Positions 1 through 35,750 of a DNA stretch of 35,750 nucleotides are shown one piece after another. The notes below the pieces were generated by a model that did no database searches, was not told the DNA's origin, and saw only the letters and a program-made list of their open reading frames with translations. Where the stretch lies: assembly GCF_944387245.1 (NCBI RefSeq), contig NZ_CALXEE010000017.1, positions 1 to 35,750 of the forward strand. The letters are read 5' to 3'. The position numbers and the translations under genes are program-made. Each line of letters starts with the position of its first letter. The first letter of the stretch is position 1. The stretch comes from an uncultured Intestinimonas sp. Lineage in GTDB: Bacteria; Bacillota; Clostridia; Oscillospirales; Oscillospiraceae.

Positions 1-792
1 CTGTGCGGTCTGCGCCGCCGGGGCTACACCCCCCGCTCCATCCGCAACTTCTCCGAGCGCAACGGCGTGAGCAAGGCCGCCTCCACCGTGGAGTTCGCCT
101 TCCTGGAGCACTGCCTCCGGGAGGATCTGAACGACGTAGCCCTCCGCCGGATGGCGGTTCTCCGCCCGGTGAAGCTGGTCATCACCAACTACCCTGAGGG
201 CCAGAGCGAGACCTTCACCGTGGAGAACAACCCCAACCGTCCCGAGGACGGCACCCGTGAGGTCACCTTCTCCCGGGAGATCTATGTGGAGGCCGAGGAC
301 TTCCTGGAGACCCCCGTGCCCAAGTACAAGCGTCTCTACCCCGACGGCCCCGAGTGCCGCCTGAAGGGCGCCTACCTGATCCAGTGCACCGGCTGCAAGA
401 AGGATGAAAGCGGCAACGTGGTGGAGATCTACGCCACCTATGATCCCGACAGCCGCGGCGGCGATCCCGCCGACGGACGGAAGGTGAAGGGCGCCACCAT
501 CCACTGGGTGGACGCCGCCACCGCCGTGGACGCCGAGATCCGGCTCTACGACAACCTCTTTTCCGACGCCGACCCCGACGCCGGCGACAAGAATTTCCTG
601 GACTGCCTGAACCCCAACTCCCTGGAGGTCCTCAGCGGCGCCAAGGTGGAGCGCTGCCTGGCTGACGCCCAGGCCCCCGCCTCCTTCCAGTTCCTGCGCC
701 AGGGCTACTTCTGCGTGGACAACAAGGACTCCAAGCCCGGCCATCTGGTTTTCAACCGCTCTGTGAGCCTGAAGGATTCTTTCAAATTCTAA
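1..792 (+). CDS. glnS: Glutaminyl-tRNA synthetase, C-terminal part (5' end outside window)
   Basis: This is the last 263 codons of a class I glutaminyl-tRNA synthetase, which charges tRNA-Gln with glutamine in the cytoplasm. The frame is open from base 1, so the catalytic N-terminus with the HIGH and KMSKS-type motifs lies upstream of the window or near its edge. Visible stretches match the family's C-terminal half closely: GLRRRGYTPRSIRNF, KLVITNY, DPADGRKVKGATIHWV, the EIRLYDNLF segment and the closing GYFCVDNKDS and VFNRSV of the anticodon-binding beta barrels. E. coli GlnRS has about 554 residues, so a little under half is here. A GlnRS of this type, common in several Clostridia, would make direct Gln-tRNA charging possible beside or instead of GatCAB transamidation. 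A strong terminator follows the stop. Confidence 0.96.
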   Translation: MCGLRRRGYTPRSIRNFSERNGVSKAASTVEFAFLEHCLREDLNDVALRRMAVLRPVKLVITNYPEGQSETFTVENNPNRPEDGTREVTFSREIYVEAEDFLETPVPKYKRLYPDGPECRLKGAYLIQCTGCKKDESGNVVEIYATYDPDSRGGDPADGRKVKGATIHWVDAATAVDAEIRLYDNLFSDADPDAGDKNFLDCLNPNSLEVLSGAKVERCLADAQAPASFQFLRQGYFCVDNKDSKPGHLVFNRSVSLKDSFKF

Positions 793-801
793 GCGGCAGC
801 G

Positions 802-836
802 AACGGCGGACGGCCAGAGGCCGCCCGCCGTTTTTA
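802..836 (+). terminator. Rho-independent terminator after glnS
   Basis: A GC-rich stem of 13 bp (803-815 with 819-831, loop AGA, one A/C mismatch) is followed by a run of T from 831 to 835. It sits 10 bases after the glnS stop and before the ribosome binding site of the next gene, which would therefore need its own promoter or read-through. Confidence 0.85.
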
Positions 837-861
837 ATTCCGCACTTGGAGGTCATAAAAG

Positions 862-1890
862 ATGAAGCAGTATCTCTTCCGCAACGACTACTCCTTCGGC
901 GCCCATCCCAAGGTCCTCTCCGCTCTGGCTGAGACCAATCTGGAGGGCAACATCGGCTACGGCGATGACGCCTACTGTGATCGGGCCAAGTCTCTGATCC
1001 GGGATTTGTGCCAGTGCCCCCAGTCCGAGGTGCAGTTCCTCATCGGCGGCACCCAGACCAACTTCACCGCCATCGCCGCCTTCCTGCGGCCCTGGGAGGG
1101 CGTCATTGCCGCCGACTCCTCCCACATCAACGGCCACGAGGTGGGCGCTGTGGAGGCCACCGGCCACAAGATTCTCCAGATCCATACCGGTTCTGACGGC
1201 AAGATTACTCCGGCGCAGATCGCGCCCATCCTGGAGCGGCACAAGGACGTACATCTGGTCAAGCCCCGGCTGGTGGAGATCGCCGATGCCACCGAGAGCG
1301 GCATGGTCTACACCAAGGCTGAACTCACCGCCCTCTCCGAGTACTGCCGGTCCAATGACCTGCTCCTCTTCCTGGACGGCGCCCGGCTGGGCTCCGCCCT
1401 GGCCTCCTCCCAAAATGACCTGACCCTCCCCGATCTGGCCCGGCTCACCGATGCCTTCTACATCGGCGGCACCAAGAACGGCGCCCTCATGGGCGAGGCC
1501 CTGGTCATCACCAACCCCGCCCTCCAGCCCGATTTCTTCCGCATCAAAAAGCAGCTGGGTGCAGTGCTGGCCAAGGGCTGGCTGCTGGGGGTCCAGTTTG
1601 AGGCCCTGCTGAAAGACGGCCTCTACTTTGAGATGGCCCGCCACGCCAACGCCATGGCCGCCCGTCTCCAGGCCGGCCTGAAGTCTCTGGGCTGGAAGCT
1701 GTGGGTGGACTCCCCCACCAATCAGGTTTTTGCCGTGGTGGACAACGCCACCAAAGCCAAACTTGACACCCTGTGCGCCTATGAGGACTGGTGCCCCGCT
1801 CAGGAGCCCGGCCACACTGTGATCCGCTTCGTTACCTGCTTCGCCACCGCCCCCGAGGACGTGGACGGCTTCCTGGCCGCCCTGCGCTGA
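862..1890 (+). CDS. ltaE: Low-specificity L-threonine aldolase family, PLP-dependent
   Basis: A 342-residue fold-type I PLP enzyme of the threonine aldolase / beta-eliminating lyase family. The usual reaction is cleavage of L-threonine or L-allo-threonine to glycine and acetaldehyde in the cytosol. The N-terminus carries the family's FRNDYSFGAHPKVL stretch, residues 61-68 IGGTQTNF form the cofactor-binding turn, DGAR at 172-175 holds the PLP-ring aspartate, and Lys205 in IGGTKNGA is the expected Schiff-base lysine. Length is normal. The ATG is preceded by GGAGGT at 8 bases spacing. A PsiE-like gene follows after 20 bases, suggesting co-transcription. Substrate preference cannot be read from sequence; related lyases with other beta-hydroxy amino acid substrates are possible. 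Confidence 0.88.
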   Translation: MKQYLFRNDYSFGAHPKVLSALAETNLEGNIGYGDDAYCDRAKSLIRDLCQCPQSEVQFLIGGTQTNFTAIAAFLRPWEGVIAADSSHINGHEVGAVEATGHKILQIHTGSDGKITPAQIAPILERHKDVHLVKPRLVEIADATESGMVYTKAELTALSEYCRSNDLLLFLDGARLGSALASSQNDLTLPDLARLTDAFYIGGTKNGALMGEALVITNPALQPDFFRIKKQLGAVLAKGWLLGVQFEALLKDGLYFEMARHANAMAARLQAGLKSLGWKLWVDSPTNQVFAVVDNATKAKLDTLCAYEDWCPAQEPGHTVIRFVTCFATAPEDVDGFLAALR

Positions 1891-1910
1891 CAGACAGGAG
1901 GGACCCAACT

Positions 1911-2375
1911 GTGGATATTATGTACTATCTGAAGATCAAGATCCCAAACACCATCTACCGCATCGCCCAGCTACTGGAAATTCTGGTCAGCGTTCTGGTG
2001 ATCCTCGCGATCCTGTTCTCCTTTGCCACCATCTTTCACCAGTTGGGCCTTATGGCCACAGATCCCAGCAGCGTGGACGGCCTTCAGTCGTTCCTGTCCA
2101 CTACCTTTACTGTCGTCATCGGCATTGAGTTTCTGAAAATGCTCAGCCGTCACAACCTGAGCTCGGTAGTGGAGGTCCTCCTCTTCGCGATCTCTCGCCA
2201 GATGGTCATCGAGCACACCTCCCCTGCGGAAAATCTGCTGATGGTGGCCGCCATTGCCGCTCTCTTCCTCATCCGCAAATTCCTTTTCATCCCCGGACTA
2301 GACGATAAGCAGACCCTTACCGTTCCCCGCTCCGATGACCCCATAGAAGAACACATCGGCGCTGGTCGTCATTGA
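1911..2375 (+). CDS. PsiE-like small membrane protein
   Basis: A 154-residue protein with about four predicted membrane helices: residues around 15-40 (LLEILVSVLVILAILFSFATIF), 60-80, 88-105 and 110-130. The central RHNLSSVVEVLLFAISRQMVIEH segment, a basic pair before a Glu-containing helix, resembles the phosphate-starvation-inducible PsiE family. The function of that family is unknown. The start is taken as GTG at 1911, because AGGAGGG at 1896-1902 is 8 bases away; the in-frame ATG at 1920 would be 17 bases from it. It follows the threonine aldolase gene closely on the same strand and ends at a bidirectional terminator. No phosphate-responsive site was recognised. Confidence 0.72.
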   Translation: MDIMYYLKIKIPNTIYRIAQLLEILVSVLVILAILFSFATIFHQLGLMATDPSSVDGLQSFLSTTFTVVIGIEFLKMLSRHNLSSVVEVLLFAISRQMVIEHTSPAENLLMVAAIAALFLIRKFLFIPGLDDKQTLTVPRSDDPIEEHIGAGRH

Positions 2376-2376
2376 A

Positions 2377-2419
2377 CAAAAGAGCACGCCCCATCACTCA
2401 GATGGGTCGTGCTCTTTTT
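2377..2419. terminator. Bidirectional terminator between convergent genes
   Basis: An almost perfect 15-bp inverted repeat (2381-2395 with 2401-2415, loop ACTCA, one mismatch) has A residues on its left and T residues on its right, so it can end transcription from both sides. It serves the PsiE-like gene on the + strand and the XRE regulator on the - strand, whose stop codon lies inside the hairpin. Confidence 0.88.
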
Positions 2420-3542
2420 CTGCTTCCTCCGGCGGAGTCTCCGGAGGGACAGACTCTCTTTTCTCCACTCTGGAGAACCGCACGCACTGGAGCAGCACCC
2501 ACAGGGCACACAGCGCCGCCGCCGCCAGCGGCATGGCCCAGGAGGCCTGACCCAGTGGCTCATAGATGCTCCCCAGCGTGGTGGAATAGGGGATGAGCCG
2601 CTGGGTGACCGGCGACCAGGCTATCTTATATACTCGGAGGCCGATCATTCCCCAGCACAGGGCAGTCATGCACCACACCGCCGGAATCCACCGCCGGTGT
2701 CCTCGGCCCAGCAGGGGCAGAGACCCCAGCACTGCCAGGATGGCCAGACAGAGGGAGAAGGCCGACTCCTGCCCCTCGTAGAGCGCGACCGGCAGATCCG
2801 GCCGCTCATAGAAGAGCCAGAAGGCGGCTGCCAGCCAGGGGACCAGCCCCGGCAGCAGCCGGCGGATGGGCGGCCGGACCAGTACCAGCCGCAGACGGCA
2901 CGCATCGCCGCCGCTGCTCCAGCGGAAGACCAGGTACTGGATCACGGCGGTCAGTCCCACGGCGCCCACCAGGATGGCCAGAGCCCCAAACAGGATTGAT
3001 CCACCCTTTCCGCTCAGTAAAAGTCCCTGAACGGAGGCACCCAGCATGGCCTGCGAGGAACCAAACAGCGTCAATGCCACTGCGGCGATGACCGTCTTGG
3101 TCACAAAGGTGAGATTCACCGCCAGACACATCAGGGCATTGGAGATCTGAAACCAGCGGCTGTGATAGGTGTAATACTTTTGCAGGTAGACACCATAGGC
3201 CATGCAGCCCAGGTAGGCGCAGTAGCACAACACCATGGGCATAAAGAGGTCCAGCAGATAGAAGAGCACACCGCCGCCCAGGGCAAAAGCAAAGGACAGC
3301 AGACTCTGCCAGTCGGCCCGGCTCAGGGACCGGATGGGCTTCTCCCCGTCCAGCAGGTCGTCCACTGCCACCCCCAGAGCCCGGGCCAGGGGTACCAGCA
3401 GAGGGACGTCCGGATACCCGCCGCCGCTTTCCCACCGGGAGACCGTCTTGTTGCTCACCCCCAGCATGTCGGCAAGCTCCTGCTGAGTGAGGTTTTTATC
3501 CCGCCGGTACTGCTTCAATCGTTCTGAAAAGCTCTGTTCCAT
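2394..3542 (-). CDS. XRE-family transcription regulator with multi-helix membrane domain
   Basis: A 382-residue protein joining a DNA-binding domain to a membrane domain. Residues about 8-62 are a Cro/CI helix-turn-helix: FSERLKQYRRDKNLTQQELA, then GVSNKTVSRWESGGGYPDVP and LARALGVAVDDLLDGEKP. After a short linker come several hydrophobic helices (SLLSFAFALGGGVLFYLLDLF, then MVLCYCAYLGCMAYGVYL and further helices to about residue 350) and a charged, glutamate-rich tail. Membrane-tethered XRE proteins of this plan are common in Clostridia; the signal sensed is unknown. The start is the ATG at 3542, with GGGGG 10 bases upstream; the frame stays open upstream to 3686, but that stretch crosses the likely promoter. 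The gene is monocistronic, between corA's terminator and its own. Confidence 0.85.
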   Translation of the reverse strand: MEQSFSERLKQYRRDKNLTQQELADMLGVSNKTVSRWESGGGYPDVPLLVPLARALGVAVDDLLDGEKPIRSLSRADWQSLLSFAFALGGGVLFYLLDLFMPMVLCYCAYLGCMAYGVYLQKYYTYHSRWFQISNALMCLAVNLTFVTKTVIAAVALTLFGSSQAMLGASVQGLLLSGKGGSILFGALAILVGAVGLTAVIQYLVFRWSSGGDACRLRLVLVRPPIRRLLPGLVPWLAAAFWLFYERPDLPVALYEGQESAFSLCLAILAVLGSLPLLGRGHRRWIPAVWCMTALCWGMIGLRVYKIAWSPVTQRLIPYSTTLGSIYEPLGQASWAMPLAAAALCALWVLLQCVRFSRVEKRESVPPETPPEEAEKEHDPSE

Positions 3543-3570
3543 TTGGGTCTCGCCCCCTTTCTTTGGCGTC

Positions 3571-3579
3571 ATTGTACCA
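3571..3579 (-). promoter_or_regulatory. Possible extended -10 promoter for the XRE gene
   Basis: On the - strand TGG-TACAAT forms an extended -10 element 29 bases before the XRE start codon. No good -35 box lies 17 bases upstream, so support rests on the extended -10 and position alone. Confidence 0.4.
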
Positions 3580-3609
3580 TGGAATCGGCTCCCGACGCCA
3601 CCCCATTGC

Positions 3610-3639
3610 CCGGGAATTCTGTCTCGCATACCGGGAATT
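3610..3639. repeat. Direct repeat CCGGGAATT x2, possible XRE operator
   Basis: The 9-mer CCGGGAATT occurs at 3610-3618 and 3631-3639, 21 bp apart (two helical turns), just upstream of the possible XRE promoter. The spacing and position suit autoregulation by the helix-turn-helix protein. This is inference only. Confidence 0.35.
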
Positions 3640-3644
3640 GCCCC

Positions 3645-3684
3645 AAAAACACAAGACCCCGGGCCAAAGATACGGCCCGGGGTC
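3645..3684 (-). terminator. Rho-independent terminator after corA
   Basis: A perfect 11-bp stem (3655-3665 with 3674-3684, 8-base loop) is followed on the - strand by TTGTGTTTTT. It begins six bases after the corA stop codon and separates corA from the XRE gene. Confidence 0.88.
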
Positions 3685-3690
3685 ACCGGT

Positions 3691-4620
3691 TCAAAACAGG
3701 TCCTTCTTCTTCAGGATCACGGCAATGACACCAATGATGACGCCGGTGATAATCAGCGGCACCCACCAGAACTGGTCCAACGGCAGCCCGCTACCGTTGA
3801 TATTCATGCCATAGAAACCAAAGACGATGTTGGGGATGGTCAGCAGGATGGTGATGGAGGTCAGCACCTTCATGATGACGTTCAGGTTGTTGGAAATCAC
3901 GCTGGCAAAGGCATCCATCATACCCGAGATGATGGAGGAGTAAATGTTGGCCATCTCAATGGCCTGACGCACCTCAATGAGCACGTCCTCCAGCAGGTCG
4001 TGGTCCTCCTCGTAGAGGGTGATGATACGGCCGCGGAGGATCTTCTCCAGCGTCACCTCGTTGGCCTTCAGTGAGGTGTTGAAGTAAACCAGAGACTTTT
4101 CCAGATCTAGGAGCTGAATGAGCTCCTTGTTCCGCTGGGACTTGTAGAGCTGGCGCTCCATATAGTTGTAGATCTTGTCGATCTGCTTCAGGTACTGGAG
4201 GAAGCGTTTGGCCACCTGCAGCAGCAGATAGAGGATGAAGCTGGTCTTCTTCTGGGTCTCCGCATTCTTCACCAGGCCGTCCTGGAAGTCCCGGATGATG
4301 GGGGTCTCCTTCAGGCAGACGGTGATGATGCACTTCTCCGCCACGATGATGCCCAGGGGAAGGGTGGAGTAGACTACCGCGTCCCCCTTCTCCACCGCGG
4401 GGAGGTCGATGATGATGAGGGTCTGCCCGTCCTCGGTATCGATTCGGGAGGTCTCCTCCTCATCCAGTGCAGCTCTCAAAAAGCCTGGGTCAATGCCCAG
4501 CAGCGCGGTGACGGTGGACATCTCGTCCTCCGTGGGATAGGTGAGGTTCACCCAGCAGCCGTCCTCCGCCTTGTCCAGTTTGGTCATCTGGCCGTTGATG
4601 GTCTTGTGAATGGTCAGCAT
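3691..4620 (-). CDS. corA: CorA-family divalent cation (Mg2+) transporter
   Basis: A 309-residue CorA-family channel, which as a pentamer brings Mg2+ (in some members Co2+, Ni2+ or Zn2+) into the cell. Most of the protein is the cytoplasmic funnel with a long helical segment (about residues 130-240). The two C-terminal membrane helices are VLTSITILLTIPNIVFGF and PLIITGVIIGVIAVIL, separated by the signature YGMN at about 270-273, and the tail KKKDLF is basic. Length is typical of the short CorA subgroup. ATG at 4620 is chosen because GGAAAGG lies 10 bases before it; the in-frame GTG at 4629 would be one base from that site. The gene has its own promoter, terminator and a very long leader, so post-transcriptional control by metal or another signal is plausible. 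Confidence 0.93.
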   Translation of the reverse strand: MLTIHKTINGQMTKLDKAEDGCWVNLTYPTEDEMSTVTALLGIDPGFLRAALDEEETSRIDTEDGQTLIIIDLPAVEKGDAVVYSTLPLGIIVAEKCIITVCLKETPIIRDFQDGLVKNAETQKKTSFILYLLLQVAKRFLQYLKQIDKIYNYMERQLYKSQRNKELIQLLDLEKSLVYFNTSLKANEVTLEKILRGRIITLYEEDHDLLEDVLIEVRQAIEMANIYSSIISGMMDAFASVISNNLNVIMKVLTSITILLTIPNIVFGFYGMNINGSGLPLDQFWWVPLIITGVIIGVIAVILKKKDLF

Positions 4621-4933
4621 TGGTATCACGCCTTTCCCGGCACGGGAAAATGGGTATAAAAATCCCGCACCGCCTCATTTTGCCGCCCCTGCGGGTCTCC
4701 CCGCCCGGGCTTGAACGGCGAATCAGGCGTGCGGTACTCACCGGCCAAATCGGTCAGACGCAGAGCCTATACGCCGTGCTACGTACATGATGTCTTCGAC
4801 TCAAAGGGTCACCGCTCACGGCGCATATCACTCCTTCGGTTTACGGATCGTCTTTCCCACTGTGGAAAGACATATTTATGCCAAATTGTGGGATATATGC
4901 CCACGAATAAACCATTTTACAGTTTATTCAGCA
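4621..4933 (-). promoter_or_regulatory. Long structured 5' leader of corA (candidate riboswitch-like element)
   Basis: About 313 nt separate the deduced transcription start from the corA ATG. In order of transcription the leader has: an 8-bp hairpin (4905-4929), directly abutting a 5-bp hairpin (4888-4904), an 8-bp hairpin (4850-4871), a 7-bp helix CGCCGTG/CACGGCG closing a 52-nt domain (4772-4823), a GCGGG-GAGA-CCCGC hairpin with a GNRA tetraloop (4691-4704), and a 7-bp hairpin (4633-4649) whose 3' arm includes part of the ribosome binding site. The consensus blocks of the M-box, the yybP-ykoY manganese element and the ydaO element were looked for and not recognised. A regulatory RNA is inferred from promoter, length and structure only. 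Confidence 0.55.
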
Positions 4934-4939
4934 GGTATT

Positions 4940-4968
4940 ATTATAAGCCCCTTTCCTTCGGATTGCAA
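4940..4968 (-). promoter_or_regulatory. Sigma-A promoter of corA
   Basis: On the - strand TTGCAA (4963-4968), a 17-base spacer and a perfect TATAAT (4940-4945) form a near-consensus sigma-A promoter. Transcription should begin near 4933. Confidence 0.85.
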
Positions 4969-5041
4969 GCCCTTTTGGATCTGATGCCGTCCTTTCCCCA
5001 GCAAAATACCACTGTCAGTGGCAGCCGTGCGGTTTCGACAG

Positions 5042-5071
5042 AAAAGGCCCGGAGCCATACGGCTCCGGGCC
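5042..5071 (-). terminator. Rho-independent terminator after ftsZ (end of dcw cluster)
   Basis: A perfect 11-bp GC-rich stem (5046-5056 with 5061-5071, 4-base loop) is followed on the - strand by TTTTC. It lies 15 bases after the ftsZ stop and closes the cluster. Confidence 0.92.
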
Positions 5072-5086
5072 CTGTTGATCCACTTT

Positions 5087-6226
5087 TTACTTGTCCCGGT
5101 TGAAGATCTTGAAGATATCCACAAAGGGGTCTTCCTCCGGCTCCTCCGAAAGGGGCTCCAGCGCAGGGCGGTCGTTGGCTCCACCCGGTGTCTTGGCCCC
5201 GCCTCCAGCCCGCTCCTTGCCGGCAGCGTCACGGCCGTTGGAGAACACATTGTTGGAGAGCCCGCCAGCGCCCTCTTCAAAGCCGGTGGAGATGACGGTG
5301 ACCCGGATCTCATCCTCCAACTCCTCGTCGAAGGCGGCGCCAAAGATGATGAGGGCATCGGGGTGGGCGGCCTGCTGCACCAGATTGGCGGCGGTCTCCA
5401 CCTCTTCCAGGCCGATGTCCATGGAGCCGGTGACGTTGACCAGCACGCCGTGGGCGCCGTTGATGGAGGTCTCCAGCAGGGGGCTGGAAATGGCCATCTT
5501 GGCGGCCTCCTCGGCCTTGTTCTTGCCGGCGGCCCGGCCCACTCCCATGTGAGCCATACCGGCATCCTTCATGACGGCGGTGACGTCGGCGAAGTCCAGG
5601 TTGATGAAGCCGGTGTTCTTAATGAGGTCGGAGATGGACTGCACCGCCTGGCGCAGCACATCGTCGGCAATTTCAAAGGCGTTCTGGAAGGTGATCTTCT
5701 GATCGGTGGCAAACTTCAGACGCTCGTTGGGGATGATGACCAGGGAGTCCACCTTGCCCCGGAGCTCCTCGATACCGGCCTCGGCCTGGAGCATGCGGCG
5801 GCGGCCCTCAAAGGCGAAGGGTTTGGTGACCACGCCCACGGTGAGCAGTCCGGCCTCCTTGGCGATATCGGCCACGATGGGCGCCGCACCGGTACCGGTG
5901 CCGCCGCCCATACCGGCGGTGATGAAGACCATGTCCGCATCCTCCAGCGCCTTGGCGATCTGGCCCCGGCTCTCCTCAGCGGACTTGCGGCCTACCTCCG
6001 GATTGGAGCCGGCGCCCTGGCCGCCGGTGAGTTTCTCGCCGATCTGGATCTTGTAGGTGGCGCTGGAAGTGGTCAGCGCCTGCTTGTCCGTATTGACCGC
6101 GATAAAATCTACGCCCTGTACGCCGGAGCGCACCATGCGATTGACAACGTTGCTGCCGCCGCCGCCCACACCGATGACCTTAATGGTGACGACGCTCTCA
6201 GGCCCTGTATCCAATCCAAAAGCCAT
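5087..6226 (-). CDS. ftsZ: Cell division protein FtsZ
   Basis: FtsZ, the tubulin-like GTPase that polymerises into the Z ring at mid-cell; 379 residues. The GTP-binding elements are all present: [15 protein letters not shown] at about 17-31, the tubulin signature GGGTGTG at 107-113, and FNTD-equivalent NTDKQAL at 45-51. The C-terminus has a short variable linker (residues about 320-360, Gly/Ala/Pro/Glu-rich) and ends in [15 protein letters not shown], which takes the place of the conserved tail that binds FtsA and other partners. The start is ATG 6226 with AGGAGG 7 bases upstream; an open stretch to 6283 upstream lacks such a site. It has its own promoter and a terminator, so it can be expressed apart from the rest of the cluster. 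No ftsA lies beside it. Confidence 0.97.
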
Positions 6227-6291
6227 GCCCGTTCCTCCTATGTAAACAACTAGTGATAGTAAAGCTATGCAGACTGATTCCAATATACTGT

Positions 6292-6320
6292 ATTGTATCT
6301 CTCTTTCCCAGTTAGGTCAA
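6292..6320 (-). promoter_or_regulatory. Sigma-A promoter of ftsZ
   Basis: On the - strand TTGACC (6315-6320), 17 bases, then TACAAT (6292-6297). It lies in the 127-bp gap between divIB and ftsZ, with transcription starting near 6285 and a leader of about 60 nt. Confidence 0.85.
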
Positions 6321-6353
6321 TAGCCTGCGCAAGATTTCGTTCCACTTTCCCCG

Positions 6354-7130
6354 TCAACTTCCGGCCGTTTTCGGGATAAATCGGGGCTGATCCAGGGTGA
6401 GATCCACCACTCCTGTCTCATTTGACTGAATGATGCCCTGGGCCATGGATTCGGTGAGCACCCGGGTCTGCCACATGAAATCGTCGCTCATGCGCATCTT
6501 CACCGTGAGACGCCCATCATAGACCATGGAGATCTCGGCGGCGGAGGAGAGATCGATGGAGGATACCTCGCCCAGAATGTCCCGCTGCTCCAGAGCGGAG
6601 AGCAGGTCCATCAGGCTCTCCAGCTTGAGACCCTCGGCATCCTCCACCGCCAAAGTAGTCCCCACGGCGGGGAGCAGGGCGGTGAGTCCGGAGACCTCCG
6701 CCACACCCGCCTGCTCCGGCTTGGAGACCTGCTCCAGGATCTTACCCTTGGCGTCTATGATCCACCAGCCCTCATCCCCTTGAATGACGGCAGCCGGTGT
6801 GCGCTCGGTGACATTGATGACCAGTCCATCGGGCAGGGCGTGGCGGATGTTCACCTCATCCACATAGGGGAGGGTGGAATAAATTTTCTGCGCCGTCCGC
6901 GAGCTCCCCACCAGGAACAGGTTATCCCCCTTCTCCACCCCGGAGGCATCGATGATCTCCTGGGCAGTGTACCGGCTCACGCCGGTGACGGTGATGTCCT
7001 CCACCCGGAAAAAGACCACACAGCCCGCAGCGATCACCACCAGGATGATGATGAGGGAGAGCACTTTATAGAGGAAACCGAAGCGTCCCCGGTTTCTCCG
7101 CTTTCTTTTGTTGGAACGCCGTGATGCCAT
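6354..7130 (-). CDS. divIB: Cell division protein DivIB/FtsQ
   Basis: A 258-residue bitopic division protein that works with FtsL and DivIC at the septum to activate FtsW and the septal PBP. It has a very basic N-terminus (SRRSNKRKRRNRGR), one membrane helix at about 21-44 (VLSLIIILVVIAAGCVVFF), then a POTRA domain beginning RVEDITVTGVSRYTAQEII and including GDNLFLV and LPYVDEVNIRHALPDGLVINVTER, followed by the FtsQ-type beta domain. ATG 7130 is preceded by GGAGG at 7 bases. It lies between murA and ftsZ, the usual position in dcw clusters of Firmicutes. A weak promoter may lie just upstream. Confidence 0.92.
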   Translation of the reverse strand: MASRRSNKRKRRNRGRFGFLYKVLSLIIILVVIAAGCVVFFRVEDITVTGVSRYTAQEIIDASGVEKGDNLFLVGSSRTAQKIYSTLPYVDEVNIRHALPDGLVINVTERTPAAVIQGDEGWWIIDAKGKILEQVSKPEQAGVAEVSGLTALLPAVGTTLAVEDAEGLKLESLMDLLSALEQRDILGEVSSIDLSSAAEISMVYDGRLTVKMRMSDDFMWQTRVLTESMAQGIIQSNETGVVDLTLDQPRFIPKTAGS

Positions 7131-7172
7131 GGGTCCGCCTCCGGATTCGTTCTCTTTCTTCCTTGTTGGGTC

Positions 7173-7181
7173 AGTATACCA
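7173..7181 (-). promoter_or_regulatory. Possible extended -10 promoter before divIB
   Basis: TGG-TATACT on the - strand makes an extended -10 element about 43 bases before divIB in the 81-bp gap after murA. No convincing -35 box was seen at the right distance. Confidence 0.4.
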
Positions 7182-7211
7182 CACAAAGGTAAGGAAATCG
7201 TTAAGAAATCC

Positions 7212-8498
7212 TTACAACTTGGGCAAGCCTCCCCCGTCGTCCTCCAGACGGCGGATATGGGCGCCCAGGCCCCGCAGCGTCTCTTCCAGCCCGTGGTAGC
7301 CCCGGTCAATGTGGCTCAGGCCCTCAATGTGGCTCACCCCCTCCGCTCCCAGGGCGGCCACCACCAGCGCAGCACCGCCCCGCAGGTCAGCGGCACGCAG
7401 CGGCGCTCCGTGGAGTCTCTCCACACCGCACACCACCGCCACCCGGCCCTCCACCCGGATTCTGGCCCCCATGCGGCAGAGCTCATCCACATGGCGGTAG
7501 CGGCTTTCAAACATGTTCTCCACAAAGACGGTGGTCCCCCGACTCCTGCACAAGGCCGCCATCACCGGCGGCTGGGCGTCGGTGGGGAAGCCGGGATAAG
7601 GGGCTGTGCGGATGGGCCGCACTCCCTGGAGAGGGCCATCCCGGCGGATAGAGATCCGCTGTTCCCCGCTGCGGACCCGGCAGCCCGCCTCCGTCAGGAT
7701 GGCAGTGACGGTGGAGAGCTGACGGTAATCGGTGCCCAGAATCTCCGCCTCTCCCCCGGCCGCCGCCACCGCTGAGAGCAGAGTTGCCGCCACGATCCGG
7801 TCGGGCATGACGGTGTGCTCTCCGCCGTGAAGCGTCTTTCCTCCGGTGACGGTGACCGTGGAGGTCCCCGCCCCCCGGACGTCAGCCCCCAGGGTGCGCA
7901 GAAAGCCCTGGAGATCTACGATCTCCGGCTCCCGGGCAGCATTGTTGATGACGGTGGTCCCCGCCGCTCCGCAGGCGCAGAGCATGGCGTTCTCCGTGGC
8001 CCCCACGCTGGGGATGGAGAGGTCGATCTGGCAACCCCGGAGCCCGCCCTTGGGCAGGGCACAGTGGAGGGCGCCACCCTCCTCCCGGATCTCCGCTCCC
8101 AGGGCCCGGATGGCCGCCAGGTGCAGGTCGATGGGCCGGGGCCCCAGCTCACAGCCCCCGGGCATGCTCAGCTCCGCCGCCCCGGTACGGGCCAGGATGG
8201 CCCCCAGAAAGATCACCGAGGAGCGCATCTCCCGCATGAGGGCGTCGGGCACGTCGTTCCGGGTGAGCCCGGAGGCGTCCACCGTCACCGTGTCACCGGA
8301 GCGCTCCACCTTGCAGCCCAGGTGCTCCAGGATCGCTATGGATGCCCGCACATCCGAGAGATCGGGACAATTATGTACCACACTGACGCCGGGGCACAGC
8401 ACCGCCGCCGCCAGAATAGGCAGGACGCTGTTTTTGGCCCCGTGGACTATGGCCGTCCCTTCCAGCGTTCTGCCGCCTTCCACTTGATAAATGCTCAT
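7212..8498 (-). CDS. murA: UDP-N-acetylglucosamine 1-carboxyvinyltransferase
   Basis: MurA transfers enolpyruvate from phosphoenolpyruvate to UDP-GlcNAc, the first committed step of peptidoglycan synthesis; 428 residues, normal length. Key features: GAKNSVLPILAA with the Lys22-Asn23 pair, the catalytic loop MPGGCELGPRPIDLH with the PEP-binding Cys116 that is also the fosfomycin target, and YPGFPTDAQPP with the catalytic aspartate near residue 307. Cysteine rather than aspartate in the loop predicts fosfomycin sensitivity of this enzyme, as far as one residue can tell. The ATG has GGAGG 10 bases upstream. Clostridia often carry a second murA elsewhere; this is the copy in the dcw cluster. Confidence 0.96.
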   Translation of the reverse strand: MSIYQVEGGRTLEGTAIVHGAKNSVLPILAAAVLCPGVSVVHNCPDLSDVRASIAILEHLGCKVERSGDTVTVDASGLTRNDVPDALMREMRSSVIFLGAILARTGAAELSMPGGCELGPRPIDLHLAAIRALGAEIREEGGALHCALPKGGLRGCQIDLSIPSVGATENAMLCACGAAGTTVINNAAREPEIVDLQGFLRTLGADVRGAGTSTVTVTGGKTLHGGEHTVMPDRIVAATLLSAVAAAGGEAEILGTDYRQLSTVTAILTEAGCRVRSGEQRISIRRDGPLQGVRPIRTAPYPGFPTDAQPPVMAALCRSRGTTVFVENMFESRYRHVDELCRMGARIRVEGRVAVVCGVERLHGAPLRAADLRGGAALVVAALGAEGVSHIEGLSHIDRGYHGLEETLRGLGAHIRRLEDDGGGLPKL

Positions 8499-8573
8499 GA
8501 CCGTCCACCCTCCGCATGTTGATGGTTTCAGGCCATACTATGCGTCCGGGCGGACGGGTGACAGCAAAGGGCG

Positions 8574-9698
8574 TTACTTCCCCTCTTTCATGAGGGACAT
8601 AAGGGTTTGATAAATCTCCTCGGCGGCGTCGGTAACTGAAAGGCCGGTCAGGGCCTTGGACATGGCCGCGCGTTTCTCCGGGTCGGCCAGCAGAGCCTTG
8701 ACCTCCCGGTAGAGGGCGGCGCCGTCGATCTCCGGCTCCAGCAGCACCACCGCCGCCCCGTGGTGCTCCAGCACCCGGGCGTTCTTCTCCTGGTGGTTGT
8801 TGGTCACGTTGGGAGAGGGCACCAGCACGCAGGGCTTGGCGATGGCGGTGAGCTCCGAGATGGTAGAGGCGCCCGCCCGGCACACCACCAGGTCGGCGGC
8901 GGCCATGACCAGGGGCATATCGTAGATATACTCCCGCACCTCCGCCCCGCCGGTGAGCTCCACACCGCGCTCCGCCAGAGCGGCGGTGAGGCTCTTATAG
9001 TTCCGCCCGGCGCCGTGGATGTGGTGGAAGGGGAAGCCCTCCGCCGCCTCGGCCTGGAGGAAGTCGGCCATATACCGGTTCATGACGTCGGCACCCAGAC
9101 TTCCCCAGTAGGAGAGGACCAGAGGACGGTCGTCGGCCAGGCCCAAAGCCTCCCGGGCCTCCTTTCGGGTGTGATCGAAGAAGTCCCGCCGCACCGGCGT
9201 ACCGGTGACCACTACCCGCTCCGGGTGTGGGTAGTGCTTTCGGGAGTCCTCAAAGCCCACCATGACCCGGTCCACCACCTTGGACAGGAGCTTGGTGGTG
9301 AGGCCGGGCACAGCGTTGGACTCATGGACGGCAGTGGGGATACCCCGTCGGGCGGCCTCCTTCACCACGGGGTAGGAGGCGTAGCCGCCGGTACCCACCA
9401 CCAGGTCGGGCTTGAATTCATCCAGGATGGCCCGGGCCTGCCGCCGGGCCTGGGGCAGGGTGACCACTGTCATAACATTGTGCTTGATGTCCTTCCACTT
9501 CCACGCCCGGTGGATGGTGTTCACGTGGACCGTGCGCAGCTCGTAGCCCTCGTGGGGCACCAGGGTCCGCTCCATGCCGTTGTCCGCCCCGGCGAAAAGG
9601 ACTTGGCAGTCCTGGTGCCGGGACTGAAAGAGCCGGGCCAGGGCAATGGCCGGGTTGATGTGGCCGGCGGTGCCGCCGCAGGTAAAGAGAATCTTCAC
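8574..9698 (-). CDS. murG: UDP-GlcNAc:lipid I N-acetylglucosaminyltransferase MurG
   Basis: MurG adds GlcNAc to lipid I on the inner face of the membrane, producing lipid II; 374 residues. The N-terminal donor/acceptor loop GGTAGHINP is at 8-16, GTGGYASYP and HESNAVPG follow, and the C-terminal half has the UDP-GlcNAc site with CRAGASTISELTAIAKPCVLVPSP and NNHQEKNA. The second glycine-rich loop reads YWGSLGA, slightly unlike the usual GGSxGA. The start is GTG at 9698 with AAGGTG about 5 bases upstream; the MKILFTCGGTAGH beginning agrees with the family. It lies 12 bases after ftsW and before murA. Confidence 0.96.
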   Translation of the reverse strand: MKILFTCGGTAGHINPAIALARLFQSRHQDCQVLFAGADNGMERTLVPHEGYELRTVHVNTIHRAWKWKDIKHNVMTVVTLPQARRQARAILDEFKPDLVVGTGGYASYPVVKEAARRGIPTAVHESNAVPGLTTKLLSKVVDRVMVGFEDSRKHYPHPERVVVTGTPVRRDFFDHTRKEAREALGLADDRPLVLSYWGSLGADVMNRYMADFLQAEAAEGFPFHHIHGAGRNYKSLTAALAERGVELTGGAEVREYIYDMPLVMAAADLVVCRAGASTISELTAIAKPCVLVPSPNVTNNHQEKNARVLEHHGAAVVLLEPEIDGAALYREVKALLADPEKRAAMSKALTGLSVTDAAEEIYQTLMSLMKEGK

Positions 9699-9710
9699 TT
9701 CAACACCTTC

Positions 9711-10919
9711 TCATCCGGCTTTGGGAGCCGGGATCTGTCTGGATACGCTGAGGACGATGCCCATCTCCACCAGCTGAATCACCAGGGCGGTGCCGCCGTA
9801 GCTGAAAAACGGCAGGGAGATGCCGGTGGGGGGAATGAGGTTGGTGACCACGCCGATGTTCAAAAAGACCTGGACGGCCACCTGGGTGGTGATGCCCACG
9901 ATGAGGAGGGCGCCGAACCGGTCCCGGGCATGAAGGGCCAGCCAGTAGCCCCGGATGATGAGCAGGGCGAAGAGGAGAAGGATCATGGCCGCACCGATGA
10001 AGCCCAGCTCCTCACACACGATGGGAAACACATAGTCGTTCTGAAGTTCAGGGAGATAGAGGAATTTCTGTCTTGAATTTCCAAGGCCAAGGCCCAGCAG
10101 GCCTCCTGAGCCAATGGCGTAGAGGGACTGGACGATCTGGTAACCGTCTCCCTGGGTATCGGTCCAGGGATTCTGCCAGATGGCGATGCGGTCGGCCATA
10201 TAGTCGGTGGTGTTGACCACCAGCCACAATGCGGCCACCATGAAGGCGCCGCCCGCCGCGAACCAGCCCAGCCGGATACCGGCGGCAAAGAGGATGGAGG
10301 CGCCGATGGCCAGGATGAGGATGGTGGCGGAGAGGTGGGGCTGGAGGAGGAGCAACCCCGCGATGATGACCAGCACCACGCCGTAGGGCACCAGCTCCAG
10401 AAAACCGATGCGGTCCAGCAGCTCCAGGAAGTGGCCGGAGTAGGTGCGCTTATTGAAATGGCGCTTTTTTTCCGTGTTCCGCTTGGAGAGCCGGGCGGAG
10501 AAGTAGAGGATGACGCCCAGCTTGGCGGCCTCAGAGGGCTGCCACCGGGGCAGCGGGCCAATGGCCCGAATCCAGCGGTTGGCACCGCCGCCGCTGGCGC
10601 CGATGCCGGGGATCTTCACCATGACGAGCAGGATGATGGAGCCCACCAGGGCAAAGACGGAGAGCCACCGCAGGGTTTGGTAGTTGATCTTGCTCATGAT
10701 ATACATGATGACCACACCGCCGACAGCAAAGAGACCCTGGCGCATAAAATAATAGGTGGGGTCATCCATGTTGTAGAGGGCGTCGGCGTAGGAGGCGGAG
10801 AACATCATGATGACGCCGATGGCGGTGAGCAGCAGCACCAGCATGAGAAAGGGCAGGTCCAGTGGTCCCCGTGCCAGCTGTTCCTCCACGGTGAGGTCAC
10901 GTTTGAGTTTTCGGGCCAT
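9711..10919 (-). CDS. ftsW: Lipid II polymerase FtsW (SEDS family)
   Basis: A 402-residue SEDS glycosyltransferase with about ten membrane helices, which polymerises lipid II at the septum with a partner class B PBP. Motifs of the family are visible: MMFSAS at the end of helix 1, GGANRWIR, the QPSEAAKL motif (commonly QPSEFAKL), LLLQPHLSATILI with the catalytic-loop region, QSLYAIGSGGLLGLGLGNSRQK, FPIVCEELGFIG and the closing GISLPFFSYGGTALV. AGGAG is 5 bases before ATG 10919. Its place between mraY and murG, in a cluster holding the matching PBP, makes FtsW the likely role; SpoVE is a close sporulation paralogue that sequence alone does not exclude. Confidence 0.92.
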   Translation of the reverse strand: MARKLKRDLTVEEQLARGPLDLPFLMLVLLLTAIGVIMMFSASYADALYNMDDPTYYFMRQGLFAVGGVVIMYIMSKINYQTLRWLSVFALVGSIILLVMVKIPGIGASGGGANRWIRAIGPLPRWQPSEAAKLGVILYFSARLSKRNTEKKRHFNKRTYSGHFLELLDRIGFLELVPYGVVLVIIAGLLLLQPHLSATILILAIGASILFAAGIRLGWFAAGGAFMVAALWLVVNTTDYMADRIAIWQNPWTDTQGDGYQIVQSLYAIGSGGLLGLGLGNSRQKFLYLPELQNDYVFPIVCEELGFIGAAMILLLFALLIIRGYWLALHARDRFGALLIVGITTQVAVQVFLNIGVVTNLIPPTGISLPFFSYGGTALVIQLVEMGIVLSVSRQIPAPKAG

Positions 10920-10953
10920 CGGATCTCCTGCCTTTCAGGGTAAATTGAGGATT

Positions 10954-11961
10954 TTAGAAGAGGTTCGCGTCCAGGAAAGCGGCATACCGGTCCATCACGC
11001 CCACAAAGGCCAGGGCACAGAAGAGAAGGGACACCAGTGCAAAGACGGCCACCACCTTCTTCTCACTCCACCCACACATCTCAAAGTGGTGGTGGAGGGG
11101 GGCCATCTTAAAGATGCGCTTGCCATGGGTGACCTTGAAATAGGTCACCTGAATGATGTCGGAGAGGGTCTCAGCAATATAGACAATGCCCACCAGGATC
11201 AGGACCAGAGGCATGTCGAAGGCAAAGGCCAGGCCGCACACGGCGCCGCCCAGGAAGAGGGAGCCGGTGTCGCCCATAAAGACCTTGGCGGGGTAGTGGT
11301 TGTAGATGAGGAAGGCACACAGACCGCCGAAGAGGGCGCCGCCGAAAACACCCAGGTCGGCCACACCCCAGTACCAGGCCACGGCGGAGAAGAAGGCGGC
11401 CACGGGCAGGGTGACGCTGGAGCTCAGGCCGTCCACACCGTCGGTGATGTTGACAGCGTTGACAGTGCCCACCATGACGAAGGCGGCAAAGGCCATGTAG
11501 ACCACCCAGGGCAGCTCAATGGTGATCTGGAGGAAGGGGATATAGAGGTGGGGGGCCAGGTAGCCGAAGTACCGCAGCAAGGCGGTGAAGGCGATGGCGG
11601 CGGCCAGTTGGAGGAGGAACTTGGGACCGGCGGTGAGGCCGGTGTTCTCCCGTTTCTTCACCTTCTCATAGTCGTCCAGGTAGCCGATGACACCGAAGAC
11701 CAGGGCGAAGCAGAAGACGAAGAGAGCCCGAAAGTCCCCCCGGAGCAGGTCGGGCCAGCCGATGAGGATGATGGTGGCCAGGATTCCGAAGATGAACATC
11801 AGTCCGCCCATGGTGGGGGTCCCCTGCTTGGACATGTGCCAGGTGGGGCCGTCCTCCTTGATGGACTGACCGGCCTTCATCCGGCGCAGTACGGGGATGA
11901 GGAACTTGCCGGCCACAGCCGACAGCACAAAGGAACAGAGCGCGGCGATCAGAATTCTCAT
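10954..11961 (-). CDS. mraY: Phospho-N-acetylmuramoyl-pentapeptide transferase
   Basis: MraY joins UDP-MurNAc-pentapeptide to undecaprenyl phosphate, making lipid I at the membrane; 335 residues and about ten membrane helices. Family signatures: KEDGPTWHMSKQGTPTMGG near residue 40, DDYEKVKKRENTGL with the paired aspartates, NAVNITDGVDGL with the catalytic aspartate region, GDTGSLFLGG, and MAPLHHHFE near the C-terminus. ATG 11961 has AGGAGG 8 bases upstream. The reading frame is open further upstream to 12051, but that stretch contains a promoter and lacks a ribosome binding site. No murF lies between it and murE, where that gene is commonly found. Confidence 0.96.
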   Translation of the reverse strand: MRILIAALCSFVLSAVAGKFLIPVLRRMKAGQSIKEDGPTWHMSKQGTPTMGGLMFIFGILATIILIGWPDLLRGDFRALFVFCFALVFGVIGYLDDYEKVKKRENTGLTAGPKFLLQLAAAIAFTALLRYFGYLAPHLYIPFLQITIELPWVVYMAFAAFVMVGTVNAVNITDGVDGLSSSVTLPVAAFFSAVAWYWGVADLGVFGGALFGGLCAFLIYNHYPAKVFMGDTGSLFLGGAVCGLAFAFDMPLVLILVGIVYIAETLSDIIQVTYFKVTHGKRIFKMAPLHHHFEMCGWSEKKVVAVFALVSLLFCALAFVGVMDRYAAFLDANLF

Positions 11962-11995
11962 ATTTTCAACCTCCTGGGGAAAGTCCCGAAAGGGG

Positions 11996-12024
11996 ATTAT
12001 ATCACGGCCCACTGGAAACCACAA
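11996..12024 (-). promoter_or_regulatory. Internal promoter before mraY
   Basis: In the 89-bp gap after murE the - strand has TTGTGG (12019-12024), 17 bases, and TATAAT (11996-12001) with an extended TGA just before it. The -10 is perfect and the -35 partial. Confidence 0.65.
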
Positions 12025-12050
12025 TCGGAGAAATCCACAGATTGCGGACA

Positions 12051-13520
12051 TTAGGCCTCTTTTTTCCCAAATATCGCTCGTCGGGCGAAGTGCTGAGCCA
12101 CCACTTCCCGCTCATCCAGGTGGCGGCGCTCTTCCCCTACCTCCTGGTAGGTCTCATGCCCTTTCCCTGCCAGCACCACCACGTCGCCGGTGGCGGCCAG
12201 GTCCAGGACCCTGTGGATGGCCTCCACCCGGTCGGGCTCTACCACCACCGGGGTGGCCGCTCCGTCCATGCCCCGGAGGATATCGTCGATGATGGCCTCC
12301 GGCTCCTCGGTGCGTGGGTTGTCAGAGGTCACCACCACCAGGTCGGCAAGGTCCGCCGCGATGGCACCCATCACCGGCCGCTTGGTCCGGTCCCGGTCAC
12401 CGCCGCAGCCGAAGAGGCAGAGAACCCGCCGGTCGGTGAGGTCCCGGACGGTGGTGAGGATGTTCTCCAGGGCGTCCGGGGTATGGGCGTAGTCGATGAT
12501 GACGGTATAGGCCGCCGGTACCGGCACCACCTCCACCCTGCCCTTGACCCCCGGGGCCGACCGCAGGGCGGTGACGATCTGTTCCATGCCGATGCCCAGG
12601 TTGAGGGCGCAGGCGATGACGCCCAGAGCGTTATAGATGGAAAAGCCGCCGGGGATGGGCAGGAAGACCCGGCCGATGGTATTTTGGGCCACCGCCTCAA
12701 ACTCCACATGGCTGGGGTAGAGCCGAAGGTTTTTGGCCACCAGGTCGGCCCGGTCCTTCCGCTCGGAGTAGGTAAATACAGGACAGGGAACGTGTTCGGC
12801 GTACCATCTCCCCGCCTCGTCGTCCAGGTTGAGGATGGCCAGATCGGTCTGGCGGAAGAGCCGGCCCTTTGCGTCCCGGTAGGCCTCCATGGTGCCGTGG
12901 TAGTCCAAATGGTCCTCGGTGAGGTTGGTAAAAATCCCGGCGGCGAAGCGGACGCCGAAGGTCCGCCGCTGGTCCAGGGCGATGGAGGAGGCCTCCATCA
13001 CCACGTGGGTGCAGCCGGCGCTGACCATGGCCCGGAGCAGGGCCTGGAGCTCATAGGACTCCGGGGTGGTGCGGTTGGCGGGGAGCACCCGGTCTCCGAT
13101 CAGGTTCTGGTTGGTGCCGATGAGGCCCACCTTGGCCCCCAGGGCACTCTCCAGCACCGCCTTCAGGAGGTAGGTGGTGGTGGTCTTGCCGTTGGTGCCG
13201 GTGACGGCCACGCAGGTGAGCTTTTCCGCCGGATGGCCGAACCAGTTGGCGGAGATCAGCGCCAGGGCAGCCCGGGGGTCCTCCGCCACCAGCCAAGGAC
13301 CGGGAAAGCTCGGGGCACGGCGGCAGAGGACCGCCGCCGCCCCCTTTTCCAGCGCCTCGGCGATGAAGTCCTGCCCGTCGGCCTTGTAGCCTGGCAGGGC
13401 CGCGAAGAGGTTCCCCGGCGCTATGGTGCGGGTGTCGTAGCTGATGCCGGTGATCTCCGTGTCATCTTTCCACGTCCCGCCCCTCAGGGGCACTCCCTTC
13501 CGCAGCTCCTCCAGTCGCAT
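12051..13520 (-). CDS. murE: UDP-MurNAc-tripeptide synthetase MurE (meso-diaminopimelate type)
   Basis: MurE ligates the third amino acid to UDP-MurNAc-L-Ala-D-Glu using ATP; 489 residues. The P-loop TGTNGKTTTTY is at 107-117, the carbamylated lysine is expected at 218 (AKGRLF), and the substrate motif DNPR is at 400-403. In known MurE proteins DNPR goes with meso-diaminopimelate and a different motif with L-lysine, so a DAP-type wall is predicted. Glu-ligase neighbours VTGTNGK, DYAHTPDALENIL and AGKGHETYQ are intact. The start is the ATG 16 bases after the PBP stop. It lies directly between the PBP and mraY. Confidence 0.96.
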   Translation of the reverse strand: MRLEELRKGVPLRGGTWKDDTEITGISYDTRTIAPGNLFAALPGYKADGQDFIAEALEKGAAAVLCRRAPSFPGPWLVAEDPRAALALISANWFGHPAEKLTCVAVTGTNGKTTTTYLLKAVLESALGAKVGLIGTNQNLIGDRVLPANRTTPESYELQALLRAMVSAGCTHVVMEASSIALDQRRTFGVRFAAGIFTNLTEDHLDYHGTMEAYRDAKGRLFRQTDLAILNLDDEAGRWYAEHVPCPVFTYSERKDRADLVAKNLRLYPSHVEFEAVAQNTIGRVFLPIPGGFSIYNALGVIACALNLGIGMEQIVTALRSAPGVKGRVEVVPVPAAYTVIIDYAHTPDALENILTTVRDLTDRRVLCLFGCGGDRDRTKRPVMGAIAADLADLVVVTSDNPRTEEPEAIIDDILRGMDGAATPVVVEPDRVEAIHRVLDLAATGDVVVLAGKGHETYQEVGEERRHLDEREVVAQHFARRAIFGKKEA

Positions 13521-13536
13521 GACGCGCCTCCCTTAC

Positions 13537-15966
13537 TCAATGGATGTTGGAGATGTTTCCAATGGCGGCATAATCCTGCACCGCGGTATCCATGAACTGC
13601 ACCTCCACCACGGTGCCCGGGTCCACCATGGTACCGGCCGTGATGGACTGTTCAGTGGCGATGGTGGTATCGGAATAGTCGGTGACGCCGATGGGCCGCA
13701 TATACAGGCCCAGCTTCTCCAGTGCCTGCTCCGCTGCCGACGCCGTCATGCGGATGAGGTCGGGGACGGAGACCTGCTCCGTGGGCTTTTCGGCGCCCAG
13801 GTACAGGACTACCTCGCTCTTGCCCGGGATGGAAACGCCCTGGGCGGGGAGCTGGTCGGTGACGGCGGCGCCGTCGCCCACCACCCGGTAGCCCAGACCC
13901 TTGGACTGGAGCAGTTTGATGGCGTCAGCCTGGCTCAGGCCCACGGCGTTGGGCACCACCACATCGGCGTAGGAGCTGTCGCTGTATACCTTCTCCACAC
14001 CCAGGTAGTCCAGGATGTCGGCGATAAGGGAACCAGCGGACAGGGCGCCCATGTTGCCGCCGCTGATGTAGAAGCCATGGGAGGTATAGTCGCTGCCCGG
14101 CACCACGGGGGTGGGACTGTCGAAGGCGATGAGGACCACGATCTGGGGATCGTCGGCGGGGGCCACACCCAGGAAGGAGACAATGAGGTCGCCGGTGTCC
14201 TCGTCCCGCTTCTCGGAGGTACCCGTTTTGCCGCCGATGCGGTAGCCCTCCACATTGGCGTTTTTACCGGTGCCGCCGTTGACCACGCCGTAGAGCATCT
14301 CCCGGACCATGGCGGAGGTGGACTCGCTGACCACCTGCCGGACCTCGGTGGGCTCGGTCTGCTCCACCACATTGCCCTCCTGGTCGGTGAGGGCCTGCAC
14401 CACATAGGGCTGCATCAGGTGACCACCGTTGACGGCAGCGCTGGCGGCGGTGATGAGCTGGATGGGGGTGAGACGGAAGGTCTGGCCGAAGGAGGCGGTA
14501 GCCAGGGAGACCTCGCCGTAGATGCCGGTGAAGTAGTCGTGGGTCCACACCAGGTTGGTGTTGTCGGCCTCCCCCTGGATGTCGATGCCCGTCTTGCCGA
14601 TGATGCCGAAGTCCAGCAGGTACTGGTAGAACTTTTCCGCCCCCAGGGCCTGCCCGATCTCGATGAAGGCGGGGTTACAGGAGTTGGCCACCGCCTGGGC
14701 CAGCGTCTGGCCCCCGTGGCCCTCATGTTTGGAACAGCTGATGCGCCGGTCAGCCACGATCTTATAGCCTGGGCAATAGAAGTGAGAATTCTGGTTGACC
14801 ACGCCCTCCTCCAGGGCGGCGGCCAGGACCATGATCTTGAAGGTGGAGCCGGGCTCGTAGGTGTCGGTGACCACCCGGTTGGTCCACTGGGTGTACTGAG
14901 CCTCCTGAAGTGCCTCGGCATAGGCGTCCTCATTGGCGGAGGGATCGTTCTGGACCTTTTCCAGATAGGCCGCCAGGACGGGATCGGTGATGCTCCGGGG
15001 CTGGTTGAGGTCATAGTTGGGCGAAGATGCCATGGCCAGGATGGCCCCTGTCTTGGGGTTCATGACAATACAGAAGCCGCCGTTGCGGACCTCATAGGAG
15101 GTGATTCCGTCGGCCAGGGCCTTTTCACAATAGCTCTGGATGGTGGCGTCAATGGTGAGCTGGACGTTGAGCCCCGGCTGAGCATCCACATAGCTCTCGT
15201 AGCTGGAGAGCATCTCGGTGCCGTCGTTTTTCTTTGCGGTGACCACCCGGCCCGGCTCCCCGGCCAGCAGGTCCTCATACTTGGCCTCGATGCCGTAGGC
15301 CCCCCGGTTGCCATCATTGACATTGACCCAGCCGATGACCTGGGCGGCTAGGGAGCTGTAAGGATAGACCCGCTTGGTATCGGGTAGGAGATAGACGCCG
15401 GGATAGAGGCCATTTTCCTCCTGGAAGGTGCGCACGGCAGTGGAGACATCGTCGTCCACCCGCCACTGGAGCACCTCATACTGGGAGCCGGTGTTCTCCA
15501 TGCGCTTGAGGATGGTATCGGTCTCCACCCCCAGGATTTCCGCCAGGCCCTCGGCCACGAACTCCTGATAGCGACCAGCCATGGCGGCACTCTCGGCATC
15601 GGTGAGCTGGTTGCCCTTGGCGGCCTTCTTCCCCCCCGACTCGGCCTTGGTCTCCTCTGCTGCCAGGATGTCCTTGGGGGAGATGACCACATTGTAAACA
15701 TCGGTGGACACCGCCAGGATATTCCCCTGGGAGTCATAGATGGTACCTCTGGGGGCGGTGACCAGCATATCCCTGGTCTGCTGGCTGATGGCCTTCTCCT
15801 GGTAGAAGCGGTAATCCACGATCTGGATCTGCCACAGCTTCCATAGCAGGGGAACAAAGGCCAGCACCCCGAACACCGCCATCAGGAAGATGGTGCGCCC
15901 CAGGATGGTGCGGTTCTGGCGGCAGTCGGTGCCGCCTGTGCTGTTTTTGCGCTCTTTCTGTGCCAT
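13537..15966 (-). CDS. Class B penicillin-binding protein with two PASTA domains (FtsI/SpoVD type)
   Basis: An 809-residue monofunctional transpeptidase that crosslinks septal peptidoglycan. A cytoplasmic start is followed by one membrane helix (about 24-45, TIFLMAVFGVLAFVPLLWKLW), the PBP dimerisation domain beginning APRGTIYDSQGNILAVS, and the transpeptidase domain with all three active-site motifs: STFK at 374-377 (nucleophile Ser374), SCN at 429-431 and KTGT at 580-583. Two C-terminal PASTA repeats cover about 667-724 and 732-800. AAGGAG is 6 bases before the ATG. In Bacillus both the vegetative PBP2B and sporulation SpoVD genes lie at this place; here there is one gene, so a vegetative division role is most likely. 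A region rich in Lys/Ala/Glu at 103-130 enlarges the N-terminal module. Confidence 0.93.
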   Translation of the reverse strand: MAQKERKNSTGGTDCRQNRTILGRTIFLMAVFGVLAFVPLLWKLWQIQIVDYRFYQEKAISQQTRDMLVTAPRGTIYDSQGNILAVSTDVYNVVISPKDILAAEETKAESGGKKAAKGNQLTDAESAAMAGRYQEFVAEGLAEILGVETDTILKRMENTGSQYEVLQWRVDDDVSTAVRTFQEENGLYPGVYLLPDTKRVYPYSSLAAQVIGWVNVNDGNRGAYGIEAKYEDLLAGEPGRVVTAKKNDGTEMLSSYESYVDAQPGLNVQLTIDATIQSYCEKALADGITSYEVRNGGFCIVMNPKTGAILAMASSPNYDLNQPRSITDPVLAAYLEKVQNDPSANEDAYAEALQEAQYTQWTNRVVTDTYEPGSTFKIMVLAAALEEGVVNQNSHFYCPGYKIVADRRISCSKHEGHGGQTLAQAVANSCNPAFIEIGQALGAEKFYQYLLDFGIIGKTGIDIQGEADNTNLVWTHDYFTGIYGEVSLATASFGQTFRLTPIQLITAASAAVNGGHLMQPYVVQALTDQEGNVVEQTEPTEVRQVVSESTSAMVREMLYGVVNGGTGKNANVEGYRIGGKTGTSEKRDEDTGDLIVSFLGVAPADDPQIVVLIAFDSPTPVVPGSDYTSHGFYISGGNMGALSAGSLIADILDYLGVEKVYSDSSYADVVVPNAVGLSQADAIKLLQSKGLGYRVVGDGAAVTDQLPAQGVSIPGKSEVVLYLGAEKPTEQVSVPDLIRMTASAAEQALEKLGLYMRPIGVTDYSDTTIATEQSITAGTMVDPGTVVEVQFMDTAVQDYAAIGNISNIH

Positions 15967-15996
15967 GCTGGTCTCCTTATGCTCCGGATGATGAAC

Positions 15997-16032
15997 AAGG
16001 GCGTAAGAAAAGCTCTGTTTTCTTACGCCCTT
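15997..16032. other. Perfect 15-bp hairpin inside the dcw operon (ftsL-PBP gap)
   Basis: AAGGGCGTAAGAAAA (15997-16011) and its exact complement (16018-16032) flank a 6-base loop in the 110-bp gap between ftsL and the PBP gene. The T-run needed by a terminator is part of the stem rather than beyond it, so partial termination, RNA processing or mRNA stabilisation are all possible. Confidence 0.75.
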
Positions 16033-16076
16033 TGGTTCTCTCTATGGCCCGCTTCTCTCCCACTGTATGCGTGGGC

Positions 16077-16634
16077 TCAGCGGAAATATGACAGTGCGCT
16101 GTCGATCATCCCCTGCACCGTAGCCAGGAAACCCGTGCCCGTGCTTTCCTGGTCGTAGTGGACCACACTGTCGGCTTCGGAGAGATCCAGGGTATAGATC
16201 TGTCCCGCCGCAGGCTTGACCATGCTCCCGTCAGCGGTCACCTTTTCTTCGATGGTGCTGGGGTCAAAGGCCAGCTCGTACTGGGCCATGAGCTTGGCCT
16301 CCTCACTCTGGAGGTCGGAGAGCTCGCTCCGCAGGGAGACCACCTCGTCGCTGACCATGGTGAGCTGCACGGTGCTGAGCATGAGCAGCACAGCAAAGAC
16401 ACCCACCGCCAGGAAGCCCACCACCGCGAAGACAGAGATCTGCCCCGCCTCCCGGACCCGTACCTTGGGCCGGGTGAGGGCCCGCTCTCTGGGACGGACC
16501 TTGGGCTGGGGACGAAGGACCTCGGACCCGCCCCGCTCCTGAGGGCGGGCGGCGGGCTGGGCATAGGCCAGGTTTCCATAGGTACCACGCGGGTGGTCGT
16601 ATCTGCTTTTTCTCCTGGCCGCAGCGCTCGCCAT
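16077..16634 (-). CDS. ftsL: FtsL-like septal protein
   Basis: A 185-residue bitopic protein in the ftsL position between rsmH and the PBP gene. The cytoplasmic N-terminus (1-65) is long and rich in Arg/Pro (RPQPKVRPRERALTRPKVRV), one membrane helix spans about 66-90 (ISVFAVVGFLAVGVFAVLLML), and a short coiled coil follows (DEVVSLRSELSDLQSEEAKL). FtsL proteins pair with DivIC and DivIB through that coil; sequence similarity in this family is low, so the call rests on topology and position. ATG 16634 is preceded by GGAG at 8 bases; a GTG three codons upstream is less likely. The C-terminal 70 residues after the coil are longer than in most FtsL proteins. Confidence 0.8.
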   Translation of the reverse strand: MASAAARRKSRYDHPRGTYGNLAYAQPAARPQERGGSEVLRPQPKVRPRERALTRPKVRVREAGQISVFAVVGFLAVGVFAVLLMLSTVQLTMVSDEVVSLRSELSDLQSEEAKLMAQYELAFDPSTIEEKVTADGSMVKPAAGQIYTLDLSEADSVVHYDQESTGTGFLATVQGMIDSALSYFR

Positions 16635-16702
16635 GCAGGTCACTCCAATCTCTTTCGTGTTGGGAGCGCAACGCTCCCTCCCGCCCCTTCAGGGGCGCCT
16701 CT

Positions 16703-17635
16703 CTATCGCTTCTCCGCCACCCGCAGCTTAGCACTGCGGGCCCGGGGGTTTTCCTCAATCTCTTCCGCTGTGGGCAATATGGGCTTCCGGGGCGTCAGCG
16801 TGATCTGCGGCTTCTTGCCGCACACGCACACCGGAAAGTCCGGGGGACAGGTACAGCCCTTGGCGAACTCCGCCAGGACGTTTTTCACAATGCGGTCCTC
16901 CAGGGAGTGGAAGGAGATGACGCACAGCCGACCTCCCGTCGAGAGCCGAGGCACCGCCGCCCGGAGCATCCGGTCCACGGCGGCGAGCTCATCGTTGACG
17001 GCGATGCGGATGGCCTGAAAGCTCCGCTTGGCCGGGTGCTGCTTCTCCCGCAGGGCCTGGGCCGGCATAGCGCTGCGGATCACATCCACCAGCTCCAGCG
17101 TGGTACCGATGGGCGCCTCTGCCCGCCGGCGTACGATAGCAACAGAAATTTGAGGGGCATACCGCTCCTCACCATACTGCCACAAAATCCGCCTTAACTC
17201 CTCCTGAGACCACTCATTCACCACCGTGTAGGCGGTGAGGGTCTCGGAGCGATCCATCCGCATGTCCAGCGGCGCGTCGTGCATATAGGAAAAGCCCCGC
17301 TCCGGGTCGTCCAGCTGAGGGGAAGACACTCCAAGATCGAAGAGCATTCCGTCCACTCCTGAGATTCCCCGCTCGTCCAGCAGTTCGGCCAGATCGCCGA
17401 AGTTGCCATGGATGAGGGTCACCTTGTCCATGTGGCCGGCCAGCCTGTCCTCCGCCGCATCCAGCGCAGCCTGGTCCCGGTCGATACAGATGAGCCGGCC
17501 GGTGGTCAGTCGGGAGACGATCTCCCGGGAATGGCCTGCCCGCCCCAGGGTCCCGTCCACATAGGTCCCCTCGGGACGGATCTTCAGCCCCTCCAGACAC
17601 TCCTGCAGAAGCACCGGCTTGTGGATATAGGTCAC
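16703..17635 (-). CDS. rsmH: 16S rRNA (cytosine1402-N4)-methyltransferase RsmH
   Basis: RsmH (MraW) methylates N4 of C1402 in 16S rRNA at the ribosomal P site, using S-adenosylmethionine; 310 residues, normal length. The N-terminus HKPVLLQECLEGL, the SAM loop DGTLGRAGHS at 27-36, and later FDLGVSSPQLDDPERGFSY, CVISFHSLEDRIVKN and the cysteine pair before KKPQITLTPRKPILPT are characteristic. No ATG exists at the expected position; the start is GTG 17635 with GGGAGG 9 bases upstream. It lies 21 bases after mraZ as in most bacteria. Confidence 0.95.
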   Translation of the reverse strand: MTYIHKPVLLQECLEGLKIRPEGTYVDGTLGRAGHSREIVSRLTTGRLICIDRDQAALDAAEDRLAGHMDKVTLIHGNFGDLAELLDERGISGVDGMLFDLGVSSPQLDDPERGFSYMHDAPLDMRMDRSETLTAYTVVNEWSQEELRRILWQYGEERYAPQISVAIVRRRAEAPIGTTLELVDVIRSAMPAQALREKQHPAKRSFQAIRIAVNDELAAVDRMLRAAVPRLSTGGRLCVISFHSLEDRIVKNVLAEFAKGCTCPPDFPVCVCGKKPQITLTPRKPILPTAEEIEENPRARSAKLRVAEKR

Positions 17636-17656
17636 GGCGGCACGCCTCCCTCTGTC

Positions 17657-18079
17657 TTACAGCTCCAGAGAATCCATGAGCGCCGCCATCTTCTCGGGCG
17701 TCATTTCCTCCTCCTCGGCGTTCCAGCGCTCCGCGCTCCAAATCTCCGCCCGGTCGTGGACGCCGATGATAACCACGTCCTTCCCCAGGTCAGCGTACAT
17801 CCGCAGCCTCTGGGGGATGACAATGCGCCCCTGGCTGTCCGGAACGCATTTCACCGCGTTGGCAAACAGAGAGCGCATGGCTTTTGACTTGCTAATGGGG
17901 AGGGAGGAGAATTTCTCCGTAAAGCGGTCCCAGCTCTCCTGGGGATAGATGGCCAGGCAGGTATCCACCCCCATGGCCAGATAGAAGGTCTCGCCCAGCT
18001 CCTCCCGGAGCTTGGCAGGGATAAACAGCCGGCCCTTGGCGTCGACACTGTGTTCATAGGTGCCGGTCACGCTGCCCAA
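17657..18079 (-). CDS. mraZ: Transcription regulator MraZ
   Basis: MraZ is the first gene of the dcw operon; it binds repeats in its own promoter and in E. coli represses the operon. The 140-residue protein has two AbrB/SpoVT-type halves, the first around YEHSVDAKGRLFIPAKLREELG (written here in two adjoining parts: YEHSVDAKGR then LFIPAKLREELG) and the second around PDSQGRIVIPQRLRMYADL. The best start is TTG 18079, six bases after the purine-rich GGAGGGAGGGG; GTG 18070 is the alternative and would give VTGTYEHS, closer to the family's usual beginning. A near-consensus promoter and four 10-bp repeats lie directly upstream, supporting autoregulation. Confidence 0.93.
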   Translation of the reverse strand: MGSVTGTYEHSVDAKGRLFIPAKLREELGETFYLAMGVDTCLAIYPQESWDRFTEKFSSLPISKSKAMRSLFANAVKCVPDSQGRIVIPQRLRMYADLGKDVVIIGVHDRAEIWSAERWNAEEEEMTPEKMAALMDSLEL

Positions 18080-18088
18080 GCTGTGCCC

Positions 18089-18128
18089 CTCCCTCCATTT
18101 CGCTCTACTTTACTCCATTTCGCTCCAC
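18089..18128 (-). promoter_or_regulatory. MraZ operator: four 10-bp direct repeats
   Basis: On the - strand four contiguous 10-mers, GTGGAGCGAA, ATGGAGTAAA, GTAGAGCGAA and ATGGAGGGAG, run from 18128 to 18089 with exact 10-bp phase. They start about four bases after the predicted transcription start and end in the ribosome binding site of mraZ. MraZ is known to bind short G-rich repeats of helical-turn spacing at its own promoter; assignment to MraZ here is inferred from position and phasing. Confidence 0.8.
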
Positions 18129-18138
18129 CAGTAGTTTC

Positions 18139-18167
18139 AGTATAATGGTTCCGCCCTAAAATTGCAA
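18139..18167 (-). promoter_or_regulatory. Sigma-A promoter of the dcw operon (PmraZ)
   Basis: On the - strand TTGCAA (18162-18167), 17 bases, TATACT (18139-18144). Transcription should begin near 18132, immediately before the MraZ repeats. Confidence 0.85.
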
Positions 18168-18387
18168 GGGTTTATTCCCTCTTTTTTCTCCGAATATCCC
18201 AGATATTTCGGGAAAAATCGACCATTTTTTGTAATAAAACATTTGTTCTATTGCAGTTTTGAACCTGCTCCTTCAGGCCCTTTTTTGGCAACATTTTGAA
18301 AAAGGGGCCGTTCTTTTCCGGACCGGTGGTTTCTCGGTACATTTTTGCACCGTTTGTGGAAAACTTTTTCCCATCACAAAAGAGGGC
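18168..18387. other. AT-rich gene-free region upstream of the dcw promoter
   Basis: These 220 bp are noticeably richer in A+T than the genes around them. No supported gene was found. They hold two imperfect hairpins, one at 18276-18310 with arms GGCCC-T-run and A-run-GGGCC, and one at about 18190-18211 with CCGAA/TTCGG arms. They may act as upstream promoter DNA for mraZ. Confidence 0.5.
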
Positions 18388-18426
18388 AAAAAAGCGGCAG
18401 GGCAAATCACAGATTTGTCCTGCCGC
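18388..18426 (-). terminator. Rho-independent terminator, second of a tandem pair
   Basis: On the - strand a stem of about 13-14 bp (18413-18426 with 18394-18406, containing one bulge or mismatch) is followed by TTTTTT (18388-18393). It lies about 70 bp beyond the coiled-coil gene's stop, behind a first terminator. Confidence 0.85.
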
Positions 18427-18448
18427 CGTTGATGGAAAATTTTTTATA

Positions 18449-18479
18449 TAAAACGGGGACAGGTCCAAGGACCTGTCCC
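18449..18479 (-). terminator. Rho-independent terminator, first of a tandem pair
   Basis: GGGACAGGTC-CTTG-GACCTGTCCC (18479 to 18456 on the - strand), then CGTTTTAT. It is the first of two terminators after the uvrC-to-coaD gene row and shields the dcw promoter from read-through. Confidence 0.82.
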
Positions 18480-18497
18480 GCTGCAAAGTGCTCTTAT

Positions 18498-19034
18498 TTA
18501 CTCATCGGCCTCGGCGTCGTAGACGGTGCGGCTACCCTGAGCGGGGGCGCCGCCGCCGGCGGCAGGCTGCTGCACACCGGCCGCCGCCGCCCGGAACCGG
18601 GCACGGGAACGCTTGATCTCGTCGTAGGCTTCGCTGACGGCCTCCTCGGTACGGCGGAGGGCATCTTCACAGTACTCGTTGGCGGCCCGGCGCAGCTCCC
18701 GGCTGCGGTCCTCGGCCACCTTAATCATCTCGTTGGCCTTCTGCTTGGCCTGAGCGGTGAGCTCATCCTCAGCCAGCATCTGCCGTGCCTTCTCCTCAGC
18801 CTGCTTGCGGATAAGCTCTCCCTCCCGCTTGGCGGAGGCGATATAGTCCGCCCGGGCGGCCAGGAGTTTCTTGGCCTCACCCAGCTCCACAGGGAACTGA
18901 GCCTTGATCTCATCCAGCAGGTCCAGAGCCTTGTCCCGTTCAATGATGCACTTATCGCTGCTCAGGGGCACACCCTTCGCCTCGTCGATCATGGAAAAGA
19001 GCATATCCACCAATTCTTCTACGCCGGTCGCCAT
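18498..19034 (-). CDS. Coiled-coil protein downstream of coaD, function unknown
   Basis: A 178-residue, mostly helical soluble protein with no membrane segment. Residues about 50-145 are rich in Ala, Glu, Lys and Arg with a strong coiled-coil look (AKKLLAARADYIASAKREGELI and similar, given here as separate parts of a continuous helix). The C-terminal 35 residues are Ala/Gly/Gln-rich and probably disordered. Proteins of this kind, often labelled ATPase or ATP-synthase-b-like because of the helix, follow coaD in many Clostridia; DivIVA-like or scaffold roles are also conceivable but unsupported. Its ATG overlaps the coaD stop by one base (TGATG), showing translational coupling, and AGGAGG is 8 bases upstream. 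Confidence 0.8.
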   Translation of the reverse strand: MATGVEELVDMLFSMIDEAKGVPLSSDKCIIERDKALDLLDEIKAQFPVELGEAKKLLAARADYIASAKREGELIRKQAEEKARQMLAEDELTAQAKQKANEMIKVAEDRSRELRRAANEYCEDALRRTEEAVSEAYDEIKRSRARFRAAAAGVQQPAAGGGAPAQGSRTVYDAEADE

Positions 19035-19528
19035 CAGACGTCCCTCCTGCTGTCGTTCATTTTCTTTTTCACGTCCTCGATGATCTCCCGCGGGATAAAG
19101 TCGGACAGCTCTACGCCGTAACGCACCATCTCTTTCACCACGGTGGAGCTCAGATAGGTATACTTCTCGTTGGAGGGCAGGAACATGGTGTCCACATTGG
19201 GGTTGAGCTTCCGGTTGACCACCGCCATCTGGACCTCGCTCTCAAAGTCGGACACGGCCCGGAGTCCCTTGACGATGACCCTGGCCCGGCGCTGCCTGGC
19301 GTACTCGGCCAGGAGTACCGAGGAGGCATCCACCTCCACATTGGGCAGCTGGGAGACCACCCGCCGGATGAGTTCCACCCGTTCATCCGGAGTGAAAAGC
19401 CCATTCTTCTGGGAATTGACCATAACACAGACAATAAGCTTGTCAAAACACAGCGCCGCGCGCTTGATGATATTCAAATGCCCCAGAGTGATAGGGTCGA
19501 AGCTGCCGGGGTAAATGGCGGTCTTCAT
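19034..19528 (-). CDS. coaD: Phosphopantetheine adenylyltransferase
   Basis: CoaD converts 4'-phosphopantetheine and ATP to dephospho-CoA, the penultimate step of coenzyme A synthesis; 164 residues. The nucleotidyltransferase motif TLGH at 14-17 within YPGSFDPITLGHLNII, the RGLR-equivalent VKGLRAVSDFESE, and the C-terminal LSSTVVKEMVRYG are characteristic. The gene follows rsmD by 29 bases, a pairing conserved in many Firmicutes, and overlaps the next gene by one base. Length and ends agree with the family. Confidence 0.96.
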   Translation of the reverse strand: MKTAIYPGSFDPITLGHLNIIKRAALCFDKLIVCVMVNSQKNGLFTPDERVELIRRVVSQLPNVEVDASSVLLAEYARQRRARVIVKGLRAVSDFESEVQMAVVNRKLNPNVDTMFLPSNEKYTYLSSTVVKEMVRYGVELSDFIPREIIEDVKKKMNDSRRDV

Positions 19529-19557
19529 GTCGTTTGCCCCCTAATGCGGGAATGGGC

Positions 19558-20103
19558 TCACACGTCCCTGCGGTAAACGGTGAGCTTAATCTTGCCATAG
19601 CGGTAGTCCTTCCCCTTTCGATAGGGCTCAGAAAGCGTGGGCAGGACGGTTTCCGCGGCACTTTCGCAGACCATTATACCATTTTCCGACAAGATGTCAA
19701 TTCCCGCCGCCGTCTCCAGGGCTTTTTCCAGCAATCCACTGGCGTAGGGCGGGTCCAGGAGGATGAGGTCGAATTTCTCCCGGCAGCTGGTGAGAAAAGA
19801 GAGGTAGTCCCCCTGGATCACCTTGGCCCGGTCGGTGAAGCCGCACAGGGCCACGTTGTCCCGGATGAGAGCGGCGGCCTCCTTTCGCAGGTCCACAAAG
19901 GTGCAGCTGGCCGCGCCCCGGCTCAGGCACTCAATGCCCAGCTGGCCGGTGCCGCCGAAGAGGTCCAGCACCTTCCGACCCTCGATGTCAAACTGGATGA
20001 TGTTGAAGAGAGACTCCTTCACCTTGTCGGTGGTGGGGCGGGTCTCTCTGCCCTGGAGCTCCTTAAGCTTCCGGCCCCGGGCCGTTCCTGTGATGACGCG
20101 CAT
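19558..20103 (-). CDS. rsmD: 16S rRNA (guanine966-N2)-methyltransferase RsmD
   Basis: RsmD methylates G966 of 16S rRNA; 181 residues. The N-terminal MRVITGTARGRKL, the RPTTDKVKESLFN helix, the SAM-binding loop DLFGGTGQLG at 47-56 and the catalytic DPPY at 117-120 are all present. ATG 20103 has AAGGAGGG 8 bases upstream. An open stretch of 43 codons further upstream overlaps the preceding lipoprotein gene and has no family similarity, so it is excluded. Confidence 0.95.
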   Translation of the reverse strand: MRVITGTARGRKLKELQGRETRPTTDKVKESLFNIIQFDIEGRKVLDLFGGTGQLGIECLSRGAASCTFVDLRKEAAALIRDNVALCGFTDRAKVIQGDYLSFLTSCREKFDLILLDPPYASGLLEKALETAAGIDILSENGIMVCESAAETVLPTLSEPYRKGKDYRYGKIKLTVYRRDV

Positions 20104-20128
20104 GGCGTTCACCCTCCTTTTCGATGCT

Positions 20129-21460
20129 TCATTGCGGCAGCGGCCCCGCGCCGTCCCAGCGGTAGTGGGTGGCGGTGGCCTCCGGCACGTACAGATAGTC
20201 CCACTGGTGGTCGGTCTCCCGCATGTGCTCACTCGTCACGTTAAAATAGCGGTGGTGGCCCACCGAGTTGATGTTCCCGTTGCCCACAGTGGGGTCATCC
20301 CAGGTCACATCCACACAGTACCACTCCCCGTCCAGCTTCACCATGTTCCACGCATGGCTCTCCAGGGAGTCAAAAGCGGCCCCCACCACGGTAATGCACT
20401 CCACATCACACAGGTCCATGAGAAGCTGGAAGGTGGTGGAGTAGCCCAGGCAGTTGCCATAGCCCCCCACCAGGATGCCGTAGGGGTCCCGGTAGCCGGT
20501 ACGGCCGCTGTGGACCGGGTTGTTGTGCACCGTCTGGTCGTAGCTGCCGTGCTCCACGATCCAGTCGTGGACGGCCAGCTCCTTCTGAAAGTCGGTCATA
20601 TCCCCGGTGATGAGCTCCCCCAGCACCTCCCGGCATTTCTCCAGGATGGCGGCGTCCTTGTCGGAGAGCCCCTCCTCGTTGCCAGTCTCCCAGGCCGCCT
20701 TGATGGCAGAAGTGTCGTAGATCTCCATGTTGGCGTCGTTGGGCGCCACGAAAGGTACGAAACCGCTGATGTCAAGATCCGGGTTCAGGATGGGCCGTGG
20801 TGTGGCCTCCGGCGTCTCTGAGGGCCTCGGGGTGGGACTGGGTTCCGGCGTCGGAGTCGGAGTGGGCTCCGGCAGCTTCTCGGTCTCCGGCGCCATCACC
20901 GGGGTGGCCTCTGGCTCATCAGAGAACACAGGTAGGGTGGTCTCCTCTTCCACCGGCGGTGGAAGTTTCCCCGCCAGGCAGGCGTCAAAGGTCTCTTTTG
21001 CCGCCTCCGGGTCGTCGCAGACCAACAGGGCGGCATAGCTCCCCCGCTGGAGGACTACCGCCCGCTCCAGCCGGTCGGCTTCCTCCGGGGCGTAGCCGAA
21101 GAAGTCCCCCTGCCGCTCCAGCCGGTAGTTCTCCAACGTGTCCGCCGCTGTCTCCGCCGCCGCCTCGTCGGAGAGCAGCACCACGGTGATCTCCCGGGCG
21201 TCCATGCCGCCGGCGGTGTAGACCGCCCCATCCTCCCAGTCGGCCAGGCCGCAGAAGGCGGAGAGGTGGTCAGTGAGATCCTCTCCCTCCAGAACGGGCA
21301 GCCCGGCCAGGTCATCCTGACTTTCCACCACCGCACGGGCCAGCTCCGTCACCGTGACATCGGCGGGGGCGGGGGTGACCGTCTCCTGTCCGCCGCAGGC
21401 GGTGAGGGCAATGCACAGGCACAGGGCCGGCCAGAGGACTTTTTTTCCTGCTACGCTCAT
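20129..21460 (-). CDS. Lipoprotein with DUF4358-like and transglutaminase-like domains
   Basis: A 443-residue exported protein. The signal peptide ends in the lipobox LTAC, so Cys22 should be lipidated and the protein held on the outer face of the membrane. Residues about 35-162 resemble the DUF4358 family found in clostridial lipoproteins. A Pro/Thr/Glu linker covers about 165-225 (PTPTPTPEPSPTPRPSETPE and on). Residues about 260-435 are a transglutaminase/protease-like domain with a full triad: Cys337 (GNCLGYSTTF), His369 (SHAWNMV) and Asp384 (VDVTWDD). Such domains usually act as cysteine peptidases or amidases. ATG overlaps the uvrC stop (ATGA), with GGAGG 7 bases upstream, so it is co-translated with a DNA repair gene although its site of action is extracellular. 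Substrate unknown. Confidence 0.87.
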   Translation of the reverse strand: MSVAGKKVLWPALCLCIALTACGGQETVTPAPADVTVTELARAVVESQDDLAGLPVLEGEDLTDHLSAFCGLADWEDGAVYTAGGMDAREITVVLLSDEAAAETAADTLENYRLERQGDFFGYAPEEADRLERAVVLQRGSYAALLVCDDPEAAKETFDACLAGKLPPPVEEETTLPVFSDEPEATPVMAPETEKLPEPTPTPTPEPSPTPRPSETPEATPRPILNPDLDISGFVPFVAPNDANMEIYDTSAIKAAWETGNEEGLSDKDAAILEKCREVLGELITGDMTDFQKELAVHDWIVEHGSYDQTVHNNPVHSGRTGYRDPYGILVGGYGNCLGYSTTFQLLMDLCDVECITVVGAAFDSLESHAWNMVKLDGEWYCVDVTWDDPTVGNGNINSVGHHRYFNVTSEHMRETDHQWDYLYVPEATATHYRWDGAGPLPQ

Positions 21461-23307
21461 GGGATATCCTCCCCTGTTTCTGCCGCCGTTTGGGGATGAA
21501 AATGGTCGTAGACCGCCCGGGCAGTATTTTTGGGCACGGCCTCCTCCAGCGCCGCCAGTGAGGCCGCCTTAATGTTCTTGATGCTTTTGAAGTGCCGCAG
21601 CAGCTCGTTCCGCCGCTTCTCCCCCACCCCGGGAATCTGGTCCAGGGCGGAGCCCTTTACCCCCTTGGACTGCTGAAGGCGCTGGAACTCAATGGCGAAG
21701 CGGTGGGTCTCCTCCTGGATACGGCCCACCAGGGCAAAGACCGCCGGGATCTGTTGGATGCCGATCTCGCTGCCTGCCGGGTCCACCAGGGCCCGGGTGC
21801 GGTGGCGGTCGTCCTTTACCATACCGAAGACGGGGATGGAGAGCCCCGCCTCCTCCAGCACCCGGACGGCCACCCTGGCGTGGTTCTCGCCGCCGTCGAT
21901 GAAGAGGAGGTCGGGCAGGTCGCCGAACTTCTCGTCTCCGTCCAGGTACCGGCGGAACCGGCGGGTGAGGACCTGCTCCATGGAACCGTAGTCGTCGGCG
22001 TGGACCATGTCCTTGAGCTTGAAGTGGCGATAATCCCGCTTCAGCGGCCGGCCGTCCACAAAGACGGTCATAGAGGCTACAATGTTGGTGTCCCCGGTGT
22101 TGGAGATGTCGTAGGCCTCGATCCGTTTGGGCGGTTGGTCCAGCCCCAGCATCTTCCCCAGGGCCTCCATGAGCTTGGACTGCCGCTCCTCACGGGAGGT
22201 GGCCCGCTCCACCTCCTCCACGGCATTCTTGTTGGCCAGGCGGATGAGATCCATCTTGGCCCCCCGCTGGGGGGTCATGAGGGCCACCCGGTGGCCGCAG
22301 GCCTCAGAGAGCATCCGGGTCACCGGCACCTCATCCTCGATGTCGCAGGGCAGCAGAATCTGCCTGGGCAGAGCGCCCCGCCCACCGTAGTACTGCTTTA
22401 CCAGGGCGGAGACGGTGTCCTCTTTGGCCTCCTCCACCGGGGTCTCAATGAGATCCATGTCCTTGGCGGCCAGGTCGCCGTCCACAAAGTGGAGAACCAC
22501 AAAGCAGCTCTTGGCCTCCCCCCGGTGGAAACCCACAACGTCGGTGTCGGACAGGCTCCCCGCCACCACCTTCTGCCGCTTGCCCAGCAGCTCCATGGCG
22601 GCGATGCGGTCCCGGAGCTCGGCGGCCCGCTCGAAGCGCAGCTCCTCGGCGGCCTGCTCCATCTCAACCCGGAGGTCATCACAGACCTCCTCGTACTTCC
22701 CCTCCAGGAGACGGATGGCCTGGTCAATGTTCTCCCTATAACGGCTTTGGTCCATTTCCGGGCGGCAGTAGCCGTCGCACTGGCCCATGCGGTAGTAGAG
22801 GCAGGGCCGCTCCTTGCCGATGTCCCGGGGAAATTTTTTCCGGCACTTGGGCAGGCGCAGGGCGGACTGGATGGCCTCGATGATGTCCTGGGTGGCACCC
22901 CGGCTGCCGTAGGGGCCAAAGTACCGGGCACCGTCCTCCGCCGGCCGGTTTGCCAGGGAAAACTTGGGGTATGCCTCCTGGACGGTGAGGCGGATATAGG
23001 GATAGCCCTTGTCGTCCTTCAGGAGGATATTGTACCGGGGCTGGTGGCGCTTGATGAGGGAGCACTCCAGCACCAGGGCCTCGAACTCGCTGTCGGCGAT
23101 GATGACGTCAAAGTGGTCGATCTGGCTCACCATGGCCCGGGTCTTTTCCGTGTGGGAGGCCAGGTCGGCGAAATACTGGCTCACCCGGTTCTTGAGGGCC
23201 TTGGCCTTGCCCACGTAGATGACCTCGTTTTTGGCGTCCTGCATGATGTAGACGCCGGGCTTCAGCGGCAGGCTGTGCGCTTTTTCTTTCAGTTCGTCAA
23301 AGGTCAA
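21457..23307 (-). CDS. uvrC: Excinuclease ABC subunit C
   Basis: UvrC makes both incisions in nucleotide excision repair with UvrA and UvrB; 616 residues, near the usual length. The GIY-YIG nuclease is at about 12-95 (PGVYIM and VIYVGKAK), with a cysteine cluster CRKKFPRDIGKERPCLYYRMG around 155-180, the UVR motif near 203-238, the second nuclease (RNase H-like) and a C-terminal helix-hairpin-helix pair (LDQIPGVGEKRRNELLRHF). The start is TTG 23307; the leader AAGGCGGTGAT matches the anti-Shine-Dalgarno complement at 10 of 11 positions and ends 6 bases before TTG. A degenerate second copy of this start region lies 262 bp upstream. It appears to lead a row with the lipoprotein, rsmD, coaD and the coiled-coil gene. 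Confidence 0.95.
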   Translation of the reverse strand: MTFDELKEKAHSLPLKPGVYIMQDAKNEVIYVGKAKALKNRVSQYFADLASHTEKTRAMVSQIDHFDVIIADSEFEALVLECSLIKRHQPRYNILLKDDKGYPYIRLTVQEAYPKFSLANRPAEDGARYFGPYGSRGATQDIIEAIQSALRLPKCRKKFPRDIGKERPCLYYRMGQCDGYCRPEMDQSRYRENIDQAIRLLEGKYEEVCDDLRVEMEQAAEELRFERAAELRDRIAAMELLGKRQKVVAGSLSDTDVVGFHRGEAKSCFVVLHFVDGDLAAKDMDLIETPVEEAKEDTVSALVKQYYGGRGALPRQILLPCDIEDEVPVTRMLSEACGHRVALMTPQRGAKMDLIRLANKNAVEEVERATSREERQSKLMEALGKMLGLDQPPKRIEAYDISNTGDTNIVASMTVFVDGRPLKRDYRHFKLKDMVHADDYGSMEQVLTRRFRRYLDGDEKFGDLPDLLFIDGGENHARVAVRVLEEAGLSIPVFGMVKDDRHRTRALVDPAGSEIGIQQIPAVFALVGRIQEETHRFAIEFQRLQQSKGVKGSALDQIPGVGEKRRNELLRHFKSIKNIKAASLAALEEAVPKNTARAVYDHFHPQTAAETGEDIP

Positions 23308-23350
23308 AGGATAATCACCGCCTTGGGGCTAAATCATGGTCGGGGCAGCC
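23269..23350 (-). repeat. Flank duplication, copy A (true uvrC start region)
   Basis: These 82 bp hold the first codons of uvrC and its ribosome binding site. About 75 of 82 positions are identical to 23531-23612, in the same orientation and exactly 262 bp apart. Confidence 0.9.
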
Positions 23351-23530
23351 GCCCGCCTCGCGTGAAATCGAATGCCCTGTACTGACTGCGGAGCAGTCGG
23401 TACAGCGAGCTTTGCGAGGACTTTCGCGGGCTGAAAGCCCACGAAAGTTACGGCATTTTAGGGCAATTCACTTGCCCCGAGGATGTGAAATCGACCCCCA
23501 GGGACCCAAAAGCGCCTGCGCTTTTGGGAA
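23351..23530. repeat. Hairpin-rich non-coding insert between the uvrC start copies
   Basis: This 180-bp stretch has no gene. It holds four hairpins: a 13-bp stem with one G-T pair (23377-23405), an imperfect 12-bp stem (23421-23447), a 6-bp stem (23461-23477) and a perfect 11-bp stem with a 2-base turn (23505-23528). The words GTGAAATCGA occur twice, near 23362 and 23485. The 20-mer at 23464-23483 is repeated exactly, on the other strand, in the insert beside era at 31205-31224. It looks like a member of a small dispersed palindromic repeat family. Confidence 0.7.
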
Positions 23531-23612
23531 CAGGCTGTGAGCCTTTTCTTTCAGTTCGTCAAAGGTCAAAGGAACATCACCGCCTTGGGGCTAAATCATG
23601 GTTTGGACAGCC
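23531..23612 (-). pseudogene. Flank duplication, copy B: truncated uvrC start
   Basis: This second copy of the uvrC start region keeps the Shine-Dalgarno site and TTG and would encode TFDELKEKAHSL before leaving the uvrC sequence and running into the palindromic insert. Differences from copy A include two changes between the ribosome binding site and the start codon. It is a remnant, not a gene; whether ribosomes still load here is open. Confidence 0.8.
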
Positions 23613-23631
23613 TGCCGTTTGAGCGGCAGTA

Positions 23632-24450
23632 TCAGGACCGGGTCAGCCTGCGTCGGTTCTTCTCCCAGAACCGACGCTGGTACTTCAGGTTTGCCATCTC
23701 GGTCACCCGCCGGCTGGTGGAGAAGTTGCTGGCGCCGCCCACCACGCCGATAAGGGTCATGCCCTGGAGGAATTTGGGCACCAACATGGCGCCGGCCAGG
23801 GCCTTGGCCGCCTCCCGCATCTGGGCCTCCAGGTCCACCCAGGGAGCCTGATCCCGATCCAAAAGCCTTCCCAGCTCGTCTGCCCGGGCGCTGTACGACT
23901 GCCGGTCATGACCGTCAGCCAAGGCGGCACACAGGACCAGCAGGATATAGGACCGCTCCCCTTTGGTGTCATAGGCAAATCCGTACCGCACTGCCGTGTG
24001 GTAGATGGCCCTGAGCAGGATGGACATGAGAATCGGTATGTCGGGCAGGCCCATACTCAGCAGCCCCAGGACACACCCCTCCGCCGTCGCCGCCGCCGTG
24101 GTCAGCGTCCCGCTGAGAACGGCGCTCCGGTGAAAGGCACCCATGCTTCTGGCCCCCGGCGCCTTTTTGATGGCATACTCCTTGAGATAGCGCTCTCCCA
24201 ACAGCTTTCGCGTCGGGATGGTCCTCCCCAGCAGGCCGGTTCCTCGCTGAAACAGCACCTGAAAAGCGGTATAAAAGGCTGTATCCATGGTGTGGATCAG
24301 CTTATCCGGCACCCGCTTTTCCGCCCAGGACATAATACGCCCCTTCCGCCGGGCCGCATCCCGTCGGAACATTTGCTCCTCCCGGCGCCGGAGCCGCTCC
24401 AGCTGCCGGTCATATTCCCGTGACAGCTCACCCAAAGGTATCACTTCCAT
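23632..24450 (-). CDS. EcsC-family protein
   Basis: A 272-residue protein of the EcsC family, named after the third gene of the Bacillus ecs locus, biochemical role unknown. The N-terminal REYDRQLERLRRREEQMFRR helix, the VPDKLIHTMDTAFYTAFQVLFQRGTGLL segment (read as adjoining pieces VPDKLIHTMDTAFYTAF and QVLFQRGTGLL), and the glycine-rich LLSMGLPDIPILMSILLRAIY with FAYDTKGERSYILLVL fit the family. The last third has a hydrophobic AGAMLVPKFLQGMTLIGVVGG stretch. The ATG at 24450 lacks a clear ribosome binding site and lies only nine bases from a bidirectional terminator; the ATG of MFRRD has GGAGG 5 bases upstream and could be used instead, but the longer form keeps the family's N-terminal helix. 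Confidence 0.82.
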   Translation of the reverse strand: MEVIPLGELSREYDRQLERLRRREEQMFRRDAARRKGRIMSWAEKRVPDKLIHTMDTAFYTAFQVLFQRGTGLLGRTIPTRKLLGERYLKEYAIKKAPGARSMGAFHRSAVLSGTLTTAAATAEGCVLGLLSMGLPDIPILMSILLRAIYHTAVRYGFAYDTKGERSYILLVLCAALADGHDRQSYSARADELGRLLDRDQAPWVDLEAQMREAAKALAGAMLVPKFLQGMTLIGVVGGASNFSTSRRVTEMANLKYQRRFWEKNRRRLTRS

Positions 24451-24456
24451 AAGATC

Positions 24457-24485
24457 AAAAAAAGCGCCGCATTGCGGCGCTTTTT
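24457..24485. terminator. Terminator after ptsH (symmetrical)
   Basis: GCGCCGC-ATT-GCGGCGC (24464-24480) is flanked by an A-run on the left and a T-run on the right, so it can work in both directions. It ends the HPr transcript 14 bases after the stop codon. Confidence 0.88.
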
Positions 24486-24499
24486 CTGCAGAGATCGGG

Positions 24500-24763
24500 T
24501 TACTCCGAGAAGTTACTGGAGATCAGCTCGATGAGCGCCTCGACGGCTTCCTTCTCGTCGGGACCGTCCGCGATCAGGTTGATGGCGGTGCCCTTCACGA
24601 TGCCCAGAGAGAGGACACCCAGCAGGCTCTTGGCATTCACCCTGCGCTCGTCCTTCTCCACCCAGATGGAACTCTTGAACTCATTGGCCTTCTGGATGAA
24701 AAATGTAGCCGGCCTAGCGTGGAGACCCACCTGATTGTTCACAACAGCCTCTTTGATATACAA
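24500..24763 (-). CDS. ptsH: HPr-family phosphocarrier protein
   Basis: An 87-residue HPr, the small carrier that passes phosphate from enzyme I to sugar-specific enzymes II and, when phosphorylated on serine, signals to CcpA in Gram-positive bacteria. His15 lies in the active-site GLHARPA, and Ser46 in NAKSLLGVLSLG is the expected HPr-kinase target, so both functions look possible. The start is TTG 24763, 8 bases after GAGGGGGG, giving the normal MYIKEAVV beginning; in-frame ATGs upstream lie in the leader, and one overlaps the -10 element. It has its own promoter and terminator and stands alone, without ptsI. A role mainly in regulation (as in Crh-like proteins) cannot be excluded, though His15 is kept. 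Confidence 0.93.
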   Translation of the reverse strand: MYIKEAVVNNQVGLHARPATFFIQKANEFKSSIWVEKDERRVNAKSLLGVLSLGIVKGTAINLIADGPDEKEAVEALIELISSNFSE

Positions 24764-24778
24764 TTTGTGTTCCCCCCT

Positions 24779-24796
24779 CAAACAATGCAATGTTTG
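24779..24796 (-). promoter_or_regulatory. Hairpin at the 5' end of the ptsH mRNA
   Basis: CAAACA-TTGCAT-TGTTTG on the - strand begins at the predicted transcription start (about 24797) and ends two bases before the ribosome binding site. It could be a 5' stability hairpin or an operator; the sequence does not decide. Confidence 0.5.
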
Positions 24797-24803
24797 CATA
24801 TCT

Positions 24804-24832
24804 AGCATACCAAATTTCGGTGAAACCGTCAA
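24804..24832 (-). promoter_or_regulatory. Sigma-A promoter of ptsH
   Basis: On the - strand TTGACG (24827-24832), 17 bases, TATGCT (24804-24809). Confidence 0.8.
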
Positions 24833-24993
24833 TGACATTTTGCACAAATTCACGGAGATTCGCAAGGAAAATTCGCTCTTGTGCTCAGTGCGCCGTCAAA
24901 ATAGACTCATTTTCCCCATTTCGCAGAAAAAACATGGCACTTTTATCCAGTTTTAGTCCTTCTCTCTCAAAAAGTCCTTTTTTGGAGAAACAT

Positions 24994-27369
24994 TCAGCGC
25001 AGCTCCACCACAGTCACGCCGTCCTCACCCTCACCGAACCGGCCGGGACGGAAGGATTTGACGTACTTGCTCCGCTTCAGGTGGTCCCGCACCGCCTTGC
25101 GGACGGCACCGGTGCCCTTGCCGTGGATGACCGTCACCGTGTCCAGCCGGCCCATGACGGCGCTGTCCAGGAAGCGGTCCAGCACCAGCAGGGCCTCGTC
25201 GGTCATCATGCCCCGCAGGTCCACCTCGGGGGAGGCCCCCAGAGAGCGCAGCTTGTGCTCGGCCCGCTGGGCAATCTGGACGGCCTGCTTCTTGCCGCTA
25301 TCGGCGTCCTCCACCACCCGGACCTCCTCCTGCTTGGCGGTAATCTTCAAAATGCCCGCCTGAAGCTGGAGGGAACCGTCCTTGTTGACGGAGATGACAT
25401 TGGCCCGGGTGCCCATCTTCACCAGCTCCACCGTATCCCCCGCCTTGGCGGGTCGGGTGGGCGGCGGCGCCGGCAGGTCCTCATGGGACCCCAGGGCGTC
25501 CTCGGCCTCATTGAGCTGCCGGCGCAGGTCGGACCGCCGCTGGTTCTGCTCCAGCCAGTCGGCCTCCTTCTCCTGGCGGCGGCGCATCTCGTTGAGCTCG
25601 GCAAAGACCTTGTCGGCGGTGTCCCGGGCCTCCTGTATGATGGCACGGGCCTCGGCCTGGGCCTTCTCCACCGCCTTGGCCTTCTCCTTCTCCAGCTTCT
25701 CCCGGTACTCCCGGGCGGTCTTGGCCGACTCCTCCATCTCCCGTCGGAGCTTCCGGGCCTCGTCCTTCTCCTTCTCCATCTGCTGGCGCTGCCGGTCCAG
25801 CTGGGTGAGGACATCCTCGAAGCGGACGTTCTCGGCGTCGATGCGGGCGGCGGCCTTGTCGATGATGGCCTGGGGCAGCCCCAGGCGGCGGGAGATGGCA
25901 AAGGCGTTGGACTTGCCCGGCACCCCGATGAGGAGCTTATAGGTGGGGGCCAGAGTCTCCACATTAAACTCGCAGGAGGCGTTCTCCACCCCCTTGGTGG
26001 TCATGGCGTACACCTTCAGCTCGGCGTAGTGGGTGGTGGCGCACACCAGGGCCCCCCGCTCCCGGGCCGACTCAATGATGGCGGCGGCCAGGGCGGCGCC
26101 CTCCACCGGGTCGGTGCCCGCCCCCAGCTCGTCGAAGAGGATGAGGGAGCCAGGACCGCACTCCTCCAGAATGCCCACGATGTTTACCATGTGGGAAGAG
26201 AAGGTGGACAAACTCTGGGCAATGGACTGCTCGTCGCCGATGTCGGAGAGCACATGGTCAAAGACCACCACGGTGCTGTCGTCGTCGGCGGGGATGTGGA
26301 GGCCGCACTGGGCCATGAGGGTCAGCAGGCCGATGGTCTTGAGGGTCACCGTCTTGCCGCCGGTGTTGGGGCCGGTGATGACCAGGGTATCAAATTGGTC
26401 CCCCAGGTAGAGGTCGTTGGGCACCGCCTTCTTGGGGTCCAGCAGGGGGTGGCGGGCCTTCCGCAGGGTGATGCCCTTCTTGGCCAGCTTGGGCTCGGTG
26501 CAGCGCAGCTTATCCGACAGCCGGGCCCGGGCAAAGATGCAGTCGATGAGGACAAGGAGGTCGTAGTCCTGGGCGATGTCCTCCTTGTGGGCGGCGCACT
26601 CGGCGGAGAGTTCCCGGAGGATGCGCTCGATCTCCTTCTCCTCCCGGGACTGGAGCTCCCGCAGCTCGTTGTTGGTCTTGACCACCGCCATGGGCTCAAT
26701 GAAGAAGGTGCCGCCGGAGCCGGACACGTCGTGGACCAGGCCGGGGATCTCGTTCTTGCACTCCGACTTCACCGGCACCACGTACCGGCCGGAGCGCATG
26801 GTGATGATGGACTCCTGGAGGTACTTGGCCTGGGAGGAGGAGATGAGCTTTTGGAGGATATCCCGGACCTTGGAGGAGGACGCCCGGATGTGCCGCCGGA
26901 TATCGGCCAGTTCGGGGCTGGCGGCGTCGGCAATCTCCTCCTCGGAGAGGATGGACCCGCTGATCCGGTCCTCCAAATACCGGTTAGCCTGGAGGGAGGA
27001 GAAGAGGTGGTCGATGCAGGTCTTGGCGTTGCCCTCCCCGGTGGCGTACTCCTTGGCGGAGCGGGCGCAGCGCAGGAGGGCGGCGATGTCCAGCAGCTCC
27101 CGGGTGTTGAGGGCGCCCCCCATATCGGCCCGCTGGAGGGAGGCCGCCACCGGCCGGACACCGGAGAGGGGCGGGGTACCCCGGAGGACGATCATGGAGC
27201 AGGCTGCGGAGGTCTCCTTCTGGAGACGCTGGACGTCGTCGGGGTCGGTGTAGGGCCGCAGGGCCCGGCACCGGTCCTTGCCCTCCTCGGTGGCCGCCTG
27301 GGCGGCCAGCAACTCCAGCACCCTGGGCAGCTCCAGGGTCTGGATGGATTTTTCAAACAGATCGGTCAT
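24994..27369 (-). CDS. mutS2: MutS2-family ATPase/endonuclease with Smr domain
   Basis: MutS2, 791 residues, the usual length. Despite its name it does not serve mismatch repair; members suppress homologous recombination or, in Bacillus, rescue collided ribosomes. The core has the P-loop GPNTGGKT at 333-340, Walker B SLILFDELGAGTDP and the ABC signature region before it. A long coiled coil (about 515-620, rich in Glu/Lys/Arg) leads to the KOW-like strand and the C-terminal Smr nuclease domain at about 713-791, with VDLRGMMTDEALL and the HGKGTGAVR loop. The start is the ATG 31 bases after the PhzF gene. It is the last gene of the yqzL-recO row. Confidence 0.95.
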   Translation of the reverse strand: MTDLFEKSIQTLELPRVLELLAAQAATEEGKDRCRALRPYTDPDDVQRLQKETSAACSMIVLRGTPPLSGVRPVAASLQRADMGGALNTRELLDIAALLRCARSAKEYATGEGNAKTCIDHLFSSLQANRYLEDRISGSILSEEEIADAASPELADIRRHIRASSSKVRDILQKLISSSQAKYLQESIITMRSGRYVVPVKSECKNEIPGLVHDVSGSGGTFFIEPMAVVKTNNELRELQSREEKEIERILRELSAECAAHKEDIAQDYDLLVLIDCIFARARLSDKLRCTEPKLAKKGITLRKARHPLLDPKKAVPNDLYLGDQFDTLVITGPNTGGKTVTLKTIGLLTLMAQCGLHIPADDDSTVVVFDHVLSDIGDEQSIAQSLSTFSSHMVNIVGILEECGPGSLILFDELGAGTDPVEGAALAAAIIESARERGALVCATTHYAELKVYAMTTKGVENASCEFNVETLAPTYKLLIGVPGKSNAFAISRRLGLPQAIIDKAAARIDAENVRFEDVLTQLDRQRQQMEKEKDEARKLRREMEESAKTAREYREKLEKEKAKAVEKAQAEARAIIQEARDTADKVFAELNEMRRRQEKEADWLEQNQRRSDLRRQLNEAEDALGSHEDLPAPPPTRPAKAGDTVELVKMGTRANVISVNKDGSLQLQAGILKITAKQEEVRVVEDADSGKKQAVQIAQRAEHKLRSLGASPEVDLRGMMTDEALLVLDRFLDSAVMGRLDTVTVIHGKGTGAVRKAVRDHLKRSKYVKSFRPGRFGEGEDGVTVVELR

Positions 27370-27400
27370 GGATGGTTCTCCTTGCAGGTTTTACGATGTA

Positions 27401-28267
27401 TCAGAGCAGCTGGGCCCGGAGGGTGAGCACCGCCCGTCCCCCCACCCGGACCCGGACCCCGTCCGGCCCTTCGGTGAGGCGGCTGAGGATCTCGGAGGGC
27501 TTGCCCATCTTCTCCCCCTGAACAAAGCGGTTCTCTATCCCGGCGGAGATCCTGCCCCGGCGGTAGAGGTAGTAGGTCAGGGCGCCGTTGGAGGTGCCGG
27601 TGGCGGCCTCCTCGGGGATGGCATAGAGGGGGGCGAAGTTCCGGCAGTGGGCGGCGGCCTCCTCATTGAGGCAGGGCCAGAACATATGGACCCCTACCAC
27701 ACCGTAGCGCTTGGACAGCTCGGTAACGGCCCGCTCGTCCTGCTCGGCTTTCTCCAGGGCCGCCATACTGCTTACAGGCAGCAGGATATCCTGGAGGCCG
27801 GTGCTCACCACCATGGGGACAAAGCCCTCTGGGCAGTCCGTCGCGCTCAGGCCGTAGGCGGCGTAGAGCTCCGCCGTCTCCTCAGGGGAGAAGCTCCGGC
27901 CCTCCACCGGCGGTGCCATATCCATCCACACCGCCTGGTCGGAGACCTGGATGCTCAGCTCCCCCGCCAGGGTGGAGGCCCGGTAGGTGCCCGGCGCCAG
28001 GCCCTCGTCCTCCCGCAGAGTGGTGAAGGCAGCGATGGTGGCGTGGCCGCACAGGTCCACCTCCCCCTCCGGGGTGAAGTAGCGCAGGCGGAAGGAGTCC
28101 GGCCCGGTGGGCCGGACAAAGGCGGTCTCGGAGTGCTTGAGCTCGGCGGCCAGGGCCTGACAGAAGGCGGCGGTAAGTTCCGGCTCCTCCGGAGTCAGCA
28201 GAGCCACCCCCGCCTGATTGCCGGAAAAACGCTGGGTGGTAAAGGCGTCCACGATGTAGAGCTTCAC
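27401..28267 (-). CDS. PhzF-family isomerase-like protein
   Basis: A 288-residue member of the PhzF superfamily, diaminopimelate-epimerase-fold enzymes that include phenazine-pathway isomerases and many proteins of unknown substrate. The N-terminus IVDAFTTQRFSGNQAGVALL, the HSETAF motif with Glu47 at the catalytic position, and DLCGHATIAA at 71-80 are typical. In the second half, GTSNGALTYYLYRRG corresponds to the second half-barrel's turn. No other phenazine genes are nearby, so phenazine synthesis is not implied. The start is GTG 28267, overlapping the recO stop as GTGA, with GGAGG 9 bases upstream; it is translationally coupled to recO. Confidence 0.88.
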   Translation of the reverse strand: MKLYIVDAFTTQRFSGNQAGVALLTPEEPELTAAFCQALAAELKHSETAFVRPTGPDSFRLRYFTPEGEVDLCGHATIAAFTTLREDEGLAPGTYRASTLAGELSIQVSDQAVWMDMAPPVEGRSFSPEETAELYAAYGLSATDCPEGFVPMVVSTGLQDILLPVSSMAALEKAEQDERAVTELSKRYGVVGVHMFWPCLNEEAAAHCRNFAPLYAIPEEAATGTSNGALTYYLYRRGRISAGIENRFVQGEKMGKPSEILSRLTEGPDGVRVRVGGRAVLTLRAQLL

Positions 28268-29049
28268 GGCGCAGTACCTCCTGGTTGTTGTTGGGCCGCC
28301 GGAGCGGCGTCAGTGAGCTGATGATAAAAGTCCAGGGTGCGGAAGCCCCGGTCCAGCTGGGTGCGGAGGAAATCTTCACAGGCGGTGGACATTTTGGCCA
28401 TGCCGGGGGCGTCCATGGGGAAGGAGAAGAGCCGCTTGGGGTCGCCGTACACCACATGGCGCATGGCGGCCAGACTGGTGGCGTCCAGGGTGCGGCTGGC
28501 GCCGTCCCCCAGGCCGCAGGCGGCGCAGTGGAGGACGCCCTCCTCGATGTCCAGACGGGGGTCCGCCGGCTCCTCCGCGCCGCAGACGGCGCAGGCGTCC
28601 AGCAGGGGCTCATAGCCCGCCACACAGAGGAGCTTGAGTTCGAAGGCCGCCTTCACCAATGGGAGGGGCTTTTTCAGCTTGTCCAGGGCATAGAGGGAGT
28701 TGAGCACCAGGGAAAGGAGGGCCTGGTCGGGTCGCCCCTCCTCGGCCACCGCCTCGGCCACCTCTGCGAAGTAGGAGCCCAGGGCCAGCTTATCCACATC
28801 GGAGCGCACCCCCCAGAAGAGCTCCAGAGGCTCGGCCTCGTTGAGAGTGAGCTTGTCCCGGTAGTCGAAGAGGGTCATGTCCGACCACACCAGTAGCTGG
28901 GCGGAGGCGGCCAGGGGGCTGTTCTTCCGGCGGCAGCCCCGGGCCTTCACCGTCCGCCTGCCCCCCTCCCGGGTGAGCACGGTAAGGATCTTGTCCGCCT
29001 CTTTGTAATTGGTCTCCCTGAGGATGAGTCCCTGGGTCTTGACGTGCAT
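28264..29049 (-). CDS. recO: DNA repair protein RecO
   Basis: RecO helps load RecA on SSB-coated single-stranded DNA with RecR (RecFOR pathway); 261 residues. The N-terminal OB fold begins KTQGLILRETNYKEADKILT, followed by the helical domain and a zinc site with Cys153, Cys156, Cys175 and Cys178 (CAVC and CAAC). The C-terminus DFLRTQLDRGFRTLDFY is conserved. The extra Ala/Gln-rich tail is short. AGGTGAT lies just before ATG 29049. It follows yqzL by 36 bases, as in Bacillus. Confidence 0.93.
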   Translation of the reverse strand: MHVKTQGLILRETNYKEADKILTVLTREGGRRTVKARGCRRKNSPLAASAQLLVWSDMTLFDYRDKLTLNEAEPLELFWGVRSDVDKLALGSYFAEVAEAVAEEGRPDQALLSLVLNSLYALDKLKKPLPLVKAAFELKLLCVAGYEPLLDACAVCGAEEPADPRLDIEEGVLHCAACGLGDGASRTLDATSLAAMRHVVYGDPKRLFSFPMDAPGMAKMSTACEDFLRTQLDRGFRTLDFYHQLTDAAPAAQQQPGGTAP

Positions 29050-29085
29050 AGCATCACCTGTATGTAAGGGGCGCTGAACGCGCCC

Positions 29086-29193
29086 CTATGCGGTCTTTTC
29101 CGCCTCCTCCGCCTCCAGCAAAAGGCGGTAGAGGGCGTAGGCCTCCGGCAGTCCGGTGGCCAGAAAGAGTTCCCAAAGCATCTGACTGTTCAC
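29086..29193 (-). CDS. yqzL: YqzL-family small protein
   Basis: A 35-residue protein upstream of recO whose core reads LWELFLATGLPEAYALYRLL. This matches the pattern of Bacillus YqzL (an aromatic residue, then F..TG...AYLLYK.L), a tiny protein of unknown function encoded between era and recO. Position and sequence agree, though the protein is too short for certainty. The start is GTG 29193, with AAAGGGGG 11 bases upstream inside the loop of a hairpin; ATG 29181 (31 residues) is the alternative. A 7-bp hairpin (29068-29086) begins at its stop codon, ahead of recO. Confidence 0.75.
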   Translation of the reverse strand: MNSQMLWELFLATGLPEAYALYRLLLEAEEAEKTA

Positions 29194-29370
29194 GATCCAT
29201 CAGGCCCCCTTTAGGTCTAGGTTGCCTGATGCCATGACGGGCCATACGCGGTAAATTTTGTCCTTCGCCTATCCTATACCATCGTTTTACCGCTCCGAGG
29301 GCCGTCCCGCCAAAATCTTGTGACGGTTATGCGCCGCTGTTATATCCCATATCCCGGAACCCATATCGTG
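29194..29370 (-). promoter_or_regulatory. Structured 5' leader of the yqzL-recO transcript
   Basis: About 177 nt lie between the predicted start of transcription and yqzL. They hold a perfect 8-bp helix GCGGTAAA/TTTACCGC (29248-29255 with 29286-29293, 30-nt loop), a CCGTC/GACGG helix, and a perfect 7-bp helix ATCAGGC/GCCTGAT (29199-29205 with 29224-29230) whose loop contains the yqzL ribosome binding site. No known riboswitch consensus was recognised. Confidence 0.45.
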
Positions 29371-29376
29371 GGATTC

Positions 29377-29405
29377 ATTATAGCATCAAACGCCCCCATC
29401 CGCAA
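29377..29405 (-). promoter_or_regulatory. Sigma-A promoter of yqzL-recO-phzF-mutS2
   Basis: On the - strand TTGCGG (29400-29405), 17 bases, TATAAT (29377-29382), with an extended TGC before the -10. It diverges from the sigma-factor promoter 60 bp to the right. Confidence 0.8.
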
Positions 29406-29465
29406 GGCACAATGCGCTCTCGTCCCCGCTCAATCATCGGTCTGCGCACCGTCTCCGGTCCCGTA

Positions 29466-29494
29466 TTGACATCCGGCTGGACGTATCGTATAAC
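29466..29494 (+). promoter_or_regulatory. Sigma-A promoter of the ECF sigma/partner operon
   Basis: TTGACA (29466-29471) is a perfect -35, followed by 17 bases and TATAAC (29489-29494). The gene therefore looks transcribed by the main sigma factor; no ECF-type AAC/CGT promoter was seen. Confidence 0.82.
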
Positions 29495-29584
29495 TGGGTT
29501 ATGAAAAAGCCGAGATTTCTGTGAGATTGCCGCGCCGATGCCGTGTATATGGATAGAAGGGCCCATCCGAAAAGGAGGGAGCTT

Positions 29585-30145
29585 ATGGAGGACAGCCTGA
29601 TCGTGCAGCTGTACTGGGACAGAGCCCAGGAGGCCATCCCGGCCACATCGGAGAAGTATGGAAACTACTGCGGAGCCATCGCCTGGAACATCCTGGGCAG
29701 CCAGGAGGATGCCGAGGAGTGCGTCAACGACACCTGGCTGAGGGCGTGGAACTCCATGCCGCCCCACAAGCCGTCGCTCCTCTCCGCCTTTCTGGGCAAG
29801 ATCACGCGGAACCTGGCCTTTGACCGTTTTTCCTTCCTCCGGGCGGAAAAGCGGGGTGGCGGCGAGCTGCCCGCCGTTCTGGAGGAGCTGGGAGAGTGCG
29901 TTTCCGGGACTGGCGACGTGGAGCGGGCTGTGGATGAGTGGGAGCTGGCACGGGCCATCGACGACTTCCTGGCCGCATTGCCGCCAGCCAAGCGAGATGT
30001 CTTCATCCGCCGGTACTGGTACACGGAGCCCATCTCCGCCATCGGCAGGCGCTATGGCATGCGGGACGGCGCCGTGTCCATGACCCTCAGCCGCCTGCGG
30101 CAGAAACTGCGCATCCACCTCATGGAAAGGGGGTTTGAACCGTGA
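29585..30145 (+). CDS. ECF-type RNA polymerase sigma factor
   Basis: A 186-residue sigma-70 family factor with regions 2 and 4 only. Region 2 is around YCGAIAWNILGSQEDAEECV and DTWLRAWNSMPP (about 28-62), followed by SLLSAFLGKITRNLAFDRF. Region 4 is LPPAKRDVFIRRYWYTEPIS then AIGRRYGMRDGAVSMTLSRL near 135-180. ATG 29585 is chosen because AAGGAGGG lies 5 bases upstream; the frame is open to 29543 but without a site. Its stop overlaps the next gene's GTG start (GTGA), so the two are co-translated. The pair lies between era and yqzL-recO, on the opposite strand. The signal and target genes are unknown. Confidence 0.9.
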   Translation: MEDSLIVQLYWDRAQEAIPATSEKYGNYCGAIAWNILGSQEDAEECVNDTWLRAWNSMPPHKPSLLSAFLGKITRNLAFDRFSFLRAEKRGGGELPAVLEELGECVSGTGDVERAVDEWELARAIDDFLAALPPAKRDVFIRRYWYTEPISAIGRRYGMRDGAVSMTLSRLRQKLRIHLMERGFEP

Positions 30146-30990
30146 AAAGGGAAACCCTCTATCGGGCCATCGGAGGCATCGACATGAAGTGGGTGGCAGA
30201 GTCGGAAGGCCCTCGGAAGAAGAAACGCGCCCGGGCCAGGTGGGGCGCTCTGGCCGCCTGTCTCTGCCTCCTGGCCGCAGCGCCCCTTCTCCTTTGGGCG
30301 CTGAACACATTCCCGTTTTCTCCCTTCCCAGCGGGGGGCGGGAGCGCTCCGCCGAACATCACCATCGACGGCAGGACATTTTGCGTCTCCTCCCATGTGT
30401 TCGTCTCCTCCGAGCTGCCCGACGGTTTCTCGCTTGCGGGGGAGATCACTGTGGCGGATTCGGGGCTTGGAGATTGTCCGTACTATTTGAACCCGGACAT
30501 CCCGGAGTGGGTGTATGTGTACCATGAGGTCAACACCGACGGAACTCTTGACGCCTTGGGCCACTTAAACCGGACAGAGCCCCATAAGGCCTATGTGCGC
30601 TACGTTGACCAGCAGCTGCGGGGTAAGGGCTTGCTCTGCTATCAAGGGGATCTCTATATCTCCATGTGGAGTGCTGACTACTATGGGGACGATCCCGATG
30701 TCTCTGAAGCGTATTACGATGAAATGGAGGAAAGATTCGGGGCCAGAATTGACGGCGATGCTCCGGACGGCTTTGTATCCGTCGGGATCGCAACCTTTTC
30801 CGGCGATGACACCATCCCGACCGGGACCCTCTCCAGCAACCAAGGCCAGGCGGAGGTGTATTGTTCCCCCAATGAGCTGGACGTAGCTCTGATCAGGACC
30901 CATTGGTTCACCTCTACAAAGGAGGAGGGCGGAGAGACCAGACACGAGGGATTTGACGTCTATATCCGCTATGACGCCCCTTTTGAATGA
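30142..30990 (+). CDS. Membrane-anchored partner of the ECF sigma factor (probable anti-sigma)
   Basis: A 282-residue protein with a cytoplasmic N-terminus (MKRETLYRAIGGIDMKWVAE), a basic stretch, one membrane helix at about 34-55 (WGALAACLCLLAAAPLLLWA) and an extracellular domain of about 225 residues rich in Asp, Gly and Tyr. Topology and GTGA coupling to the sigma gene make an anti-sigma or sensor role likely: the short N-terminal segment would hold the sigma factor and the outer domain would sense. No ZAS zinc motif (HxxxCxxC) is present, so it is not a classical zinc anti-sigma. The outer domain was not recognised. A terminator follows. Confidence 0.75.
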   Translation: MKRETLYRAIGGIDMKWVAESEGPRKKKRARARWGALAACLCLLAAAPLLLWALNTFPFSPFPAGGGSAPPNITIDGRTFCVSSHVFVSSELPDGFSLAGEITVADSGLGDCPYYLNPDIPEWVYVYHEVNTDGTLDALGHLNRTEPHKAYVRYVDQQLRGKGLLCYQGDLYISMWSADYYGDDPDVSEAYYDEMEERFGARIDGDAPDGFVSVGIATFSGDDTIPTGTLSSNQGQAEVYCSPNELDVALIRTHWFTSTKEEGGETRHEGFDVYIRYDAPFE

Positions 30991-31017
30991 TACCCCAAGT
31001 CTTTGTCCCCATAAAAA

Positions 31018-31065
31018 GGAAGGAGCCCTGGCGCTGGCACGGCCAAGGCTCCTTCCCTATTTTTT
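31018..31065 (+). terminator. Rho-independent terminator after the sigma/partner operon
   Basis: GGAAGGAGCC (31018-31027) pairs perfectly with GGCTCCTTCC (31047-31056) around a structured 19-base loop; T-run at 31060-31065. Confidence 0.88.
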
Positions 31066-31100
31066 GCGAGTAAACTGGCTCCAAGCGGCGTCTGTGCCAG

Positions 31101-31153
31101 GTCAGTCCTCCCGGTAACCAACATCGTGGATGAAATTCAGGTTATCACGCCAG
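31101..31153 (-). pseudogene. Duplicated 3' end of era (remnant)
   Basis: These 53 bp match the true end of era (31331-31383) at 52 of 53 positions and encode the same last residues, WRDNLNFIHDVGYRED and stop; the one difference is synonymous. Weaker similarity continues about 35 bp to the left (from about 31066). The copies are exactly 230 bp apart in the same orientation. Confidence 0.9.
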
Positions 31154-31330
31154 CTTGCCCCACGGAATGTCCCATTCCGCGGGGACCCCGAATTTCATTT
31201 CAATTCCTCGGGGCAAGTGAATTGTCCCTGCGGCAAGGTCCGGGCCATGTGGACCGGAAATTTGGACGCGCCGGACGGTGCGGCGCGCCTGCACGCGCAA
31301 GAAAACTGGCCTTGACGGTGTATGTGCCCC
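31154..31330. repeat. Hairpin-rich non-coding insert between the era 3'-end copies
   Basis: This 177-bp stretch has no supported gene. It holds a hairpin with 12-base arms and one mismatch (31158-31169 with 31173-31184), a CGCGCCG/CGGCGCG hairpin near 31267-31289, and at 31205-31224 the 20-mer also found (opposite strand) in the uvrC insert at 23464-23483. The similarity of the two inserts extends with mismatches on one side of the 20-mer for about 15 more bases. Confidence 0.7.
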
Positions 31331-31383
31331 GTCAGTCCTCCCGGTAACCAACGTCGTGGATGAAATTCAGGTTATCACGCCAG
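31331..31383 (-). repeat. Flank duplication, true 3' end of era
   Basis: This is the genuine end of era, the partner of the remnant at 31101-31153 (52 of 53 identical). Confidence 0.9.
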
Positions 31384-32228
31384 TTTTCTTTGACCTTTAC
31401 CCAGGTTTCCAGGTAGACCTTGGTGCCCATGAAGGCCTCGATGTCTTTCCGGGCCAGGGAGGAGATCTTTTTCAGCATGGCGCCGTTCTTGCCGATGATG
31501 ATGCCCTTGTGGCTGGCCTTCTCACAGAAGATGGTGGCATCGATGTCGATGATGCCGCTGTCGATGCGCTCGGAGAACTTGGTGAGCTCCACCGCCGTGC
31601 CGTGGGGGATCTCCTTGTCCAGGCACAGGAGGAGTTTTTCCCGGATGATCTCGGCGCACACCTGCCGCTCGGGCTGGTCGGTGACCATGTCCTCTGGGAA
31701 GAGCTGGGGGCCTTCGGGTAGATAGGCCGCCAGGAGGTCCAGCAGCTCCTCCACCCCCTCGCCGGTCTTGGCGGAGATAGGGACGATGGCCTGGAAGTCA
31801 TGGACGGCCTGGTAGGTCTGCATAACGGCCAAGAGCTTCTCCTTCTCCACCGTATCGATCTTGTTGATGACCAGCACCGCGGGGACACCCAGACCCTTGA
31901 TGCGCTCGATGAGCTCGGCCTCGGGGGCGCCCACATTGGGGATGGGCTCCACCAGCAGGAGCACGGCGTCCACATCGGCCACACTCTCCTTCACCACTCC
32001 CACCATATACTCGCCCAGCCGGGTCCGTGCCTTGTGGAGGCCGGGGGTGTCCATGAACACATACTGGCACTCCCCCCGGTTGACGATGGCGCAGATGCGG
32101 TTCCGGGTGGTCTGGGGCTTGTTGGTTACGATGGCGATCTTCTCTCCCACCAGGGCGTTGGTCAGGGTGGACTTGCCCACATTGGGCCGGCCCACAATAG
32201 AGATCATGCCGGATTTTTTGATTTCCAT
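31332..32228 (-). CDS. era: GTPase Era
   Basis: Era is a GTP- and RNA-binding protein that assists maturation of the 30S subunit by binding the 3' end of 16S rRNA; 298 residues, normal length. The GTPase motifs are G1 GRPNVGKS at 13-20, G2 PQTTRNRI, G3 DTPG near 59-62, and G4 NKID near 121-124. The C-terminal KH domain shows HKGIIIGKNGAMLKKI, and the ending VKENWRDNLNFIHDVGY is conserved. GAGG is 7 bases before the ATG. The last 17 codons are duplicated downstream, leaving the gene itself intact. It lies 53 bases after ybeY; the cdd and dgkA genes present here in Bacillus are absent. Confidence 0.97.
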   Translation of the reverse strand: MEIKKSGMISIVGRPNVGKSTLTNALVGEKIAIVTNKPQTTRNRICAIVNRGECQYVFMDTPGLHKARTRLGEYMVGVVKESVADVDAVLLLVEPIPNVGAPEAELIERIKGLGVPAVLVINKIDTVEKEKLLAVMQTYQAVHDFQAIVPISAKTGEGVEELLDLLAAYLPEGPQLFPEDMVTDQPERQVCAEIIREKLLLCLDKEIPHGTAVELTKFSERIDSGIIDIDATIFCEKASHKGIIIGKNGAMLKKISSLARKDIEAFMGTKVYLETWVKVKENWRDNLNFIHDVGYRED

Positions 32229-32281
32229 AGGTGATCCTCAACTTTCTTGAGCATTTTATCTTTTTTGTTTATGATACTGTT

Positions 32282-32779
32282 TCAGTCCCGGGAGATCCCC
32301 AGGCTGTTCAAAATGGCTTCCTCTCGGGCCCGCATCTGGCGTTTCTGCGGGCCCTCGTCCATGTGGTCGTAGCCCAGCAGGTGGAGCACCGAGTGGACGG
32401 CCAGATAGGCCACCTCCCGCTCGGTGCCGTGGCCGTACTCCTCCCCTTGGGCCCTGGCCCGCTCCAGGGAGATCACCATGTCTCCCAGAGGCACCAGACC
32501 GGTCTCCGGGTCGGCGTCGGCATCATCGGTGGGCGGCTCGCCGGGGGCGAACTCAAACATGGGAAAGCTGAGCACGTCGGTGGGGCGATCCACCTCACGC
32601 TGCTCCAGATTGATCTGGTGGATGCCCGCGTCGTCGGTAAGGAGCACATCCACCTCACAGGGGACGGTCACCCCCTCGGCCTCCAGGGCCGCCGGTATGA
32701 CCCTGCCCAGCAGCGTCTCCCAGGCTCCGGTATCCTCCTCCAGCTCCGACTCGATGATGATGCTGTGCTCCGTGCTCAC
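32282..32779 (-). CDS. ybeY: Endoribonuclease YbeY (rRNA maturation factor)
   Basis: YbeY is a zinc-dependent endoribonuclease needed for 16S rRNA 3'-end maturation and ribosome quality control. The metal site HSVLHLLGYDH keeps all three histidines of the family's HGxLHLxGYDH pattern, with serine in place of the first glycine. VDVLLTDDAGIHQINLEQRE and DRPTDVLSFPM are the other conserved stretches. An acidic insert (PPTDDADADPETG) precedes GDMVISL. The start is taken as GTG 32779, with GAGGAG 9 bases upstream (165 residues); GTG 32806, which overlaps the phoH stop as GTGA, is a possible longer form. Confidence 0.92.
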   Translation of the reverse strand: MSTEHSIIIESELEEDTGAWETLLGRVIPAALEAEGVTVPCEVDVLLTDDAGIHQINLEQREVDRPTDVLSFPMFEFAPGEPPTDDADADPETGLVPLGDMVISLERARAQGEEYGHGTEREVAYLAVHSVLHLLGYDHMDEGPQKRQMRAREEAILNSLGISRD

Positions 32780-32802
32780 GGGTCTTCTCTCCTCTCTTGC
32801 GG

Positions 32803-33783
32803 TCACTTCCGCTTGCCCTCCTCGGACTTGCGGCGGTGCTCATCCTCCTCGTAGGCCTTGATGATGCGCTGGACGATGACGTGGCGGACCACGTCGGCAC
32901 CGCTGAGCTTGCAGATGGCGATGTCCTCCACGCCGTTGAGCACCCGCATGGCCTCCTTCAGGCCGGAGACGGTGTCCTTGGGCAGGTCGATCTGGGTGAC
33001 GTCGCCGGTGATGACAATCTTGGAGCCGAAGCCCATGCGGGTGAGGAACATCTTCATCTGTTCTCTGGAGGTGTTCTGGGCCTCGTCCAGGATGATGAAG
33101 GAGTCGTCCAGGGTGCGGCCCCGCATATAGGCCAGGGGGGCCACCTCGATGTTGCCCCGCTCCAGGTACTTGTTATAGGTCTCCGCCCCCAGCATGTCAA
33201 AGAGGGCGTCGTAGAGGGGCCGCAGGTAGGGGTCCACCTTGCTCTGGAGGTCGCCGGGCAGAAAGCCCAGCCGCTCCCCCGCCTCTACGGCGGGCCGGGT
33301 GAGGATGATGCGGTTGACCTGCCCCGCCCGGAAGGCGGCTACGGCGGCGGCCACCGCAAGGTAGGTCTTGCCGGTGCCCGCCGGGCCGATGCCCAGGGTG
33401 ATGGTGTTCTCCTTGATGGCGTCCACGTACCGCTTCTGGCCCAGGGTCTTGGGCTTGATGGGCTTGCCCTTGGCGGTGACGCAGAGCACGTCCCGGGCCA
33501 TCTGGCCGATCTTGTCCTCCTGGCCGGCCTTCACCAGCTGGAGGATATAGCGCACGTTCTGTTCATTGATGGGCTCCCCCCGGCCGGCAAGCTCCAGCAA
33601 GCCCTGAATGGCCTTGACGGCGTACATCACCGACTCGGCCTCGCCGGACACCTTCAGGCTGCCGTCCCGGTTCACCACCGACACGTCCAGTTCCCGCTCG
33701 ATGATACGGATATTCTCGTCAAAGGAGCCGAAGAGGGCCGCGGCCTCCTCCAGACGCTCCACGTTGATGGTCTGTTCGATCAA
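32803..33783 (-). CDS. phoH: PhoH-like ATPase
   Basis: A 326-residue PhoH-family (YbeZ-type) ATPase, an RNA-linked P-loop protein encoded with YbeY in most bacteria and thought to act with it on RNA. An N-terminal KH-like region (about 1-65) precedes the P-loop GPAGTGKT at 133-140, then [19 protein letters not shown], Walker B region [12 protein letters not shown] and [12 protein letters not shown]. Its Lys/Arg/Glu-rich C-terminus ends directly on the ybeY start region. The start is TTG 33783 with AAGGAG 9 bases upstream. It lies between yqfD and ybeY. Confidence 0.94.
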
Positions 33784-33813
33784 ATTCCTTCGCTCCTTGC
33801 ACGTCCCCGGGGT

Positions 33814-35052
33814 CTACCCCTCCTGGGTCCCCGGGATGATCTCCCCCACCTGGCCGGCAAAGGTCACCTCACGGCCGATCTGCTCCCGGCACCGGGCCTT
33901 CAGGGTCACGGTGAGCAGGCCGTCCCCCTCCCGGACAGAAAAGGAGGTGGACAGGACGCTGCCATCTTCCCCAATGAGCTCCTCCAGCCGCTCCAATAGC
34001 CGCTCCTCCAGCAGAGCCTGAGCTGCTGCCGTCTGAATGGCGGCGGGCTGGGTCTCATAGGCCCGATATTCCGTCTTCACCAGGGCCAGGGGCATCTCCC
34101 GGCCACCGGGAAGGGTGAGGATGTGGGTCGTAGTCATTTTATCATAACCAGCTGTGGAAATACTACCCTTTCCAAAAAAATTCACCGTGTGGCCCAGGAG
34201 CGTGAGGCTCCACGCCGTCTCCTCCTCCCCGGTATAGACCTTCGTGTGGGCCTCCAGGGGGATGCAGGCCTCCAGGGTGCGGTAAGTGGAGGCCCAGACG
34301 TTTCCCCGGGCGTGGACCAGCCGCTGCCCGGCGTCCACAGTGGCATATTTGGGCTCCTTCAGGTCCACTACCCCGCTGATGACCACCTCCCCCGCCAACA
34401 CCGCCTGACCCTCCTGGAAGAGGGCCTGCCCCTCCAGCACCTCCACGTCCTCCAGGACGCCGTCGGCGGCGGCCACAATGTGGGCGGGGGTGGTCTCGTC
34501 CCGGAGCTCCGGCGCCAGGCTGCGCTCCCGGACCAGCACCTCCGCCCGGGTGCCGTGGAGGTTTACCGACATCCAGGAGAGGCCCTCGATGCGGCTGAGG
34601 GATTCCTGGCTGATCCGCCGCAGGTCCAGCCCCGGACCGTAGGCCCCGGGGCGCACCCCCTGCCGGGAGAGCTCCGCCAGGATGACGGCGGAGGGGACGG
34701 TCTCATTGCCGGAGACCTCCACGGTGAGGATGAATTGGGAGAGGACACACACCGCTGTCAGTGAGAGTGCCAGTCCTACGAGCAGGGCGTACCGGTGCCG
34801 GAAACCGGCCAGGAAGAAGGGCATTCCCCTCCGCCCCTTGGCCCTGGCCTCGCACTGGACCTTCTCTGCCAGCGCCCGCACCTTCCGGGCATCCCGCCGG
34901 GCCACCTTCAGCTCCAGGGTCTGGGTGTCCAGCCAGACCAGGCCCCAGAAGCCCACTCCGTTCTGGGCGCAGAGATTCAGAAACCGCTCGGGGAAGGGCC
35001 CACAGACGGTGAAACACACGCTTCCCCGGAGAAAATTGACGATAAACTGCAT
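33814..35052 (-). CDS. yqfD: Sporulation protein YqfD
   Basis: A 412-residue membrane protein of the YqfD family, needed for sporulation in Bacillus and under sigma-E control there. It starts with a conserved domain (NFLRGSVCFTVCGPFPERFL, then NGVGFWGL), has one membrane helix at about 90-112 (ALLVGLALSLTAVCVLSQFIL), and a large extracytoplasmic part beginning with a FtsQ/POTRA-like segment VEVSGNETVPSAVILAEL. EVLVRERS, HIVAAADGVLEDVEVLEGQA and the GVVDLKEPKYATVDAGQRL stretch are typical of the family. It lies 16 bases after yqfC. The pair suggests that the organism forms endospores, or descends from one that did. Confidence 0.92.
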   Translation of the reverse strand: MQFIVNFLRGSVCFTVCGPFPERFLNLCAQNGVGFWGLVWLDTQTLELKVARRDARKVRALAEKVQCEARAKGRRGMPFFLAGFRHRYALLVGLALSLTAVCVLSQFILTVEVSGNETVPSAVILAELSRQGVRPGAYGPGLDLRRISQESLSRIEGLSWMSVNLHGTRAEVLVRERSLAPELRDETTPAHIVAAADGVLEDVEVLEGQALFQEGQAVLAGEVVISGVVDLKEPKYATVDAGQRLVHARGNVWASTYRTLEACIPLEAHTKVYTGEEETAWSLTLLGHTVNFFGKGSISTAGYDKMTTTHILTLPGGREMPLALVKTEYRAYETQPAAIQTAAAQALLEERLLERLEELIGEDGSVLSTSFSVREGDGLLTVTLKARCREQIGREVTFAGQVGEIIPGTQEG

Positions 35053-35068
35053 ATACGCTCCCCCGTTT

Positions 35069-35347
35069 TCAGGTCAGATCCACCCCGGCGATCTCCCCGG
35101 TGATAAGGAGCTCCGAGGCGTTCATGGCCCGCAGGGTCAGGCCGCTCCCCCGAACCTTGATGATGAGCTTCCCGCCGCTGATGTGAATCTCGTCGGTGCC
35201 GTAGGCCAGGATGCCCCGGTGGTTCTCCATCCGCAGCTGGTGGTCCCCCAGCAGCTCCACCCGGGGCAGCCCTGCCACCACGTCCCCCGGCAGGTCAAAG
35301 ACCTCCGCCGTCTTTTCCAGCAGGCTCTCCCTGCGCTTCTTCTCCAT
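35069..35347 (-). CDS. yqfC: Sporulation protein YqfC
   Basis: A 92-residue YqfC-family protein, encoded with yqfD and named from the sigma-E sporulation regulon of Bacillus; molecular role unknown. The sequence EKKRRESLLEKTAEVFDLPG, then DVVAGLPRVELLGDHQL, RGILAYGTDEIHI and LIIKVRGSGLTLRAMNASEL follows the family closely. ATG 35347 has GGGGGAGG only 4 bases upstream. The open frame extends to 35437 across a terminator hairpin and is not expected to be translated there. Confidence 0.92.
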   Translation of the reverse strand: MEKKRRESLLEKTAEVFDLPGDVVAGLPRVELLGDHQLRMENHRGILAYGTDEIHISGGKLIIKVRGSGLTLRAMNASELLITGEIAGVDLT

Positions 35348-35369
35348 GGCGCCTCCCCCTTTTGGGCTA

Positions 35370-35377
35370 TGTGTATG
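35370..35377 (-). promoter_or_regulatory. Sigma-E-like -10 box (CATACACA) before yqfC
   Basis: On the - strand CATACACA matches the sigma-E -10 consensus CATACANT at all but its last position and would place the transcript start near 35363, 16 bases before the yqfC ATG. The expected ATA-rich -35 is missing, since that position falls in the terminator stem. Confidence 0.3.
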
Positions 35378-35421
35378 AAAAAAGACCGCCCGCCTTGCCT
35401 GTCCCAGGCAAAGTGGGCGGT
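35378..35421 (-). terminator. Strong terminator just upstream of yqfC
   Basis: Two 17-base arms (35385-35401 with 35405-35421, loop GGA on the - strand, one mismatch and one G-T pair) followed by TTTTTT. It ends transcription arriving from beyond the right edge, only about 30 bases before yqfC, or acts as an attenuator. Confidence 0.88.
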
Positions 35422-35750
35422 TTGAGGCTGTCGACAAAGTCGACAGCCTCTCTCAAAAATGCAAGCATTTTTTCGAAGAGATGCAGGCCGCCACGTCGTC
35501 GGGGCAAAGTCCGCTCCACTCCGTTTCCGCCTGGCGGCGAAAACTGCGCTGGGCTCCCTTGCCCCTCCTCTCCCAAACGAACCCGCTTCGCTGGGCTTCG
35601 TTTGGGTCCCGTATTTCCACACGCGCGGCCTGCGCAGTGTTTTTTCCGCCGCACATGTCGCCGGGAAAAACAGATTCCATTTCATTCCGTCATCCACGGA
35701 TGACGGAACTCTGCGAGGCTCTCGCACAAATTTTGAAGCATTTCTACTTT
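35422..35750. repeat. Gene-free cluster of palindromes at the right edge
   Basis: No supported gene was found in these 329 bp. They hold a perfect 12-bp hairpin with GTCGAC arms (35424-35450), an 8-bp A/T-run hairpin (35455-35472), a 10-bp hairpin with CCCAAACGAA/TTCGTTTGGG arms (35572-35606) and a perfect 11-bp hairpin with a two-base turn (35685-35708). The density of unrelated palindromes resembles the inserts beside uvrC and era, but the 20-mer they share is absent here. Confidence 0.5.

Follow-up and report, generated by a model that had tools for sequence, protein, structure and literature searches.

We analyzed 35,750 nt of DNA from an uncultured Intestinimonas sp. (GCF_944387245.1, contig NZ_CALXEE010000017.1, positions 1 to 35,750), referred to as the window. 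It carries an element next to era and a related insert next to a gene that we take to be uvrC, the name used in an earlier note on this DNA, which agrees with known UvrC features (Table 1). At era, the element is sense to the gene and the repeat is the gene's 3′ end. The covariance model R1 matched positions 31157-31309 with 125.4 bits, and the predicted fold of 31157-31304 had a z of -3.45. The element starts with a short segment, here called the guide, that is complementary to the junction in era between 31386 and 31387, i.e., 31299-31310 and 31379-31390 form an inverted repeat of 100%. The working gene's end (DR1) and a second era end (DR2) form direct repeats that are 92% identical. DR2 has retained reading frame and stop codon, with one synonymous and one nonsynonymous codon change.

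At uvrC, the repeat is the gene's 5′ end, the element is antisense to the gene and the junction lies between 23268 and 23269. The direct repeats, 23269-23355 and 23531-23617, are 90% identical. R1 matched 23394-23529 (E 5.1e-4). In a DNA search of the genome, 23351-23459 resembled repeats at C82, C60, C5 and C58 (70-89%). Judged by its sequence, the uvrC insert is a composite: of the shared family it contains no more than the ~70 bp on its right, and the ~110 bp on its left are similar to a second repeat family. The guide-like remnant is part of an inverted repeat of 83% (23259-23276 and 23607-23624).

Table 1 Features of the uvrC and era loci in the window
Feature	Position	Strand	Basis or remark
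uvrC coding sequence	21457..23307	(-)	ORF list
DR1 at uvrC: working start region with ribosome-binding site, start and first codons	23269..23350	(-)	
Segment like second repeat family, replacing the element's 5′ half at uvrC	23351..23459	(+)	
Element 3′ half at uvrC: P4, GGGACCC word, terminal hairpin	23460..23530	(+)	Antisense to uvrC; fold
Shared 20-mer, uvrC copy	23464..23483	(+)	Exact match
DR2 at uvrC: second copy of the start region	23531..23612	(-)	
Guide-like remnant ACAGCCTGCCG at the far end of DR2	23607..23617	(+)	Complementary to 23266-23276
DR2 at era: second era end, directly after the element's 3′ end	31086..31156	(-)	
Element body (scaffold) at era: hairpins B, C, P4, GGGGTCCCC word, terminal hairpin	31157..31298	(-)	Covariance model, fold
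Shared 20-mer, era copy	31205..31224	(-)	Loop and 3′ arm of hairpin P4
Guide at era, GCCAGTTTTCTT on minus strand	31299..31310	(-)	Complementary to x|t junction in era
DR1 at era: working gene's end, from junction to 16 nt beyond stop codon	31316..31386	(-)	
era coding sequence	31332..32228	(-)	ORF list; 80 era relatives

The two inserts share an exact 20-mer in opposite orientations. The earlier note had described this pair, held it unlikely by chance and seen each insert bracketed by long duplications, and all three statements held: two matches occurred in 0 of 100 shuffles even when three mismatches were allowed, and the repeats are those given above. Genome-wide, the 20-mer was found at eight places with at most two mismatches vs none for the reversed control. 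Searches with the uvrC and era inserts gave 11 (E≤3.5e-5) and 22 (E≤3.2e-4) DNA matches, respectively, self matches and repeats included. The phenomenon is larger than the earlier note had it: the 20-mer forms the hairpin core within a structured element of ~150 nt, with a scaffold of ~140 nt as its body. R1 had 44 matches at E≤1 in the element's own genome, 41 of them at E≤0.01, and the stems covary strongly (698 cells with two-sided changes vs 229 in shuffles), which supports the proposed dispersed, non-coding, hairpin-rich family. Beyond that proposal, we found a target-complementary guide, insertion points fixed across species and synonymous divergence of the repeats.

The element was present in all 11 Intestinimonas genus members searched as well as in 22 of the order's 145 genera that we sampled, typically at ends of ordinary genes of gut bacteria. 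Element bodies were ~69% identical on average; close species often ranked first by body similarity, distant ones did not. The loci fetched were mostly the best-scoring ones, with distant copies under-sampled. We rejected a chance origin from the shuffles, the reversed-control 20-mer search and the mismatched-guide controls given below. An assembly artefact of metagenome-assembled genomes (MAGs) was also rejected, as duplicated copies occur in the one-contig genome G008 and in the complete public genome AP018533.1. Moreover, the shared word does not look like an ordinary terminator: in 25 copies, seen as sequence only, the terminal hairpin is followed directly by the second gene end, with no T-run between them, and the covarying stems and the absence of the element from 71 of 76 era loci also contradict a plain terminator. 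A known Rfam family was rejected, since the window had no match at gathering score; 19 loci gave five weak matches at E≤1, all below gathering and none an intron.

The guide comprises about 12-15 nt complementary to the element's own insertion junction, x.t, where x is the gene sequence before the junction and t that after it. A guide score of at least 8 was reached by 68 of 83 copies compared with 65 of 1660 mismatched controls (3.9%). Pairing extends from about -4 to about +8 relative to the insertion point and declines outside. Junction position -2 is G in 58 of 83 cases; -1 is not a conserved U. The guide mostly follows the local gene sequence, including local codons at era, and the terminal pairing partners (guide/t) vary by locus and derive from the target. 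Where the two repeats have different letters in t, the guide agrees with DR1 at 45 positions, with DR2 at 14 and with neither at 8. Guide mismatches showed no G-T excess over A-C (59 vs 77, p 0.14). Snap-back copying of t alone was dropped because the guide also spans several nucleotides upstream of the junction. In element orientation, the unit reads gene..x, DR1, guide (the reverse complement of x.t), scaffold, and DR2 beginning from t. The gene adjoining DR1 remains whole, and many species carry an element at one and the same point.

In era, uvrB, gdhA and others, elements of different species and genera sit at an identical nucleotide of the gene, with guides that mostly fit the local sequence. 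The era junction is identical in the window, G009, G005, G003/L147, L149, L188, L214 and L154. In another collection, the element was found at 5 of 76 evaluable era loci. In all five, a second gene end was present (scores 41-100), and the guide scored 7-13, in four of them at least 10; several element-free loci score 7-8 for the guide, and the 7 of L214 is within background. Among the 71 element-free era loci, one had a second gene end (L177) and one a guide score of at least 9 (L166).

Tandem arrays with near-identical units were also found, and the uvrC repeat copies show concerted evolution within species. Both would fit an ordinary intergenic repeat of REP- or terminator-like hairpins, with gene-end copies formed by tandem duplication and gene conversion and no guided insertion. 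We regard this as highly improbable: guides fit their own junctions far better than other junctions, junctions recur at the identical nucleotide across genera, and 70 of 71 element-free era loci lack a second end. The secA array holds two elements at one site that are only ~76% alike, and comparison of the tandem arrays gave no clear rule for which copy decays.

Flank duplications accompany the family, as the earlier note had proposed: 178 of 232 copies lie between direct repeats, mostly the neighbouring gene's end, in a set that includes tandem members and non-independent orthologous loci and counts at least one copy twice (L143/L363; G003 L335 also looks like the same locus as L147). The other 54 had no detectable repeat at the standard cut. 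G042 accounts for 13 copies, out of 15, without a repeat even at a looser cut, and alignment suggests that the G042 copies are a different sub-family. Median repeat length was 65 bp (5-95% range 34-108) and median distance between repeats 152 nt (124-197), with no gene between them. Of 161 equal-length pairs, 20 were identical.

Repeats of this length, the identical pairs and the 70 era loci with neither element nor second end are in line with a MITE-like or retro-element with long target duplications. Here, a transposase or reverse transcriptase (RT) in trans would nick 40-100 bp apart and gap filling would duplicate the gene end; the guide would be a by-product (snap-back, template jump) or would serve as the EBS of group II introns does when linear RNA undergoes partial reverse splicing. 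According to excerpts of PMC2518211, the 3′ end of linear group II intron RNA does become linked to the 3′ exon, and the second strand is cleaved separately. However, after pure duplication with the second copy dead, most of the drift should be nonsynonymous, but third positions make up 71% of DR1/DR2 mismatches vs ~46% expected by our own estimate (p 1e-30). Nor would a blind nick be expected to yield repeats that stop at the stop codon (+0/+1), as in 21 of 63 sense loci. Moreover, no consistent RT was found: an RVT_1 domain occurred in only 3 of 11 genomes and was absent from the element's own genome (five proteins inspected by eye). We consider such an element rather unlikely.

The codon count drew on 119 of 135 sense loci with a coding score >0.3 (tandem and odd-length loci left out), less three cut by contig ends, and gave 338 synonymous and 82 nonsynonymous differences between DR1 and DR2. 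DR2 had retained frame and stop in 111 of 116 loci; a separate frame and stop comparison omitted 15 listed copies, five with indels and the antisense ones. Such divergence, the strong structure and the sense orientation of 63 of 73 scored copies would suit an intron, in which DR1, guide and scaffold are spliced out, the guide holds x and t of DR2 like a group I internal guide sequence, and spliced and unspliced mRNA encode the same protein. This reading is weakened because mismatches in the antisense copies, which lie at gene 5′ ends, also favour third positions, a bias that strand-specific splicing cannot yield: 20 of their 33 coding mismatches, a small sample that includes broken DR2 copies (L120), and 7 of 7 in L292. 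Further points against splicing are that the guide fits DR1 better than DR2, that only G at -2 is frequent at the junction, that no Rfam intron matched, and that DR2 is under weaker constraint. Between species, nonsynonymous changes were roughly twice as many in DR2-DR2 as in DR1-DR1 comparisons (55 vs 30, 29 pairs, p 0.01), with synonymous change being equal, as expected if DR2 is a formerly functional, displaced end. An intron is hence quite improbable.

As the best explanation, to which we assign about an even chance, we propose a guide-bearing, non-coding mobile element of the homing type. It would leave its host gene whole because it brings along, or generates, a further copy of the gene end. 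The guide, either RNA or single-stranded DNA, would pair with x.t and place the scaffold 3′ end at t. The scaffold would be joined there, and the old gene end, pushed downstream, would become DR2. A gene-side copy would restore the gene, either from a donor allele or, at first insertion, by gap filling over a wide staggered break. Insertion could repeat because the target x.t survives, giving tandem arrays of gene end, guide and element. Presence/absence turnover and allelic recombination would keep both copies like working gene ends, and an enzyme would act in trans. Against homing stands that the occupied allele retains its own target, so that a guided nuclease would cut it too. In 58 of 60 in-frame species pairs (74 compared, 14 misaligned by frame), the two copies within at least one of the species were more alike than the orthologues were. 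Since this was the usual pattern, we could identify no donor allele. The IscB RRXRR domain was found in 0 of 17 genomes, but control searches were equally silent, and one element-rich region of G008, its genes viewed as an ORF list, gave no result. The patchy occurrence of RVT_1, the better fit of guides to DR1, the missing G-T excess and the copies that lack a repeat likewise count against homing.

In a bolder form, which we put forward tentatively as possible, this would be a protein-free, RNA-guided homing element of gut Clostridia that rewrites its 12-15-nt guide from each new target, inserts near a gene's end where the guide is complementary and rebuilds this end, so that a single scaffold could colonise dozens of genes harmlessly. 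Within the searches made, the arrangement matches no known mobile element: we found no description in the open-access PMC literature. One exact degenerate pattern of the element had 0 matches in viral contigs. If the proposal is true, there is a class of mobile RNA or DNA in bacteria that bears a guide, has its targeting in a short, changeable segment and leaves genes whole. The trans enzyme would inform on guide acquisition, gene-end evolution in Oscillospirales and possibly programmable insertion. The element may also account for assembly breaks at such places in these genomes.

Several known systems share parts of this arrangement, and the WHO elements of yeasts offer a close analogy. IscB/OMEGA guide RNAs consist of a ~15-nt 5′ guide, copied from the flank, and a structured scaffold. 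The element has the same layout, but its guide is the flank's reverse complement, and the IscB domain search, with its silent controls, gave no match. Group I introns carry an internal guide sequence (P1/P10) that pairs with the joined flanks. By sequence complementarity, the guide here likewise relates to both flanks, its 5′ half to the downstream and its 3′ half to the upstream one; in contrast to group I, there is no Rfam group I match, -1 is not a conserved U, and antisense copies show similar repeat evolution.

Prokaryotic MITEs, as outlined in excerpts of PMC10969869, are also short, non-autonomous, dispersed and flanked by direct repeats. Unlike them, the element is GC-rich, its 5′ end is target-complementary, its repeats span tens of bp of gene end instead of a short fixed length, and it lacks constant terminal inverted repeats, as its pairing partners vary by locus. 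In linear-RNA retrohoming of mobile group II introns (excerpts of PMC2518211), the RNA base-pairs with its target where it inserts, as predicted here, and through partial reverse splicing its 3′ end would become joined to downstream target sequence, which is the arrangement in our units. The element differs in its size of ~150 nt, its 34-108 bp repeats, a new guide per site, the lack of an Rfam intron match and of a consistent maturase RT.

The WHO elements of Torulaspora and Lachancea yeasts, according to excerpts of PMC7282813, encode a homing endonuclease, mainly target FBA1 and leave a recoded, resistant target site in the occupied allele. Compared with that account, our element has no gene between its repeats, many target genes, gene 5′ ends among its sites and a short complementary guide; since the guide matches DR1 more often than DR2, nothing points to a recoded, resistant site. 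DR1 and DR2 have diverged synonymously, yet copies within a species are usually closer than orthologues. A WHO unit includes a copy of the target gene's 3′ end and displaces the native end downstream (excerpts of PMC7282813), as our element would do under the proposed reading. In both systems, the gene stays whole and tandem clusters of elements and gene fragments occur, with diverse elements at one target site.

The 20-mer shared by the uvrC and era inserts is exact at both, two matches to it occurred in no shuffle of the window, and a long direct repeat lies on both sides of each insert, as the earlier note had described. In the window's own genome (136 contigs, 82% complete) the 20-mer was found at eight places with up to two mismatches, and its reversed pattern at none. 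It forms the loop and 3′ arm of hairpin P4 in a structured non-coding element of about 150 nt. The covariance model proposed in that note was built from an alignment of 17 inserts and gave, with rough E-values, 44 matches in the own genome at E ≤ 1 and 41 at E ≤ 0.01. Matches were present in 23 of 60 relatives, among them all 11 genus members (G007 with a single weak match), and, under strict filters, in at least 42 of 297 genomes and at least 22 of 145 genera of an order-wide sample. Going by how the three best era relatives are named, the genus is probably Intestinimonas. Most of the data come from metagenome-assembled genomes; the copies fetched were for the most part those with the highest scores, and orthologs among them do not count as independent. 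A search of Rfam returned no family matching the element. Element copies lie less than about 500 bases from a contig end on contigs C31, C22, C26, C82, C90, C49, C102, C13, C60 and C23 of the own genome, which suggests that assemblies are broken by the repeats. A second repeat family is also dispersed and has the pattern GGGGGAGCGCGAGGGGGC...GGACTTTTC-hairpin-GAAAGTAACGGCATTTTT; its copies at two loci, L010 and L018, likewise lie between direct repeats, of 77 and 31 bp.

Positions of the second repeat family and of guide-like remnants
Feature	Place	Position
Second repeat family	window	23351-23459
Second repeat family	own genome, C82	9034-9147
Second repeat family	own genome, C60	5766-5884
Second repeat family	own genome, C5	32916-33020
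Second repeat family	own genome, C58	12426-12461
Guide-like remnant, far end of DR2	window	31066-31079
Guide-like remnant, far end of DR2	window	23607-23617

In 96 distinct copies, 92.2% of the cells of a 43-pair structure were paired, two-sided changes occurred at 33 pairs and the covariation score was 0.436, compared with 0.151 for shuffles and at most 0.089 for a slid alignment, figures that are biased towards the structure because the copies had been aligned to the model and this same alignment served to pick several of the added pairs. The signal sits in hairpins B, C, P4 and the terminal hairpin. A pseudoknot of the P4 loop with the following GTGAA is weakly supported (78.5% paired, two-sided changes at one pair). 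In the stems, G-T outnumbers A-C by 98 to 43, or 61 to 43 once one pair is removed, a modest hint of RNA. G042 (loci L103, L254–L280), a genome of another family, holds 88 model matches; direct repeats were absent from 13 of 15 loci checked there, seven aligned copies have a longer conserved 3′ flank in common, and these copies are probably a different sub-family. Of the element variants L246, L247, L251 and L088, the first three continue 3′ into an additional conserved hairpin, and the last three have a tRNA gene nearby (ARAGORN).

The flank duplication claimed for the window inserts recurred elsewhere: a direct repeat starts from the element 3′ end at 178 of 232 copies examined, with a median length of 65 bp, a median inter-repeat distance of 152 bp and a median identity of 95.7% (20 of 161 equal-length pairs were identical). 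We call the working gene end DR1 and the second one, directly after the element, DR2. The element is sense to the gene running into the repeat at 63 of 73 scored copies; junctions lie 25–85 nt upstream of the stop codon end, excluding one outlier at 401 nt, with the repeat ending at stop +0/+1 at 21 of the 63 sense loci. Antisense copies (n = 25) duplicate gene 5′ ends where inspected, in genes we take from their peptides to include uvrC, truB, lepA, uvrB and rpiB. Tandem arrays are common, and one, presumably at secA, carries two different elements.

Between DR1 and the roughly 140-nt scaffold lies a guide complementary to the bases flanking the insertion point on both sides. Ungapped guide scores reached 8 or more in 68 of 83 copies, against 65 of 1660 cross-locus pairings, and in 122 of 151 sense copies of a larger set; 60 of 73 guides scoring at least 7 span the junction. 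Pairing was 90–95% between −2 and +4 and fell to about half at −6 and +9 in 143 copies, position-wise values that are inflated by preselection at scores of at least 8. Position −2 was G in 58 of 83 copies. Where DR1 and DR2 differ, the guide fits DR1 at 45 positions and DR2 at 14.

The element sits at the era junction AAAGA|AAACTGG in the window, G009, G005, G003/L147, L149 (Flavonifractor An10), L188, L214 and L154 (AP018533.1), and the guides mostly track local codon differences, with mismatches in L188, L214 and L094. Another collection supplied 80 era loci, of which 76 were evaluable; five of these carried the element, all five with a second era end and with guide scores of 10–13 in four and 7 in L214. 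Among the 71 element-free loci, a second end was seen at one (L177, perhaps an undetected element variant) and a guide score of at least 9 at one, while several reached 7–8. From their peptides, further recurrent targets are presumably uvrB, asnS, gdhA, tpiA, ychF, mnmG, lepA and response regulators. The era gene at L145 is 97% like the window's; this locus has a single gene end and no element. Its decayed guide-like stretch, together with the remnants at both window loci, suggests traces of lost second copies.

At 116 evaluable clean sense loci, with frames assigned by a codon model that had been trained on 13 genes of the window, 338 synonymous and 82 nonsynonymous codon changes separate DR1 from DR2. 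Third positions hold 71% of these mismatches, compared with about 46% expected, by our estimate, for a dead second copy, and DR2 was in frame with a stop within two codons at 111 of the 116. A left–right mismatch gradient along the repeats was not significant (p 0.14). In antisense copies, third positions account for 20 of 33 coding mismatches, 7 of the 25 repeat pairs contain indels, not all of them within the coding part, and L120 shows a frame shift. On either strand of the element, both copies appear to derive from functional gene ends, with thinner evidence for antisense. This disfavors a splicing reading of the element, and likewise a simple dead target duplication.

Between species (29 pairs), nonsynonymous change in DR2 was roughly double that in DR1 (55 vs 30) at equal synonymous change. 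After removal of 14 pairs misaligned by frame from 74 species pairs, the own two copies were closer than orthologues in at least one species in 58 of 60, and orthologues were closer than both species' own copy pairs in none of the 60. The uvrC DR2 copies of G009, G006 and G010 have a change in common that is missing from their DR1, which points to old duplications and concerted evolution. L225, L316 and L324, from three species, have an identical CTG to GGG replacement in their upstream uvrC copy (DR2), a repeat that is otherwise species-specific.

Site specificity would be supplied by the guide. These patterns fit a homing-like unit that turns over and exchanges alleles, as in the yeast WHO elements (PMC7282813). 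WHO-type nuclease homing is not simply copied here, because the guide favors DR1 and, unlike in that system, occupied alleles retain the target.
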